In this document: positions 1 to 64,000 of the stretch, in pieces
Numbering within the stretch: position 1 is the stretch's first letter
Layout of the letters: each line of letters opens with the position of its first letter
Assembly: GCF_003318235.1 (NCBI RefSeq)
Contig: NZ_QOCG01000032.1
Coordinates: 62,001 to 126,000, forward strand
DNA: 64,000 bases
Source of the DNA: Loktanella sp. D2R18
GTDB lineage: Bacteria; Pseudomonadota; Alphaproteobacteria; Rhodobacterales; Rhodobacteraceae
Direction: 5' to 3'
The notes under the pieces: model-generated
Told to the model about the DNA's origin: nothing
Seen by the model: the letters and a program-made list of their open reading frames with translations, nothing else
Database searches by the model: none
Made by a program: the position numbers and the translations under genes

Positions 1-78
1 AATGACCACGGAAACGATCAGCAAAGTGACCAAGCCCAGCGCAAGGCGCTGCAAGATAATCTTAAGAACGGTGTGCAA
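1..78 (-). CDS. Probable peptide ABC transporter permease, N-terminal fragment
   Basis: Reading leftward from a TTG at 78 there is an open frame of 26 codons running off the window. It encodes a short basic start followed by a hydrophobic helix (HTVLKIILQRLALGLVTLL). A basic leader with an LQRLALG-type segment leading into the first membrane helix is typical of DppB/OppB-type permeases of dipeptide and oligopeptide ABC importers. Only the first membrane segment is visible, so family assignment is an inference. A GGGA 11 bases upstream could serve as ribosome binding site; the frame stays open further upstream, so the exact start is uncertain. Confidence 0.45.
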   Translation of the reverse strand, partial: MHTVLKIILQRLALGLVTLLIVSVVI

Positions 79-147
79 AGTATCGCATTCCCAATTGGTT
101 AAGCGACACCTTAACGGCGTGAAACAACTTGTAAACCCTTGTAAACT

Positions 148-1143
148 CTAAAGCCCGGTGAAAGATTGTGCGGAATTGTAACGATCCATGCAGTGAACAA
201 GGGCCGCACTAATCGCTGGTTCTGACAATGCATGCCCAGCGCGCGCAACCATAATTAAGCGCGAATTTCCCCATAATTTCGAGAGTTTGTGCGCAGAATC
301 CGGTGGACAAATCATATCGTAACGCCCCTGCACAATCACGCCGGGAATATGTGCGATTTTGGCCAATTGGTCTGGGTGTAAAATTTGTTGTGATTTGTCC
401 AAAAAACCATCGTTTACAAAATAGTGGTTTTCAAGCCGTGCAAAGGCGCGCGCGTACTCTGCAGGGGCATCACCTGTAACTCCGTCGCTTCCAATCGCGG
501 CAAGCGCATTTTCCCACGCCGTCCATGCCCGCGCGTATTTCACTTCTTCTGCGTGATCACCGCTGAAAAGACGTCTGTGATAGGCCGCTACAAAATCACC
601 ATGCTCATCTATAGGAATCAATGATGCAAAGCGGTCCCAAAGCTCTGGCCAAAATCGGCCCGCACCACCGCCATAAAACCAATCAAGCTCTGGTTGCGTC
701 ATCAAGAACACGCCGCGCAAAACCAAGGCGCGCACTTTTTCGGGATAGGCTTGCGCATAGATCAACGCCAGCGTCGCCCCCCAACTGCCGCCAAAGACGA
801 CCCAATCATCGATACCAAGGGTTTGCCGGATCAATTCAATATCCGCCACCAGATGCCAGGTAGTATTCGCGACAACGCTGGCATGGGGCCGTGATTTACC
901 GCAACCTCGCTGATCAAAAAGAACAATCCTGTAGATTGATGGATCAAAATATCGGCGCATCGCAGGGCTACAGCCGCCGCCCGGCCCACCATGCAAGACC
1001 ACTACCGGGATGCCATTTGGGTTGCCGCATTGTTCAACATAAACATTATGCCCGTCGCCCACATCCAACATACGGCGGTCGAACGGGTCCAAAGCTGGAT
1101 AAAGATACGCGTATGCGCTTTTATGCCCTACGGTTTTGTCCAT
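148..1143 (-). CDS. pip: Proline iminopeptidase (alpha/beta hydrolase)
   Basis: A cytoplasmic serine peptidase that removes N-terminal proline from peptides. The protein has the S33-family hallmarks: HGGPGGG (about residues 51-57, oxyanion hole), DQRGCGKS (77-84), the nucleophile elbow GGSWG with Ser120, and a C-terminal GRYDMICP and AGHA block supplying the Asp and His. With the start at MDKTVGHKS it has 331 residues, close to the family norm; the frame is open upstream to 1293, but that extension runs into ubiG on the other strand and lacks family similarity. It is transcribed divergently from ubiG with about 50 bp between the start codons. Confidence 0.9.
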
Positions 1144-1192
1144 AATCACCCTATATCCTACGTGTAACGCACTGACCATCCGGAGCCAGCAC

Positions 1193-1939
1193 ATGTCTGC
1201 CACCAATACCGTCGACCCATCCGAGATCGCCAAATTCGAGGCAATGGCCGCAGAGTGGTGGGATTTGAACGGGAAATTCAAGCCCTTGCACATGATGAAT
1301 CCGATCCGATTGGACTATATCACTCGTCAAATTGCCGCTGAATTTGGGCGTGATCTGACCAAGCCGAACCCGTTCAACGGATTGCGCATCCTTGATATCG
1401 GTTGTGGTGGCGGGCTGCTTTGTGAACCAATGGCGCGGTTGGGCGCAACAATTGTCGGGGCAGATGCAGCTGAGCGCAATATTTCCGTCGCCAAGGTTCA
1501 TGCGGCCCAATCCGGGCTAGACATAGATTATCGCTTTGTCACAGCCGAAGCGCTTGCTGCGGATGGGGAACAATTTGATGTCGTCCTTAACATGGAAGTT
1601 ATCGAACACGTGGCCGACCCTCTCGGGTTTTTGACCGCCTGCCAACAGCTGCTAAAGCCGGGAGGCATCCAGATTTGTTCAACCATCAATCGCAATCCAA
1701 AGTCCTTTGGCATGGCAATTATCGGTGCCGAATGGATCATGCGGTGGCTTCCCAAAGGCACGCATGAATGGGCAAAATTTATCACACCTGATGAGCTTTA
1801 TAAGCTGATAGAAAACGCCGGCCTCACCCCCGTGGATCGCAAAGGGTTTGTCTTCAACTTTGCGCAATTTACTTGGTCAATCTCTGATCGGGATCTGTCG
1901 GTAAATTATGTCACAACGGCACTGAAGCCCGCGACGTGA
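1193..1939 (+). CDS. ubiG: Ubiquinone biosynthesis O-methyltransferase UbiG
   Basis: SAM-dependent methyltransferase that performs both O-methylations of the ubiquinone ring. The 248-residue protein begins [19 protein letters not shown], has the EWWD segment near residue 21, motif [10 protein letters not shown] at 68-76 and NMEVIEHV in the middle, all characteristic of UbiG. The start at 1193 is preferred over the upstream in-frame ATG at 1136, since it has a CGGAG ribosome site 8 bases upstream and matches the usual N-terminus, and the upstream one would overlap pip. Confidence 0.93.
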
Positions 1940-1994
1940 CATCCCGTTCTTTTCATGCACTCTATAAGTGTAGCTAGATTGAAAGTCGCCCCAA

Positions 1995-3023
1995 TTGAGT
2001 AACCTTATTCAAACCTGGAAACGAAACCGGGCCAACCGTACCAAAGAAGATCAGCTCATCAAATGGCTGCATAAATGTACGCTTGATGAGTATGTAAAGG
2101 CGGGCGCCAAACGCCCGTCGATCCAATTAATTAGATCGGAAACGGGCACCGGTGGGCTGGACTTCACAATCGCGAAACACGGCAACGCACTTCGTGTTTA
2201 TCTGAACAAGGACACACCTGCCTACGGGTTTGCAGATATTACCAACAAGATCGCGGCTGCGTCTTACTGGATGCAGCACACTAATTCTAAAGTTAAATCT
2301 ATCACTTTATATGGCGATGATGGACAGGGGCCAAGCACAGCGAACTACAGTTATTCTAGCTGCTCACCTAGCGTTTCAATGTTGCCTGATCCGCATTTTT
2401 TTCGCTCGCATGGCTACAAAGCAACGAACTATTTTGCGGCGACCAAAGCGCTCAAATGGGATGATCGTTCTGACGAGATTGTCTGGCGTGGACGTGTGAA
2501 TAATTCTGGCCTCTTTTCCCTTGATCCAGCGCTTCAGGACAATCCCGGGGTAATGCAAAGACTCCGTATGGCACAAAAATGCCAAGCACTCGGGATCGAT
2601 TTTCGGTTTGTGGATGACGTCAACGCCATGGTTCACGGGCCGCTTGCACGCGCCAGGCTGATCGGGGAGTTCATTCCCACACTTGAATGGGGTGGCATGA
2701 AGTACGCGATTGATATTGATGGGTTTACCAACGCGTGGTGCAATTTCATGGAACGGCTCAAGTTAGGCTGTTGTGTTCTCAAAGTTGAAAGCCAATTTGG
2801 GTTTCGGCAGTGGTATTATCACAAGCTAACCGCATGGGAACACTATGTGCCAATCAGCGCCGATATGTCCGATTTAGCGGCAAACGTTGACTGGGTGAAA
2901 TCTAATCCGGACAAAGCGCGCGCGATTGCGGCGGCTGGTCAGGAATTGGCACGGGCGATGACATTTGAAACAGAAACCCGCGTTGCGGCGGACATCATTA
3001 ACACGACAGAAGGCGCTATATGA
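1995..3023 (+). CDS. GT90 (CAP10-like) glycosyltransferase
   Basis: A 342-residue protein of the glycosyltransferase 90 family, which includes fungal CAP10/Cxt xylosyltransferases, animal POGLUT enzymes and LPS-modifying bacterial enzymes. Visible marks are WRGR at 164-167, KYAIDIDGFTNAW at 236-248 and the C-terminal block with WEHYVPISADMSDL (281-294), matching the family's lysine-aspartate-glycine and HYVPV signatures. No membrane helix or signal peptide is seen, so it is probably cytoplasmic. Translation starts at TTG (1995) with only a weak ribosome site. The stop overlaps the next gene by 4 bp (ATGA). Because the partner makes UDP-xylose, the donor may be UDP-xylose; this is inference. 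Confidence 0.8.
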   Translation: MSNLIQTWKRNRANRTKEDQLIKWLHKCTLDEYVKAGAKRPSIQLIRSETGTGGLDFTIAKHGNALRVYLNKDTPAYGFADITNKIAAASYWMQHTNSKVKSITLYGDDGQGPSTANYSYSSCSPSVSMLPDPHFFRSHGYKATNYFAATKALKWDDRSDEIVWRGRVNNSGLFSLDPALQDNPGVMQRLRMAQKCQALGIDFRFVDDVNAMVHGPLARARLIGEFIPTLEWGGMKYAIDIDGFTNAWCNFMERLKLGCCVLKVESQFGFRQWYYHKLTAWEHYVPISADMSDLAANVDWVKSNPDKARAIAAAGQELARAMTFETETRVAADIINTTEGAI

Positions 3024-3985
3024 CATTTTGGACCAACAAATCAGTTCTGGTTGCAGGTGGTGCCGGGTTCATCGGCACGCATCTCGTCCGGGCATTGATT
3101 GCGCAGGGTGCGCGCGTCAACGTTGTCGATAATTTTTCGACCGGGTCGCGTGAAGGTGTTGCACTGCTTGGCAACCATCAGCTTACCGTCACCGATCGCG
3201 ACATCGCAACGGTTGGGTCATTTCCACAGGTTGATATCATTTTCAATCTGGCAAGCCCCGCATCCCCGCCGCAGTATCAAGCTGATCCGCTGCAGACGTG
3301 GCGCAGCAATATCTATGGCACTGCGATCCTACTTGATCACGCGCAACAGTGCGGCGCCTGCTTTGTTCAGGCCTCAACCAGCGAAGTTTACGGCGACCCG
3401 CTGTCACATCCGCAAAAGGAATCTGATTGGGGCAACGTGAATCCCGTGGGGCCACGATCCTGTTACGACGAAAGCAAGCGCGCCGCCGAAAGCCTGCTGA
3501 TGGATGCATTTCGACATAGCGAGACAAATATCCGCATCGCCCGCATCTTTAACACCTACGGGCCGGGCATGGCCCGCGAAGATGGCCGCGCCTTGCCAAA
3601 TTTCATCGCACAAGCCCAAGCAAACCGCGCCTTGACCATTCACGGCGATGGCAGCCAAACCCGCAGCTTTTGCTATGTTTCAGATACTGTTGATGGGTTG
3701 ATGCGGCTTGCCAGTGAACCCGGCGCTAAGGGCGAAGTGATCAACATCGGGAACCCCCATGAAGTCACAATCGGGCATATCGCAGCCCGCGTGAACGCAT
3801 ATTTTGGGAACGACACACCAATTGAATTTCACCCGCGGCCCGTTGATGATCCAACCCGTCGCTGCCCTGATATATCCAAAGCACAATCAATGTTGGGATG
3901 GGCACCGCAGGTCACCCTAGATGATGGGTTGGCGCAAATGATCGTGGCGCAAACCGATGGTGCTAGTCGATCTCGCTCAGCTTAA
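3020..3985 (+). CDS. UDP-glucuronate decarboxylase (UDP-xylose synthase)
   Basis: Extended short-chain dehydrogenase/epimerase of 321 residues. It shows the NAD-binding GGAGFIG (13-19), ASTSEVYGDP (118-127), the catalytic Tyr149-xxx-Lys153, and features specific to UDP-xylose synthases: NLASPASPPQYQ, WGNVNPVGPRSCYDE and TRSFCYVSDTVDGL. The family oxidises UDP-glucuronate, decarboxylates it and reduces the 4-keto intermediate to give UDP-xylose. It is translationally coupled to the GT90 gene through a 4-bp overlap. Its 3' end overlaps the convergent marR-type gene by 23 bp. Confidence 0.85.
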   Translation: MTFWTNKSVLVAGGAGFIGTHLVRALIAQGARVNVVDNFSTGSREGVALLGNHQLTVTDRDIATVGSFPQVDIIFNLASPASPPQYQADPLQTWRSNIYGTAILLDHAQQCGACFVQASTSEVYGDPLSHPQKESDWGNVNPVGPRSCYDESKRAAESLLMDAFRHSETNIRIARIFNTYGPGMAREDGRALPNFIAQAQANRALTIHGDGSQTRSFCYVSDTVDGLMRLASEPGAKGEVINIGNPHEVTIGHIAARVNAYFGNDTPIEFHPRPVDDPTRRCPDISKAQSMLGWAPQVTLDDGLAQMIVAQTDGASRSRSA

Positions 3986-4406
3986 GGCGCATTTCACGCA
4001 TAACTGGCAAAGCGCTGCGCACTTTTTCTTCGCCAACGGTGGTGACGACTTCGGCGATGAGCGGAGCAATCACATCCAAGGCGGCGTCACGCGCTGATTG
4101 GCCTGCAGGGCTAATCGCTACCAGTTTGCGGCGGGCATCATCCCAATCAGGGCGAACATGCACCCAGCCTGCGCGCTCTAGCTTATTAAGCGTGTTTGTC
4201 ATTGCGCCTCGGGTCAGATGAAATGTCTTGGCCAATTGCGCCGGGGTGCGTTCAACGCCAGCATGTGCCAGTTGGTTTAGCACCGAAAAATGTGAAAGCT
4301 CCATTCCTTTGGGTAAAACCCGCGCCACGCTTGCGCGCGCAAGCTGATCAACGACCAAAATTTCGCTAAACAGCGATACAGCAAGGTTTTTAGTGCTTTC
4401 AGACAT
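3963..4406 (-). CDS. MarR-family transcriptional regulator
   Basis: A 147-residue winged-helix repressor-type protein. The central part (HFSVLNQLAH, TPAQLAKTFHLTRGAMTNTLNKLERAG, then VRPDWDDARRKLVAIS) is the standard MarR helix-turn-helix and wing. It is the last gene of a comF-grxC-nitrilase-marR operon: its ATG overlaps the nitrilase TAA by one base, so expression is tied to that operon. The ligand and targets cannot be read from sequence. Its 3' end overlaps the UDP-xylose synthase gene. Confidence 0.88.
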   Translation of the reverse strand: MSESTKNLAVSLFSEILVVDQLARASVARVLPKGMELSHFSVLNQLAHAGVERTPAQLAKTFHLTRGAMTNTLNKLERAGWVHVRPDWDDARRKLVAISPAGQSARDAALDVIAPLIAEVVTTVGEEKVRSALPVMREMRLKLSEID

Positions 4407-5236
4407 TATGGACCTTCAAAAGCCCTGTCAGATGCAAGAGCCGCAATACGTTTGCGGCTTTGTGCCACTTTTGTCCGATCAATATCAACCATCGTGATTC
4501 CCGGCGACGTGCCGGAATCCGCCAATACCTCGCCCCACGGAGAGATAGCCAGCGAATGCCCGTAAGTTTGGCGCGTTCGCCCGGTCGATGACGCATGTGC
4601 GCCCGTTTGCGCGGCTGCCAAAACGTAGGATCCGGTTTCAATCGCCCGTGCACGCAATAGCGTTTCCCAATGCGCCGCCCCCGTGACAGGCGAAAACGCC
4701 GCTGGCACCAGCAAAATTTCAGCGCCACTTTGCGCTAAGGCGCGGTAGAGATAAGGAAACCGTAAATCAAAACAAATGCTGAGCCCCAGAATCCCAAAAG
4801 GCGTTTGTGCAATCACGGCACGCGTACCCGGCCGATAGCCAGCGGATTCTTTGTAGGTTTCCGTTTCTGACACGGCGACATCAAACATGTGGATCTTGTC
4901 ATAGCGCGCGACGATATCCCCAGACGGGTTAATCACAAAGGACCTATTGGCAAATCGCCCGTCAGGATCACCCGTTTTCAATGCAAGTGACCCAACTGAC
5001 AGCCAAAGCTTATGCGTCTTTGCGGCCTCACGGAGCCCGATCAGTGTTTGATCATCAGCTTCGTGCTGCAAAACCCGCTGCTGATGATCCCGGTCCATCG
5101 AAACACAGTTTGTGACCTCTGGCGTGGCAACAAACTCTGCCCCTTGGGCCGCCGCACAGGCAATTAAAGCCACTGTATCCGCCAAATTCTGCACGGGATC
5201 GTCGCTCGAGTTCAATTGGATCAATGCGGCTTTCAT
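4406..5236 (-). CDS. Carbon-nitrogen hydrolase, Nit1/Nit2-like
   Basis: A 276-residue nitrilase-superfamily amidase. The catalytic triad is visible as Glu40 (ATPEVTN), Lys114 (YDKIHMFD) and Cys155 (SICFDLRFP). The IHMFD and CFDLRFP contexts fit the Nit1/NIT2 branch, whose members hydrolyse deaminated glutathione or omega-amidates. A glutathione link is supported by the adjacent glutaredoxin gene, which overlaps it by 4 bp (ATGA). Exact substrate is not provable from sequence. Confidence 0.88.
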   Translation of the reverse strand: MKAALIQLNSSDDPVQNLADTVALIACAAAQGAEFVATPEVTNCVSMDRDHQQRVLQHEADDQTLIGLREAAKTHKLWLSVGSLALKTGDPDGRFANRSFVINPSGDIVARYDKIHMFDVAVSETETYKESAGYRPGTRAVIAQTPFGILGLSICFDLRFPYLYRALAQSGAEILLVPAAFSPVTGAAHWETLLRARAIETGSYVLAAAQTGAHASSTGRTRQTYGHSLAISPWGEVLADSGTSPGITMVDIDRTKVAQSRKRIAALASDRAFEGP

Positions 5237-5490
5237 ACCGTCAGCATAGCATCCAATTTACCACTACGATCAAGCGCCATAAGATCGTCACATCCGCCGA
5301 TGTGTTTTCCACCAATGAAAATCTGCGGCACTGTGCTGCGCCCATTGGCACGCTGGATCATCTCTGGGCGGCGCTTGGGCTGCTTAAGAATGTCAACTTC
5401 GGCAAAGCTAACACCCTTTGCGGATAAAAGCCGTTTAGCCATATGGCAAAACCCACAAGTGGCTTTTGTGTAAATCTCAACAGTGCTCAT
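5233..5490 (-). CDS. grxC: Glutaredoxin 3
   Basis: A small 85-residue dithiol glutaredoxin with active site CGFC (residues 12-15), the cis-proline TVPQIFI and the glutathione-binding GGCDD near residue 65. It reduces protein disulfides and glutathione mixed disulfides using glutathione. CGFC differs from the more usual CPYC but is seen in many alphaproteobacterial GrxC. It lies 30 bp downstream of comF and overlaps the nitrilase gene by 4 bp, consistent with one operon. Confidence 0.92.
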   Translation of the reverse strand: MSTVEIYTKATCGFCHMAKRLLSAKGVSFAEVDILKQPKRRPEMIQRANGRSTVPQIFIGGKHIGGCDDLMALDRSGKLDAMLTV

Positions 5491-5520
5491 CTATATCATC
5501 CTTAGTTTGCTTGGATGTAT

Positions 5521-6243
5521 TTAGGCATCTTTGACCACCCTTGCCAGCGTAACAATTGACACATTTGTGGCACCTGCTGTCAGTAGGGCCTCGGTCGCGG
5601 CGGCCAAGGTCGCGCCAGAGGTCATGACATCGTCGACCAGAATCACCGATTTTCCTGCGATTGCGCCCACGCGTTTTGCGTTCGGCGAAATCGCATTTGA
5701 TAGCGCAGCAAAGCGGGCATCACGGCTATGTCCTTCGAGCGGTTTGGTCTTTTTTGGGCGCAACAACGCATCCGCACAAGTTGGCACATTCAACTCGCGG
5801 CCCAGCGCCAATGCAAGCAAAGCGGCCTGATTGTATCGCCGCTTTACGCGGCGCTGCCAATGCAACGGCACAGGCACTAAAACCGTGTCATCGCGCAAAA
5901 GCGGCCGCGCCGCGCGCGCAAGCCAAATCGCAGCAGGCCGCGCCAAATCGGTGCGATCCCCGTGTTTCAAACCCAGCACTAACCGCCGGCCCACGCCAGT
6001 ATAGACAAGCGCTGCACGGCCATGTTCCCACGGCCGCGCGATTTTCATACAATCATCGCATTGTACTGTTTCACTGGGATCATCGCCAGGCAAAGGCGTG
6101 CCGCAACTATCGCAGACCACCCCGCCAATAAACTGCGTTTCGCGCCAGCACGCCCCGCATAAGCCGAATTCTGAATCGGTCTGCGCATCACATGCGACGC
6201 ATTGCGCAGGGTAAATTGCTCTGATCACGCTTTGCATTCGCAT
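5521..6243 (-). CDS. comF: ComF-family phosphoribosyltransferase-like protein
   Basis: A 240-residue protein with an N-terminal zinc-binding region (Cys15, Cys18, Cys29, Cys32, Cys44, Cys47, Cys62, Cys65) and a C-terminal phosphoribosyltransferase fold with the PRPP loop ILVDDVMTSGAT (about 201-212). YNQA near 137 is also a ComF signature. ComF is needed for DNA uptake in naturally competent bacteria, but the gene is widespread in non-competent alphaproteobacteria, so competence should not be assumed. It begins 22 bp from the divergent NDUFAF5-like gene and heads the operon with grxC, the nitrilase and marR. Confidence 0.9.
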   Translation of the reverse strand: MRMQSVIRAIYPAQCVACDAQTDSEFGLCGACWRETQFIGGVVCDSCGTPLPGDDPSETVQCDDCMKIARPWEHGRAALVYTGVGRRLVLGLKHGDRTDLARPAAIWLARAARPLLRDDTVLVPVPLHWQRRVKRRYNQAALLALALGRELNVPTCADALLRPKKTKPLEGHSRDARFAALSNAISPNAKRVGAIAGKSVILVDDVMTSGATLAAATEALLTAGATNVSIVTLARVVKDA

Positions 6244-6256
6244 AATTGCACCCTAG

Positions 6257-7093
6257 ATGGGGGACATGGAAAAAATGCCAACCCTATTTGACCGCCGCAC
6301 CTTGCAACGCAACCGCGCCCGCGCAGATGCCGACGCGCTGTTCTTGCACGACGCATTGGCCGCCGAACTGCATGAAAGACTGAACGAGGTTAACAGAACC
6401 TTTACGTCGGTCGCGATTGTAACTGGATTTCCCGATTTTTGGGCGCAGGCTTTTCCCGCCGCTACGATTGTCGCGGATGAAGATGTTCTGGAGCTGCAAC
6501 CGGGCGCACATGATCTTGTTTTGCATGTCATGGCGTTGCACTGGGCCAATGATCCGGTGGGGCAATTGGTGCAATGTCGGCATGCGCTAAAGCCTGACGG
6601 GCTTTTGCTTTGTGGGTTCTTGGGGGGGCAGACCTTGCACGAATTACGTGCGTCACTGGCCGAAGCCGAGGCTATTGTTGCAGGTGGAATTTCGCCGCGG
6701 ATCGCCCCGATGGGTGAAATTCGTGATCTGGGGGCCCTGTTGCAGCGCGCTGGATTCGCGCTACCTGTGGCAGATGCAACCCCGCTGACGGCAAGCTATG
6801 CAAATGCGTTTCACCTGATGCATGATCTGCGCAAGATGGGCGAAACCAATGCGATGATCGACCGGGTGAAACACTTGACCCGGCGCAATATCATGACGGA
6901 AACCGCCAGCATCTATGCTGAGCATTTCACCAATGAAGACGGGCGTGTCGATGCCACATTCGAGCTGATCACGCTGACAGGTTGGGCGCCCGGAGACGGA
7001 CAGCAACAACCTCTGCGCCCCGGCAGCGCGAGAACGCGGCTTGCAGATGCGCTAAGCACGGTTGAAACGCCGCTTGATCCGTCCGATACCTAA
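6257..7093 (+). CDS. NDUFAF5/BioC-like methyltransferase-fold protein
   Basis: A 278-residue protein related to the mitochondrial complex I assembly factor NDUFAF5. LFDRR near the start, ALHWANDPVGQLVQCRHALKPDG in the middle and FHLMHDLRKMGETNA later are family marks. The glycine-rich SAM motif I is not canonical: where D-G-G-G is expected the sequence reads AIVTGFPDFW, so catalysis by a standard SAM methyltransfer is doubtful. The frame opens at ATG 6257; in-frame ATGs at 6266 and 6275 are alternatives, and the GGGGGA at 6259-6264 is best spaced for 6275. The gene is followed 25 bp later by hemH. Confidence 0.75.
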   Translation: MGDMEKMPTLFDRRTLQRNRARADADALFLHDALAAELHERLNEVNRTFTSVAIVTGFPDFWAQAFPAATIVADEDVLELQPGAHDLVLHVMALHWANDPVGQLVQCRHALKPDGLLLCGFLGGQTLHELRASLAEAEAIVAGGISPRIAPMGEIRDLGALLQRAGFALPVADATPLTASYANAFHLMHDLRKMGETNAMIDRVKHLTRRNIMTETASIYAEHFTNEDGRVDATFELITLTGWAPGDGQQQPLRPGSARTRLADALSTVETPLDPSDT

Positions 7094-7118
7094 CAAATCC
7101 CAGCCAAAGGCGATGCCA

Positions 7119-8183
7119 ATGTCCGACACATCCCAGCCAGCAACTTGTCCTGCGCACGCGCCCAAGGACCACCCTGCAATCAAACCTGCTAAGATCGGCG
7201 TTTTGCTGGCAAATCTTGGCACGCCTGATTCCACGGATTATTGGCCAATGCGGCGGTATCTTAGCGAATTTCTATCTGACAAACGCGTTGTCGATTACCC
7301 TTGGTGGAAATGGCAACCGATCCTGCAGCTGATTATTTTAACAACACGCCCGTCAAAATCAGGGGCAGCTTACAAGTCGATTTGGAATAACGAGGCCAAC
7401 GAAAGCCCGCTGCTGACAATCACCAAACAGCAAACCGCAGCGATCAAAGCCAAGATGCACGACGCTTACGGCGACAACGTGATGGTGGATTTTTGTATGC
7501 GCTATGGCAATCCGTCAACCAAATCCAAGGTCGCCGAAATGGTTGCCGCTGGCTGCACCAAAATCTTGTTTTTTCCACTGTACCCGCATTACGCCGGGCC
7601 AACCTCGGCCACAGCCAACGACCAATTTTTCCGAGCTTTAATTGATCAAAAACAACAGCCAATCGCCCGCGTCGTCGAACCCTACTTCGAAGACTTCGCA
7701 TATATTGACGCGCTCGCGCAATCGATTGAACGGGCTTATGCGTCGGCTGATAATAAGCCCGAAAAGCTGATCTGTTCATATCACGGCGTGCCTGAACGTT
7801 ACCTGCAAGAAGGCGACCCCTATCATTGCCAATGTCAGAAAACGACGCGGTTGCTAAAAGAACGGCTAGGCTGGAACGACAGTGAAATTGTCACAACTTT
7901 CCAGTCCAAATTCGGCCCCGAAGAATGGCTAAAACCCTATACCGTCGATGAAGTCGCGCGGCTGGCGCGCGAAGATGGGGTAAAAAACATCGCCGTCTGC
8001 GCGCCCGCATTTTCAGCGGATTGCATTGAGACACTTGAAGAAATCAATGAGGAAATCAAAGAAAGTTTTGAAGACGCCGGCGGCGAAGACTTCACCTATG
8101 TGCCCTGCCTAAACGACGACCCGGCACATATAGATGCGCTATCGAACATCATTGTGCGCAACCTGCAGGGCTGGCAGTCGTAG
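7119..8183 (+). CDS. hemH: Ferrochelatase
   Basis: Inserts ferrous iron into protoporphyrin IX, the last step of heme synthesis. The 354-residue protein carries the family blocks FFPLYPHYAGPTSA, CSYHGVPERYL (metal-binding His), FQSKFGPEEWLKPYT and VCAPAFSADCIETLEE (catalytic Glu). The ATG at 7119 has an AAAGG ribosome site 8 bases upstream; starts at 7062 or 7113 are open but fit less well. It complements hemJ and hemW elsewhere in the window. Confidence 0.95.
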   Translation: MSDTSQPATCPAHAPKDHPAIKPAKIGVLLANLGTPDSTDYWPMRRYLSEFLSDKRVVDYPWWKWQPILQLIILTTRPSKSGAAYKSIWNNEANESPLLTITKQQTAAIKAKMHDAYGDNVMVDFCMRYGNPSTKSKVAEMVAAGCTKILFFPLYPHYAGPTSATANDQFFRALIDQKQQPIARVVEPYFEDFAYIDALAQSIERAYASADNKPEKLICSYHGVPERYLQEGDPYHCQCQKTTRLLKERLGWNDSEIVTTFQSKFGPEEWLKPYTVDEVARLAREDGVKNIAVCAPAFSADCIETLEEINEEIKESFEDAGGEDFTYVPCLNDDPAHIDALSNIIVRNLQGWQS

Positions 8184-8402
8184 AATCGGCTTTATTCAAT
8201 TTGCAAAATACACTTGAACTTCCGCGAAATTTCAGCAAAAGTGGATACAGTGATCCTATTTTATGGATACTGTCGTCCATCTATGCCTTTCGTCGGCGAT
8301 TTTTTGCTTGTTGGCCCCATTGCCACCACATTTATCGCGTAACTATTGGGCTGTATTTTTTTTGGAACGCGCCATTGTTTCGGCGCAGGTTATTGGTGAA
8401 TC
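8184..8402 (+). promoter_or_regulatory. Intergenic region before kinase, with a TGGATAC direct repeat
   Basis: A 219-bp gap between hemH and the kinase gene, visibly AT-rich. It contains a direct repeat, TGGATACAG at 8242-8250 and TGGATACTG at 8264-8272, spaced 22 bp (about two helical turns) apart. The first copy is also part of GGAT-N6-ATCC. Regulator binding is a guess; no clear terminator or promoter was recognised. Confidence 0.3.
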
Positions 8403-9662
8403 ATGACGACGGCAGCGCCTTCTAAAAACCTGACCAATTCGCCCACAAAGGGCGAAGCGCTCCCAAATGGGACAGCATTACTTGGTGATCAGTTCACCAT
8501 TAAGCGGCGCCTTGGCAATGGCGGGTTTGGTATTACTTATCTCGCACAGGACAACTACCTTGGTCGCAATGTCGTGGTCAAAGAATGTTATCCTGAGGTA
8601 TTCTGCCGACGCGACGGTAAAAGCGTCTATGTGCGCTCTGATCAGCATTATGAAAAATACCGGTCTATCGTCACGATGTTCATGCGTGAGGCACGGACAA
8701 TTGCAAAGATGCGGCACCCGAATATTGTCGGCGTGCATCGCATTTTTGAAGATAACGACACAGCCTATATGGTGCTTGACCTTATCGAAGGGCGCGACCT
8801 TCTTGATATCATCAAAAAGGGTGACCAAAAGCTGAAGCCACAGCAAGTTCAGGAAATCATGATCAAGCTGCTGGACGCTGTTGATACCGTTCACCGCCAG
8901 GACCTGCTGCACCGCGATATTTCGCCTGACAATATCTTGCTTGATAAATGGGGCAGCCCGGTTCTGATCGATTTTGGCGCCGCCCGTGAAGAAGCAAGCC
9001 GGGAAACTCGCGAACTTTCTGCCGTTTTGGTTGTCAAAGATGGGTATTCACCGCAAGAATTCTACTTTGCTGGCGGCAAACAAAGCCCAAGCAGTGATCT
9101 TTACGCGCTTGGGGCTTCATTTTACCATCTTATTTCCGGGAAAGCCCCACCAAACAGCCAGACGCGCATGGCAGAATTTGCGGGTCAAAATCCAGACCCT
9201 TGTGTGCCGTTAGCGGGTCGGTTCGATGAATATGATCCGGCCTTCCTTGCGGCAATCGACAAGGCGATGAACATCCTGCCTAAAGATCGTTTGCAGTCCG
9301 CCCGAGAATGGTCCGATTTAATTGATGGTGAACAAAGCGAACGCATCACACCCCTGATTCTGTCGCAACCAGATAACCTTGGGCAGTCTTTGACTCGGCT
9401 TGTTTCCGAAACCAATGAATATGTACGCAAATCGCAGACCCTTGAACAACGACCACGTGAACGCAAAATCGAAACGCCCGTCAAACAAATCCCCAATTGG
9501 GTTCTTGAGTTTAACGAAGAATCGTCAAAAATCGTCAACAGTGGAAAAACGCGCGCGCAGTCACCTGCGCAAGCCGCACCAACCTATACGCCACCGGGGC
9601 TACAACCAGCCCAGCGAAGGTCACGCATTGGCATGTGGTTTATGCGCCGGTTTAGCTCTTAA
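8403..9662 (+). CDS. Eukaryotic-like serine/threonine protein kinase
   Basis: A 419-residue protein kinase. The domain spans about residues 28-315: glycine loop LGNGGFGITY (37-46), ATP-binding Lys60 in VVVKECYPE, helix C Glu96, catalytic loop HRDISPDN (170-177) with Asp172, and DFG at 190-192. The usual lysine two residues after the catalytic Asp is Ser174. A tail of about 100 residues is polar and proline-rich and ends MWFMRRFSS; no transmembrane helix or sensor domain is seen, so this looks like a soluble kinase, unlike PknB. No phosphatase or FHA gene is adjacent. The stop codon interlocks with that of the convergent L,D-transpeptidase. Confidence 0.88.
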   Translation: MTTAAPSKNLTNSPTKGEALPNGTALLGDQFTIKRRLGNGGFGITYLAQDNYLGRNVVVKECYPEVFCRRDGKSVYVRSDQHYEKYRSIVTMFMREARTIAKMRHPNIVGVHRIFEDNDTAYMVLDLIEGRDLLDIIKKGDQKLKPQQVQEIMIKLLDAVDTVHRQDLLHRDISPDNILLDKWGSPVLIDFGAAREEASRETRELSAVLVVKDGYSPQEFYFAGGKQSPSSDLYALGASFYHLISGKAPPNSQTRMAEFAGQNPDPCVPLAGRFDEYDPAFLAAIDKAMNILPKDRLQSAREWSDLIDGEQSERITPLILSQPDNLGQSLTRLVSETNEYVRKSQTLEQRPRERKIETPVKQIPNWVLEFNEESSKIVNSGKTRAQSPAQAAPTYTPPGLQPAQRRSRIGMWFMRRFSS

Positions 9663-10240
9663 ATCAGCAGCACTTGCGTGCCTACGTTAGCGTAGCCAAA
9701 CAATTCAGCAATCTGTTCATTATACAGCCCAATACACCCATTTGACGAACGGCGACCGATCTTGCGCGTGTCATGCGTGCCGTGAATACGGTAATACTGC
9801 CAAGACAGGTGAAGCGCATGCGTGCCCAGTGGGTTATCGGGGCCCGGGCCAATAAATGCGGGCCATTCTGGATTCCGAATACGCATTGATGGGGTTGGCG
9901 CCCAGCTTGGACCTTCGACCTTGCGGGTGATCTCGGTACGACCGGTGCGTGTCAAATCTTCAGTCAACGGAACGCTGGTCGGGAACAACTTGTAGATCGA
10001 CTGATCTTCTGACCAGTAGTGCAGCGCACGTGATTGCAAGTCCACCAAGATCGCCCCCTTATTCAGGTTACTGAAATATGGCTGCCAATCCAGCGACCGA
10101 AAGCTAGAGATATTCCGCTGTACTTGCCCCGAGAGATCGCCTTCGATTTCCGTCGAGTTGGCAGTTTGCGCCACAGCGCCCGTGCCAATCATGGCAGCAC
10201 TTGTCGCCAAAAATCCACGGCGTGACAGTTGGTTTTTCAT
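9659..10240 (-). CDS. L,D-transpeptidase (YkuD domain), Tat-type signal
   Basis: A 193-residue exported enzyme. The N-terminus MKNQLSRRGFLATSAAM has a twin-arginine motif (SRRGFL) followed by a hydrophobic stretch and AVA-Q cleavage region. The catalytic YkuD signature is near the C-terminus: HGTHD, then SSNGCIGLYN with the active-site Cys. Such enzymes form 3-3 crosslinks in peptidoglycan or attach proteins to it. The start at 10240 is preferred to the upstream ATG at 10279 because it places the signal peptide at the N-terminus. It pairs with a second YkuD gene at 10912-11400 across a CAP lipoprotein gene. Confidence 0.88.
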   Translation of the reverse strand: MKNQLSRRGFLATSAAMIGTGAVAQTANSTEIEGDLSGQVQRNISSFRSLDWQPYFSNLNKGAILVDLQSRALHYWSEDQSIYKLFPTSVPLTEDLTRTGRTEITRKVEGPSWAPTPSMRIRNPEWPAFIGPGPDNPLGTHALHLSWQYYRIHGTHDTRKIGRRSSNGCIGLYNEQIAELFGYANVGTQVLLI

Positions 10241-10276
10241 TGCGGTCTCCGATCCGGTCGAAACTTTTCTTGTGTG

Positions 10277-10290
10277 CACAATCTATTGTG
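10277..10290. repeat. Small inverted repeat upstream of the L,D-transpeptidase
   Basis: CACAAT-CT-ATTGTG, a perfect 6-bp inverted repeat in the 156-bp divergent region between the L,D-transpeptidase and the CAP gene. It could be an operator for either gene; that is inference from position only. Confidence 0.3.
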
Positions 10291-10396
10291 TCTAAGTGGC
10301 CACCGCAATTCAAACAAACGTCAACAGGGCAAAGTGGGTTTGAAGTGTCGCACTGATGTCGATAAAGATGAAAAATATAACCGAATTGGGTGACTG

Positions 10397-10915
10397 ATGT
10401 ACCGACGCGAATTACTTCTTGGTCTGGCAGCAAGCGCGCTTGCTGCTTGTGAACCGCAACGCCCATTGGGCGCAGATGGATTGCCCGTTGCCTCGGTATA
10501 TCGAATCACCGAATCAGACGCCGCTGCCGTTCAATTTCGGATGCTTGATAGTGTGAACGCGTTGCGCGCCCGCGCAGAGGTGGCACCGGTTGAGCTCAAT
10601 GCGCAGCTCAATGCGGCCGCCGCAACACATGCCCGTGATATGTCAGTTCAAAACCGCCCGTGGTTGTTTGGGTCCGACGGATCAAGCCCGCTTGACCGCG
10701 CCCGTCGTGCGGGATTCCAAGGCCGTTTGCTGGGTGAAAACATTTCTGAGTCCTATGAATCAGAATTACAGACATTGGCTGCTTGGATGGCCCAGTCCGA
10801 TACCCGCGCCGTGATTTTGGACCCCAACGCGCGTGCGATGGGGATTTCATGGTATCAAGAATCCACCGGAAAACTGTGGTGGTCCATGAATTTCGGCACA
10901 GCATCCGCCGCCTAA
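10397..10915 (+). CDS. CAP-domain (SCP-like) lipoprotein
   Basis: A 172-residue predicted lipoprotein. The first 18 residues, MYRRELLLGLAASALAAC, form a lipoprotein signal with lipobox LAAC and Cys18 as the lipidated residue. The rest matches bacterial CAP/SCP domains: LDSVNALRARAEVAPVELNAQLNAAA, ATHARDMS, LDRARRAGF, GENI and the C-terminal WWSMNFG. Molecular function of bacterial CAP domains is unclear. It sits between two L,D-transpeptidases transcribed in the opposite direction, suggesting a cell envelope role. Its stop interlocks with that of the second transpeptidase (4 bp). Confidence 0.85.
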   Translation: MYRRELLLGLAASALAACEPQRPLGADGLPVASVYRITESDAAAVQFRMLDSVNALRARAEVAPVELNAQLNAAAATHARDMSVQNRPWLFGSDGSSPLDRARRAGFQGRLLGENISESYESELQTLAAWMAQSDTRAVILDPNARAMGISWYQESTGKLWWSMNFGTASAA

Positions 10916-11400
10916 GCGTAAATCGTCACCAAGGTACCGGTCTGCACCATCGCATAGACCTCATCCATTTCATCGTTTGAAATGGCAACACAGCCCCAGG
11001 TCCAATCCGTCTGCCCAACCCATTCATCTGGTGTTCCGTGAATGAAAATGTCGCCACCTGGATTAAGCCCCTGGCTGCGCGCATATGCAACATCATTCGC
11101 ATCGGGGTAAGAAAGCCCAAGTGACAAATGATAACGGCTGTTCGGGTTGCGCCGATCAATCCTATACGAGCCTTCTGGCGTGCGCCCGTCACCTTCATGA
11201 ACCTTATGGCCTTCGGGGGTAAAGCCCAATTCAAACCCGTATTCGCGTAGCAATGTGTTATTATGCAGCAACTGCATCCGCCGTTCACTTTTGAAAATTT
11301 GGATACGTGTTACTTCTGGTCCCGCATATGCGCGCGGTGCCGCGCTGCATCCGGCCACGCCTACCGCTGCGCCAACCATCACTGATCGTCTTGAAATCAT
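10912..11400 (-). CDS. L,D-transpeptidase (YkuD domain) lipoprotein
   Basis: A 162-residue YkuD enzyme, smaller than and only distantly similar to the one at 9659-10240. The N-terminus MISRRSVMVGAAVGVAGCSA has an SRR motif, a hydrophobic segment and a lipobox (VAGC), so it is probably an anchored lipoprotein. The catalytic core is IFIHGTPDEW followed by WTWGCVAISNDE with the active-site Cys. This arrangement is like the ErfK/YafK-type subfamily, some members of which cut rather than form links; activity is therefore open. Confidence 0.87.
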   Translation of the reverse strand: MISRRSVMVGAAVGVAGCSAAPRAYAGPEVTRIQIFKSERRMQLLHNNTLLREYGFELGFTPEGHKVHEGDGRTPEGSYRIDRRNPNSRYHLSLGLSYPDANDVAYARSQGLNPGGDIFIHGTPDEWVGQTDWTWGCVAISNDEMDEVYAMVQTGTLVTIYA

Positions 11401-11489
11401 ATCTACTGCCTACTTGTCCCGGTCTACGCCGTTTTTTGCCTATTTAGCGGTGAATTGTGGCAAAAGGTAGGATTTTTTCAAACTGGTCT

Positions 11490-12692
11490 TCATTTTCGCG
11501 TGAAGGCTGCAACCATTTCGACATGCGGGGACCATCGGAATTGATCCACGGTCTGCACCCACGGCATCTCAAACCCAGCACCCACCAGCGTATTTGCATC
11601 CCGCGCGAATGTGATAGGGTTACAGGACACCATCGCAATTGTCTTAATCTCTGACTTTGCCAGCGTCGCGATTTGTGCATCAGCCCCGGCGCGCGGCGGG
11701 TCAATCACCGCCGTATCAAAGTGACGCAATTCATCAGATTCGAGCGGGCGACGGAACAAATCGCGCGTTTCAGTGGTGACTTTGCGCAGCTCATGCCCAG
11801 CGCGCCAGCCACGATCAAGCGCCGAAAGCATCTCTGCCTCTCCTTCGACAGCGTGAACCTCTGCGCGCTTCGCGAGCGGTAGTGTGAAGGTGCCGCAACC
11901 AGCGAATAGGTCAACAACGCGCTGCGCTTTACCTGTGATCTGCTCAACCGCTTGCAACAGCGCCATTTCCCCATGTTTGGTCGCCTGCAAAAACGCACCG
12001 GGGGGTGGTGTGACCTTAGTGCCGCCGAAATCTTGGGCCGGCGCGTTAATGGTCACAACGGGTTCGTCGTTCCATACCAGCCGCGAAAGCCCGTGACGGT
12101 TTGCGAATCCTGCCATTTCGACACGGAGTTGCGGCGTTAATTCTTTGTCGGTCGTCACCAAAACATCCGGGCCAAGTGGCGCGTCGGTCACGGTTAGGTC
12201 AATTTCGCCTTTGCGTGAACAGGCCAGCACGGTCAATTCTTCCAGCGCAGGTAAGATATCCAACAACGCAGGTGTGACCAATTGGCAATCAGGCACAGCG
12301 AACAACGTATGCGAGGCCCGACCATGAAACCCGACCATCGCGCCCTTCTTGGTGCGCCGACCAGAAAACTTAGCACGGCGTCGCGAATTAGCTGGCGAAG
12401 TTTTCACAGGATGAAATTCGGGCGCAAGCCCGTGCGCATGCACTGCCTTTTTGACAATCCCTAGTTTCCAATCAGCAACAAACGCATCAGTCGCATGTTG
12501 CATCGCGCAACCGCCACATGATTTGTAATGCCGACACGGCGCCGCGACCCGGTCCGCCGAAGGGGTCACGATCCTCGCAGAACCATCTTGTGCGACGTCG
12601 ACCTCTTCCCCCGGTAAAACACGCGGAAGCAAGGACCGCCCATCAGATGCGCGCCCCATACCAAGGTGGGTCAGGCTTTCGATTGTTAACAT
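11490..12692 (-). CDS. Class I SAM-dependent RNA (uracil-5-)methyltransferase, RlmD/RumA-like
   Basis: A 400-residue RNA m5U methyltransferase. An N-terminal iron-sulfur cluster motif is seen at Cys53, Cys59 and Cys62 (CRHYKSCGGC) with a later Cys in VPDCQLV. SAM motif I is VVDLFAGCGTFTLP, and the catalytic Cys lies in MVSCNPITFARD. These features indicate an RlmC/RlmD/TrmA family enzyme modifying 23S rRNA or tRNA; the target uridine cannot be decided here. The N-terminal TRAM domain is shortened relative to E. coli RlmD. Its ATG directly abuts the stop of the upstream ABC transporter gene, suggesting co-transcription. Confidence 0.87.
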   Translation of the reverse strand: MLTIESLTHLGMGRASDGRSLLPRVLPGEEVDVAQDGSARIVTPSADRVAAPCRHYKSCGGCAMQHATDAFVADWKLGIVKKAVHAHGLAPEFHPVKTSPANSRRRAKFSGRRTKKGAMVGFHGRASHTLFAVPDCQLVTPALLDILPALEELTVLACSRKGEIDLTVTDAPLGPDVLVTTDKELTPQLRVEMAGFANRHGLSRLVWNDEPVVTINAPAQDFGGTKVTPPPGAFLQATKHGEMALLQAVEQITGKAQRVVDLFAGCGTFTLPLAKRAEVHAVEGEAEMLSALDRGWRAGHELRKVTTETRDLFRRPLESDELRHFDTAVIDPPRAGADAQIATLAKSEIKTIAMVSCNPITFARDANTLVGAGFEMPWVQTVDQFRWSPHVEMVAAFTRK

Positions 12693-14516
12693 TTATTCCG
12701 CCGCATCTATGAAACCACCTGATTGCCGATGCCAATAGCGGGCGTAAAGCCCATCCTTGGTCAGCAATTCATCGTGTGTTCCTTGTTCAACTATACGCCC
12801 CGCGTCAAGCACGATGATCCGATCCATCTGCGCCAATGTGGACAACCGATGCGCAATTGCAATAACAGTCTTATTGTCCATAATAGACTCTAACGCGCCT
12901 TGAATCGATGCTTCTACCTCGGAATCGAGCGCACTTGTCGCTTCGTCCAGAACCAAAATCGGGGCATCTTTTAGGATGGCGCGTGCAATTGCGATCCGCT
13001 GTCGTTGACCACCTGATAGCTTGACGCCGCGTTCGCCTAGATGTGCGTCGTATCCGGTGCGTCCATTGTGATCGACGAGTTTTTTGATGAACTCATGCGC
13101 CTCTGCCTGCGCGGCGGCCGCTTCAATTTCGTCTTGCGATGCATCCGGATTCCCGTAACGGATGTTATCGACGGCGGATCGGTTGAACATCGCTGTTTCC
13201 TGCGTGACCATCGCGATTTGGCTACGCAGGCTTGCTTGGGTCACATCGCGAATATCCTGCCCGTCAATCATCACGGACCCATCTTCGGCATCATATAGCC
13301 GCAACAAAAGCGCAACCAAGGTTGATTTCCCGGCACCAGAGGCACCAACAAGCCCCAGTTTTTCGCCCGGTTTAACCGCAAGCGTCACACCATCAATCCC
13401 ACCGGGCCCGCCGCCATAGCGAAAACTAACGTCATTCAGAGTAATAGCACCCTGATCCGCGCGAAGTTCCTTTGCTTCTGGCGCATCGGTCAACGTGTGT
13501 TTGGGGCTTAACGTGTTCATCGCGTCTTCGAGCTCGCCAACATTGGCGTACATCCCCATCAGCGTGAAACTGACCCACCCCGTCATCTGTGAAAGGCGCA
13601 GCGAAATCGCGCCTGCAACAGCAATATCCCCAGCAGACGCAGCACCAACAGACCAAAAATACAGCGTGATCCCAACCAAAAGCACTGGCAAAAACCCGGC
13701 CAAGCCCATCAGGCAAAATCGAAAAGTCGCAGATAGCCAGCCATAATGAATGGCACGCGTCCGGTAATTTTCCATTGATTCGAGGGCTGCGCGATCTTCA
13801 AATTCATCATGTGCAAATAGTTTTACGGTCTTGATGTTAGTAATCGTATCAACAACTTGTCCGGTCACTGTCGCACGCATTGCGGCGCGTGCCTTGGCGC
13901 GCTTGCGTATGCGTGGCATAAAATACCGGATCATTCCAAAATATACGGCAACCCAAACCGTCAGTACCGCCGCTGAACGAACATCAATTGTCATCAATAA
14001 CAGCACAGATCCAACAAGAGACGCGAGTGCAAACGCAACAGTGTGGATCATATCAACAGCAAGATCCGTTGCGGCGCGCGCCGCTTGCATTTGTTTTTGC
14101 GCGATCCGGCCTGCAAAATCTTCGTCAAAGAATGTCACCGCCTGTCCAATCGTATGACGATGGAGACGTGACAAAATCAAGTTACCTAACGAAGGTGCTA
14201 CCACCACGTTTTGCAACACGCCCGACATCCCCAACAATATAGGCCGCGCAACGATAAAGAATGCGGTGACACCAAGTAGTAACAGCGCGTTTTGCGAGAA
14301 ATAAGTCTCGGCCGCACCGCCCAGCGCCGCATCAATGATCCAGCCCAACATCACTGCAGTTGCGACCTCAACCGTGCCCGCCAAAGCAGAGACTATTCCT
14401 GCCAAAGTTACAATTTTTAAGCTGCCCCGCGTACACCAGTGCAAGAACGCCAAAAGGGTTTGTGGCGGTGGTCCTTTGGCAGGTGCAAAGGGATCGATCC
14501 AGTTTTCTGGCTTCAT
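12693..14516 (-). CDS. ABC exporter, fused permease and ATPase (second of pair)
   Basis: A 607-residue half-transporter with six membrane helices in the first 320 residues and a C-terminal ATPase: Walker A VGASGAGKST, signature LSGGQRQR and Walker B LVLDEATSALD. All catalytic motifs look intact. Its start overlaps the stop of the upstream ABC gene by one base, and both have the same layout, so they likely form a heterodimeric exporter of the MsbA/MdlAB type. Substrate unknown. Confidence 0.9.
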   Translation of the reverse strand: MKPENWIDPFAPAKGPPPQTLLAFLHWCTRGSLKIVTLAGIVSALAGTVEVATAVMLGWIIDAALGGAAETYFSQNALLLLGVTAFFIVARPILLGMSGVLQNVVVAPSLGNLILSRLHRHTIGQAVTFFDEDFAGRIAQKQMQAARAATDLAVDMIHTVAFALASLVGSVLLLMTIDVRSAAVLTVWVAVYFGMIRYFMPRIRKRAKARAAMRATVTGQVVDTITNIKTVKLFAHDEFEDRAALESMENYRTRAIHYGWLSATFRFCLMGLAGFLPVLLVGITLYFWSVGAASAGDIAVAGAISLRLSQMTGWVSFTLMGMYANVGELEDAMNTLSPKHTLTDAPEAKELRADQGAITLNDVSFRYGGGPGGIDGVTLAVKPGEKLGLVGASGAGKSTLVALLLRLYDAEDGSVMIDGQDIRDVTQASLRSQIAMVTQETAMFNRSAVDNIRYGNPDASQDEIEAAAAQAEAHEFIKKLVDHNGRTGYDAHLGERGVKLSGGQRQRIAIARAILKDAPILVLDEATSALDSEVEASIQGALESIMDNKTVIAIAHRLSTLAQMDRIIVLDAGRIVEQGTHDELLTKDGLYARYWHRQSGGFIDAAE

Positions 14517-16357
14517 TATTTGTCCTGCTCTTTTTCACCTAAGAACCCGCCAGATTGACGGGCCCAGAAACGCGCGTATTGACCGCCCGCGGCCAGCAAT
14601 GCCTCGTGCGTGCCGTCTTCAATGATCCGACCGTGATCCATAACAATGATGCGGTCCATCTGCGCAATGGTGGACAGGCGATGGGCGATGGCAATCACCG
14701 TTTTTCCCTCCATCATGCCATAAAGTGTTTGCAAAATTGCGGCTTCTACCTCGCTATCAAGGGCGCTGGTCGCCTCATCCAGCAACAAGATCGGGGCATC
14801 CTTTAGGATCACGCGCGCAAGCGCGATCCGCTGCCGTTGCCCGCCCGATAACTTGACCCCCCGTTCGCCAACCCGGGCGTCATACCCCGTGTTGCCTTCG
14901 GCATCCGCGAGCCCAAGGATAAAATCATGTGCCTCGGCTTTGCGGGCGGCAGCGATCATCTGATCTTCGCTTGCCCCTGAATTTCCATACAGGATGTTTT
15001 CGCGCACAGAGCGGTGCAATAGCGACGAATCTTGTTGAACCATCCCGATGACACGGCGCAGGCTTTCTTGATGAACAGATGAAATATCTTGGCCATCTAT
15101 CGCGATTTGGCCCGATTCAGCATCGTAAAACCGCAGCAAAAGCTTCACTAAGGTCGATTTCCCCGCCCCTGACTGGCCGACAAGCCCAACCTTTTCACCA
15201 GGTGCAATGGTCAGGTTGATCTTGTCTAAACCACCGCTTTGCTTGCCATAGTGATGTGACAGTTCGGCTACTTTAACTTCACCCGCCCCTGATTGCAGCG
15301 CCGGCGCGTCAGCATCATCTAACAGGGTGATCGGTTGCGCGATGGTTTTCATACCTTCGGCCACAACTCCCAATTCGCGAAAAAAGTTGCTGACAGCCCA
15401 CATGATCCACCCCGACATCGCGTTCAATCGCAATGCGAGTGACGTGGCCACAGCAACCACCCCAACCGACGCAATGCCTTGCATCCAAAGGTAAAGTGAC
15501 CAGCCAACGACCCCAACAATCAGCAGACCATTTAAGGTCATCAGCGCGACATCCATGATCGTATATAGGCGCATTTCGACCTGAAACGTGCGCCTAGCTT
15601 CTTCGATCGCATCCTTGGCATAAGCGACTTCGCGGTCGTGATGCGCGAACATTTTGACGGAATGAATATTTGTATAGCTATCAACCACACGACCAGTGAT
15701 CGCGCTACGTGCGTTTGATGACGCCTCTGACGCCGGGCCAATCCGCCGGACCACCCAGCGCAACAAAAACACATAAGGTATGAACCAAAACGCCAACGGC
15801 ACCATCAGCCACAAATCTGCTTGCCCCAACAAAAATGCGGCGCCGATAACATAGGCAAGCGCAAAGGTTATCGCGTCAAAAAGTTGAAACACAACCTCGC
15901 CAGCGGCGGGCGGCGTTTGCATAATCCGATTTGCAATCCGCCCTGCGAAATCATCTTCGAACCAACCGACAGATTGCCGCAAAACATGGCGATGCGCGCG
16001 CCAACGCACCAATGTGCCGAAATTTGGAAGGATCGTGTTATTGAGCAAGAGAACTTGGAAAATATGCACCGCTGGGCGCAACGTCAGGATAAAGATGGCA
16101 ACCAGAATAAGCTCAGTTCCGTTTTTGAGCCAAACGTCTTCCGGCGTACCAGTCAACATATCGACCAGACGCCCAAGGTACCCCAAAAGCCAAATTTCTA
16201 CCGCTGCGATGACGACGGACACAGCCGCCGTTAGATAAAACACCGGCATAAATGGCTGCGCATAGGCCCGCAAAAATGGGTAGAGCCGCGTCGGCGGCAC
16301 ATCCGTTTCCTTGTAGGGTGTGTAAGGATCGATCAGACCTTCGAAAAATCGAAACAT
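14516..16357 (-). CDS. ABC exporter, fused permease and ATPase (first of pair)
   Basis: A 613-residue half-transporter beginning MFRFFEGLIDPYTPYKE, with an AAAGGCAGG ribosome site upstream of this ATG; an upstream in-frame ATG at 16387 is less well supported. Six membrane helices precede an ATPase with Walker A VGQSGAGKST, LSGGQRQR and LLLDEATSALD. The second member of the pair has equally complete motifs, so this would be a heterodimer with two working ATP sites rather than one degenerate site. First gene of an operon ending with the RNA methyltransferase. Confidence 0.9.
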   Translation of the reverse strand: MFRFFEGLIDPYTPYKETDVPPTRLYPFLRAYAQPFMPVFYLTAAVSVVIAAVEIWLLGYLGRLVDMLTGTPEDVWLKNGTELILVAIFILTLRPAVHIFQVLLLNNTILPNFGTLVRWRAHRHVLRQSVGWFEDDFAGRIANRIMQTPPAAGEVVFQLFDAITFALAYVIGAAFLLGQADLWLMVPLAFWFIPYVFLLRWVVRRIGPASEASSNARSAITGRVVDSYTNIHSVKMFAHHDREVAYAKDAIEEARRTFQVEMRLYTIMDVALMTLNGLLIVGVVGWSLYLWMQGIASVGVVAVATSLALRLNAMSGWIMWAVSNFFRELGVVAEGMKTIAQPITLLDDADAPALQSGAGEVKVAELSHHYGKQSGGLDKINLTIAPGEKVGLVGQSGAGKSTLVKLLLRFYDAESGQIAIDGQDISSVHQESLRRVIGMVQQDSSLLHRSVRENILYGNSGASEDQMIAAARKAEAHDFILGLADAEGNTGYDARVGERGVKLSGGQRQRIALARVILKDAPILLLDEATSALDSEVEAAILQTLYGMMEGKTVIAIAHRLSTIAQMDRIIVMDHGRIIEDGTHEALLAAGGQYARFWARQSGGFLGEKEQDK

Positions 16358-16441
16358 GGACCTGCCTTTCGAATACCCTTCGGACATAGCAAGGTTTCAC
16401 CGCAAGGAAAACCGCCGGAATTACCCAAGCCTCATCCCGCC

Positions 16442-17578
16442 CTAATCATCCATCAATTCGGCTTTGGTCAAAGTAAATCCTGACGCGATCCAGCGCGTCT
16501 TGGCAGATTGCAATGCCGCCCCTAACGCAGGACCGTGCAGTTCAGGCATCAAATCAGCGGCTTTCAGGGGAAACGTTTGCTTTGCCGCAAAAATTGCATA
16601 TTGGGCTGAATTAGGGTCTATTTCTTGTCCTAGACTTGCTGCCCGAACGGCCAAATTATCAAGCGCTGCTTGCGCCCCAAAGTAGTAGCCAAGCGCGACA
16701 GCATCAAAGTCGTTATGCATTTGATCCAGCCGCTTTTTCGCGTCATTTGACAAACGCAGTCCAGCAGTGTCTCCCCCGAGAACCGCAAGCCGCCTGAGCG
16801 GATCAGGCGCCAACCCTGCCTTCCCTTCGACATGCACGAGTACCGCGAGCATCGGCGCATTAGCGCCCGGCAATATCTGTACCAACCCACCCGTTGCATC
16901 CATTGATCCCACCGCCGGCGCAGGATCAGGGGCTGCCAATAGGTTGAGCAATTCGCTTGTGATCCGTTCCGACGACAATGACTGCAACCCTTCGACATTC
17001 GCGGCGCAAGCCGCCAGTGCGTCAGGATCAGGCCCTTCGTCCACGTCGCCATACCACGCATGAAACCGAAAATAACGCAGGATACGTAAGTAGTCTTCTT
17101 TGATCCGCTGGTCTGCATCTTCGATAAACCGCACGCGACGCGCTTCTAGGTCGGGTAGTCCTCCCAAGGGGTCAACAACCACACCGTCAGGTCCCGCGTA
17201 GAGCGCGTTCATCGTGAAATCGCGACGCCGAGCGTCATCTACCATATTATCCGCAAAGGCGACCGTTGCCCGCCGCCCATCTGTGGCGACGTCGCGGCGA
17301 AAGGTCGTGATCTCAAAATGTACGTTTTGGGCAATAACAGTGACTGTTCCATGCGCGATACCAGTCGGAACCACTGCGCAACCGGCCGCCTTTGCAAGCG
17401 CGATCACGGTATCGGGATGAGCATCTGTAGACAGATCTAAATCGGCGACGGGCGCACCCAAAAGCGCATTGCGCACGCAACCGCCGACAAACCACGCTTG
17501 ATAGCCTGCATCGACCAACATGCCGCAAACCTTTTGGGCGGCCGCATCCGTCAACCAAGGCGCATTAATCCGGGTCAT
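16442..17578 (-). CDS. cca: CCA tRNA nucleotidyltransferase / poly(A) polymerase family
   Basis: Adds or repairs the CCA end of tRNAs. The 378-residue protein has the class II nucleotidyltransferase head, WFVGGCVRNALLG and DLDLSTDAHPD (metal-binding Asp pair), then RRDFTMNAL and the RIKEDYLRILRYFRFHA block typical of this family. The start MTRINAPWLTD at 17578 overlaps the upstream NUDIX gene by 4 bp; the longer open frame to 17680 adds residues without family similarity. Whether it is a full CCA enzyme or a partial one cannot be decided by eye. Confidence 0.92.
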   Translation of the reverse strand: MTRINAPWLTDAAAQKVCGMLVDAGYQAWFVGGCVRNALLGAPVADLDLSTDAHPDTVIALAKAAGCAVVPTGIAHGTVTVIAQNVHFEITTFRRDVATDGRRATVAFADNMVDDARRRDFTMNALYAGPDGVVVDPLGGLPDLEARRVRFIEDADQRIKEDYLRILRYFRFHAWYGDVDEGPDPDALAACAANVEGLQSLSSERITSELLNLLAAPDPAPAVGSMDATGGLVQILPGANAPMLAVLVHVEGKAGLAPDPLRRLAVLGGDTAGLRLSNDAKKRLDQMHNDFDAVALGYYFGAQAALDNLAVRAASLGQEIDPNSAQYAIFAAKQTFPLKAADLMPELHGPALGAALQSAKTRWIASGFTLTKAELMDD

Positions 17579-18159
17579 TTCAGACGATCCGCCAAACCGC
17601 GCAAAATCCGCGCTGTTGCGCCCCAGATGTAATAGGGCCCGTAAGGCACCGCGTAATATTCGCGGCGTTGGCCGCGCCAATACCGCCCTTCGATCCGGTA
17701 GTTTTCAGGATTGGCGAGATGCGCAAGGGGAACTTCAAACACTTCACTGACTTCACCCGCCTCAGGAATCGGATCAAAATCTGCGGTCAACACGCCAACA
17801 ATTGGGGTTATCTGGTAACCAGTGACTGTTTGGTGGGTCGGCAATGCCCCCGACACATACACAATCCCGTAGGGCAGCCCGATTTCCTCGTGTGCTTCAC
17901 GCAACGCCGCATCAGTAAGGGTTGCATCAGTTAAGTCTTGCTTGCCACCTGGAAACGCGATCTGTCCAGGATGATGTTTGAGCCGCGCCGAGCGTTTTGT
18001 CAAAACAACAGTCTCTAACACAGGGCGAATGGCCACAAGTACGGCGGCTGGGGTTTGGGTTAACCCAGCGGGCTTGACCGATTTATTCAGATCAAAATCA
18101 GACGATGCGCTGCCCGTTGCGGACAGCGCATCAGTCAACCGGCTGTGTAGATCAAGCAC
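17575..18159 (-). CDS. NUDIX hydrolase, CoA pyrophosphatase-like
   Basis: A NUDIX protein of 194 residues if it starts at GTG 18159 (VLDLHSRLTDAL), or 207 if at ATG 18198, which would overlap hslO by 47 bp. LKHHPGQIAFPGGKQD before the NUDIX box is the extra motif of CoA diphosphatases (NudL/PCD1 type). The box itself, AALREAHEEIG, keeps the metal-binding glutamates. It is between hslO and cca in one leftward cluster, overlapping both. Confidence 0.82.
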   Translation of the reverse strand: MLDLHSRLTDALSATGSASSDFDLNKSVKPAGLTQTPAAVLVAIRPVLETVVLTKRSARLKHHPGQIAFPGGKQDLTDATLTDAALREAHEEIGLPYGIVYVSGALPTHQTVTGYQITPIVGVLTADFDPIPEAGEVSEVFEVPLAHLANPENYRIEGRYWRGQRREYYAVPYGPYYIWGATARILRGLADRLK

Positions 18160-19144
18160 CGGTTTTCTTGGCTTCAAAACCAAGCATGGTGGGATCAAAA
18201 ACGTAGTGCGCGCCGCAGAATTGGCAATCGGCGGTGACCGTGCCTTCGTCTGTTGTCATCGTACCTATGTCTTTGGCGGAATAGATTGACAGGCTTTGGC
18301 GGACACGGTCTTCGGAACAGGTGCAGCCGAATTTCACAGGCTGCGCATCATAGACGCGGGGCTGTTCTTCGTGGAACAGGCGGACAAGCAAATCCGTCGG
18401 GGTCACAGAAGGGCCGATAAGCTCGATGTCCTCGACGGTATCCAGCAGCGCATTTGCGCGGGTCCAGTTTTCGGATTCGTCTTCTGACAGCAGATCAGTC
18501 GCATCAAGCAGACCACCCTCGCCTGAACCGCCTTCGCCGCTTACTGATGGGGACGCCTTGGGCATTTGTTGCAGCATAATACCGCCAGCACGCCAATGCG
18601 CGGCTTCGCCCGGTACCTGCGACTGGCCAAATGTCAGCGAAAACCGCGTTGGCAGCTGTTCTGACTGTGCAAAATACGCTTCAGCACTTTTGGCCAGCGA
18701 TCCGCCTGCAATGGGTGTAACCCCTTGATAGGGTGCCATATCCGGCCCCTGATCGATCATAAGGGCAAAATAACCTTTGCCAAACTGGCTTACCGGAACA
18801 GCGTTCAGGTCGATTGTATCACGATCAAATGATGCATAGGCGCGGATTCTTGCAGGTTCACCATCCTCTGCGGCGCTATAATAGTCGGTCGCGATATGAC
18901 GGATCGGTCCATCACCGCGTACCTGAAGCGAAAGCTTCCAGCGGGTTTTCATCGATTGACCAATCATTGCGGTCAGCAGGGCCATTTCAGCAATCAGACC
19001 TTCGATCAACGGCGGATAATCATGCTGTGCCAGAACCTGTTCTAGCACGCCATCCAACCGCGCCACCCGTCCACGGATGTCGGAAGCATCAAGTTGAAAT
19101 GGCAGGACGGTATCGTCCCAAGCGATTTTAGCGCTGTGGCTCAT
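18152..19144 (-). CDS. hslO: Hsp33 redox-regulated chaperone
   Basis: A 330-residue holdase activated by oxidative unfolding. The C-terminal zinc centre is visible as CTC (in FGCTCSEDRVRQSL) and CQFC near residue 310, giving the four cysteines that release zinc on oxidation. The N-terminal region with DVRGR-like DIRGRVARLDG and PPLIEGLIAEMALLTAMIG is typical. An acidic insertion rich in glycine and glutamate (SVSGEGGSGEGG) lies in the middle. First gene of the hslO-nudix-cca cluster. Confidence 0.93.
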   Translation of the reverse strand: MSHSAKIAWDDTVLPFQLDASDIRGRVARLDGVLEQVLAQHDYPPLIEGLIAEMALLTAMIGQSMKTRWKLSLQVRGDGPIRHIATDYYSAAEDGEPARIRAYASFDRDTIDLNAVPVSQFGKGYFALMIDQGPDMAPYQGVTPIAGGSLAKSAEAYFAQSEQLPTRFSLTFGQSQVPGEAAHWRAGGIMLQQMPKASPSVSGEGGSGEGGLLDATDLLSEDESENWTRANALLDTVEDIELIGPSVTPTDLLVRLFHEEQPRVYDAQPVKFGCTCSEDRVRQSLSIYSAKDIGTMTTDEGTVTADCQFCGAHYVFDPTMLGFEAKKTGA

Positions 19145-19220
19145 AGGGTTTCCTTACATGTCAGGAATTGGCATACCGCGCCTATATAGTCAGGACAAGC
19201 CACGGTCCAAGAGGTAAGTG

Positions 19221-19658
19221 ATGATCAAACGGTACGGAAATAGCCCAAAACAGGGTCACAGCTATAAATTGCGGCCCGGCGCCTATGCAGTTTTGCCACG
19301 CGACGGACAGCTATTGCTGACCTACCAAGACGATCCGCATTTCGAATTTCAACTACCCGGTGGCGGCATAGACCCCGGCGAAAGCCCTATTCAGGCGCTG
19401 CACCGCGAGGTATTCGAGGAAACCGGCTGGCAGATCGCCAAGCCGTTACGGCTCGGTGCGTTCCGACGGTTTGTCTATATGCCCGAATATGACCTCAACG
19501 CCGAGAAAATCTGCCATATATATCTCGCACGGCCCGTACGCCCCCATGGCCCGCCTTTGGAAAAAGGACACCACGCTGTCTGGATGGACCCGCGCGCCGC
19601 CGTTCATGAACTGTCCAATGATGGCGACGCAGCGTTTGTGGCAGGGTTAGTCGATTAG
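19221..19658 (+). CDS. NUDIX hydrolase
   Basis: A 145-residue NUDIX protein with a complete box: GGGIDPGES followed by ALHREVFEETGW. The substrate is unknown. ATG 19221 has GAGG six bases upstream; the frame could also start at the adjacent GTG 19218. It is divergent from hslO and its 3' end overlaps the convergent membrane protein gene by 12 bp. Confidence 0.85.
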   Translation: MIKRYGNSPKQGHSYKLRPGAYAVLPRDGQLLLTYQDDPHFEFQLPGGGIDPGESPIQALHREVFEETGWQIAKPLRLGAFRRFVYMPEYDLNAEKICHIYLARPVRPHGPPLEKGHHAVWMDPRAAVHELSNDGDAAFVAGLVD

Positions 19659-20444
19659 CGGACGCCCTTCGATCACGTGGCCGTAAAGCGTGGTCAAGAT
19701 GCTAACGCCGATCATCAAGTTAACCCATTGCACGAAGAGATCTGTGACAACTCCGAGAATGGGATGAATTTCGTATAATCCTTGCGTAGCTACACCCGCA
19801 ATGAACGACACAACTGCGATGATCAACACAATGCCGATAATTGTACCGTTGACTTTCGATGTCGCCTCCCAAGCCTCACCCAATTTAATTGGTTTGCCAA
19901 CGGCCGTTGCAGGCAGGGCGACACCCATGCGGAACCACATAAGTGACAATATAGCGACCATAAGCATGCTAATAACCGCTCCACCCAAAACCAGTGCGGC
20001 TTCGCCAAATGCTGACAGCGGAATCAAAACCAGCCCTAAAATCAAGCCGATAACCATGCCCAACACGACAATCAATAAGCCTAGCAACATGCTCTTACCG
20101 ACATAGGGCCAAATTGGGCGGCCTGACATTGCAGGTAAAATACCGCTGTATTCTTCAAGCAGAATAAACCGGTGCCATGATACCGCGACCCAAGCAGCAA
20201 CAAAAACCGCAAGAACAACGACTGCCAACACACCTATGATAATTGAGCCACCAAAACTCTGTAATTGTTCTGGTGCAACCTGCCCTGCGGCGATTTCACC
20301 CAGAACGGAAATCAAGCCTAGCGACCAAAAAATCAAGGCCGAGACAGCGATGAGTAAAGCGTATGGCCCCACAGACACGCGCAGTGCCTGCCCAAAATTA
20401 TTGAAAATCATGGCAAACGCGTGCCGTATTATTTGAAAAGCCAC
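19647..20444 (-). CDS. Conserved membrane protein of unknown function
   Basis: A 265-residue, very hydrophobic protein with about six predicted helices (for example near residues 25-48, 68-90, 115-140, 145-170, 200-222 and 235-255). No catalytic motif is recognised. The pattern (short N-terminal amphipathic segment, IIRHAFAMIFNNFGQALRVS) resembles uncharacterised integral membrane proteins common in Rhodobacteraceae. Translation starts at GTG. Nothing in the neighbourhood fixes a role. Confidence 0.75.
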   Translation of the reverse strand: MAFQIIRHAFAMIFNNFGQALRVSVGPYALLIAVSALIFWSLGLISVLGEIAAGQVAPEQLQSFGGSIIIGVLAVVVLAVFVAAWVAVSWHRFILLEEYSGILPAMSGRPIWPYVGKSMLLGLLIVVLGMVIGLILGLVLIPLSAFGEAALVLGGAVISMLMVAILSLMWFRMGVALPATAVGKPIKLGEAWEATSKVNGTIIGIVLIIAVVSFIAGVATQGLYEIHPILGVVTDLFVQWVNLMIGVSILTTLYGHVIEGRPLID

Positions 20445-20478
20445 TAAATTATTCCCTTTTTAAGCGAGTTGCCACTTC

Positions 20479-20490
20479 GTCGCATGCGAC
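20479..20490. repeat. 12-bp palindrome upstream of argG
   Basis: GTCGCATGCGAC is a perfect palindrome about 90 bp upstream of the argG start, in the 136-bp divergent region between the membrane protein and argG. It could be an operator; no known regulator is recognised. Confidence 0.3.
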
Positions 20491-20580
20491 ATGGTGTTCG
20501 TCAACGCCGCTAACCTTGCTCTGGTCGTCGAAAACCGTTATCGCGCGGAGTAAATAACCCTGACAAAAAAGGCCCCTCGC

Positions 20581-21795
20581 ATGACCGCTCCGAAAAAAGT
20601 TGTTCTCGCCTATTCTGGTGGCCTCGATACTTCGATCATTCTGAAATGGCTTCAGACGGAATACGGATGCGAGGTTGTTACGTTTACGGCTGATCTTGGC
20701 CAAGGCGAAGAACTAGAACCTGCCCGTAAAAAGGCCGAAATGATGGGTGCAAGCGCCATCTATATCGAAGATTTGCGCGAAGAATTCGTGCGCGACTTTG
20801 TGTTCCCAATGTTCCGCGCAAACGCTGTGTACGAAGGCATTTACCTGCTGGGTACATCTATCGCGCGTCCGCTGATTTCAAAGCGTTTGGTTGAAATCGC
20901 AGAGGCCGAAGGCGCAGACGCCGTATCCCACGGTGCAACCGGCAAGGGCAACGATCAGGTGCGGTTTGAATTGGCGGCATATGCATTGAACCCCGACATT
21001 CAGGTCATCGCGCCTTGGCGTGAATGGGATCTGACCAGCCGGACAAAATTGCTTGAGTTCGCTGAAAAGAACCAAATCCCTGTTGCCAAAGACAAACGTG
21101 GCGAAGCCCCGTTCAGCGTTGACGCAAACCTTCTGCACACATCGTCCGAAGGCAAAGTACTGGAAGACCCGGCGCAAGAAGCACCAGAATACGTCTACCA
21201 GCGCACAGTGAACCCAGAAGACGCGCCTGACACCCCCGAAATGGTCGAAGTCACGTTTGAAAAAGGCGACGCGGTTGCAATCAACGGCGAAGCAATGTCA
21301 CCAGCAACCATCCTAACCAAGCTGAACGAGCTTGGTGGCAAGCACGGTGTTGGGCGTCTTGATTTGGTTGAAAACCGCTTTGTCGGCATGAAATCACGCG
21401 GCATCTATGAAACACCGGGCGGCACTGTCTTGCTTGAGGCGCACCGCGGGATTGAGCAGATCACGCTCGATTCCGGCGCTGGCCACCTCAAAGATAGCAT
21501 CATGCCGCGCTATGCTGAACTGATCTATAACGGTTTCTGGTTCTCACCAGAGCGCGAAATGATGCAGGCGATGATCGACAAATCGCAAGAACATGTCAGC
21601 GGCACCGTGCGTGTGAAACTGTACAAAGGGTCGGTCAACACCGTCGCCCGCTGGTCCGATAACAGCCTCTACTCTGAAGCCCACGTGACCTTTGAGGACG
21701 ACGCCGGCGCCTATGACCAAACCGACGCTCAAGGCTTTATCCAGCTGAACGCGCTGCGTTTGAAACTGCTGGCGGCACGTAACCGCAAAGCCTAA
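20581..21795 (+). CDS. argG: Argininosuccinate synthase
   Basis: Joins citrulline and aspartate using ATP in arginine synthesis. The 404-residue protein has the ATP-pyrophosphatase P-loop YSGGLDTS near the start, [24 protein letters not shown] and IAPWREW, all diagnostic of ArgG. Length is normal. It appears monocistronic, with a strong hairpin just after the stop. Confidence 0.97.
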
Positions 21796-21801
21796 AATAC
21801 C

Positions 21802-21834
21802 AGCGAAGCGCGCCAGAACTTAGCGCGCTTCGCT
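21802..21834 (+). terminator. Hairpin terminator after argG
   Basis: A perfect 12-bp GC-rich inverted repeat (AGCGAAGCGCGC, positions 21802-21813; reverse complement at 21823-21834) with a 9-base loop, 6 bases after the argG stop. The T-run after it is short (TTC), so it may be a strong hairpin with weak or assisted termination. Confidence 0.75.
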
Positions 21835-21931
21835 TTCATGCATATAGCATTCCAAGACGCCGCAACGTCTTCATAGACATCGCCTTTTGTGCACTGCAAA
21901 CAGGCAGGAATAACAAAACGCAGGAGGCATC

Positions 21932-22219
21932 ATGTCCTTGGAAGAGATCGCAGCGAAAATGCAGCGTGGATTAGACAAAGTTGAATTGGACAAGGTGATC
22001 AAATTCGACTGCAAAGACAGCGGTGCGATTACGCTTGTGGATCAAAAGGCCGAACTGGCTGATCTTCCTGCGGATTGCACAATTCATATTTCTAATTCCA
22101 ACCTAGCTAAGTTGATCAAAGGCGATCTGAACCCAATGACCGCTTTTGCGATGGGCAAGATCAAAGTTTCAGGCGAAGTCGCAGTGGCGATGAAGCTAGG
22201 CCAGCTTTTGAAATCATAA
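21932..22219 (+). CDS. SCP2 sterol-binding domain protein
   Basis: A 95-residue single-domain protein of the SCP2 lipid-carrier family: LEEIAAKMQRGL at the start, IKFDCKDSGAITLVD in the middle and LIKGDLNPMTAFAMGKIKVSGEV at the C-terminal half, which is the most conserved SCP2 segment. Such proteins bind lipids or acyl-CoA; bacterial role is unclear. An AGGAGG ribosome site precedes the ATG. Confidence 0.88.
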   Translation: MSLEEIAAKMQRGLDKVELDKVIKFDCKDSGAITLVDQKAELADLPADCTIHISNSNLAKLIKGDLNPMTAFAMGKIKVSGEVAVAMKLGQLLKS

Positions 22220-22912
22220 TTTCAACGCCGCGAGCCTTTCATAATACGGCAAGGCTTGCGCGCAAAGATCAGCGGCTGCGCCGTCGAGTTCCGGCAACCG
22301 CCCTTCGGCGCCCGCGAACCCTGTGCTTTGATGCACGGCATTATACCAATGTGACGCCCAAATTCCGTCCCCCACATGCGGACCTGCTTGCCAGGACAAC
22401 ATCGCCGGTCCGAAATCCAATCCAATTGCACCGCACAGTTTGCGCAACATCTTTTCAGGGTTGGCGCGAATATCGGCACTGTCGATCACATATCCTCCGA
22501 GCTTATCATAGATCGCTGCCTGCTGCGCAAAACCTATATCGTCAAACGTCATTTCCGATCGCTTCACTCCATAAGACGCAATCACCCGCGCGGGATGTCG
22601 GATCAGATGTACGTTTACACACTCCTGCGCCCAATCAAGCGGCATGCCATCAATCATATGATGTGCCATGTGCTTCATGTAAAAATGTGGCTTTTGGGCC
22701 AGAGTAGTGTCTAAACAATGCACGGCGACGTTATTTTTATCCGTTTCATGCGCGGTCAATATTTCGTCTCGCATCGGGTGATGCAAACCCGTCATCGCGA
22801 GGTAGGCCGCATAGAATGGTTCGTCCCAAACCGCGAAATCGGAACGGTTCCCAAAGCTATACATCATCGCCGTCGACAGATTCCGCGGGCCTGACCACAT
22901 TGCCAGTCTCAT
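22214..22912 (-). CDS. Sulfotransferase-like protein
   Basis: A 232-residue protein of the P-loop sulfotransferase type. MRLAMWSGPRNLSTAMMYSF at the start matches the PAPS 5'-phosphosulfate loop, and VHLIRHPARVIASY near residue 100 matches the 3'-phosphate site. Homologues are often mislabelled as aminotransferases since they commonly sit beside one, as here: the ATG overlaps the stop of the class IV aminotransferase by 4 bp. The acceptor substrate is unknown. Confidence 0.75.
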   Translation of the reverse strand: MRLAMWSGPRNLSTAMMYSFGNRSDFAVWDEPFYAAYLAMTGLHHPMRDEILTAHETDKNNVAVHCLDTTLAQKPHFYMKHMAHHMIDGMPLDWAQECVNVHLIRHPARVIASYGVKRSEMTFDDIGFAQQAAIYDKLGGYVIDSADIRANPEKMLRKLCGAIGLDFGPAMLSWQAGPHVGDGIWASHWYNAVHQSTGFAGAEGRLPELDGAAADLCAQALPYYERLAALKL

Positions 22913-23808
22913 GAGTGGTCCACCAAATCTTTGTAAAGTTCGCGTAGCCGCATGGTCATCGGCCCCAATTCACCCGTCCCAATCACACGCCCATCAATCG
23001 TGCTGACTGGAGTTTGTGCGCCAAATGTGCCCGTCAGAAACGCTTCATCCGCCGAATAGGTATCTACCAGACTGAAATTTCGCTCAAAAATTGGAATATC
23101 ATTGGCACGGCACAGATCGATCACCTTTTGGCGGGTTATACCATTCATGCAATAATCACCCGTGCTGGTCCAAACGGCACCCTTTTTCACGATGAAAAAG
23201 TTACAAGCATTCGTCGTGTTCACGAACCCATGCAGGTCGAGCATCAGTGCCTCATCCGCGCCGGCCTTTTGTGCGGCGATGCAAGCAAGGATACAGTTCA
23301 GCTTGGAATGGCTATTCAGTTTTGGATCTTGAGTCATCGGCAGCCCACGTAAGTGCGGAACCGTCGCCAAGGTGATTGGGCGCGGGATTTTTGGCTGAGA
23401 ATGCTCCATGATAATCACAAATGTCGGGCCTTGTTGGGACAGGCTCGGATGCTGAAAGGGCCTTGTTTTTATCCCACGTGTCACCATCAGTCGCGCGTGG
23501 GCGTCTGTGGTCATTTCATTCGCCTTTTGTGTCTCTAACATGGCTAAAATGACGCTTTTTTGATCTAACCCTATATCAAGATCAATTGCTTTGGCGGCCT
23601 CAAACAAGCGGTCCATATGTTCGTCCAAGAACGCCCATTTGCCATCATAAAGCCGTAGGCCTTCCCACACACCATCACCCAACATGAACCCGCTGTCATA
23701 GACGCTCACCACGGCTTGCGATTTTGGCACAATCTGTCCGTTCAGATAGATGAGGATATCTTCGTTGCGCGCGTCTTCGGCGGCTTGATGGGTGGTGACT
23801 TCGGTCAT
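22909..23808 (-). CDS. Class IV PLP aminotransferase (branched-chain or D-amino acid type)
   Basis: A 299-residue fold type IV enzyme. The PLP lysine is in LNSHSKLNCILA and the phosphate-binding part in FVNTTNACNFFIVKKG, followed by GITRQKVIDLC, all standard for the BCAT/D-AAT/ADCL family. LYDGKWAFLDEHMDRLF is also conserved. The start MTEVTTHQ at 23808 has AAGGAGTT just upstream; the long open frame to 23940 is not protein-like. Substrate cannot be chosen by eye: FVNTTNA replaces the EXTXXNXF of classical BCATs. Translationally coupled to a sulfotransferase-like gene. Confidence 0.82.
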   Translation of the reverse strand: MTEVTTHQAAEDARNEDILIYLNGQIVPKSQAVVSVYDSGFMLGDGVWEGLRLYDGKWAFLDEHMDRLFEAAKAIDLDIGLDQKSVILAMLETQKANEMTTDAHARLMVTRGIKTRPFQHPSLSQQGPTFVIIMEHSQPKIPRPITLATVPHLRGLPMTQDPKLNSHSKLNCILACIAAQKAGADEALMLDLHGFVNTTNACNFFIVKKGAVWTSTGDYCMNGITRQKVIDLCRANDIPIFERNFSLVDTYSADEAFLTGTFGAQTPVSTIDGRVIGTGELGPMTMRLRELYKDLVDHS

Positions 23809-23939
23809 TTTGAACTCCTTTGAATGGAAGCTAGGACAGGTCGTCAAATGTTCCAAGCGATAAACACCGCGTGAGATCACACCGCCGTGCATTGCGCAGC
23901 CACGCCCCATTAAACAGGATGCGACTAAAGGAGTACCCA

Positions 23940-24566
23940 ATGCTTAAATCAATGATTGCCGCCGTTTTTATGATCCCTGCGGCCCAAATGGCCGCGGCCG
24001 AAAATATCCAAACTGCCACTGTTGCTGGCGGATGCTTTTGGTGTGTCGAAAGTGACTTTGAAAAGGTTAACGGCGTGATCGAGGTCGTGTCAGGCTACAC
24101 AGGTGGCACCACAGCAAATCCTACCTATGAAACGATCAAAGGGTCCGGCCACTATGAAGCCGTACAAATCACTTATGACGCCGACATCGTGAGCTATGAT
24201 CAGTTGCTTCACGCGTTTTTCAGATCTGTTGACCCAACAGATGCCGGTGGTCAGTTTTGTGATCGCGGGGATGTCTACCGCACGGCCATTTTCGTCTCTA
24301 ACACCGCTGAAACTGCCTCTGCTCAGGCCGCTTTAACCGCCGCACAAAACGATCTTGGTCAGCGCATTGTAACGCCAATTTTGCAAGAATCTCGGTTTTA
24401 CGAGGCCGAAGCCTACCACCAAGATTACTATGCGGGGGAATCCATTGTGCTGACCCGCCGTGGGCCGAAACGCCAAAGCGAAGCCTATGCATTTTACCGC
24501 AATGCCTGCGGGCGGGATCAGCGTGTGTCAGAACTATGGGGTGATGCTGCGCCGTTTACGCACTAA
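23940..24566 (+). CDS. msrA: Periplasmic peptide-methionine (S)-S-oxide reductase
   Basis: Reduces methionine-S-sulfoxide in proteins. The 208-residue protein starts [22 protein letters not shown], a cleavable signal peptide, so this MsrA acts outside the cytoplasm. The catalytic motif GGCFWC follows at about residues 31-36, then GYTGG and [13 protein letters not shown]; a C-terminal NACG may hold the resolving Cys. An AAAGGAG site precedes the ATG at 23940. The 3' end interlocks with ribokinase. Confidence 0.92.
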
Positions 24567-25429
24567 GGCCGAAACGCGGTGACCTCGGACAAATCCGGGA
24601 TCACATCTGCCGTGCCATGGCGGGTGACCATTAATGCGCCCGCCTTGGTCGCCTGCCCGATCGCTTGCTCCATCGTCATACCGCGATCAAGCCCTGCCAG
24701 AACATAGCCCGTAAACGTGTCGCCAGCGCCGGTAGTATCCACCGGATCAACCTTGATCGCATCAAAATGCTGTTTTTTGCTGGGTCCGTACCAATCGGCA
24801 CCATCGGCACCCAAAGTCACGATTACATCGCGGACAGGCAGGTCTTGCGGTTCATGCCCGGTCGCCGCCTGAAGCTGTGCAGCTTCGACAGCATTCAAGA
24901 TCAAGAAATCCAAGTATGGCAATACCGCCATCACACGGTCTGCATCAAATGGCGCGGCGGCATAGGCGACCCGAAGGCCCATTTTTTTACCCATACGCGC
25001 TGCAGTGCGTTGAAGATTGGTTTCGTTTTGCAAAACGATCCAATCGCCTGTCTGTGCCTCAGCCATCGCGGTTTGCAAAACCGTTTGTGGAATTTCAACA
25101 TTCGCCCCGGGGTGTAACACAATCGCGTTTTCACCGTGGGGGTCAACCATGATGATCGCTTGCGCTGTATCAGTGTCTAACACAGCGATATTTCGGGTAT
25201 CGACGCCGTATTCAAGCAACCGATCCGACGCCCAAACCCCATCATGTCCGACCGCACCAATATGATTGACACGGGCCGCCGCACGGGCAGCGGCCACTGA
25301 CATATTTGCGCCTTTTCCGCCTAGAAACGTGTCACGCTGCGTTGACGCAAGCGTTTCACCGGGAACCAAAATATGCGGCACCGCATAGACGATATCGACG
25401 TTGATCGACCCGAGATTCCAAATTGCCAT
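24563..25429 (-). CDS. rbsK: Ribokinase (PfkB family sugar kinase)
   Basis: A 288-residue PfkB kinase. Near the start [11 protein letters not shown] and the GG box [16 protein letters not shown], then at the end [17 protein letters not shown] with the anion hole and catalytic Asp. This set is the ribokinase pattern, though other nucleoside or sugar substrates are possible. The ATG overlaps the maeB stop by one base, so the two are probably co-transcribed; the metabolic link is not obvious. Confidence 0.82.
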
Positions 25430-27684
25430 TAGTCGACCTTGCAAGCGGCAATGACCGCCATATTCATGATGTCGTTTACAGTAGAGACAGTTGAACAAAT
25501 CTGAACCGGCTTGCCAACACCTGAAAGAATTGGGCCGATGACCGTCGCACCCGCCATTTCTTGCATCAGCTTGACAGAAATAGACGCAGAATGCCGCGCC
25601 GGCACCACTAGCACGTTCGCGGGTCCCGTCAGACGTGAGAACGGATAATTTTCCTGCGCTTGCACATTAAGCGCGACATCAACAGTCATTTCGCCTTCAT
25701 ATTCAAAATCGACGTTCCGACCGTCCAATACGCTGGCGGCCTTGTGCATTTTTTCGGCCCGCTCGGACACTGGATAGCCAAAGGTCGAGAACGACAAAAA
25801 CGCAACGCGCGGTTCAAGACCCAATGCACGTGCAACCGATGCCCCACGTTCTGCAATATCGCCCAAATCTTGCTCATCCGGCCATTCATGTACCAATGTA
25901 TCCGTGATCAACACGATCCGGCCCTTATGCAGTACCGCCGTGACACCAACCGCGCCATCATGCGGCTGCGCGTCAAACACGTGGTTAATCAGTTCTAGCA
26001 CATGCGCCGATTTGCGTGTCGCCCCTGTCACCATCCCATCTGCATGACCATGCGCGACCAACAAGGCTGCGAAAACGTGGCGGTCACGGGCAGCAAGCCG
26101 GTGAATATCTTGGCCATCATACCCTTTGCGCTGCAAACGCGTGTTCAAGAAATCTTTGTAGGTCTCAAGATGATCCGTCGAAGCCGCGTTAACGACAGTC
26201 AATTCCGGAACCGCATCGGCGAGCCCCTCGGCTGTCAGTTTTTCAGCAACATCCGCGTCACGCCCAACAACAAGCGCCTGACCAAGCCCAGCGCGCTGGT
26301 ACATCACGGCAGCACGCAAAACACGCGGATCGTCACCTTCTGCAAAAACGACGGTTGATTGGTTCGCACGCGCACGGGCGTTCAAGCTGCGCAAGATTGA
26401 CGCGGTCGGATCCATCCGGCCGATCAGCGTCGCCTCATAGGCGTCCATGTCAACAATCGGGCGACGCGCAACGCCGGTTTTCATGCCCGCTCGCGCAACG
26501 GCCGTTGGAATACGGTGAATAAGGCGCGGATCAAACGGCGTCGGAATAATGTAATCCCGGCCAAAGGTGAGCTTTTTGCCGTAAGCCATCGCAACTTCGT
26601 CAGGAACATCTTCGCGCGCCAACCCGGCCAAAGCCTCAGCACAGGCGATTTTCATTTCATCGTTAATCGCGCGGGCATGAATATCGAGCGCGCCACGAAA
26701 CAGATAAGGGAAGCCCAAAACGTTATTCACTTGGTTCGGGTAATCGCTGCGTCCTGTCGCGACAATCGCATCTTCGCGAACGGCGTGGGCATCTTCGGGG
26801 GTAATTTCAGGGTCCGGATTTGCCATCGCAAAAATCACAGGGTTTGGTGCCATGCTTTGCACCATTTTTTGCGTAACAGCCCCCTTTGCGCTGACGCCAA
26901 GGAAGACGTCGCAGTCTTCCATTGCATCATCAAGCGTGCGCGCGTCCGTATGCGCGGCATGGGCCGATTTCCACTGGTTCATACCTTCGGTACGACCTTG
27001 ATAAATAACGCCTTTGGTATCGCACATGATGCAATTGTCATGGGTCGCGCCCATCGATTTAAGCAGCTCAAGACATGCAATCCCCGCGGCACCCGCACCA
27101 TTCAAAACGATTTTTACCTCTTCAATATTTTTGCCGGACAGATGCAGCGCATTCAGCAACCCCGCCGCACAAATCACCGCTGTCCCGTGCTGGTCATCGT
27201 GGAAAACGGGGATATCCATTTCCTCTTTCAGGCGTTGTTCGATGATAAAGCACTCTGGCGCTTTGATATCTTCAAGGTTAATGCCGCCAAATGTCGGCCC
27301 CATGAGCCGTACCGCGTCGCAAAAGGCGTCCGGGTCTTCGGTATCCAATTCGATATCAATCGAGTTCACATCAGCAAACCGTTTGAAGAGAACTGATTTC
27401 CCTTCCATCACCGGCTTACCCGCCAGCGCGCCAAGGTTCCCAAGGCCCAAAACTGCGGTGCCATTGGACACAACAGCGACCAAATTTCCCTTGTTGGTAT
27501 AGTCGTAAGCCGTTGTAGGATCGCGATGAATTTCTTCGCAGGGGATCGCCACGCCGGGGGAATAGGCCAGCGACAAATCGCGCTGCGTGGTCATCGGTAC
27601 CGTGGCCTGAATTTCCCACTTTCCTGGATTTGGTTGCATGTGGAATTGCAACGCGTCTTCGCGGGTCATTTTTGTTTTAGCCAT
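25429..27684 (-). CDS. maeB: NADP-dependent malic enzyme with phosphotransacetylase-like domain
   Basis: A 751-residue MaeB. The N-terminal half is the malic enzyme: SLAYSPGVAIPCEEI, IFMHDDQHGTA-type FHDDQHGTAVI and the NAD(P) loop LNGAGAAGIACLELL. The C-terminal third from about residue 430 is a phosphate acetyltransferase-like domain (FAEGDDPRVLRAA, DGMVTGAT), a regulatory appendage in this subclass. It decarboxylates malate to pyruvate with NADP. The start MAKTKMTREDALQFHM at 27684 follows a GGGGGAT ribosome site; the ATG at 27747 gives an unrelated leader. Confidence 0.95.
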   Translation of the reverse strand: MAKTKMTREDALQFHMQPNPGKWEIQATVPMTTQRDLSLAYSPGVAIPCEEIHRDPTTAYDYTNKGNLVAVVSNGTAVLGLGNLGALAGKPVMEGKSVLFKRFADVNSIDIELDTEDPDAFCDAVRLMGPTFGGINLEDIKAPECFIIEQRLKEEMDIPVFHDDQHGTAVICAAGLLNALHLSGKNIEEVKIVLNGAGAAGIACLELLKSMGATHDNCIMCDTKGVIYQGRTEGMNQWKSAHAAHTDARTLDDAMEDCDVFLGVSAKGAVTQKMVQSMAPNPVIFAMANPDPEITPEDAHAVREDAIVATGRSDYPNQVNNVLGFPYLFRGALDIHARAINDEMKIACAEALAGLAREDVPDEVAMAYGKKLTFGRDYIIPTPFDPRLIHRIPTAVARAGMKTGVARRPIVDMDAYEATLIGRMDPTASILRSLNARARANQSTVVFAEGDDPRVLRAAVMYQRAGLGQALVVGRDADVAEKLTAEGLADAVPELTVVNAASTDHLETYKDFLNTRLQRKGYDGQDIHRLAARDRHVFAALLVAHGHADGMVTGATRKSAHVLELINHVFDAQPHDGAVGVTAVLHKGRIVLITDTLVHEWPDEQDLGDIAERGASVARALGLEPRVAFLSFSTFGYPVSERAEKMHKAASVLDGRNVDFEYEGEMTVDVALNVQAQENYPFSRLTGPANVLVVPARHSASISVKLMQEMAGATVIGPILSGVGKPVQICSTVSTVNDIMNMAVIAACKVD

Positions 27685-27725
27685 GGTATCCCCCAATTTT
27701 GTTCGACATTCATAACGGTTTCTCG

Positions 27726-27748
27726 AATGAACCCGCAACGGGTTCATT
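27726..27748. repeat. Inverted repeat in the maeB-mutS divergent region
   Basis: AATGAACCCG-CAA-CGGGTTCATT: a perfect 10-bp inverted repeat with a 3-base centre, 42 bp upstream of the maeB ATG and 60 bp from mutS. Position and symmetry suggest an operator or a hairpin in a leader; no named regulator is recognised. Confidence 0.4.
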
Positions 27749-27807
27749 TCGGGGTTTCGTCGCTAACATCGGCTCGGTAATGTCACCCCGATGATGCGGG
27801 GGCGTGA

Positions 27808-30435
27808 ATGAGCACCAATAAATCCAGTGTAACGCCAATGATGGCGCAATTCCTAGAGATCAAGGCGGAGCATCCTGATGCTTTGTTGTTCTATAGGATG
27901 GGCGATTTTTACGAGATGTTCTTTGACGACGCGATTGCCGCCGCCGAAGCATTGGACATCGCATTAACCAAGCGCGGCAAACACAACGGCGAAGATATCC
28001 CAATGTGTGGCGTGCCGCACCACGCCGCCGAAGGCTATTTTTTGACGCTCATCCGCAAAGGCTTTCGCGTCGCGGTTTGCGAACAAATGGAAAGCCCAGC
28101 CGAAGCGAAAAAGCGCGGCTATAAAGCCGTAGTTAAACGCGAGGTCGTGCGCCTTGTAACCCCCGGCACATTGACCGAAGATTCCCTGCTGGATGCACGG
28201 CGCCATAACTATCTTGCCGCCTATGCTGTGATCCGTGATCAAGGCGCACTGGCATGGGTAGATATTTCTACCGGTTCATTTCACGTGATGCCTTGTAGCG
28301 GCGTACAACTTGGCCCCGAACTTGCGCGTTTAACCCCGCGCGAAGTGATTGTAATAGATGGAAATGAGACAGATTGGGCTGAAATAGTCTCTGAAAGTGG
28401 GGCAACACTGACCACATTAGGGGCCGCGGCCTTTGATAGCACGTCTGGTGAAAAGCGGCTGTGCAATCTGTACAAAGTCGGATCATTGGACGCCTTCGGT
28501 GGGTTCTCGCGCGTTGAAATTTCGGCCATGTCTGCGGTCGCAGAATACCTAGATATCACGCAGCGGGGGAACCTGCCGCTTTTGCGCCCTCCCGTCCAAG
28601 AAGGCCAATCTGCCGCTATGCAGATTGACGCAGCAACGCGGCGGTCGCTTGAACTGACCCAAGCTATGAACGGCGGCAAGCAAGGGTCGCTTTTGCACTG
28701 TATTGATCGCACCGTAACGGCTGGTGGCGCGCGCCTGCTAGAACGGCGTTTGTCATCGCCCGCTTGCGCCCTGCCCGTGATCCATGCCCGACAAGATAGC
28801 GTTGAATTCTTAACCAAGAACACACGAATGACCGCAGATATCCGTGACCAATTGCGCAGCGTGCATGATCTTGATCGCGCGCTTTCGCGTCTCGCGCTTG
28901 ATCGCGGTGGACCACGCGATATGGCGGCCATTCGCAACACGCTGGGACAGGCTTCAGGGCTTTCAGAACTTGTGTCAGGCGACCTTCCTACGGTCCTGAC
29001 CGAAGCTGCGCGCGACTTCACAGGTCACGACGATCTGTTAACCCTGCTTGATGAAGCGTTGATCGCAGAGCCACCCCTCTTATCACGCGATGGCGGGTTT
29101 ATTGCGCCGGGCTATGATGAAGAGCTTGATGAAGTGCGTAAGCTGCGTGACGAAGGCCGATCTGTCATCGCCACGATGCAGGCACAATTTGTTGAGCTTT
29201 CGGGCATCGCATCGTTGAAGATCAAACATAACAACGTGCTGGGATATTTTATTGAGACGACAGCGACCCATGCTGAAAAAATGCTTGCGGCACCTCTGAA
29301 CGAAACCTTCATTCATCGCCAAACCACGGCCAATCAAGTGCGGTTTACGACTGTTGAACTCTCTGAAATTGAAACGCGGATCTTAAATGCGGGTGGACGT
29401 GCGCTTGAGATCGAAAAACGTCTCTATTCCAGCCTGATCCAGTCAATTATTGCGCAATCAGGACCGCTGGGCGCACTCGGGCGGGCCTTGGCAGAGTTTG
29501 ATTTGGCGGCTTCGCTTGCGCATCTGGCAGTGGCAGAAAACTGGACCCGGCCTGTCGTTGATGACAGCCGCGCCTTTACGATCTCAGGTGGGCGCCACCC
29601 GGTTGTTGAAGCAGCTTTGCAAAAAGCTGGACAGCCATTTATTGCAAATGATTGCGGTCTGACAAAGGCGCCGATTTGGCTGCTCACCGGGCCGAATATG
29701 GCAGGTAAATCGACGTTCCTGCGACAAAATGCTCTGCTCGCGATCCTTGCGCAGATGGGCGCATTTGTGCCCGCAGAAAAAGCACATATCGGCACCGTTA
29801 GCCAGATTTTCAGCCGTGTCGGCGCATCGGATGATCTGGCGCGTGGCAGATCCACATTCATGGTCGAAATGGTTGAAACCGCTGCAATCTTGAACCAAGC
29901 TGACGACCGCGCTTTGGTCATATTAGATGAAATTGGTCGCGGTACAGCCACCTATGACGGCCTATCGATCGCTTGGGCCACATTAGAACATCTGCACGAT
30001 GTAAATCGCTGCCGCGCCCTATTTGCCACGCATTACCACGAAATGTCGGCCCTTTCGAACAAGCTAGATGGCGTCGAAAATGCGACCGTCACCGTCAAAG
30101 AATGGGACGGTGACGTGATTTTCTTGCATGAGGTCAAACGCGGCACAGCCGATCGCAGCTACGGTGTGCAGGTCGCGCGCCTTGCCGGATTACCACCTGC
30201 CGTGGTCGCGCGAGCCAAGGTCGTGTTGGAGGCGCTAGAACAAGGTGAGCGCAGCGGTGGTACTGCACAAAAGGCATTGATCGATGATTTGCCGCTGTTT
30301 TCCGCGACACCCGCGCCTGCACCAGTTCAAACCAAGGATTCTGAGGTCGAGGCGCGTTTGAAAGACGTTCTTCCGGATGAACTCACGCCCAAAGACGCGC
30401 TCGCCCTGATCTATGAATTACGCGGAATGGTGTAA
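27808..30435 (+). CDS. mutS: DNA mismatch repair protein MutS
   Basis: Recognises mismatches and starts repair. The 875-residue protein has the mismatch-reading F-x-E motif as Phe34-Tyr-Glu36 in MGDFYEMFFDD, the ATPase Walker A TGPNMAGKST, LDEIGRGTATYDG (Walker B and neighbours) and ATHYHEM. The C-terminal segment ending in LALIYELRGMV resembles the MutS tetramer/beta-clamp region. Divergent from maeB. Confidence 0.97.
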   Translation: MSTNKSSVTPMMAQFLEIKAEHPDALLFYRMGDFYEMFFDDAIAAAEALDIALTKRGKHNGEDIPMCGVPHHAAEGYFLTLIRKGFRVAVCEQMESPAEAKKRGYKAVVKREVVRLVTPGTLTEDSLLDARRHNYLAAYAVIRDQGALAWVDISTGSFHVMPCSGVQLGPELARLTPREVIVIDGNETDWAEIVSESGATLTTLGAAAFDSTSGEKRLCNLYKVGSLDAFGGFSRVEISAMSAVAEYLDITQRGNLPLLRPPVQEGQSAAMQIDAATRRSLELTQAMNGGKQGSLLHCIDRTVTAGGARLLERRLSSPACALPVIHARQDSVEFLTKNTRMTADIRDQLRSVHDLDRALSRLALDRGGPRDMAAIRNTLGQASGLSELVSGDLPTVLTEAARDFTGHDDLLTLLDEALIAEPPLLSRDGGFIAPGYDEELDEVRKLRDEGRSVIATMQAQFVELSGIASLKIKHNNVLGYFIETTATHAEKMLAAPLNETFIHRQTTANQVRFTTVELSEIETRILNAGGRALEIEKRLYSSLIQSIIAQSGPLGALGRALAEFDLAASLAHLAVAENWTRPVVDDSRAFTISGGRHPVVEAALQKAGQPFIANDCGLTKAPIWLLTGPNMAGKSTFLRQNALLAILAQMGAFVPAEKAHIGTVSQIFSRVGASDDLARGRSTFMVEMVETAAILNQADDRALVILDEIGRGTATYDGLSIAWATLEHLHDVNRCRALFATHYHEMSALSNKLDGVENATVTVKEWDGDVIFLHEVKRGTADRSYGVQVARLAGLPPAVVARAKVVLEALEQGERSGGTAQKALIDDLPLFSATPAPAPVQTKDSEVEARLKDVLPDELTPKDALALIYELRGMV

Positions 30436-30438
30436 GGC

Positions 30439-31536
30439 CTACCAGCTGCCACTTGCGCCACCGCCACTAGAACGCCCGCCGCCACGTGAGCGAGAAGAAG
30501 AACGGGACGAACTACTGCTGGTTTGCCTGACCCGCTTTGGAATGGTGGACCAGACAGTGTAATCCGCCTCGCAATGCAAACAGCTGTAGTCTGTTTTACA
30601 CTTACCCGATGAGCTGTAGGTCGCATGGCTTACAATGGTACTTTCACCCTCGACAGTACGGAAACCACATTCGCGGCAAGCGCCCAGATTACTTTTCCAG
30701 ATATTATAGGAATCGACACGAATATGATCGCAGTTATCGCAATACCAAACATCATGTTCGACGCTGGCAAGCCGCTCTTCGTCGATTTGACCTGGCGACA
30801 TTTTTGCGTCTTCTGTTTCTTCGAGATAGCGACGCATACGCGTGCCGTCATTCGGACAAAATCGCGGCGCACGGCGTTTACGATACTTATAAATTCGATA
30901 GATAACGTAGATGAGCAAAAATGGCGCAGCAGGCACAAACACAACCAACGAAAGTACACCGATAATTTCTAAAATCGTTTTCGTCGTTTCCCTCTTTTGC
31001 GCGCGCGCGATTTCTTCGTCTGTTAGATTAAATTGACCTGGGTATCGCCCGGTGACCTCAAAAATCGTTTCATTCACCCCGTCAAAAATCCCGTCAACAT
31101 AGTTGCCGTTGCGAAACTTCGGTAAGACCGTCCGATCAATCACCCGCTGCATGGGCGCATTCAAGCGATTGCCGTATCCCGACCCGACTTCTATCCGCAC
31201 TTTTTGGTCATCCCGCGAGACGAGAAGAAGCACGCCATCATTGCGTGTCACATGACCAATTCCCCAAGCATTAAAAAGCCGGGTGGCAAAGGGCTCAATC
31301 TCTCCGTCATGACCATAGTCAGACATTTTGTTGATGGTGAGAACAGTAAATTCAACACCACGCGCTTTCCAAAGCTCTTCGAGTGTTTCTCGCAAAAGCT
31401 GTTCTTCGGAATTGGTTAGAAGTTGTGCGTAGTCGTTGACGTAAAGGTCGTTATCTTCTGGAATGTCTTGGGCATACGCCGGACCAGAGGCGCAGAGCAG
31501 ACAAAAAATCGCTGCTCTGAGCCAATATTTCATCAT
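30439..31536 (-). CDS. TPM-domain membrane protein with multiple zinc ribbons
   Basis: A 365-residue protein. A signal peptide (to about PAYAQ, residue 23) is followed by a TPM domain with VNDYAQLLTNSEEQLL, VLTINKMSDYG, NAWGIGHVTRNDGVLLLVSRDD and EVGSGYGNRL. A membrane helix lies near residues 190-215, then basic residues and a cytoplasmic part with four CxxC-like units (CPND, CDNC, CREC, CLHC), and a Ser/Arg/Gly tail ending GGGASGSW. TPM domains are linked with photosystem repair in plants and with membrane stress in bacteria (YgcG type); the biochemical role here is unknown. It overlaps grpE by 4 bp. Confidence 0.8.
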   Translation of the reverse strand: MMKYWLRAAIFCLLCASGPAYAQDIPEDNDLYVNDYAQLLTNSEEQLLRETLEELWKARGVEFTVLTINKMSDYGHDGEIEPFATRLFNAWGIGHVTRNDGVLLLVSRDDQKVRIEVGSGYGNRLNAPMQRVIDRTVLPKFRNGNYVDGIFDGVNETIFEVTGRYPGQFNLTDEEIARAQKRETTKTILEIIGVLSLVVFVPAAPFLLIYVIYRIYKYRKRRAPRFCPNDGTRMRRYLEETEDAKMSPGQIDEERLASVEHDVWYCDNCDHIRVDSYNIWKSNLGACRECGFRTVEGESTIVSHATYSSSGKCKTDYSCLHCEADYTVWSTIPKRVRQTSSSSSRSSSRSRGGGRSSGGGASGSW

Positions 31537-32087
31537 GCGGGTGTCGACGACACGCCGACCTGTGCTGCGCGCAGCAAACGGTCATGCAACATAAAGCCTT
31601 CGGCAGCGACCTGGATGATGTCGCCAGCTTTGGTGCCCGGTAGCGGTGCCTCGAACATCGCCTGGTGGATTTTTGGATCGAATTTATCGCCGACTTCAGG
31701 AACGATGGGGTCAATCCCGTGTTTTTTGAACACGCTGATCAACTCGCGCATCGTCAATTCCACACCTTCGAGCAAGGCAGCGTTTGTTTCTTTATCCGCA
31801 TCCTCGGAAGACTGGAGCGCACGGCGCATGTTGTCGTAAACGGGCAACATATCGCGGGCCAATTTGGACCCACCATAGTTTTCGGCCTCGCGGCGATCAC
31901 GATCAGACCGTTTGCGCATGTTTTCGGCATCCGCCAATGCGCGCATGAATTTGTCTCTGAATTCGTCCCGCTCTGCACGTAGCGCCTCGATTTCTTCAAA
32001 ACCAGCTTCCGCAGCAATATCCATTTCATCGCCTTCGGCAGCGAGTTCATCAAGACTTTGCAGTTGCTCTTCGTTGTCAGCCATCAA
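31533..32087 (-). CDS. grpE: GrpE nucleotide exchange factor
   Basis: Releases ADP from DnaK in the heat shock chaperone cycle. The 184-residue protein has an acidic, helix-forming N-terminal coiled coil and a conserved body (DKFMRALADAENMRKRSDRD, DMLPVYDNMRRAL, GVELTMREL) ending with GFMLHDRLLRAAQV. It is 9 bp downstream of hrcA. dnaK and dnaJ are not in the window. A second in-frame ATG directly follows the first. Confidence 0.95.
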   Translation of the reverse strand: MMADNEEQLQSLDELAAEGDEMDIAAEAGFEEIEALRAERDEFRDKFMRALADAENMRKRSDRDRREAENYGGSKLARDMLPVYDNMRRALQSSEDADKETNAALLEGVELTMRELISVFKKHGIDPIVPEVGDKFDPKIHQAMFEAPLPGTKAGDIIQVAAEGFMLHDRLLRAAQVGVSSTPA

Positions 32088-32096
32088 TTTCTTCCT

Positions 32097-33161
32097 TTAG
32101 GAGCGGTCGGCAACAAGTTTGCCAATCCGCTGTGCAGTATAGTTCACAATCGGGACGATCCGCCCGTAATTCAGACGAGTCGGCCCAATGACACCCACGG
32201 CGCCAATTATCTTATGGTCGGCGTTCATATAAGGTGAAACGACCAGAGATGAACCCGAAAGTGAGAACAATTTGTTCTCAGAGCCAATAAAAATGCGTAC
32301 ACCGTCGCCATCTTCGGCCAAATCGAGGAACTGCGCGATATCACGCTTGCGTTCGAGGTCGTCAAACAGGCTCCGGATACGGGCAAGATCGGCTTCGTTT
32401 TCGCCATCAGCCAGCAGGTTCCCACGCCCCCGCACGATAAGACGCTCGCTTTGTTCACCTTCATTTTCCCAAAGCGCATAGCCATTTTCGACCAAATCAG
32501 CGGCAAGACTATCGATTTCCAAACGTCGGGCAGCTATTTCACGCGAAATGACGCTTCCGAGTTCGGAAAGTGTGTGACCTTCGGCAATCGCATTCAGAAA
32601 ATTCGCGGCTTCGCGCATGGACGATGGGGTTTGGCCAGCTGGGGGCGTGAAAATCCGATTTTCAACGTGACCATCGGCAAACACCAGAACCACAAGCGCG
32701 CGTTCCCGCGAAAGCGACACAAAATCAATATGTTTGATCGCCGCCTCGTGTTTTGGCGTCAATACCAGACTGGCCCCGTGGGTCACACCCGAAAGCGCCT
32801 GCCCCACCTGATCAAGCACCGATGCCACATCTGTGTCATTTCCGCCCAGAGTTCGGTCAATGGTTTGGCGATCTTTGCCGTCCAAATCGCCAACCTCAAG
32901 CAAGCCATCAACAAACATCCGCAGCCCCAACTGCGTTGGGATACGGCCCGCACTGACATGGGGGCTGTCCAAAAGACCAAGATATTCGAGGTCTTGCATC
33001 ACATTTCGGATTGTAGCGGCACTTACTTTTTCGGTGAAATCACGGGTCAATGTGCGCGATCCAACGGGATCACCGCTTTCAAGATAGCCTTCAACCACAC
33101 GGCGGAAGACCTCGCGCGAGCGGTCATTCATATCGGCAATATTGGGCGTTTGATCTGGCAT
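32097..33161 (-). CDS. hrcA: Heat-inducible transcription repressor HrcA
   Basis: A 354-residue repressor of chaperone operons that binds CIRCE elements. The N-terminal winged helix (REVFRRVVEGYLESGDPVGSRTL, VSAATIRNVMQDLEYLGLL, SPHVSAGRIPT) is diagnostic. No CIRCE-like repeat is seen in its own upstream region, so autoregulation through that element is not supported here. Divergent from rph with about 115 bp between the starts. Confidence 0.95.
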   Translation of the reverse strand: MPDQTPNIADMNDRSREVFRRVVEGYLESGDPVGSRTLTRDFTEKVSAATIRNVMQDLEYLGLLDSPHVSAGRIPTQLGLRMFVDGLLEVGDLDGKDRQTIDRTLGGNDTDVASVLDQVGQALSGVTHGASLVLTPKHEAAIKHIDFVSLSRERALVVLVFADGHVENRIFTPPAGQTPSSMREAANFLNAIAEGHTLSELGSVISREIAARRLEIDSLAADLVENGYALWENEGEQSERLIVRGRGNLLADGENEADLARIRSLFDDLERKRDIAQFLDLAEDGDGVRIFIGSENKLFSLSGSSLVVSPYMNADHKIIGAVGVIGPTRLNYGRIVPIVNYTAQRIGKLVADRS

Positions 33162-33276
33162 CTGATCCTCGGGTGAAGGCTGCGCAATTAAAACGAACTC
33201 TGCCCCGGCGTCAATCGGGGTTGGATTTCATATGTGGGCAGCGTATCCCATTCAAGCAATCAAAAGGAGTGACCCT

Positions 33277-33984
33277 ATGCGTCCATCTGGCCGTCAAACA
33301 AACGAAATGCGTGAAATTACCATCGAAACAGATGTCACCATGCACGCCGAAGGGTCCTGCTTGATCAAATGCGGCAACACTCATGTTTTGTGCACCGCAA
33401 CGATTGATGCACGCGTACCACCGTTTTTGAAAAGTTCCGGGTTGGGGTGGGTCACAGCGGAATACGGTATGCTACCACGTGCAACCAATACCCGCATGCG
33501 GCGCGAAGCTAAAAATGGACAATCTGGACGCACACAAGAAATTCAACGGCTTATCGGGCGGTCGCTGCGTGCTGGCGTTGATCGTGTAGCGTTGGGCGAA
33601 CGCCAAATCGTCGTCGATTGCGATGTCATCCAAGCAGATGGCGGGACACGTTGTGCGTCGATCACTGGCGGTTGGGTTGCGTTGAAACTGGCCGTGCAAA
33701 AACTGATGAAAGCGGGTGATGTGATATCCGATCCGCTTGTTGATCCGGTTGCCGCGATTTCTTGCGGGATATACGCGGGACAAGAGGTGCTTGATCTTGA
33801 TTACCCCGAAGATAGCGAAGCAGGCGTTGACGGTAACTTTGTCATGACGGGCGGTAAACTGGTCGAAGTACAGATGTCAGCCGAAGGATCCACTTATACG
33901 CGCGCGCAAATGAATGAACTTTTGGATCTTGCAGAAAAAGGCGTCGCAGAATTGACGGCAGCACAACTGGCGGCGGTCAGCTAA
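33277..33984 (+). CDS. rph: Ribonuclease PH
   Basis: Phosphate-dependent 3' exoribonuclease that trims tRNA precursors. The 235-residue protein begins [14 protein letters not shown] and has [38 protein letters not shown] and [16 protein letters not shown], all family marks. The start at 33277 follows an AAAAGGAG site; the upstream ATG at 33232 is not conserved. Stop overlaps the rdgB start by one base. Confidence 0.96.
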
Positions 33985-34592
33985 TGCGTAAATTTGACGG
34001 CAAAGAATTAGTCATAGCGACCCACAACAAGGGTAAACTTGACGAAATGATCGCGCTTCTCGCCCCTTTTGGGGTGAGTTTGACGTCAAACGACGATCAC
34101 GGATTGCCTGAACCCGATGAAACCGAAACCACATTTGTTGGCAACGCACGGATCAAAGCCCACGCTGCCGCAAAAGCAACTGGGTTGCCAGCGCTCGCAG
34201 ACGATAGCGGTATTGAAATCGACGGGCTGAACGGCGCGCCCGGCGTTTATACTGCGGACTGGGCTGAAACCCCGAATGGCCGCGATTTTGTCATGGCGAT
34301 GGAGCGGAGTTGGGCAGAGCTAGAGTCTGTATCTGCTCCCTACCCACGCACTGCGCGGTTCTGCTGCACGCTTGTTTTGGCATGGCCCGACGGTCACGAT
34401 GAGGTCTTTCCAGGTGTGATGCCCGGACAGATAGTTTGGCCAATGCGTGGCGAGCAAGGCCACGGATACGATCCTATTTTTCAACCAAATGGCTATGGCA
34501 TTACGTTTGGCGAAATGGACCGCTGGGAAAAGAATAAGATCAGCCACCGCGCTGATGCATTCCAAAAACTGATCGCTGGCTGTTTTGCCTGA
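33984..34592 (+). CDS. rdgB: dITP/XTP pyrophosphatase RdgB
   Basis: Removes deaminated purine nucleotides from the pool. The 202-residue protein has IATHNKGKLDEM near the start, ETTFVGNARIKAHAAAKATGLPALADDSGIEIDGLNG and the C-terminal GYDPIFQP and SHRADAF blocks that define this Ham1 family. Translationally coupled to rph; overlaps hemW by 8 bp. Confidence 0.95.
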   Translation: MRKFDGKELVIATHNKGKLDEMIALLAPFGVSLTSNDDHGLPEPDETETTFVGNARIKAHAAAKATGLPALADDSGIEIDGLNGAPGVYTADWAETPNGRDFVMAMERSWAELESVSAPYPRTARFCCTLVLAWPDGHDEVFPGVMPGQIVWPMRGEQGHGYDPIFQPNGYGITFGEMDRWEKNKISHRADAFQKLIAGCFA

Positions 34593-35736
34593 AGACTGGG
34601 AACACGGCGGCTTTGGCCTTTATATCCATTGGCCTTTTTGTCAGGCCAAATGCCCCTACTGCGACTTCAACAGCCACGTCGTCGCAAAAATTGATCAAAC
34701 GGCGTGGCGCGATGCTTACCTAAGCGAGATTGATCGGATTGGTGCCGAGACCCAAGGACGGATATTAAAATCTGTGTTTTTTGGTGGCGGCACACCTAGC
34801 ATGATGGATCCTGATCTGGTCGATGCGGTCCTGACAAAGGTACGCGCAACATGGTCAATGGCGAATGATATCGAAATTACACTTGAGGCGAATCCAACGT
34901 CAGTCGAAGCCGGACGCTTTGCTGGATACCGAGACGCGGGCGTTAACCGTGTTTCTATGGGAATTCAGGCATTAAATGACAAAGATTTGCGTGCCCTAGG
35001 TCGCCTTCACACCGCTCAGGAGGCGCTGACGGCCTTCAACACGGCCAGAGAGACGTTTGATCGGGTAAGTTTTGACCTCATTTACGCCCGTCAGGGGCAA
35101 AACTTAGCAGATTGGCGGGCTGAATTGACCCAAGCCTTGGGCTTAGCAATTGATCACCTGTCACTTTACCAGCTGACAATCGAAGATGGCACTGCATTTG
35201 GTGACCGTTATGCCGCCGGAAAACTACGTGGATTGCCCGATGATGACTTGGCAGCCGATATGTATGCTCTGACGCAGGACATATGCGCCGCGGCCAGTTT
35301 TGACAGTTACGAAGTTTCAAACCATGCGCGACCTGGCTTTGAAAGTGTCCACAATCAAATCTATTGGCGCTATGGCGATTATGCAGGGATTGGACCCGGC
35401 GCGCATGGTCGGTTGACGCTAGGAGGAAACCGATACGCGACAGAGGCACCGTCAGCGCCAACGCAATGGTTGGCGCAGGTCAGAAAGACAGGAAATGGCG
35501 ATAGTTTGCGTAGCAAGTTATCAACGGAAGATCAGCGGTCCGAGCTGTTGCTTATGGGTATGCGGTTGCGCGAAGGTGTATTAGTCGAACGGATCGGAAT
35601 ATCAAAAAATATTAAACACAATATCAATAACTTAACCGATATGGGAATGGTGAAAACACATGCGGATCGCCTCGTGTTAACGGCAAAAGGCCGCCCTATC
35701 CTAAACGCAGTCTTACGCGAACTTCTTGCGGATTAG
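34585..35736 (+). CDS. hemW: Radical SAM heme chaperone HemW
   Basis: A 383-residue HemN-like radical SAM protein. The iron-sulfur motif is FCQAKCPYC (CxxxCxxC), followed by VFFGGGTPSMM and VNRVSMGIQALNDKDL, typical of HemW, which delivers heme to apoproteins rather than oxidising coproporphyrinogen. A true HemN would have extra motifs absent here. The likely start is TTG at 34585, inside the rdgB 3' end. Its stop interlocks with that of parB. Confidence 0.9.
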   Translation: MPEDWEHGGFGLYIHWPFCQAKCPYCDFNSHVVAKIDQTAWRDAYLSEIDRIGAETQGRILKSVFFGGGTPSMMDPDLVDAVLTKVRATWSMANDIEITLEANPTSVEAGRFAGYRDAGVNRVSMGIQALNDKDLRALGRLHTAQEALTAFNTARETFDRVSFDLIYARQGQNLADWRAELTQALGLAIDHLSLYQLTIEDGTAFGDRYAAGKLRGLPDDDLAADMYALTQDICAAASFDSYEVSNHARPGFESVHNQIYWRYGDYAGIGPGAHGRLTLGGNRYATEAPSAPTQWLAQVRKTGNGDSLRSKLSTEDQRSELLLMGMRLREGVLVERIGISKNIKHNINNLTDMGMVKTHADRLVLTAKGRPILNAVLRELLAD

Positions 35737-36620
35737 CCACCCGATAAAGCGCGCAAAAGATCATCAAGCTGATCAAGAGATTTATAACTAATCGCGAGTT
35801 TGCCACCCTCTTCGCCAGGCTTATGATCAATCGTTACTTTCATCCGCAATGCAGCTGTGAGCTCATTTTCGATTTGCACTGTGTCTGCATCTTTTGCAAC
35901 AGGCGCACCGGTGGCCGAACGCCGTTTGATCGCCGGGCCCTGCTTGACCAACTTTTCGGTTTCCCGCACTGACAGATTACGCTGAATCACTTCGCGGGCC
36001 ATTTCTTTTGCACGCTCGTTCCCAACCAATGCACGTGCATGACCTGCGGATAACTGGCCCTCCACGAGATAGGTTTGAACCTCGTCTGGCAAGTTCAATA
36101 AACGTAAAAGGTTGGCAATATGACTGCGGCTTTTACCCAATGCGGTGGCAAGCTGTTCTTGCGTATGGCCGAAGCGATCCATCAATTGACGATACCCGGC
36201 AGCCTCATCCACAGCATTCAGATCGTCGCGTTGAATGTTTTCTATAATTGCGACTTCAAGGACTTCGGTATCCGTATATTCACGTAAAAGAACAGGGATT
36301 TCATGCAGTTTTGCCATCTGCGCAGCGCGCCAGCGCCGCTCACCCGCGACAATTTCGTAGGTGCTGGGATTATTGGGCGATACCCGTACGATAAGTGGCT
36401 GAATAATACCCTTTTCAGCAATCGACGACGCCAGATCATTGAGTGCATCATCCCGGAACGTGCGGCGGGGCTGATCGGGATTAGGGATAATATGTTCGAC
36501 CGGAATGAGTAGGTCCGGGCGGCGCGGGCTATCAATTGAGGTATCATCCTGCCCGACATCGGACATCAGCGCTGACAGGCCACGCCCTAAACCGCGTGAT
36601 TTCTTTGCATTTCCTGCCAT
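35733..36620 (-). CDS. parB: Chromosome partition protein ParB
   Basis: A CTP-dependent clamp that loads at parS and spreads. The 295-residue protein has the N-terminal RGLGRGLSALM (ParA-interacting), PNPDQPRRTF, the CTP-binding GERRWRAAQ box and the helix-turn-helix GKSRSHIANLLRLLNLP; the C-terminal dimerisation segment ends the protein. Two parS sites lie 1.4-3.3 kb upstream in rsmG and mnmG. It follows parA by 3 bp. Confidence 0.95.
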   Translation of the reverse strand: MAGNAKKSRGLGRGLSALMSDVGQDDTSIDSPRRPDLLIPVEHIIPNPDQPRRTFRDDALNDLASSIAEKGIIQPLIVRVSPNNPSTYEIVAGERRWRAAQMAKLHEIPVLLREYTDTEVLEVAIIENIQRDDLNAVDEAAGYRQLMDRFGHTQEQLATALGKSRSHIANLLRLLNLPDEVQTYLVEGQLSAGHARALVGNERAKEMAREVIQRNLSVRETEKLVKQGPAIKRRSATGAPVAKDADTVQIENELTAALRMKVTIDHKPGEEGGKLAISYKSLDQLDDLLRALSGG

Positions 36621-36623
36621 TAT

Positions 36624-37421
36624 TTATGCCCTCTTTTTTGTATTTTTTTGAATGACTTCACGCGCCAGCGCACGATAGGCGATAGCGCCTTTTGAGGTCC
36701 CATCATATTCCAAAACCGGCATTGCAAACGACGGCGCTTCGCTTAGTCGAACGTTGCGTGGGATTACCGTTTTGAAAACCATATCGCCCATATTTTCGCG
36801 GGCATCGTCTTCAACTTGGATCGAAAGATTATTACGGCTGTCATACATTGTCAGAACAATGCCTTCGATGCGTAAATCTGGATTCGCAGACTGGCGAACA
36901 TCACGCACAGTTAGGATAAGCTGCGACAGGCCTTCGAGCGCAAAGAACTCACTTTGCAGTGGCACCAATATGGAATCCGCAGCCACCATCGCGTTTACAG
37001 TCAATATGTTGAGAGATGGTGGGCAATCTATCAATATATAGTCATATTTTGCGACAGATTGCGATGCCTCTTGCAGCACGTACCGTAGTAAAAAACTACG
37101 CTTTTCGTTATCCATCAGCTCAATATCGGCAGAGCTAAGATCGGTCGTTGCCGGAATGATGGAAAGGTTTTTAATTGAGGTTGCGCCCGCTGCCTCTTCC
37201 ATAGTCGCATCGCCAGACAACAGGTCATATGTTGTGATACCACGCTGATCATGCTCAATACCCAGTCCAGTTGACGCGTTCCCCTGCGGATCAAGATCAA
37301 TCAAAAGGACTTTTTTCTTTTTTTCGGCCAATGCTGCGCCCAAATTGATCGTCGTCGTCGTTTTGCCGACTCCGCCTTTTTGGTTCGCGATCGCGATAAT
37401 TTTGCAGCTATTCACTGACAC
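36624..37421 (-). CDS. parA: Chromosome partition ATPase ParA
   Basis: A 265-residue Walker-type ATPase (NQKGGVGKTTT near residue 18; DLDPQGNASTGLG; DCPPSLNILTVNAM) that moves ParB-parS complexes. The open frame extends to 37454, but the likely start is GTG at 37421 (VSVNSCKIIAIAN), with AAGGG upstream; a further GTG at 37415 is possible. It overlaps the 3' end of rsmG by about 14 bp, so it is in one operon with rsmG and parB. Confidence 0.94.
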   Translation of the reverse strand: MSVNSCKIIAIANQKGGVGKTTTTINLGAALAEKKKKVLLIDLDPQGNASTGLGIEHDQRGITTYDLLSGDATMEEAAGATSIKNLSIIPATTDLSSADIELMDNEKRSFLLRYVLQEASQSVAKYDYILIDCPPSLNILTVNAMVAADSILVPLQSEFFALEGLSQLILTVRDVRQSANPDLRIEGIVLTMYDSRNNLSIQVEDDARENMGDMVFKTVIPRNVRLSEAPSFAMPVLEYDGTSKGAIAYRALAREVIQKNTKKRA

Positions 37422-38028
37422 GGGATATCCCTTTGACGATAAGAATTTGAGCATCAGGATCGGTCAAACTAGGCGAGTCTTCAAGCGCAAAGCGCCAGTT
37501 ATTCGCAGCATCGGCAACTTCTTCCCTCGCTCTTTTTCCCTTGTGAAGAATCGCTTGTCCGTCGGGTTTTAGGTGGCGTTCAACAAATGGTAGCAGCGTA
37601 GATAAGGTAGAAAGCGCACGCGCAGATACTATATCTGCATTTTGAGGGGCTGCATTTTCAATACGTTCAGCAAGTACTTTTGCGGGTAGGTCCAGCTCTC
37701 TGATGGCTGAGCGCAAAAATGTTGCTTTACGCTGGTCGCTTTCGATTAGGATAAACATTGCATTTGGTTGAGCAACTTTGCCTATTATTGCGACGACAAT
37801 ACCAGGAAACCCACCACCACTGCCTATATCGACCCATTTGTTAAATATTTTTGGCGCTGACGCATATATCTGTGCAGAATCAACGATATGTCGCTCCCAC
37901 AGTGAACTTACGGTGCTCGGTGATATAAGGTTAATCTTGGTAGTCCACTTTTGAACAAGTTCCGAAAACCTGTGCAAGTCATCAAGTGTTTCACGTGAAA
38001 CATTAACTCCCCCGACGTCATGTCCCAT
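37408..38028 (-). CDS. rsmG: 16S rRNA m7G527 methyltransferase RsmG
   Basis: A 206-residue rRNA methyltransferase (formerly GidB). SAM motif I is DIGSGGGFPGIV, with the ERHIVDS and ADIVSARAL blocks seen in the family. Residues 9-14 (NVSRET) are encoded by a complete parS site. One base separates it from mnmG, and parA overlaps its end. Confidence 0.95.
   Translation of the reverse strand: MGHDVGGVNVSRETLDDLHRFSELVQKWTTKINLISPSTVSSLWERHIVDSAQIYASAPKIFNKWVDIGSGGGFPGIVVAIIGKVAQPNAMFILIESDQRKATFLRSAIRELDLPAKVLAERIENAAPQNADIVSARALSTLSTLLPFVERHLKPDGQAILHKGKRAREEVADAANNWRFALEDSPSLTDPDAQILIVKGISRVSE
37987..38002. promoter_or_regulatory. parS partition site 1 (in rsmG)
   Basis: TGTTTCACGTGAAACA, a perfect 16-bp palindrome identical to the canonical bacterial parS core, lying within codons 9-14 of rsmG. 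ParB binds here. About 5.1 kb from the putative origin. Confidence 0.93.
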
Positions 38029-38029
38029 T

Positions 38030-39910
38030 CTAGCTACCTGTCTTTGCTTTATGATTGCGCTTTAACATCGCAACGATGAGCATAAGCGCCGCTGGAGTCA
38101 TCCCTTCAATGCGACCCGCTTGCGCAATATCGTCCGGCCGAATGGTTTCAAGCTTACTTACAAGCTCATTTGAAAGCCCATTAACCGCGCGGTAATTGAT
38201 CTCAGCTGGAATAATCTGCTTTTCATCGCGCTCCATCGCAGCAACGTCTGACTGCTGGCGTTGCACATAATGTGCATACAGTGCGTCCTTTTTGATCTGA
38301 TCTCGAACATCAGTAGAAATATCTGATAATTCGGGTACAAGACGGGTCAACTGCGGAAAATCAAAATCGGTCAGTGCCAGCGCTTCAAGCGCTGAACGGC
38401 GCGGCCCGTCGACGTTCAAGTTTGCGCCTTGGGATGCAATATCCCGTGATGATAGAAAAATAGTTGACAGCGATGATTGCGCAGCAGAGATTTTGTCCAT
38501 CTTATCCGAAAACTGCGCCCATCGCTCATTACCCACACATCCAATTGTATGCCCAAGCTCCGTTAACCTTTGATCCGCGTTATCTGCCCGCAGGGATAGT
38601 CTGAATTCTGCCCGAGAAGTAAACATCCGGTATGGCTCTGAAACACCTTTTGTAATCAGGTCATCGATCATTACGCCAATATAAGAATGGCGGCGACTGA
38701 ATTTGATCGGTTGCGCACCCTTAGAATGCGCAGCAGCATTCAAGCCAGCGACAAGCCCCTGCGCCGCCGCTTCTTCATAACCAGTTGTACCATTTATTTG
38801 ACCGGCGAGATAAAGCCCCGGCACATCCCGCAGTTCTAACGTTGACGTAAGCGATCTAGGGTCCACATAATCATATTCAATCGCATATCCTGGTTGCAAT
38901 ATCTTAGCATTTTCAAGGCCATAGATAGAATTCACGTAGTCCCATTGTATCTCTTCTGGAAGCGATGTGGAAATGCCGTTCGGATAAACCGTATCATCAT
39001 TTACACCCTCTGGTTCCAGAAATATCTGATGCGACGTCTTATCAGAAAACCGCACAACCTTATCTTCAATTGAAGGGCAATATCGCGGACCTACACCATC
39101 GATGTGCCCCCCATACATAGCCGACCGGTCAAGGTTCGCGCGAATGATGTCATGGGTCCGTTCATTTGTATGCGTTATCCCGCAATCAATTTGGGGCGCA
39201 AAAACGGCGCTGGACATAAACGAAAACATCGTCGGATCCGCATCACTTGGTTGTGCTTCCAGCAAATCCCAGCGAATTGTGCGCCCATCTAGTCTTGGTG
39301 GAGTGCCTGTCTTTAGTCGCCCAAGCCTCAGTTCAAAACTGTCTAGCCTTTCCGCCATTTTGACAGATGGTTTGTCACCCATACGGCCGCCAGGACGTGA
39401 GACCTCTCCAATATGAATAACGCCGCGCAAAAATGTACCAGTCGTTAAGATCACACTATTTGCTGATAGCTGTGTATCCCCCGCCATAACAACGCCCGCA
39501 ACGCGGCCGCTTTTCATAATGAGATCGACCGCCTCTCCCTCAACGATTTTGAGGTTCTCTACTACATCTAGCTCAGCTTGCATCGTAGTGCGGTATATTT
39601 CGCGGTCTGCCTGCGCCCGCGGGCCTTGTACAGCAGGCCCCTTTTTGCGGTTTAGCAGTCTAAACTGAATGCCCGCCCGATCTGCGACACGCGCCATGAC
39701 ACCATCTAGTGCATCAATCTCGCGTACGAGGTGTCCTTTACCAAGTCCGCCAATTGCCGGATTGCAGGACATTACGCCAATAGATTGCTTCGTAAGAGTC
39801 ACCAGAGCCGTGCGCGCACCCATTCGTGCGGATGCATGGGCAGCTTCGGCGCCCGCATGTCCACCACCAATTACGATCACGTCGAAGTCACAATGTTTCA
39901 CGTGAAACAC
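38030..39910 (-). CDS. mnmG: tRNA uridine-5-carboxymethylaminomethyl modification enzyme MnmG
   Basis: FAD-dependent partner of MnmE that modifies U34 of tRNAs. The 626-residue protein has the FAD site [40 protein letters not shown] and later [16 protein letters not shown]. The start MFHVKH is a parS sequence read as protein; the same N-terminus recurs in other bacteria. Two bases from mnmE. Confidence 0.96.
39894..39909. promoter_or_regulatory. parS partition site 2 (at the mnmG start)
   Basis: TGTTTCACGTGAAACA, a second perfect copy, beginning at the second base of the mnmG ATG so that it encodes the first six residues MFHVKH. It is read in another frame than the rsmG copy. About 3.2 kb from the putative origin. 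Confidence 0.93.
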
Positions 39911-39912
39911 TC

Positions 39913-41196
39913 CTATTTTCCGATGCAGAAGCTCGAAAATATTTCATCCAAGACTTGTTCTACATCAACCCGCCCGACAAGGCTATCCACTGCGCGAATT
40001 GCCGACCGTAGTTCTTCAGCAATCAGGTCAGTCATGCCCAATTCGCTACTCAAATCTTTCTCTGCCACTTCTAGAAAGTCGATTGCGCGCAACATCGCGA
40101 CGCGGTGCCGTTCACGCATTGCAATACCAACGGAGGCCACTCGCTCCTTCAAAATCGCTGATATTTGATCAACCAAATCGTCAATTCCTGCCCCTGTTTG
40201 ACCGGAAACGGCAAGGCCATCTTCATGGCCCAAGTCCGACTTTGCGTGAACCAAAATATCATCACCCCCAATATATTGCGGTTTTAGGTCATTTGGCAGC
40301 AACATATGTACGCGAATATCTGCCCGCCCCGCCCGCTCACGCGCGCGCTGGACACCCAGCCCTTCAACTATATCGTCAGTATCGCGCAATCCAGCCGTAT
40401 CAAGAAGGGTTACCGCTATGCCATCCAGATCAAGCCGTACCTCGATCACGTCACGCGTTGTTCCCGCAATTTCAGAGGTAATTGCAACATCGCGTCCGGC
40501 CAGCCGGTTCAACAAAGTGGATTTTCCAACATTTGGCGCGCCAATAATCGCCACCTCAAACCCGTCGCGCAAACGTTCCGCAATCCGGACCCCTTCAGCT
40601 TCGCGCCGCATTTCTTTCTTCACCACACCGATGAGCTCTCGAACTTCAGGTGAAACATCTACCGGAACTTCTTCATCCGCGAAATCAATTGTGGCTTCCA
40701 AAAGTGCTGCCGCGCGGATCAATTTTATCCGCCAACCATCAGCCAACATCCCCAAAGCGCCCGAAAAAACACGGACCGCTTGCCTACGTTGACTTTCCGT
40801 TTCCGCATCGATCAAATCTGCTAGGCCTTCAACCTGCGCAAGATCAAGCTGCCCATTGTCCATTGCGCGATGAGTGAATTCTCCAGCCTCTGCTGGCCGT
40901 AATTTTGGGTCGTTGCCAAGCTCACGCAAAACTGCCGAAAGCACCGCTGGGCTCCCGTGAAGGTGTAGCTCAACAACCTCTTCCCCAGTAAAACTTCTAC
41001 CTTCTGCAAATCGCAGCACGAAGGCCTCATCAAGAAGCTGTCCTGCCTGGTCTCTTAGCACACGCACGCCACGGCTAACAGGTACATCACCCATCAACTT
41101 TCCTGCAGATCTAACTGCATGAGGTCCAGACAATCGCACCACGGCCACACCAGCTCGGCCCTTGGCTGTCGCTAAGGCAAAAATCGTATCCATCAT
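39913..41196 (-). CDS. mnmE: tRNA modification GTPase MnmE
   Basis: A 427-residue GTPase working with MnmG. The N-terminal formyl-THF-binding domain starts [21 protein letters not shown]; the G domain has [17 protein letters not shown] and DTAGL; the C-terminus ends FCIGK, the conserved catalytic CIGK. The first ATG is followed directly by another. Confidence 0.96.
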
Positions 41197-41222
41197 TCAA
41201 CCCATTGTCTTATAACAATAAG

Positions 41223-42494
41223 TTACGTGTTCATTGAATCGAAGAAGTCTGAATTTGTCTTCGTCTGCTTCAGCTTCCCGATCAAGAACTCGATCGCATC
41301 TGTTGTTCCCATTGGGTTCAAGATTCGACGCAGTACATATGTCTTGGCCAGATCGCCCTTATCAACCAGCAACTCTTCCTTCCGCGTCCCAGATTTCAAG
41401 ATATCCATTGCCGGGAAGACGCGTTTATCCGCAACTTTGCGATCCAGCACGATCTCAGAGTTACCCGTCCCTTTGAATTCTTCAAAGATAACTTCGTCCA
41501 TCCGCGAACCAGTATCAATCAGGGCAGTTGCAATGATCGTCAGTGACCCACCTTCTTCGATATTCCGTGCAGCCCCAAAGAAACGCTTTGGACGCTGCAG
41601 CGCATTCGCGTCTACACCACCGGTCAAAACCTTGCCGGATGACGGTACGGTCGTGTTAAATGCCCGGCCTAACCGCGTAATCGAATCCAGCAGAATAACA
41701 ACATCGCGCTTATGCTCGACCAAGCGTTTTGCCTTTTCAATAACCATCTCAGATACGGCAACGTGGCGCGTCGCGGGTTCATCAAATGTCGATGATACAA
41801 CTTCACCCTTCACAGACCGCTGCATGTCGGTCACCTCTTCGGGGCGTTCATCAATCAACAAAACGATCAGATAACATTCGGGGTGGTTCTTCTCGATTGA
41901 GTTTGCAATGTTCTGCAGCAGAACCGTCTTACCCGTCCGCGGTGGCGCCACGATTAAGGCTCGTTGCCCTTTCCCGATTGGCGATACCAAATCAATAATC
42001 CGGGCAGACCGGTCTTTGATCGTCGGATCTTCGACCTCCATTTTCAGACGTTCTTCTGGATAGAGCGGTGTCAGGTTATCAAAGGCAACTTTATGTTTTG
42101 CCTTTTCTGGCGCTTCAAAGTTGATCGCCTCAACGACTGTCAGCGCAAAGTAACGCTCGGTGTCATTTGGCTCTTTCATCACGCCCTCGACGGTATCGCC
42201 GGTGCGCAATGAATGTTTACGGATCATATCTGGCGATACGTAAATATCATCGGGGCCCGGCAGATAGTTTGCCTCTGGCGACCGCAAAAAACCAAAACCG
42301 TCTTGAAGAACTTCAAGAACACCATCTCCGCCAATCACCCATTCTTCGTCCGCGCGTTCTTTGAGAATTGCGAACATCATGTCGCCTTTGCGCATGGTGG
42401 ACGCATTCTCAATCTCTAGCTCTTCAGCAAGCGACAACAGATCCTTGGGGCTTTGCGCCTTTAGGTCAGACAGGTTCAAACGGTGTAGTGACAT
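41223..42494 (-). CDS. rho: Transcription termination factor Rho
   Basis: A 423-residue hexameric RNA helicase. An N-terminal RNA-binding domain ([14 protein letters not shown]) is followed by Walker [24 protein letters not shown] (Walker B and Q loop) and [14 protein letters not shown]. It starts at [13 protein letters not shown]; the open frame continues five codons further upstream. Separated by about 120 bp from hemJ, with a small hairpin between. Confidence 0.96.
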
Positions 42495-42555
42495 GATAAA
42501 ATCCAGCACTCACCCGTAGGCCAGTGTCATTCAGTTTTAGAAATGGAAAATGCTT

Positions 42556-42569
42556 TTCCCGGACGGGAA
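42556..42569 (-). terminator. Hairpin between hemJ and rho
   Basis: TTCCCG-GA-CGGGAA, a 6-bp inverted repeat between the hemJ stop and the rho start. On the transcribed (minus) strand the surrounding bases allow a longer bulged stem. It could be a weak terminator or a rho leader structure; rho genes are often autoregulated by attenuation. Confidence 0.3.
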
Positions 42570-42614
42570 GCTGGAACCGATATAGGCAACTAGGCGCCCC
42601 AAGTCAACGCGCCG

Positions 42615-43064
42615 CTAAAACGGCCTTACAACGACCGCCACCACGATAATCACCATCAGTACTGTCGGGACCTCATTAGCAAGCCTGTAAACCCGCCCAG
42701 AGCGCGTATTCACCCCAGCAACAAACTCTTTACGGCGCTTACTCAACCAGCCGTGAAACCCGCTCATAAGCAGCACAGCAATAATCTTCGACCATGACCA
42801 AACAGATCCCCAATCAAAAGCGCCCATCGACAACATGATCAACCCAGCTACCCATGTGACTATCATCGCAGGATTAATAATGACGCGTAGCAGTTTCTCT
42901 TCCATAATTTGAAATGTTAGATCCAGATCTGATCCAACTTCTGCCCGTTCTGCATGATATACAAATAGTCGCGGTAGATAAAACATCCCGGCCATCCATG
43001 AAATCACAGCCATGATATGGATCGCTTTGATCCAATCATAATACACACTTAGAAAATCGAGCAT
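42615..43064 (-). CDS. hemJ: Protoporphyrinogen oxidase HemJ
   Basis: A 149-residue membrane protein with four helices and the conserved AIHIMAVISWMAGMFYLPRLFVYH near the start (heme-binding His). HemJ oxidises protoporphyrinogen IX, the penultimate heme step, in bacteria lacking HemG and HemY. It is the last leftward gene before the origin region. hemH and hemW are also in the window. Confidence 0.93.
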   Translation of the reverse strand: MLDFLSVYYDWIKAIHIMAVISWMAGMFYLPRLFVYHAERAEVGSDLDLTFQIMEEKLLRVIINPAMIVTWVAGLIMLSMGAFDWGSVWSWSKIIAVLLMSGFHGWLSKRRKEFVAGVNTRSGRVYRLANEVPTVLMVIIVVAVVVRPF

Positions 43065-43471
43065 GTTATCGCCTCACTTTCGGTCAGTCACTCTTAATAA
43101 ATATATAAAGAAAGAAAAGATGATGATGTTGTTAGTACAGCGATTTTTTGTGGTTTGTTTTTTCATCCGCAGACTTATCCCAAGGGAAAACAAGCAGAAA
43201 AAATTTGACTTAAAGGCAGATACTTTAAAATTATCCCATATTTATCAATATTTTATCAGCGATTTGATGATTGCAGATAGGTGCTGACTTCATATTGACA
43301 CTGACTTGAGAGACGATTCTTCCACAGGGTCGACTTATGCTTTCCCGCGGTGGAAAAATCGGCATAACAGGTGGCACAACTCGTGACTTTCGCACAGGCT
43401 TCTGGGTGGTGGTCTTTATCCCTCTGAATGTCCGCAGGCTGACACATCGTTTTTCCAAAGGGTTATCCACA
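43065..43471. other. Putative chromosomal replication origin (oriC)
   Basis: A gap of about 400 bp with no convincing gene. The part 43085-43260 is strikingly AT-rich (for example TTAATAAATATATAAAG and ATTTATCAATATTTTATC), suiting a duplex-unwinding element. A perfect DnaA box TTATCCACA is at 43463-43471, overlapping the maf ATG; weaker ones include TTATCCCAA (43175), TCTTCCACA (43318) and TTATCCCTC (near 43416). The flanking genes and their outward directions, and nearby parAB and parS, match alphaproteobacterial origins. Two short open frames here (74 and 79 codons) look accidental. Confidence 0.8.
43463..43471 (+). promoter_or_regulatory. DnaA box
   Basis: TTATCCACA, exact match to the strong DnaA-binding consensus, whose last base is the A of the maf start codon. 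DnaA bound here could both serve the origin and affect maf expression. Confidence 0.75.
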
Positions 43472-44070
43472 TGACCACCCCGATTATTTTGGCTTCTGGT
43501 TCTGAAATTCGCGCGACCTTGCTACGCAATGCAGCCGTGCCATTCTCCGTCGCCAAAGCGCGCATCGACGAAGATATGATCCGTCAATCGCTGACCGCCG
43601 AAGAAGCGTCACCGCGTGATATTGCCGATACTCTCGCAGAACTCAAAGCACAGCGTGTTGCGTCGAGACACCCAGATGCACTTGTCATCGGCTGTGATCA
43701 AATTTTGGCGAAGGGTCGCACAGTATTCTCGAAACCCGAAACACCGGCTCAGGCGTTCGAACAACTGCAATCGCTGCGCGGCGATAAACACCAATTACTC
43801 TCAGCGGCGGTCATTTACGGCGAAGGCAAGCCGCTCTGGCGTCATGTCGGCTCTGTTCGGCTGCAAATGCGTGACGCAAGCGACACATATCTGCAGGATT
43901 ATGTCGATCGGAACTGGGAAAGCATCCGCCACAGTGTTGGAGCCTATAAGCTCGAAGAGGAAGGCGTGCGATTGTTCACACGCATTGACGGGGATTATTT
44001 CAACGTGCTGGGGCTGCCACTTTTGGAACTACTATCATATCTGACGTTACGCGGGGATTTGCCCTCATGA
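43471..44070 (+). CDS. maf: Maf-like nucleoside triphosphate pyrophosphatase
   Basis: A 199-residue Maf/YceF-type house-cleaning pyrophosphatase of non-canonical or UTP/dTTP nucleotides. LASGSEIRATLLRNAAVPF at the start, IGCDQILAKG with the catalytic Asp in the middle and SVGAYKLEEEGV toward the end are family features. First rightward gene after the putative origin; overlaps aroE by 4 bp. Confidence 0.93.
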   Translation: MTTPIILASGSEIRATLLRNAAVPFSVAKARIDEDMIRQSLTAEEASPRDIADTLAELKAQRVASRHPDALVIGCDQILAKGRTVFSKPETPAQAFEQLQSLRGDKHQLLSAAVIYGEGKPLWRHVGSVRLQMRDASDTYLQDYVDRNWESIRHSVGAYKLEEEGVRLFTRIDGDYFNVLGLPLLELLSYLTLRGDLPS

Positions 44071-44894
44071 CTAATACGCCGCGCGCCTGCGTGATCGGCA
44101 ACCCGATTTCACATTCTCTGTCTCCGAAATTGCACAGCTACTGGCTTGATCGGTATGGGATTGAGGGCGCATATACTGCGCTGGAAGTCAGCGAACAAGA
44201 TTTGGGAAAAACGCTACGTGAACTGCCCAATCAAGGGTTTGTTGGTATGAATGTCACGCTTCCACATAAGATTTCTGTGTTGGAATTCGCGGATAAAATA
44301 ACGGACCGCGCAACGCTTATTGGCGCTGCAAATACGCTTACTTTCACTGAAGACGGGCGTGTTTTCGCAGATAATACAGACGGTTACGGGTTCATTTCTA
44401 ATTTGCGGCAGGGTGCCCCCGATTGGGACCCTAAATCTGGTTCTGCGATGATATTCGGCGCTGGCGGCGCTGCGCGCGCAATTATTGTAGCGCTTGCGGA
44501 TGCCGGCGTTCCCGAAATTATCATCAGCAATCGCACCCGGGCCAAGGCGGAAGCGCTACGCGCTGATTTTGGCGCACGGATTCGTGTCGTTGATTGGGTG
44601 CAGGCTGACACGGCTCTGGCCGACGCGCATTTGCTGGTCAACACGACGTCGCTTGGTATGAAAGGCGCTGCGGATTTTAAGGTTTCGCTAGACGCATTGC
44701 GCCCTGAAACAGTTGTGACCGATATTGTTTATAACCCACTACGCACACCGTTTTTAAAAGCTGCCGAAGCGGTCGGCTGTACGGCGGTTGATGGGTTGGG
44801 CATGCTGTTGCACCAAGGCGTTCCTGGATTTGAACGCTGGTTTGGACGGCGGCCCGAGGTCGATGAAGCAACCCGTCGGGCTGTTTTAGCGTGA
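44067..44894 (+). CDS. aroE: Shikimate dehydrogenase
   Basis: Reduces 3-dehydroshikimate using NADPH in aromatic amino acid synthesis. The 275-residue protein has NPISHSLSPKLHSYWL (substrate site), VGMNVTLPHK with the catalytic Lys, and GAGGAARAI for NADP. Overlaps maf and coaE by 4 bp each. Confidence 0.95.
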   Translation: MTNTPRACVIGNPISHSLSPKLHSYWLDRYGIEGAYTALEVSEQDLGKTLRELPNQGFVGMNVTLPHKISVLEFADKITDRATLIGAANTLTFTEDGRVFADNTDGYGFISNLRQGAPDWDPKSGSAMIFGAGGAARAIIVALADAGVPEIIISNRTRAKAEALRADFGARIRVVDWVQADTALADAHLLVNTTSLGMKGAADFKVSLDALRPETVVTDIVYNPLRTPFLKAAEAVGCTAVDGLGMLLHQGVPGFERWFGRRPEVDEATRRAVLA

Positions 44895-45493
44895 CACATT
44901 GTTTGGGTCTGACCGGGTCCATTGGCATGGGAAAATCCACAACTGCGCAAATGTTTCGCGATGCGGGCGTTCCTGTCTGGGATGCTGATGCAACGGTTCA
45001 TGAACTTTATACAAAAGGCGGTGCAGCTGTAGCGTCAATAGCCGGATTTTTGCCGGCGGCAATTGTTGATGGTGCGGTGTCACGCGACGTGTTAAAAACC
45101 ATACTCGCGCAAGATCCGAAAGTACTTTTTCAACTCGAAGAGGTCGTGCATCCGCTTGTTTCAGCAAGCCGCAAAAAGTTTATTGCAGATCACAATGACC
45201 CGCTCGTTGTGCTTGATATTCCGCTGTTGTTTGAAACTGGCGCAGATGCATGGCTCGATTCCGTTTTGGTTGTATCGGCCCCTGCGGATGTTCAAAAATC
45301 GCGGGTCTTGGCGCGCCCTGGCATGACCGAAGCGCAATTTGAAAAGATCCTAGCGCGGCAAATACCTGACGCTGAAAAACGTGACCGGGCCGATCACATA
45401 ATCGAAACGCTGACGCTAGACGCGACCGCCCTTGCCGTGCAAAACCTGATTACAAAGTTAAAAGGGCAAACCGATGCGCGAGATCGTACTTGA
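44891..45493 (+). CDS. coaE: Dephospho-CoA kinase
   Basis: Last enzyme of CoA synthesis. The 200-residue protein starts at GTG with LGLTGSIGMGKSTTAQMF (P-loop), then VWDADATVHELY, HPLV and LDIPLLFETG. Overlaps aroE by 4 bp and dnaQ by 20 bp, so maf-aroE-coaE-dnaQ form one operon. Confidence 0.95.
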   Translation: MTHCLGLTGSIGMGKSTTAQMFRDAGVPVWDADATVHELYTKGGAAVASIAGFLPAAIVDGAVSRDVLKTILAQDPKVLFQLEEVVHPLVSASRKKFIADHNDPLVVLDIPLLFETGADAWLDSVLVVSAPADVQKSRVLARPGMTEAQFEKILARQIPDAEKRDRADHIIETLTLDATALAVQNLITKLKGQTDARDRT

Positions 45494-46205
45494 TACCGAA
45501 ACGACAGGGTTTGAACCCAACGACGGCGACCGTATTGTTGAAATAGGTGCGATTGAACTCATTGGTCATATGCCGACTGGCCGGACCTACCACGAATATA
45601 TCAACCCTGAACGCAGAATGCCCGCCGACGCGTTCGCAATTCATGGGATCGGGCCCGATCTACTAGAACCCCCACAAGACCCGCAACCCGGCCAAGTCAT
45701 CCTGCGCGATAAACCCTTGTTCAAAGATATCGCACAAAGCTTTGTCGATTTTGTCGGTGATGCGCGGATGGTCATTCACAATGCCGCGTTTGATATGAAA
45801 TTTCTGAACGCAGAGCTGGGCTGGCTCGGTCTTCCCCTTATGCCGATGGACCAATCGTTGGATACTTTGGCAATTGCTAGACGCAAATTCCCCGGATCGC
45901 CTGCGTCACTTGATGCGCTGTGTCGGCGTTTTCACATCGACAATTCATCACGGACCTTGCACGGCGCGTTGCTTGACAGTGAAATTCTGGCGGAAGTGTA
46001 TCTAGAATTGATCGGCGGCCGTCAGCCAGATTTTGCGCTTGCCTCTGATGGGCGTGCAAAAACAAATAGCAATCAATCCGAAGAATGGCGCCCATCGGCG
46101 CGGCCCCAGCCCTTGGCGTCTAAACGCACGGCAGAGGAAACCGCCGCCCATACTGCCTTTGTTGACAAATTGGGCGACGATGCTTTGTGGAAAAAGCTTA
46201 GTTAA
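45474..46205 (+). CDS. dnaQ: DNA polymerase III epsilon subunit (proofreading)
   Basis: A 243-residue 3'-5' exonuclease with DEDDh residues: EIVLDTETTGFE (Exo I), VIHNAAFDMKFLNAEL (Exo II) and LHGALLDSEILAEVYLEL (Exo III). A C-terminal extension likely contacts the polymerase alpha subunit. Converges on secB with an 8-bp overlap. Confidence 0.95.
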   Translation: MREIVLDTETTGFEPNDGDRIVEIGAIELIGHMPTGRTYHEYINPERRMPADAFAIHGIGPDLLEPPQDPQPGQVILRDKPLFKDIAQSFVDFVGDARMVIHNAAFDMKFLNAELGWLGLPLMPMDQSLDTLAIARRKFPGSPASLDALCRRFHIDNSSRTLHGALLDSEILAEVYLELIGGRQPDFALASDGRAKTNSNQSEEWRPSARPQPLASKRTAEETAAHTAFVDKLGDDALWKKLS

Positions 46206-46698
46206 CTGTTTCTTTTGCTTTTTCAGCTTCGGCGCGGCGCGCCAATTCAGAGCGGTAAAGTGCAACAAAATCAATTGTTTCAAGGTTCAGGGCTGGGAAA
46301 CCACCGTCACGTGTGACGTCGCTGACGATGCGGCGCACGAATGGGAACGTGATGCGTGGGCATTCGATCAGCAAGTAAGGGTGCATTTGTGCTTCTGGCA
46401 CGCCTTCGATTTGGAAAACGCCAGCATATTCAAGTTCAAGAACGAACAGCGGCTCACCTTTTTCTTTGGTTTTGCTTGTGATGTTCAGCTTTGTGATGAC
46501 TTCGTACTGGTTGTCCGCAGAACGTTTGCGTGCATCAAGGTTCACTTGGACCTGAATTTCAGGCTGTGCGTCGCCGGAAACACCTTTTTGGGCAAGGATG
46601 TTTTCGAAAGACATATCGCGAATGTATTGCGCGATCACGCGGCTAGTTACTTGAGGGGCCTGCGCTGCGGCGGCACCGTTTTCAGGGGTATCAGACAT
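46198..46698 (-). CDS. secB: Protein-export chaperone SecB
   Basis: A 166-residue chaperone keeping precursors unfolded for SecA. YIRDMSFENILAQKG, LELEYAGVFQIEGVPEAQMHPYLLIECPRITFPFVRRIVSDVTRDGGFP-type segments (read in parts) and the PALNLETIDFVALY end are family marks. In alphaproteobacteria secB near dnaQ and fxsA is common. Confidence 0.95.
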   Translation of the reverse strand: MSDTPENGAAAAQAPQVTSRVIAQYIRDMSFENILAQKGVSGDAQPEIQVQVNLDARKRSADNQYEVITKLNITSKTKEKGEPLFVLELEYAGVFQIEGVPEAQMHPYLLIECPRITFPFVRRIVSDVTRDGGFPALNLETIDFVALYRSELARRAEAEKAKETVN

Positions 46699-46756
46699 TA
46701 TAAACTGCTCCGGTTAAATTCTGTTGGCGTTTTCCTAACAGTCAATCTGGCAAGGC

Positions 46757-47236
46757 TCAATGCTGCGTCCAGCCAGATGGCGGATGTGTTGGCTTTTTAT
46801 CTCCAGTTACATCCTGAAAATCGCCATCTATGACTTGATCTTGGGGGTGCTGCGGTCGCTGCTGCGTCCCACCAGCACTAAATGTCGCGACCTTGACCTT
46901 TGAACGCGCCCAGACATAGGCGGCTTGGCGCACCTTTGGCACAAGTAACAAAAGCCCAACAATATCGGTGAAAAAACCTGGTGTGAGCAAAAGAGCCCCG
47001 GAAAATAGGATCATCGCGCCATTGGCCAAAGGTTCGGACGGATCTTGCATCTCGGAAAACGATTGTTGCAACTTTCCAAGTTCGCGTAGCCCTTGCTGCC
47101 GCACCAAATAAGACCCGGCAACTGCGGTGGTCAGCACGATAAGAAGCGTCCACCAAATACCGATAAGCCCGCCGACCTGAATGAACAGCGTAATTTCGAT
47201 CATGGGGACCGCGATAAATGCAAGCAATAGCCACAT
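46757..47236 (-). CDS. fxsA: FxsA-family membrane protein
   Basis: A 159-residue protein with two or three N-terminal helices (LLLAFIAVPMIEITLFIQVG, WWTLLIVLTTAVAGSYLVRQQG) and GALLLTPGFFTDIVGLLLLVP, the FxsA signature. FxsA counters F-exclusion of phage T7 in E. coli; its usual role is unknown. The C-terminus is hydrophilic. Divergent from the Tim44-like gene. Confidence 0.9.
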   Translation of the reverse strand: MWLLLAFIAVPMIEITLFIQVGGLIGIWWTLLIVLTTAVAGSYLVRQQGLRELGKLQQSFSEMQDPSEPLANGAMILFSGALLLTPGFFTDIVGLLLLVPKVRQAAYVWARSKVKVATFSAGGTQQRPQHPQDQVIDGDFQDVTGDKKPTHPPSGWTQH

Positions 47237-47348
47237 GGGTGGTGCGCCTTTCTAAACTTGTTCCGGCCAAGGTGGACTTGGCCTTGTACAGCACCTACAT
47301 AGGGTTGGACCGGGCAGTTTTCCATGCCCTACCTTGATTGAGGCCCTG

Positions 47349-48005
47349 ATGAACTCTTTTGTTGAACTCTTGGTGCTTGCTGGCATCGCCGTTTTTTTGA
47401 TCTTGCGTCTGCGTGGCGTATTGGGAACGCGTGAAGGTTTTGAAAAACCTGTCGCGCGCGAACCGCAAGAAGACCGCCGTAAAAAACCTAATCTTGAAAT
47501 TGTGCGGGACGGCCCAGATTGGGACATCAACGATCACGTAGCCGAAGGTAGTGATGCGGCGATCGCGCTGGCCGCGATGAAACGCGTTGATCCGACATTC
47601 AATGTGTCCGAATTCTTGACCGGCGCACGTGGCGCCTATGAAATGATTTTGATGGCGTTTGAAAAGGGTGACTTGAATGAAATCAAAGCCTTCATTTCAG
47701 ATGAAGTCTACGAGGCATTTGCATTTGTTGTCGAAGATCGCAAAGCCAAAGGTCTGACTGTTGATGCGACATTCATTGGTGTCAGCGACATGGCCTTGGT
47801 CGATGCAGAATTTGACGACGCCTCAAAAGAGGCCGAAATTTCAGTGCGCTTTAAGTCTGAAATGACATCGGTTGTGCGTGATATTGGTGGCGATATTGTC
47901 GAGGGTAGCGACAAAGAAATTAAGCGTCAGAAAGATACTTGGACATTCTCGCATCACATGGATGCTGGCGATCCGAACTGGAAATTGGTCGCAACTGGCG
48001 AATAA
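47349..48005 (+). CDS. Tim44/TimA-like membrane-anchored protein
   Basis: A 218-residue protein with an N-terminal membrane helix (SFVELLVLAGIAVFLILRLRGVLG), a charged linker and a C-terminal Tim44-like domain (FNVSEFLTGARGAYEMILMAFEKGDLNEIKAFISDEVYEAF, seen in parts). Tim44 helps mitochondrial import; the bacterial TimA may act in membrane protein assembly. ATG 47349 with GAGG upstream is chosen over the TTG at 47334. Fits with secB and fxsA beside it. Confidence 0.85.
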   Translation: MNSFVELLVLAGIAVFLILRLRGVLGTREGFEKPVAREPQEDRRKKPNLEIVRDGPDWDINDHVAEGSDAAIALAAMKRVDPTFNVSEFLTGARGAYEMILMAFEKGDLNEIKAFISDEVYEAFAFVVEDRKAKGLTVDATFIGVSDMALVDAEFDDASKEAEISVRFKSEMTSVVRDIGGDIVEGSDKEIKRQKDTWTFSHHMDAGDPNWKLVATGE

Positions 48006-48019
48006 GGTGCAGGCAGGCG

Positions 48020-48940
48020 ATGGCCGGACTGACATATACGACAACCTCGTTTGAGGATTTAAACGGATGGGCGGCTGATGATCATCAGGCCGCCCTTGAT
48101 GTTTTTCTACATAGCAGTGCCGAATGGACGGTAATTGCTGCTTCCGCCCCTTCGGCACGTGTATTCTTTGAAGAACATTTTCAGCCCGTTCTGATTGAAG
48201 ATGGCGCAGATATGGTTTTCACCGGATACTTTGAGCCTGAACTCAATGGTTCGCGAGAAAAGTCGGAACAGTTTCACGTGCCTGTTTATGCGCTCCCGCA
48301 AGATCCCAGCGCATATTCACGCCGCCAAATCGACGAAGATGAACCGCTGGAAGGCCAAGGGTTAGAGATCGCTTGGCTATCTGACCCTATTGATTTGTTT
48401 TTCTTACAGGTGCAGGGATCGGGCCGGATTTGTCTTCCTGATGGATCGATGATGCGCGTCGGATTCGCTGGCAAAAATGGGCGGGATTATACCTCTATCG
48501 GTAAAATTCTGATCGCTCGTGGCGTTTCAGATGTGAATCCCGATACTATTCGGGCGTGGCTGCACGAAAACGGCGCCGCAGGACTTGCGCTTTTGTGGGA
48601 AAATGAAAGCTACGTGTTTTTCCGTGAAATTAGCCAAGTCCCTGCTGATCAAGGGCCAATTGGTGCAATGGGAAAATCAATTACAGCTAGTCGGTCAATT
48701 GCCGTCGATCCCAATATTACGCCGCTTGGGTCCCCAGTGTGGATTGAACGCGTTGGTATGGAACGGTTGATGGTTGCCCAAGACACCGGATCTGCGATCA
48801 AGGGCGCGCAGCGCGCGGATATATTTTTTGGCACAGGTGCAAAGGCCGGTGCACTGGCCGGACAGGTCAATGACGGGGGGCGGATGATCGCCCTAATCCC
48901 ACATAAAGAAGCGCAGAAATTGATCGGGGGGATGTCTTAA
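48020..48940 (+). CDS. mltA: Membrane-bound lytic murein transglycosylase MltA family
   Basis: A 306-residue MltA with the 3D domain: VFTGYFEPELNGS, FFLQVQGSGRICLPDG, GMGKSI-type IGAMGKSITASRSIAVDP, and the catalytic region AQDTGSAIKGAQRADIFFGTG. Such enzymes cut peptidoglycan in the periplasm. The likely start MAGLTYTTTSFEDLN leaves no signal peptide or lipobox, and the open frame upstream to 47939 does not supply one. It starts 14 bp after the Tim44-like stop and overlaps the Smr gene by one base. Confidence 0.87.
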   Translation: MAGLTYTTTSFEDLNGWAADDHQAALDVFLHSSAEWTVIAASAPSARVFFEEHFQPVLIEDGADMVFTGYFEPELNGSREKSEQFHVPVYALPQDPSAYSRRQIDEDEPLEGQGLEIAWLSDPIDLFFLQVQGSGRICLPDGSMMRVGFAGKNGRDYTSIGKILIARGVSDVNPDTIRAWLHENGAAGLALLWENESYVFFREISQVPADQGPIGAMGKSITASRSIAVDPNITPLGSPVWIERVGMERLMVAQDTGSAIKGAQRADIFFGTGAKAGALAGQVNDGGRMIALIPHKEAQKLIGGMS

Positions 48941-49527
48941 TGCGTCGTCCCCGTAATCTTTCTGACGAAGAACGCGCACTTTGGGATCGCGTCGCTGAAC
49001 GTGCGGTCCCGCTTGAACCCAAAGCTGCTGCTGCGGAACCCAAACCGATCAAACCCAAGCCAAACCCGCGCGATATTGGTCACACGCCGCTGCCAAATTT
49101 CAAGGTTGGCCAAAATGCAAACGCGCACCGCCCGCATGATATTTTGCCTAGCGTGACAGAGCGGTTGAACCGTGCGTCGGTACACATGGATCATAAATCC
49201 TTTGGCAAAATGCGGCGCGGGAAATTGGTGCCAGAGGCGCGGATTGACCTGCACGGTATGACAATGAACGAAGCCCACCCCGAATTGGTGGCGTTTATTC
49301 TGGGATCACATGCGGTTGGTCGGCGTTTGGTTTTGGTGATTACGGGTAAAGGCAAAGACCGCGACGATGGCGGCCCTATCCCAACGCGCCAAGGCGTGCT
49401 GCGTCACCAAGTACCGCAATGGCTTGCGCTTCCCCCTTTAAATTATGCTATCTTGCAGGTGACGCCCGCGCATTTGAAACACGGCGGGCATGGCGCCTAT
49501 TACGTCTATCTACGGCGTAGCCGGTAG
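48940..49527 (+). CDS. Smr-domain protein
   Basis: A 195-residue protein whose C-terminal half is an Smr (small MutS-related) domain: IDLHGMTMNEAHPELVAF, LVLVITGKGKDRDDGG and PAHLKHGGHGAYYVYLRR. Smr domains are nucleases acting on DNA or stalled ribosome mRNA. The N-terminal part is basic and proline-rich without recognised fold. Couples with mltA (TAATG) and overlaps the convergent transporter by 18 bp. Confidence 0.88.
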   Translation: MRRPRNLSDEERALWDRVAERAVPLEPKAAAAEPKPIKPKPNPRDIGHTPLPNFKVGQNANAHRPHDILPSVTERLNRASVHMDHKSFGKMRRGKLVPEARIDLHGMTMNEAHPELVAFILGSHAVGRRLVLVITGKGKDRDDGGPIPTRQGVLRHQVPQWLALPPLNYAILQVTPAHLKHGGHGAYYVYLRRSR

Positions 49528-50745
49528 CCGAGCGGTAGCCGCGCGAAGCGCTGGTATCATGGCAACCGACCCGATCACGAATGTTGCTGAATAGAAAAGC
49601 AACTGCGTTTCAAATCCAACGCCTTTATCGATCAACCACCCCGACATCCCCGGCCCAATTGCTGACCCCAGCACCATCAGCGCCACAGCCGCTGATTTGA
49701 TCGATCCGATGTGGGCCGTGCCGAAATATGTGCTCCAAACAGATCCGGGCAATGTCGCCTGCCCGCCACCCGCAAGCCCCATCAAGATCACGCCAAAGGC
49801 CGTCCAAGCAATTGTTGGTGCAAAGGCGTGGATGATAAAGGCCACCGAATAGGGCAGCAGGTAAATGGGCAGCAATCGCCCGGCCCCAAATTTGTCCACG
49901 GCCCAGCCAAACAAGAACGTGGACCCCATGAAGGTAAATGTCCCCAAAGGGAAGACCGCGACAAGGTTCAGGTGCTCCCATCCTTTAATCTCGGCAAAGT
50001 GGACCTGGTGGAACCAAAACGTTGTGGCGAACATTGGAAATAAGGCCATCGTCGGTGCCAAAGTCCAGAATAGCGGATGACGTAGGGCTTGCGCGCGGGT
50101 CCAATGTTTATCGTCCATCCCAGCGGAGTTGTCCGTTTTTGTGGTTGCTTGGGGTGTGCGTTCTAGCTTCAGCAATCGCCATATCACAGGGATCATGACT
50201 AGAATGAAGCCCGCAAACCCCATCCAAATGATGCGCCATGGAAGATATGATTTAAGCCAAACGCTTGAAAGTGGAAGAATTGCCTCGGCGGTAACAAATC
50301 CCACCGTGGAAATTGCCAACGCGCGTCCGCGTGTTGCAATGAACCAGCGCGAAATCGAGACAATAGAAATTGTGCTGGTCATACCTTGTCCAAAAAACCT
50401 GAGGCAAAATATGATGATGAATAGCCCGATGACATGGGTGTTTAGCGCCATCGCAAGACATGAAAGCGCCAGACACGCCAGAACAACCAAGCTGATGGAC
50501 CGCGCCCGAAACCGGTCTGTGAGCCCGCCAGCAAAGATCATGACAGCTGCCGACACCATCGTGGCGACCATGTAGATCAGCCCCCAATCGCCATTTGACA
50601 ACCCGTATTCCGTGCGGATTTCTCCGGCGAAGGCCGCAATCAGAAAGGTTTGCCCGAAACTTGATAGAAAAGACAAAAGCGCCCCAACCGCGAGATAGGG
50701 CGCATTGTCACGGATAAACCGGATATAGGGGGCGAATGATGTCAT
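49510..50745 (-). CDS. Major facilitator superfamily transporter
   Basis: A 411-residue protein with about 12 membrane helices, beginning MTSFAPYIRFIRDNAPYLAVG. GLTDRFRARS (loop 2-3 motif A), GFVTAEAILPL and the repeated arrangement of the second half support the MFS. No substrate motif is recognised. It is 60 bp downstream of hslU and reads the same way. Confidence 0.85.
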   Translation of the reverse strand: MTSFAPYIRFIRDNAPYLAVGALLSFLSSFGQTFLIAAFAGEIRTEYGLSNGDWGLIYMVATMVSAAVMIFAGGLTDRFRARSISLVVLACLALSCLAMALNTHVIGLFIIIFCLRFFGQGMTSTISIVSISRWFIATRGRALAISTVGFVTAEAILPLSSVWLKSYLPWRIIWMGFAGFILVMIPVIWRLLKLERTPQATTKTDNSAGMDDKHWTRAQALRHPLFWTLAPTMALFPMFATTFWFHQVHFAEIKGWEHLNLVAVFPLGTFTFMGSTFLFGWAVDKFGAGRLLPIYLLPYSVAFIIHAFAPTIAWTAFGVILMGLAGGGQATLPGSVWSTYFGTAHIGSIKSAAVALMVLGSAIGPGMSGWLIDKGVGFETQLLFYSATFVIGSVAMIPALRAATARLPATP

Positions 50746-50805
50746 GTGCCTTTGGTGATCGTGCATCGCGCAAAAGGGAAGCCCCAATCGCGCGATGCCG
50801 TAAAA

Positions 50806-52113
50806 TCACAAGACGTAGCGGCTCACATCCGTTGACCGGGAAAGTGCGCCAAGATGTTCTTCGACGAATGCGGCATCCACAGCGATTTCATCGCCGCCAC
50901 GGTCGGGCGCGTTGAAAGACAGGTCTTCGAAGACACGCTCCATGACGGTGTAAAGTCGTCGAGCGCCAATGTTTTCAACGGATTCGTTTACTTCGGCAGC
51001 GATTTTCGCCAGCGCGGTGATCCCATCGGGAGCGAACGTCACGGTGACCTCTTCGGTCTGCATCAACGCGGTGTATTGCAGCGTTAGCGCGTTGTCTGTT
51101 TCGGTCAGGATGCGGACAAAATCGCCTTCGGTCAGCGCTTGCAATTCAACGCGGATTGGTAGGCGGCCCTGAAGTTCGGGCAGCAGATCTGAAGGTTTGG
51201 CCACGTGGAATGCACCGGATGCGATGAATAGAATATGGTCTGTCTTGATCGGCCCGTGTTTAGTGGAAACCGTTGTGCCTTCGATCAGGGGTAGCAGATC
51301 GCGCTGCACACCCTCACGGGAAACATCGCCGCCGCGGGCGTCCGATTTCGCGCAAACTTTGTCGATTTCATCCAAAAAAACGATGCCGTTTTGTTCAACC
51401 GCTTCTAGAGCGGCTTTGGTGACGGTTTCGTCGTCCAGCAGTTTGTCGGCCTCATCCGCGATCAGGGCTTCATAACTTTCGGCGACAGTCATCTGTTTCT
51501 TAATGGTGCGGCCACCGCCCATTTTGCCGAATAATTCACCAAGGTTCATCATACCGCCCATCCCACCGGGCTGGCCGGGGATTTCAAAACCGCCCATCGG
51601 GTTGGATGTATCGGCCAGTTCAAGTTCGATCACCGTGTTATCAAGTTCACCTGCCTTAAGCTTCCGACGAAACATTTCACGCGTGGCGTCTCGGGCATCT
51701 GTGCCAGCAACAGCTGAAATCACGCGGTCTTCGGCGGCTTGTTGGGCTTTGGCTTTGACGTCTTCGCGCATATGTTCGCGTGTGTCCAAGATCGCCGTAT
51801 CGACCAGATCACGGATAATCTGTTCAACATCGCGGCCGACATAGCCAACTTCGGTGAATTTGGTGGCCTCAACCTTAATAAACGGCGCACGCGCGAGTTT
51901 TGCCAAGCGACGGCTGATTTCGGTTTTCCCAACGCCAGTGGGCCCAATCATCAGAATATTTTTGGGGTAAATCTCATCGCGCAGATCATCGCCCAATTGC
52001 TTGCGGCGCCAACGGTTGCGCAGCGCCACTGCCACGGCGCGTTTGGCGTCGTTCTGGCCGATAATAAACCGATCAAGTTCGGATACGATTTCGCGGGGGG
52101 TCAGGTCTGTCAT
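50806..52113 (-). CDS. hslU: HslU ATPase of the HslUV protease
   Basis: A 435-residue AAA+ unfoldase. Walker [11 protein letters not shown], the start [16 protein letters not shown] and Walker [10 protein letters not shown] are standard; the C-terminus SRYVL binds HslV. It is separated from hslV (53715-54269) by a membrane protein gene and the oppositely oriented DM13 gene. Confidence 0.97.
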
Positions 52114-52121
52114 GTCAGTCC

Positions 52122-53189
52122 TTAAGCATGAGATGGAGGAAGACGATGCAGCGGGATAAATCCGGGCATCAGTTTAAGCACACGGGCACGGATCCGTTCC
52201 CAGAGCGCACCAAGCAATAGCAGCACAATTCCTAGGATTAGAACCGTCAGGGCGGCCCCGTCCCCATCAAGGATTGTGGCGGCCAATGCAACGATATAGC
52301 CAATTGCGGCAATCAAGAATGACCGTCTGTCGATGACAATGGCGACAATTGCAAAAAGCGCAAGGAATGCAAGAAGCACAAGATTTGCCCCCGATGAATC
52401 GCGGTCCAACAGTGAAAGCGCGACAGTGTTTACCAGCGCGGGCGCTGCAACAACATGCAGCCAAAACCCATTGGCGCTGCGCCGGGTGACCCGGTGCGGG
52501 TCGCTCATGTCGAATATCATTGCGACGGCAAAGACCAGTAGCCCCAACGCAAGCGTGATCCATGCAAACGGGCCGCCTGCGGACAAAAGGAAGAAATCAC
52601 TGATGTCATTAACCTGCCCACCGCGGCTGGCTGCATAGACAATTGCCACTATAAACAATCCGACGGCGATCATCGCCATCGCAAAAGGCACGCGGAAACG
52701 CCTCCAGTAGATAAATAGTGCAAGCGTCGCGATAAACAGCGGCAAGGGCACGCTAGAATAATCATTCTGCGCGATCATAAACGGTTCGGTCATCACGGCG
52801 ATGAATCCAAAGGCCGCGTTTGACGCAAACATAACCGACAGCGCGATCGCCGGGGCAACCATGCGGCGTTTGCGCACGAAATATTCAGACAGCAACCACA
52901 AAAGCCCCGCGCCAATGAGCGCAACAACTGCAGCGTATTCCTGCAGGTCAACGATACTGTCACCAAGCGCGAGCGAGACAACACCCATCCATCCAACCGA
53001 TAGGATCAGCATCCCGATCACTATGAAGATTTCGTTGAAACCTTTGAACAGCTCAAACGGTTCATCACCGGGATCAAGATTTTCTCGCGCGCCACGACGG
53101 CTATCAGTCAGTGTAATGAGTCCCGCGGCCTGCTTTTCATTGATCAGTCCGCTTGCTACGGCAGCGCGAATATCATCATGTTCAATCAT
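52122..53189 (-). CDS. DUF2157-family membrane protein
   Basis: A 355-residue protein with an N-terminal cytoplasmic part ([23 protein letters not shown]) and about ten helices; this N-terminus fits DUF2157. Function unknown. The start at 53189 has AAAGGA 7 bases upstream. Eight bases separate it from hslU, so hslU is probably co-transcribed with it. Confidence 0.8.
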
Positions 53190-53352
53190 CGGCATTCCTT
53201 TGGTTGGGCCATACCTAAGCGTTGTGATGGATAACGCCAAGTGTGCCGCGTTTCTTTTGCTGTAAATTGCAAAGCTTCACAAACGCGTGGGGGTGATTGT
53301 GTGAAAGTCTGGGGTCTGTACGATCATGCGAAATTTTGATGGGAGAACACCA

Positions 53353-53718
53353 ATGAACAGACGTCACTTTATCGCCGCCCTCCTTAGCACTGCCGCTGCC
53401 CCTGCTTTTGCGGGTGGTCATGGCCGTTTGGGCACATGGGAAGGGATCAACGGGCATACGGTCACAGGTACGGCCGAGATTGCGGGTAGTTCCGTGAACC
53501 TTCTTTCTGATTTTGTCTTTGATGGCGCGCCTGATCCTAAAATAGCGCTGGGCAAGGATGGCGTGTTTGACCCGGCAACGATCATGGGGCCGCTTGAAAA
53601 CTTTGCTGGCGCGTCGCAATTCACGGCACCAGAAGGCATCAATACTGCAGATTACAACGAAGTCTGGGTTTGGTGCGAAGAATTCAGCGTCGGCTTAGCA
53701 ATCGCGCCGATCGGTTAA
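53353..53718 (+). CDS. DM13-domain exported protein
   Basis: A 121-residue protein: a Tat- or Sec-type leader ([20 protein letters not shown]) then a DM13 domain with [46 protein letters not shown] and a single conserved Cys. DM13 is a beta-sandwich thought to take part in redox chemistry, possibly heme or cytochrome-like; the role is unproven. It is oriented opposite to both hslV and hslU and overlaps hslV at the stop codons by 4 bp. Confidence 0.82.
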
Positions 53719-54269
53719 CCGATGCTTTCGACCGTCAATTTGCCGTTGGTATAAACACAAATATCAGCGGCAATTGCCATCGCTTTGCGGGCGACCTCTT
53801 CGGCGTCTAGATCGGTATCCATCATCGCGCGCCCTGCTGCCAAAGCAAAGTTTCCGCCTGATCCGATTGCCGCGATGTCGTGCTCTGGTTCTAGAACATC
53901 ACCCGCACCCGTGATCACAAACAGATCTTTGCCATCGGTCACGATCAACATTGCCTCAAGTTTTTGAAGGTACTTATCGGTGCGCCAATCCTTGGCCAAA
54001 TCGACACTCGCACGGGCCAATTGACCGGGGGTCGCTTCGAGCTTCTTCTCAAGCCGTTCTAGCAGGGTAAATGCATCGGCGGTGGAGCCTGCAAAACCCG
54101 CAATTACATCCTGGCCACCGGGGGACAGGCGGCGCACCTTGCGTGCTGTGCCTTTGATTACAGTCTGACCAAGACTGACTTGCCCGTCGCCCGCGATCAC
54201 AACTTTACCATTCTTGCGGACGCCAATAATTGTGGTGCCGTGCCAACCGGGGAATTCTTCGCGGGTCAT
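53715..54269 (-). CDS. hslV: HslV peptidase subunit
   Basis: A 184-residue threonine peptidase. After a short propeptide ([11 protein letters not shown]) the mature protein begins [23 protein letters not shown] with the catalytic Thr, then [17 protein letters not shown] and [15 protein letters not shown]. The matching hslU lies about 1.6 kb away downstream on the same strand. Confidence 0.96.
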
Positions 54270-54369
54270 AATCGTCTCCTTGCGGGTTGGCTTCTATATG
54301 GCTGCACGTGTTCATGCAGACAACCCCAACAGCTTGTTCAGATGATGATGTGGTTGTAGCGTCGGGATT

Positions 54370-55278
54370 ATGAGCGATGAAAAGACCGTCACATTTTATT
54401 TGAACGCAAAAATGCGCCGGCAAGCCGAGCGTGGCACCCAGAATTTTATTGGCCAAATCGGTGCAGTGCTTACGGCAGCGGGTTTTGATCTGGCTTATGA
54501 TCACAACGATGAATTGGGGCGGCTGCAAGCGATGTCACGACCGGGGCGCAGTTTGTTTTTAATGGATGATCCGATCGACGCGCGTGGGCTGACGCTGCGC
54601 AAAACTTACGTGGGTCCCTTTTGGCATATTGAAAAGCAAAGCAAACGTTGGGATTGGCCTGTCGTGCGCACCGCATTTGACGGCTCTCAGGTGGATCTAC
54701 AAAGGGCGCAGAGGTTTTACCGGCGTTGGCGCAGCAAACTATTTTGGGGAGAACCAAGGCGGGGTGGGTTTGTGTTTATGCCACTTCAAGGGCGGCTCAC
54801 CACCCGGCGTTCGTTTCAGTTTTGCAGTCCTATCGACATGATCAAAGCCACCCTGCAACATGAACCAAAGCGCGGAATCATCGCGACGCTGCACCCGTCA
54901 GAAACCTATAGCGACAGTGAAATGGACGCGTTGACAAAGCTGACTGAAACTTATGATCAGCTTTCAGTGCAAACAGGCGAAACAGATGCGTTGCTACGGG
55001 ATTGCGATTACGTCGTTACCCAAAATTCGAGCCTTGGGTTTCACGGCTATTTTCTTGAAAAGCCGCTGATCCTATTTGGAAAAACTGATTTTCATCATAT
55101 CGCATTGAATGCGGGTCAAATGGGCGTTGCAAATGCTTTTGCCGCGCGCGCTGGGCATGCGCCTGATTACGCTGCCTATCTCTATTGGTTTTTGCAAAAA
55201 CAAGCGATCAACGCGGGCCGTCCTGAGACGCAAACGATCATCCGTGAAGCGCTTCTTCGGCATGGCTGGCCCGTTTGA
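54370..55278 (+). CDS. Capsule polysaccharide synthesis/export-like protein
   Basis: A 302-residue protein resembling the Capsule_synth (KpsC/KpsS) type: GFVFMPLQGRLTTRRSFQF in the middle and TGETDALLRDCDYVVTQNSSLGFHGYFLEKPLILFG, like the KpsS C-terminal half. These transfer Kdo or export polysaccharide. The assignment is by motif only and not certain. Isolated between hslV (divergent, 100 bp) and trxA (convergent). Confidence 0.55.
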   Translation: MSDEKTVTFYLNAKMRRQAERGTQNFIGQIGAVLTAAGFDLAYDHNDELGRLQAMSRPGRSLFLMDDPIDARGLTLRKTYVGPFWHIEKQSKRWDWPVVRTAFDGSQVDLQRAQRFYRRWRSKLFWGEPRRGGFVFMPLQGRLTTRRSFQFCSPIDMIKATLQHEPKRGIIATLHPSETYSDSEMDALTKLTETYDQLSVQTGETDALLRDCDYVVTQNSSLGFHGYFLEKPLILFGKTDFHHIALNAGQMGVANAFAARAGHAPDYAAYLYWFLQKQAINAGRPETQTIIREALLRHGWPV

Positions 55279-55287
55279 AACGAAAAA

Positions 55288-55307
55288 GGGCGCCACGATG
55301 GGCGCCC
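55288..55307. terminator. Bidirectional terminator between capsule-like gene and trxA
   Basis: GGGCGCC-ACGATG-GGCGCCC, a perfect 7-bp GC stem. On the minus strand it is followed by TTTTTCG; on the plus strand by GATATTAAATATTTTT. It can end both convergent transcripts and is the only convergent junction here with a clear terminator. Confidence 0.8.
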
Positions 55308-55327
55308 GATATTAAATATTTTTATGC

Positions 55328-55648
55328 TTAGATGGATTCGTCGATCCAGCCTTGCAGGGCCGCTTTGGGTGCTGCGCCTGTTTTGTTTGAAACGACTGCG
55401 CCCGCTTTGAACATGAACAAGGCAGGAATGCCGCGCACGCCCAGCTGTGACGGGGAATTGGGGTTTTCGTCGACGTTGACTTTGACGATTTTGACCTTGC
55501 CATCATACTCGGCAGATAGTTCTTCAAGCGCTGGGCCGATTTGTTTACATGGGCCACACCATTCTGCCCAGAAGTCTACGACAACGGGGATATCTGATTT
55601 AAGGACTTCGGCATCAAAAGTTGCGTCGGTTACTGCTACGGTTGCCAT
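55328..55648 (-). CDS. trxA: Thioredoxin
   Basis: A 106-residue thioredoxin with [10 protein letters not shown] (active site near residues 30-33), then [14 protein letters not shown]. General cytoplasmic disulfide reductant. Located 59 bp downstream of addA on the same strand, a common alphaproteobacterial order. Confidence 0.97.
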
Positions 55649-55707
55649 TGGGCTGCTCCTTGGCGAATATCATTGGATTGTGAACCTATGTACCTGCTCT
55701 GCTTTGG

Positions 55708-58700
55708 TCAAGGGACGGTAAGACCGTTCAGGGTTTCGTGAAGAAGATCGTTTGGTAGTTCAGAAAAATGCGCGGTTGCCGTCCAAAGGATGCCCATTTT
55801 TATGGCGCGATCGGGATAGATTTGACGCAACGCTGCAAAATAAGCTGCCATTTGCCGCAGGACACCAAGTGGCGTTTGTGAGGGTGTGTCCGGAACGACA
55901 TGGTTTGACTTATAGTCAATCGCCAAGACTTCGGTCTCGGTGATGATCAACCGATCAATTGTGCCGTGGATACGGCCGATACCGGGCAAATCAGCTGTGA
56001 TGTCGATTTCTGTCAGCGCGTCAGGATGCCAGAGCACCGCAAGTTCTGGGTGTTCCAAAAGCGCGATAACCTCGTCCACGAGATTGGTGTCTTGGTTGTT
56101 CAGCATCCGCAGCCCCAATGCATGGCGTGTGTTTGGTGTGGCTTGCGGCAAGTATTCAAGTAGACGGTGAATTTTAGTCCCGCGTTCTAGCGCGTCCTCA
56201 TGATCCATCGCTGCTGGATCGCCGGGCATGACTTTGGCGCCTTCAAATTCAGATGGGGAAATCGTTGTGCTTATCTTTGGTTCGGGGATGGCGCCGAATG
56301 TGGGCACAGCGATTTCAACCATTGGCTTCGGATCAGGCAGATACAGTTCGCCGCCATCCCAGTCTAAATGCGCGACCCGGCGCACGTCCATGTCATCAAT
56401 TTGCACTTCGCTATCGCCACGCGCGGCCATGCCATCGCCAACGATATTGTACCAGCTGTCATCCCCGTCACCGACATCGCCAGCGGCACCGATAATCAGC
56501 CATTTTTCAGCGCGGGTCATTGCCACATATAGCAGCCGCATGCGTTCACGGACCTGTTTGGCGACAAAATCTTCGCGGATGTTTTGCATCACAGTGGCAG
56601 AGCCTTGCGCCGGGGTTTTCCAAACAACGTGATCGCCAACAGGCAGCAATTCGTCTCGCACATCCACACGGCGCTTTGCGGTATCGGGCAATATAACGAT
56701 CGGCGCCTCAAGCCCCTTGGATCCGTGTACGGTCATCACCCTGATCTGGTCACCTTGGCTATCCATCTGGCGTTTGACTTCAAGATCATCGGTTTCCATC
56801 CAGGTAAGAAAACCAGTCAAACTAGGCACGCCTGTGCTTTCGTAGGCAAGTGCCTGCGACAGCAATGCATCGATCCCGTCTTCGGCCTCTGGCCCCAACC
56901 GCGCGAGCAGTTTGCGGCGTCCGTCATGGCGGGTCAAAATGCGTTCAATCAAGTCATAGGGGCGCAAAAAATCCGCTTGCAGGCGTAGATCGCGCAAGAT
57001 TTCGAGTGTCTTCACATGGTCTGAACCCCGCAGCGCAGACCAAAGATACCCTTTTTTCGGGCGATGGTAGGCCAATGTGAACAAATCCTGTTCGGACCAA
57101 TCAAACAACGGCGAACGTAGCGCCGCAGCCAATGACAGGTCATCTTCAGGTAACGCAAGAAAGTTCATTAAGGCAGCAAGGTCTTTCACGGCAAGTTCGG
57201 CACCAACCCGCAAACGGTCAGCCCCTGCAATCTTGAGCCCAGCAGATTTACACGCACGGATGATTTCAGAAAACAGATCGGACCGACGTTGCACAAGGAT
57301 CAAAAAATCCCCTTCGGAAATCGGACGACGGCGATAGGTGCCGCTATTGCCAATTTCATCAGGCAAAGTTTCTTGCGCAATCATACGTTTGATTTGCGCA
57401 GCCACACGGTTGGCCAGCAATACGTTGTGATCCGTGTCGGACGGAAGATCGACAGGATCAAACCAGTTACGCGGATCATCGACGGCGGCTTTTTCAACGA
57501 CGGGCCACAGATCAACGCGGCCGGGAATGTTTTCTTTGAACGCGATATGGGTCAGATGGTCGTCCATGCCATCGGCGCGATCACCAGTAAATGTCGCGTC
57601 AACGACGGATAGGATCGCTTGCGACGACCGAAAGGAATGGTCAAGCGACGTGATTTCAAACGACTTATCCACCGCCCGATGTGCGCCGTGAAAGTGGGAC
57701 TTCATCGCGTCAAACGCAGCGGGATCAGCGCCTTGGAACGAGTAGATCGACTGCTTTTTATCGCCAACAACAAAAACAGTCCGGGCGCGATCTGGGTGCG
57801 CACCTTCGCCACTGGCGAATTCTTGGGTCAATTGTTCGATCACGGCCCATTGGGTTGGGCTGGTGTCTTGGGCTTCGTCGACCAGCACGTGGTCAATTCC
57901 GCCGTCAAGCCGGAAGAGAACCCATTGCGCGACATCGCGATCCGTCAAAAGTGCTTTGGCTTTGCGGATCAGATCATCAAAATCAAGCGCGCCCATCATC
58001 AGTTTCCGCTGTTCGTAAGCGGGTACAAACACCGCGCCAAACCGGTGAATCGTGCGTGTGCGTTCCAACGCAAGTAGGTTCAGGCGGTCTTCGCGTGCGT
58101 CCTGTACACCCAACATGATGGGCTCAAGCTCGTCCATCAGTTCGGGATTTGCTTCGCGTGTGCCCTTTGTCGGGAAACTGCCGATCTTTGCACCAAACGG
58201 GATCTTTGCCGATCCACCAAACAAAAACACGCTTTCAAGCAACGCAAGATCACCTAGTTTCGCGGGAATTGTTTTGCTGACTTTATCAAGCTGCGCTGCT
58301 GCTTTGGCTTCGGTCGCGCTACCCTTGCGGCAAATCGCGGCGAGTTGGTGAATTGAATCCAGTGCAGATTGGCTGAATACCTGCGAAGTCAGCGTGTCGG
58401 CGGTGAGATTGGCATCGATCCCCAAAAGATCGCAAAGCGCATCATGCGGCATGTCGGTCGCAAATGCCTCGCGTTTCTGCGCGACCTCAGCGGTAAGTTG
58501 AGACAGTTCGGCGCCTGTGAAATGATGTAACAGGTCGTCGATGACCGGGGCGTGTGTGCCCATAACCAATTCATCCATGACGTCTGCACGTAACAATTCG
58601 CTTGCACGGCCTTCCATCTCGCGAAATTGCGGGCTGACTTGGGCTTCAAGCGGGAAACGTCGCAAAACGCCGGCACAAAACGAATGAATGGTTTGAATTT

Positions 58701-59055
58701 TCAGACCTCCGGGCGTTTCAATCGCGCGGGCAAACAGGGTCCGGGCCTCGCGCAACTGTTGGTCATCAATCGTGCGGTCAACGCCAAGCGATTGCAAGTC
58801 AGCGCGTAAATCTGCATCGGCCATCATCGCCCATGCACCTAGCCGTTTAAACAAACGGTTCTGCATCTCGGCCGCGGCGGCTTTGGTATAGGTCAAACAC
58901 AGAATGTTTTGCGGGGATACTTTTTCAAGCAGCAATCGCGCCACGCGGTCGGTTAGCACGCGGGTTTTGCCGGACCCAGCATTGGCAGAAAGCCATGTGG
59001 ATGTTTGCGGGTCGGCAGCATCTACTTGGCGTTGTGATGCAGCATCGCGGATCAT
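55708..59055 (-). CDS. addA: Double-strand break repair helicase-nuclease AddA
   Basis: A 1115-residue subunit of AddAB, the alphaproteobacterial counterpart of RecBCD. An N-terminal UvrD-like helicase (Walker A NAGSGKTRV, VLVDEAQDTSPTQW Walker B, VFVVGDKKQSIYSFQGAD) is followed by a C-terminal PD-(D/E)XK nuclease with EVLAIDYKSNHVV. It overlaps addB by 4 bp. Confidence 0.95.
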   Translation of the reverse strand: MIRDAASQRQVDAADPQTSTWLSANAGSGKTRVLTDRVARLLLEKVSPQNILCLTYTKAAAAEMQNRLFKRLGAWAMMADADLRADLQSLGVDRTIDDQQLREARTLFARAIETPGGLKIQTIHSFCAGVLRRFPLEAQVSPQFREMEGRASELLRADVMDELVMGTHAPVIDDLLHHFTGAELSQLTAEVAQKREAFATDMPHDALCDLLGIDANLTADTLTSQVFSQSALDSIHQLAAICRKGSATEAKAAAQLDKVSKTIPAKLGDLALLESVFLFGGSAKIPFGAKIGSFPTKGTREANPELMDELEPIMLGVQDAREDRLNLLALERTRTIHRFGAVFVPAYEQRKLMMGALDFDDLIRKAKALLTDRDVAQWVLFRLDGGIDHVLVDEAQDTSPTQWAVIEQLTQEFASGEGAHPDRARTVFVVGDKKQSIYSFQGADPAAFDAMKSHFHGAHRAVDKSFEITSLDHSFRSSQAILSVVDATFTGDRADGMDDHLTHIAFKENIPGRVDLWPVVEKAAVDDPRNWFDPVDLPSDTDHNVLLANRVAAQIKRMIAQETLPDEIGNSGTYRRRPISEGDFLILVQRRSDLFSEIIRACKSAGLKIAGADRLRVGAELAVKDLAALMNFLALPEDDLSLAAALRSPLFDWSEQDLFTLAYHRPKKGYLWSALRGSDHVKTLEILRDLRLQADFLRPYDLIERILTRHDGRRKLLARLGPEAEDGIDALLSQALAYESTGVPSLTGFLTWMETDDLEVKRQMDSQGDQIRVMTVHGSKGLEAPIVILPDTAKRRVDVRDELLPVGDHVVWKTPAQGSATVMQNIREDFVAKQVRERMRLLYVAMTRAEKWLIIGAAGDVGDGDDSWYNIVGDGMAARGDSEVQIDDMDVRRVAHLDWDGGELYLPDPKPMVEIAVPTFGAIPEPKISTTISPSEFEGAKVMPGDPAAMDHEDALERGTKIHRLLEYLPQATPNTRHALGLRMLNNQDTNLVDEVIALLEHPELAVLWHPDALTEIDITADLPGIGRIHGTIDRLIITETEVLAIDYKSNHVVPDTPSQTPLGVLRQMAAYFAALRQIYPDRAIKMGILWTATAHFSELPNDLLHETLNGLTVP

Positions 59056-61979
59056 GTCAGCACCTGCGGTTTTGGGTCGTCACTTGTGTCCCATTCACCA
59101 AAACGCGACAGGTGATCATAAGGGCTGTAGTCGGTTTTCGAAAACAAGGCGATGCGGGCAGTATACCCACGGTCGATACGCTGCCAATGCGCAAAAAGCG
59201 TCTCTAACTCTGCCCAAACTTGATCAGGCGGGTTTTTCGCGAGCGGCGCGGCGCTGGTTTTCATTGTTGCATTCACCCCAATAAATGTCGCCGCTTGCAC
59301 AGGTTTTATCCCGATATCTGCAAAGGCCCCGCGTTCCACCATCGCGGCCTCTAGCAGTAGCTGTTTATCAAAGTTTTCTTGCTGCTTTTCACTTGGGACG
59401 ACGCCGGTTTTATAATCGTAGATCAACGCCTGCCCGTCTGGCGTTATGTCGATCCGGTCGGCCATGCATGTCAGTTTTACCCCGACGTTGGGGACCATAA
59501 TTGCACCCCGTTTTTCGATGACGTGGCTATCAGAAAGAGTTTGGCGTGTGACTTCACCCGCCAAAAACGCGTCGGCGGATTTATCCATACGGGCGATCCA
59601 TTGCGCGCGGATCGTAGGCCAAGGGCAGCAGGCGGTGAAACAATCGCGCGTAATCGTCATCAATGCTTCCCGATCATCAGGTGCAAAGCCGCCCGCAATA
59701 AATTTTTCCAAAACTTCATGCACAATCGTCCCACGCAGCGGTGCGTCAGCCGTGGGTGCAAGCGGATCAAGCGGATTAAGGCGGAGCACTTTGCGCGCAT
59801 AAATCGCAAAAGGATCGCGGATCAGCGTTTTAATCTGTGTGACCGAAAGCTGATCTGGTCGTGCGTTTAAGGGTGGGCAAGGCGACGGACGCGATGCTGG
59901 TTCACTACGGTGATCTGCGCGTGAAAGAGCGGCGGCCATATCGGACCATTTGTGTCCACGATCTAACATCGCTTCTAAAGCGACCACACCGTTCTGCTTC
60001 GGTAAGCCACGCAATAGGTTGGTTAATCTGTTGACCCACCGGGATGGCACGGTTTCGGCATCCGACGACCGTTTTGCGCGGGTGATCCAGACTTCGTTGC
60101 CAGCGATTGCTTGTTGATAGTCATGCGCGGATAGGCCAATTCGGCGTTCGGGCAACAGCAATCCGGCCTTTGTGCGCATCACCCGGTTCAGCCACGGATC
60201 GGGTTCGGGGGCTTCAGGCCAAGTCCCATCGTTCATCCCGCCTAAAATGGTCAGGTCAACACCCTGAACGCGGGCTTCGAGCGTGCCCCAAATCAGAATT
60301 TGCGGATGGCCCTTATCGCGGTCGCGCACAGAGCCTTCGGAAAGGATAGCGCCAAAAAGCGCAGCATAATCTTTGCTTTGCATTTCGCCAGCGAATGCTG
60401 CGTTTTGGGCAATTTCATCGCAAGTCTTACGCGCCGCGCGGCCAGCGGCCTCTAGCCATAATGCACCGGCTTCGCCGCCCGCAGGCCCCGCGCATAGGCG
60501 TTGCGTTAGGTCAATATGCGTTGCAAGGTGATCGGCCAGCGGCACATCGCGCGGCGTGGCGAAATCGAAAACCGTATCGGCCAACCACGTGGCCCAATCG
60601 TCGCGATCTTCGCCAAGCTTTGCCCAATCCTGGAGCGTTTCAGGCGTCGGAAAAGGTGGACCGTTGCACCGTAGATAGAGTTCGAGTTCGCGCGCGTGGC
60701 GCAAATGCGGCCCGCGTTCGGCATCGGTCGAATTGCACAAAGGATGCTTGAGCAAGACCAACAGCATCTCACCGGTCAGTGGTTTACCCAGCATATCCGC
60801 GACATGGCGCAGCATTCGCCCCGGTGGCGACAATTGCAACGGCGTGCCGGCACTGTCGTCTGGGCGGATATCCCAGCGATCCAAGGCGGCGGTCACCTGT
60901 CTGGTTAACATCCGATCAGGCGAGATCAGCGCAGCGGTGATTCCATCCTCGACGGCTTGGCGCAAACGTAGCGCGATTGTCTCGGCCTCTGCACGGGGTG
61001 ATGCGGCTTCGACCAGGGTTAATCCTTTGGTCGCTACCGAAAGGTCGCCAAGGTCCGGTCCCTCTGTCAGCCATTGGCTGGTGACGGGTGCGGGTCTTAA
61101 TGACAGTGAAATCAGCTTGTTGCGTTCAGGGTGCGCGGGCGCAACATCTGACCAGCTGCGTACATCTTCACGCTGAAACCCTATCAAATCCATCAAACGC
61201 CGGAACCGAAATTGGGGGTGATCCTCTGCGGTGATTTCATCGTCCATTGCGTGCCAAACCGGGTCTGGCAAGTCAAAATCAAACCCGGGCAGGATAATCG
61301 CCCCTTGGGGCAATGCAGCGACCGCTTGCATAAATAGCGCGGTCGCGCCACGCGAACCGGTTGAACCCGCCACGATAATCGGATGCGTTGGCGGGTTCTC
61401 CGCCCAATTCTGTGCAAGCGTTTCAACAACCAATCTTTGGCGGGCTTCTTTGTCTGGGGTGTCCTGCGCGCTGCCAAAATACGCTGAAATAATCTGAATA
61501 AACGCAAGCGAGCGGGCCCAGTGCCCAGATTGATCCGAGACATCAAGATTGGCAATTGTGTCGGGGCTAACGCCCTCCCCCTGCATTTCGTCCATGAGCT
61601 TTGCAAGACTATCTGACAGGTCATAAAGCGCGGCGCGCGGCGCAATATCGGGTTGTTGTTCGATCAGCTTTGCGACGGCTTGCAACAATTCAAACCTGCG
61701 GCGCAAAGGGGCAATCGCGGGCGGGATTGCAAGCGCGATGGGATGATCCGCAAGATCAGTGATCAGTTTAACGCGTGGCAAAAGCCGTGCCGGGCCTGCG
61801 TCAAACACCGCGCGGATGCGGCGCTGCATCCGCGCGGTGTTGACGTAAATTTCGGTACGTGCCCATTGATCCGGGGGCATATCGCGCCCGCGTGCCATTA
61901 GCCCATCGACCAATGATTGCGCGAAATCCACGCCAAGCGCGCTGCCATAAACGCAGGGGCTGTCGGTGGGGTTAAACAT
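59052..61979 (-). CDS. addB: Double-strand break repair nuclease AddB
   Basis: A 975-residue AddB with a C-terminal PD-(D/E)XK nuclease (DGQALIYDYKTGVVPSEKQ). The N-terminal region is an inactivated helicase-like fold; no good Walker A is seen. The start MFNPTDSPCVYGSALG at 61979 is chosen over an ATG at 62042. It overlaps the murU stop by 8 bp. Confidence 0.92.
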   Translation of the reverse strand: MFNPTDSPCVYGSALGVDFAQSLVDGLMARGRDMPPDQWARTEIYVNTARMQRRIRAVFDAGPARLLPRVKLITDLADHPIALAIPPAIAPLRRRFELLQAVAKLIEQQPDIAPRAALYDLSDSLAKLMDEMQGEGVSPDTIANLDVSDQSGHWARSLAFIQIISAYFGSAQDTPDKEARQRLVVETLAQNWAENPPTHPIIVAGSTGSRGATALFMQAVAALPQGAIILPGFDFDLPDPVWHAMDDEITAEDHPQFRFRRLMDLIGFQREDVRSWSDVAPAHPERNKLISLSLRPAPVTSQWLTEGPDLGDLSVATKGLTLVEAASPRAEAETIALRLRQAVEDGITAALISPDRMLTRQVTAALDRWDIRPDDSAGTPLQLSPPGRMLRHVADMLGKPLTGEMLLVLLKHPLCNSTDAERGPHLRHARELELYLRCNGPPFPTPETLQDWAKLGEDRDDWATWLADTVFDFATPRDVPLADHLATHIDLTQRLCAGPAGGEAGALWLEAAGRAARKTCDEIAQNAAFAGEMQSKDYAALFGAILSEGSVRDRDKGHPQILIWGTLEARVQGVDLTILGGMNDGTWPEAPEPDPWLNRVMRTKAGLLLPERRIGLSAHDYQQAIAGNEVWITRAKRSSDAETVPSRWVNRLTNLLRGLPKQNGVVALEAMLDRGHKWSDMAAALSRADHRSEPASRPSPCPPLNARPDQLSVTQIKTLIRDPFAIYARKVLRLNPLDPLAPTADAPLRGTIVHEVLEKFIAGGFAPDDREALMTITRDCFTACCPWPTIRAQWIARMDKSADAFLAGEVTRQTLSDSHVIEKRGAIMVPNVGVKLTCMADRIDITPDGQALIYDYKTGVVPSEKQQENFDKQLLLEAAMVERGAFADIGIKPVQAATFIGVNATMKTSAAPLAKNPPDQVWAELETLFAHWQRIDRGYTARIALFSKTDYSPYDHLSRFGEWDTSDDPKPQVLT

Positions 61980-62643
61980 ACAACATCGCCTCGGCGATCG
62001 GGATGCTGGACGGTTGGCCGACGTCGCACCATTGGCCGTCATATTTTACGCCATAAAGCCCGCCGCGCGTGGCGATATCATTCCATGCAAGATTGAGCGA
62101 AAAGCTAGGGTCGTCAATGTGATCAATCGTTTCTGTTCGGATCATTTGAACCCCAGTATAAATCATATCAGGGGCGCGGTGCAGCCGGCTTTGATCATCT
62201 ATTTGAAAATCACCTTTGCCCAAATGACCATGAACATTGCGTTTTTCGACCACCAAAAGCAGCGCTTCCATATCATCACGCCAAGCCCCCAGAACAGCTT
62301 CGATTGGATTGGGCCCGCGCCAGACTGCGTCGGTGTTCATTGTCAGCGCGGGGCTTGCACCCAACAATGGCAGGGCATGGCGTAATCCGCCGCCTGTGTT
62401 GCGCAGTAAGTCAGTCTCATCTGAAGTAGCGATACCTCGCCCGGCCAAATGCGCGTGCATTTGATCGGCACAGTAGTGCACATTCACCACTTTGTTTCCG
62501 ATCGCCGATATCTGAGTGAATGCGAGCGCGTGATCAATCAACGGCTTACCTGCGACCTTTACCAGTGGCTTTGGCATGGTTTTGGTCAATGCGCCCATAC
62601 GCGTCCCCAACCCGGCTGCGAATAAAAGAATGGGTGTTGTCAT
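61972..62643 (-). CDS. murU: N-acetylmuramate alpha-1-phosphate uridylyltransferase MurU-like
   Basis: A 223-residue nucleotidyltransferase. GLGTRMGALTKTMPKPLVKV is the nucleotide-binding signature and MNTDAVW the metal-binding part. In Pseudomonas and Caulobacter MurU follows AmgK and makes UDP-MurNAc from recycled muramic acid; here amgK is directly upstream (4-bp overlap), supporting this over other sugar nucleotidyltransferases. Confidence 0.87.
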   Translation of the reverse strand: MTTPILLFAAGLGTRMGALTKTMPKPLVKVAGKPLIDHALAFTQISAIGNKVVNVHYCADQMHAHLAGRGIATSDETDLLRNTGGGLRHALPLLGASPALTMNTDAVWRGPNPIEAVLGAWRDDMEALLLVVEKRNVHGHLGKGDFQIDDQSRLHRAPDMIYTGVQMIRTETIDHIDDPSFSLNLAWNDIATRGGLYGVKYDGQWCDVGQPSSIPIAEAMLYV

Positions 62644-63611
62644 CTGCGCAACCTGATCAATGTGGCTTCATCTGGCGTGGGAAGCGTATCGCGTACCGCT
62701 TGCTCTAGTTGTTTTAACGCGGGATGTCGAAGATCAGCCATCAAATTCGTCCAAACGCGTGGGATCAAATCTATATAGCGTTTTTTTCCCATGACCTTTG
62801 ACAGGCGGGCAAACACGCCCAAAATGCGCAGATTTCGCTGGGCACCAAGACATGCTAATTGTGCTGGAAAATTGCGACCTGCTTTGGTCTTGGCCATAAA
62901 ATATGCGGTGATCCCTTGCGCGAGCGCTGGGTCAATATCGCGCCGCACATCGCGCAAAAGCGATGCTAAATCATATCCTGTCGGCGCAACAAATGCGTCT
63001 TGATAATCAAGCAACCCGACCCGTGCGAGGCCGTGTTGATCTGGCCGCCAGATTAAGTTTTCCGCGTGGTAATCGCGCAGAGATAGCGTGTTGGCGACAG
63101 GGGCAAGAGCTACCATTGCATTTTGCACTTCTTGGGTTAGGTCGGGTGTCGGCTTTGATGCGTAGAACTCGCCGGTGATTTCGACCATTTGTGCACCTAC
63201 ATCTGGCGTCATATGGATAAGGTCATCGGGCGCCTGCGTGTTTTGCAAATGCACCAAAACTTCTGTCGCGGCGCGGTAAAGCCCCAAAGTTTCTGTTGGG
63301 TGTTGTGTCAGCCAACCCGCGAAATCAACCGGCCCCAAGTCCGATAACACCATGATTCCAAGTGTTTTATCGTGTGCTAATACGTCAGGCGGGCTTAGAT
63401 TTATATCATGCAATAGTTTCGTGATGTGTGCGAAAGGTTCCGTTGATACGCCGTTTTCGGGCGGGGCATCCATCAAGATCACTTGAGATCGACCATCGGT
63501 TAACCGTTCATACCGGCGGCTTGATGCGTCGCCGGCCAGTGCGTGGCGCTGCCAATTGGCCCACTCAGATTCCGCAAGAAATCTGTCGATGATATCTGCA
63601 CGTACTGTCAT
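62640..63611 (-). CDS. amgK: N-acetylmuramate/N-acetylglucosamine kinase AmgK-like
   Basis: A 323-residue aminoglycoside phosphotransferase-type kinase: SLRDYHAENLIWRPD catalytic loop and VGLLDYQDAFVAP metal-binding Asp. It begins MTVRADIIDRFLAESEW. With murU it forms the anomeric sugar kinase route of peptidoglycan recycling, which gives fosfomycin tolerance in some species. Its start overlaps the tsaE stop by 4 bp. Confidence 0.87.
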   Translation of the reverse strand: MTVRADIIDRFLAESEWANWQRHALAGDASSRRYERLTDGRSQVILMDAPPENGVSTEPFAHITKLLHDINLSPPDVLAHDKTLGIMVLSDLGPVDFAGWLTQHPTETLGLYRAATEVLVHLQNTQAPDDLIHMTPDVGAQMVEITGEFYASKPTPDLTQEVQNAMVALAPVANTLSLRDYHAENLIWRPDQHGLARVGLLDYQDAFVAPTGYDLASLLRDVRRDIDPALAQGITAYFMAKTKAGRNFPAQLACLGAQRNLRILGVFARLSKVMGKKRYIDLIPRVWTNLMADLRHPALKQLEQAVRDTLPTPDEATLIRLRR

Positions 63612-64000
63612 AATACGCCCTCTAATCGGTCGGCCCAAGCGGGCGTTGTGGTGATTTCAACGCTATGCGCAGTATCGCCTGCGTGAAATTTCATCTGCAA
63701 GGCGGTATTTGGCGCATCTGGACCTAACCGATCCGGCCACTCAATGAGGCATATTGCGGTGGTAAAGGCTTCGTCCAGACCAAGTTCAAAAATTTCATCT
63801 GGGTGGGTTAAACGGTAAAGATCGCAATGCCAGATGTCGCCTGACGGATCATCATAGGTTTGCACAAGCGTAAATGTCGGCGACGGCACGTCTTCCATAC
63901 GGCCAAGTCTGGCACGGATTAACGCGCGCGAAAAAGCGGATTTTCCAGCGCCGATTTCGCCGGATAGCAATAAAGTATCGCCGGGAGACAAAATGCCCGC
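63608..64000 (-). CDS. tsaE: tRNA threonylcarbamoyladenosine biosynthesis protein TsaE, partial
   Basis: The frame is open to the window edge, so the N-terminus is missing. The visible part has the P-loop LSGEIGAGKSAFSRALI, PSPTFTLVQTY and HCDLYRL, diagnostic of TsaE, the ATPase that resets the TsaBD complex in t6A tRNA synthesis. About 130 residues are seen; the family has about 150. Confidence 0.93.
   Translation of the reverse strand, partial: AGILSPGDTLLLSGEIGAGKSAFSRALIRARLGRMEDVPSPTFTLVQTYDDPSGDIWHCDLYRLTHPDEIFELGLDEAFTTAICLIEWPDRLGPDAPNTALQMKFHAGDTAHSVEITTTPAWADRLEGVL

Follow-up and report, generated by a model that had tools for sequence, protein, structure and literature searches.

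Where does replication of the main chromosome begin in Loktanella sp. D2R18, and is the short gene-free stretch between hemJ and maf the place? A sequence-only reading of this locus had put a probable chromosome origin there. The window analysed here is a stretch of 64,000 nucleotides (positions 62001-126000 of contig C4) from a draft genome of 3.65 Mb in 33 contigs; among the matches listed, the closest named relative by maf is Yoonia sp. I 8.24, with 96% identity. The proposal is supported: the skew minimum, genome-wide searches for parS and perfect DnaA boxes, duplex stability, phylogenetic footprinting and, to differing degrees, the chromosomes of relatives all indicate this gap. Judged from these sequence data, the hemJ-maf gap is very probably the DnaA-dependent origin of the main chromosome in this marine, Yoonia-type member of the Rhodobacteraceae.

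Gene order, GC skew and partition sites around the gap

The genes parB, parA, rsmG, mnmG, mnmE, rho and hemJ follow one another on the minus strand to the left of the gap, while maf, aroE, coaE and a gene for an RNase_T-type exonuclease (dnaQ-like) lie on the plus strand to its right, followed by secB on the minus strand. The region between the outward-facing hemJ and maf is indeed gene-free, no gene being called in its 406 bp, and its presumed AT-richness holds as well: with the box at the maf end included it contains 59.7% AT, a value matched by 0.14% of 2196 overlapping 407-bp segments of the contig (about three segments, the hemJ-maf region itself counted). No RNA family reached its gathering score anywhere in the 64-kb window. 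The coordinates of all features are collected in Table 1.

Table 1. Features of the hemJ-maf gap and of the neighbouring partition locus, in positions of the window.
Feature	Position	Strand	Remarks
Probable chromosomal oriC, hemJ-maf gap, 406 bp	43065..43470	.	Skew minimum and change point, least stable DNA, conserved DnaA-box array, parS nearby
hemJ, left flank	42615..43064	-	TIGR00701, 156.1 bits (cut-off 138.05)
maf, right flank	43471..44070	+	TIGR00172, 127.3 bits (cut-off 117.15)
Conserved AT-rich / GATGATG element, hemJ side	43092..43137	.	29/46 columns at least 90% identical in 30 Yoonia-set rows
Weak DnaA box TCATCCGCA	43163..43171	+	≤2 mismatches in 28/28 scorable Yoonia-set rows (30 in total)
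Weak DnaA box TTATCCCAA	43175..43183	+	≤2 mismatches in 27/30 Yoonia-set rows
Predicted duplex-unwinding element, sequence largely unconserved	43196..43295	.	Least stable 100 bp of the window by nearest-neighbour stability
IHF-consensus match, weak	43243..43255	+	Within the unstable stretch; one of five plus-strand matches in 64 kb
GATTC (GANTC site) overlapping weak DnaA box TCTTCCACA	43315..43326	+	GANTC in 28/30 Yoonia-set rows
Weak DnaA box TCTTCCACA	43318..43326	+	≤2 mismatches in 29/30 Yoonia-set rows
Weak DnaA box TTTTCCACC	43349..43357	-	≤2 mismatches in 26/30 Yoonia-set rows
Very weak DnaA-like site TTTTCCAAA	43451..43459	+	≤2 mismatches in 14/30, ≤3 in 27/30 Yoonia-set rows
Perfect DnaA box TTATCCACA	43463..43471	+	Overlaps first base of maf start codon; preceded by SD-like AAAGGG
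parB	35733..36620	-	TIGR00180, 196.2 bits (cut-off 58.45)
parA	36624..37454	-	ParA-type ATPase, E 3.5e-31 to NF041546, below its cut-off; adjoins parB
parS, inside rsmG	37987..38002	.	Perfect 16-mer, one of two in the draft genome
parS, directly after first base of mnmG GTG start	39894..39909	.	Perfect 16-mer

Best-matching loci of relatives, and not all relatives, were drawn from a hemJ search of family genomes (75 of 80 matched, 30 of these used), from maf matches (80 of 371 used), from genomes of the genus (54 of 56 matched, 30 loci used) and from genomes of the class (170 of 190 matched, the best 30 used). The 142 loci scanned include two from the dnaA search, as well as L052 and L105, in which hemJ had no match; in one of these two, maf lies at the extreme end of the locus. 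A divergent hemJ-maf gap of less than 3 kb is present in 138 of the 140 best-match loci, and 105 of the 117 distinct gaps measure 395-415 bp, many of the 117 being from Ruegeria, with some genomes possibly represented twice, and not standing for independent events. Alignments were made of 110 distinct sequences with gaps of 380-450 bp, taken from the 138 loci. The Yoonia set consists of 30 hand-picked rows, including some labelled only as Rhodobacteraceae, and the family set of 76 rows; the sequence studied here is in both, L108-L111 and L120 were excluded from both, and rows gapped inside a DnaA box were set aside for that box.

On its own contig, one of 33 in a draft in which contig order is not set, cumulative GC skew, computed over 220 of 223.8 kb, declines as far as window position 43802 (C4:105802), 0.3 kb inside maf, and rises thereafter; a minimum elsewhere on the contig was looked for and not found. 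Per kb, G minus C averages -29.0 (s.e. 3.0) on the left side and +14.6 (s.e. 3.0) on the right side, and the change point is located at kb 105 of the contig (bootstrap 96-115), a result reached by none of 2000 block permutations. The skew of the relatives agrees with the gap to 1.6-33 kb. In the single-contig relative G003, seven consecutive samples between 1.67 and 3.05 Mb are negative and five between 0.05 and 0.75 Mb are positive, samples of unexpected sign being those at 0, 0.98 and 3.28 Mb, and around hemJ, where 40 kb were read, the minimum is found at 3475899, 1.6 kb from the gap. Two genomes of the same genus have their minimum 23 kb from maf (G080, 400 kb read, with several coarse samples of unexpected sign) and 33 kb from maf (G134, 180 kb read, with one positive sample at 3.1 Mb). 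In G055 the 40 kb read at the gap contain no local minimum, and several samples have an unexpected sign; its coarse samples switch sign at 90-105 kb, which is 18-33 kb from the gap. These offsets and stray signs weigh against the origin call.

The parAB genes and parS sites had been noted a few kb away, and this is so: parB and parA occupy 35733-37454, and the parS sites are 3.2 and 5.1 kb from the gap. These are the only two perfect parS sites in the draft genome, both within 5.1 kb of the hemJ-maf gap. The skew of the contig and of the relatives, taken together with the parS pair, therefore makes it very likely that the origin lies in or very near the gap. One earlier statement, that the signals are all independent, does not hold, since gene direction and local GC skew are linked.

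Both parS sites are situated in coding sequence: the mnmG protein begins VFHVKH, and the rsmG site encodes VSRET near the protein start. DNA signals of the origin region are located at gene starts, the parS sites and likewise the DnaA box at maf. Scored over 50 bp, only the origin gap is less stable in the window than positions 35598-35647, which lie near the end of the hemN-like gene next to parB and contain a match to the IHF consensus at 35622.

DnaA boxes and unstable DNA within the gap

The perfect DnaA box reported at the start of maf, TTATCCACA, is located at 43463-43471 and shares its last base with the ATG, its final A being the A of the maf start codon. It is the sole perfect box of the 64-kb window. 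The draft genome contains 17 perfect boxes, all at least 15 kb apart, compared to 18 matches for a reversed control pattern, and a single perfect box is therefore weak proof by itself; that the gap has only one strong box counts against the origin call. Perfect boxes clustered at another site of the draft genome were considered and rejected, as the 17 matches include no cluster. The degenerate boxes are more numerous than chance would give, as had been claimed. Allowing up to two mismatches and including the perfect box, the hemJ-maf region has seven matches, versus a mean of 1.06 in contig segments and of 1.61 in 44 AT-matched segments of the contig, and seven matches are reached by two of 2196 segments, one of which overlaps the gap.

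Four of the six degenerate boxes are conserved in the Yoonia set, and the column of TTATCCACA is perfect in 28 of the 30 rows and has at most one mismatch in all 30. The two-mismatch match at 43242, kept in only two of the 30 rows, is thereby probably due to chance. In the family alignment the weak boxes are mostly out of register, and the box at the maf end stands out most clearly, 63 of 75 scorable rows having one mismatch or none. A minus-strand box-like site at 43148-43156 differs from the box at four or more positions in every one of the 30 Yoonia-set rows, in the register tested; a DnaA-trio was sought by eye beside it, and the GATGATG repeat near 43120 is unlike the DnaA-trio consensus. 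In many Ruegeria loci (L054-L112) a minus-strand box lies at about -189 from maf, with no more than one mismatch and in some cases perfect, and the sequence at maf is mostly TTTTCCACA. In most Yoonia loci the perfect box is at maf, and there is none at -189. The strong DnaA site seems to have changed ends between the Ruegeria and Yoonia loci.

The least stable DNA is found within the hemJ-maf gap in 72 of 74 loci of relatives (those longer than 15 kb, scored over 100 bp), where it starts at a median of 280 bp upstream of maf. In the Yoonia set, conserved blocks (29/46, 26/40, 11/14, 17/34 and 18/28 columns at least 90% identical) alternate with spacers (5/106 and 5/85 columns). The unstable stretch at 43196-43295 is mostly spacer: its instability is retained and its sequence is not. 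The conserved element at 43092-43137 could be part of the unwinding region, the promoter or leader of hemJ, or both.

An exact CtrA site (TTAA-N7-TTAA) is absent from the 64-kb window, and exact sites occur in the gaps of one of 30 Yoonia-set and five of 76 family rows. A one-mismatch form is present inside the gap at 43094; the nine such forms in the window, versus 16 expected, are not above chance. Caulobacter-like CtrA control of the gap was rejected on the lack of an exact site there. The weak IHF match at 43243 has the full consensus in place in seven of 30 Yoonia-set and 13 of 76 family rows and a looser core (CA..TTA) in 22 and 48 rows, respectively, and the full consensus occurs anywhere in the gap in eight and 19 rows, respectively. 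GANTC at the 43315 column, kept in 28 of 30 Yoonia-set rows, is found in three of 76 family rows; it is possibly a genus-level methylation input to the origin.

In many other bacteria the origin is located beside dnaA, and the hemJ-maf gap would then be merely a conserved regulatory region, its boxes no surprise as promoters too contain DnaA boxes. Several complete relatives are numbered from dnaA, with matches starting at base 1 in G003, G055, G034 and G107, which fits such a location; this numbering is probably a habit of annotators. On the dnaA contig (C6) itself, however, the skew declines to the left and right of dnaA alike, with a plateau (25-40 kb) and no turn at the gene; the contig lacks a perfect parS, having a one-mismatch site 37 kb from dnaA. 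In G080, moreover, dnaA lies 300 kb away from maf and close to the skew maximum of the 400 kb that were read. An origin beside dnaA is disfavoured by the skew without a turn there and by the relatives, and we regard it as highly improbable. Divergent genes need promoters, and the gaps between them are often AT-rich, so that boxes and AT-richness might be ordinary features of a plain divergent promoter region. This reading is scarcely credible in view of the near-fixed length of the gap, the position of the most unstable 100 bp, inside the gap in 72 of 74 loci of relatives, the conserved box array, the skew switch and the parS pair; a scan for a sigma-70 promoter of maf was also at chance (two promoter-like matches versus a mean of 1.7 in shuffles).

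The box on the maf start codon and the PPSR gene

In 93 of the 117 distinct gaps, the last base of a box with one mismatch or none is also the first base of the maf start codon; by comparison, 2 of the 2228 ATG triplets of the window carry such a box. SD-like purines are located within eight bases before the fused box in 88 of the 93, and the box therefore occupies the ribosome-binding spacer of maf. Counted by genus, over the 26 PPSR-less genera (29 family loci, L004-L032, minus three with PPSR), exact fusion of box and ATG is found in nine, a box within -40 to +12 in nine more, and no box (at most one mismatch) in eight. No DnaA box on the maf start codon was met with in the titles and abstract openings of the part of the literature covered, and one may be in print elsewhere.

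In 25 of 27 loci from outside the family, maf is preceded on its own strand by a PPSR gene (PF03618, COG1806 type), which lies within 200 bp of maf in 21. Of these 25 loci, two (L260 and L263) are truncated on the PPSR side, and in four the PPSR gene stops 0.2-1.3 kb short of maf instead of adjoining it. Eleven of the 25 carry a DnaA box with no more than one mismatch shortly upstream of PPSR, at varying distance but always within 61 bp of the first codon of PPSR that could be aligned. Within the family, PPSR is kept in six of 80 genomes, each time 0.4-1.5 kb from hemJ. A PF03618 search gave no match in the genome studied here nor in 74 of the 80 family genomes, a figure that includes some genomes less than 90% complete (among complete ones PPSR is present in six of 73).

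From this distribution we infer that a PPSR gene once located between the origin and maf was lost, which would be why the best box now overlaps the maf ATG. Most simply, the box would be part of the border of the origin, to which maf moved up on the loss of PPSR, and this appears likelier than an operator. An operator through which DnaA represses or times maf would link the Maf nucleotide pyrophosphatase to initiation, the box being kept for that and not for the origin alone. The fusion to the start codon in 93 of 117 gaps, the perfect box in 28 of 30 Yoonia-set rows and the SD-like purines in 88 of 93 speak for it; yet exact fusion is found in nine of the 26 genera, with a nearby box in nine and none in eight, 11 of the 25 non-family PPSR loci have a box before PPSR, at varying distance, and the maf promoter scan is at chance level. 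Such an operator is consequently considered unlikely. A more restricted form, in which the box is a true operator in part of the Rhodobacteraceae, arose by PPSR loss and lets DnaA occupancy time or damp the production of the Maf enzyme, would be quite unlikely too.

Known origins and a proposed mode of initiation

A maf-adjacent origin in the Rhodobacteraceae is already in print, and the hemJ-maf gap is another probable case, in a new genome: an oriC adjoining maf is stated to be conserved in the family (PMC4793288, available sections). The oriC of Ketogulonicigenium vulgare, together with DoriC entries cited in that source, has maf directly beside it, as here, and the available sections of the account (PMC4793288) describe neither a box on the maf start codon nor a loss of PPSR. 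Assignment of oriC in the family has relied on Ori-Finder, GC disparity and parAB as a marker, with 8 of 109 strains remaining without a pinpointed oriC, according to the sections available of PMC6699656. For chromosome 1 of Rhodobacter sphaeroides, too, the origin region was placed with the help of cumulative GC skew and by looking for partition loci (PMC6315104, in part).

The origin of Caulobacter crescentus, Cori, is described as located between hemE and CC0001/COG1806, with CtrA, IHF and DnaA sites (PMC1914354, in part), its DnaA boxes being moderate G-boxes and very weak W-boxes (PMC4468827, in part). Like Cori as described in these excerpts, the origin proposed here is AT-rich, has a heme-synthesis gene at its border and carries mostly weak DnaA boxes. 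It differs from Cori in that hemJ is the flank, the only URO-D (hemE family) match of the genome being on contig C32, in that maf flanks the gap and PPSR/COG1806 is absent from the genome, in the lack of an exact TTAA-N7-TTAA site in the gap, and in having one perfect box where the excerpts give moderate and very weak ones. In Caulobacter, maf, aroE, coaE and dnaQ presumably follow CC0001, with parAB on the hemE side.

Skew location, box conservation, instability, the rarity of parS and the absence of PPSR are computed properties of these genomes, and from them we infer DnaA binding and an order of events at the gap. DnaA would occupy the strong box at the maf end and cooperatively fill the weak boxes at 43163, 43175, 43318 and 43349. 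The resulting DnaA filament would open the least stable stretch, at about 43196-43295, after which the helicase would be loaded and the forks would exit past hemJ-rho-mnmE on one side and past maf-aroE-coaE on the other. ParB bound to the two parS sites may help to separate the sister origins. In the history proposed, PPSR was lost in most of the family, and the box at the origin border would thereby have come to fill the stretch from the ribosome-binding site to the start codon of maf.

The analysis provides a base-level map of the origin for the Yoonia/Loktanella group, in which tools that count boxes may struggle, as only one box is perfect. It also provides a footprint for finding origins in draft genomes: a gap usually of about 405 bp, a box on or near the maf start codon, and the least stable DNA beginning about 280 bp upstream of maf. 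Should the operator reading be true, there would be a direct link from initiation to the housekeeping gene maf. The loss of PPSR, finally, offers an explanation for why maf may have become the border of the origin in the Rhodobacteraceae.
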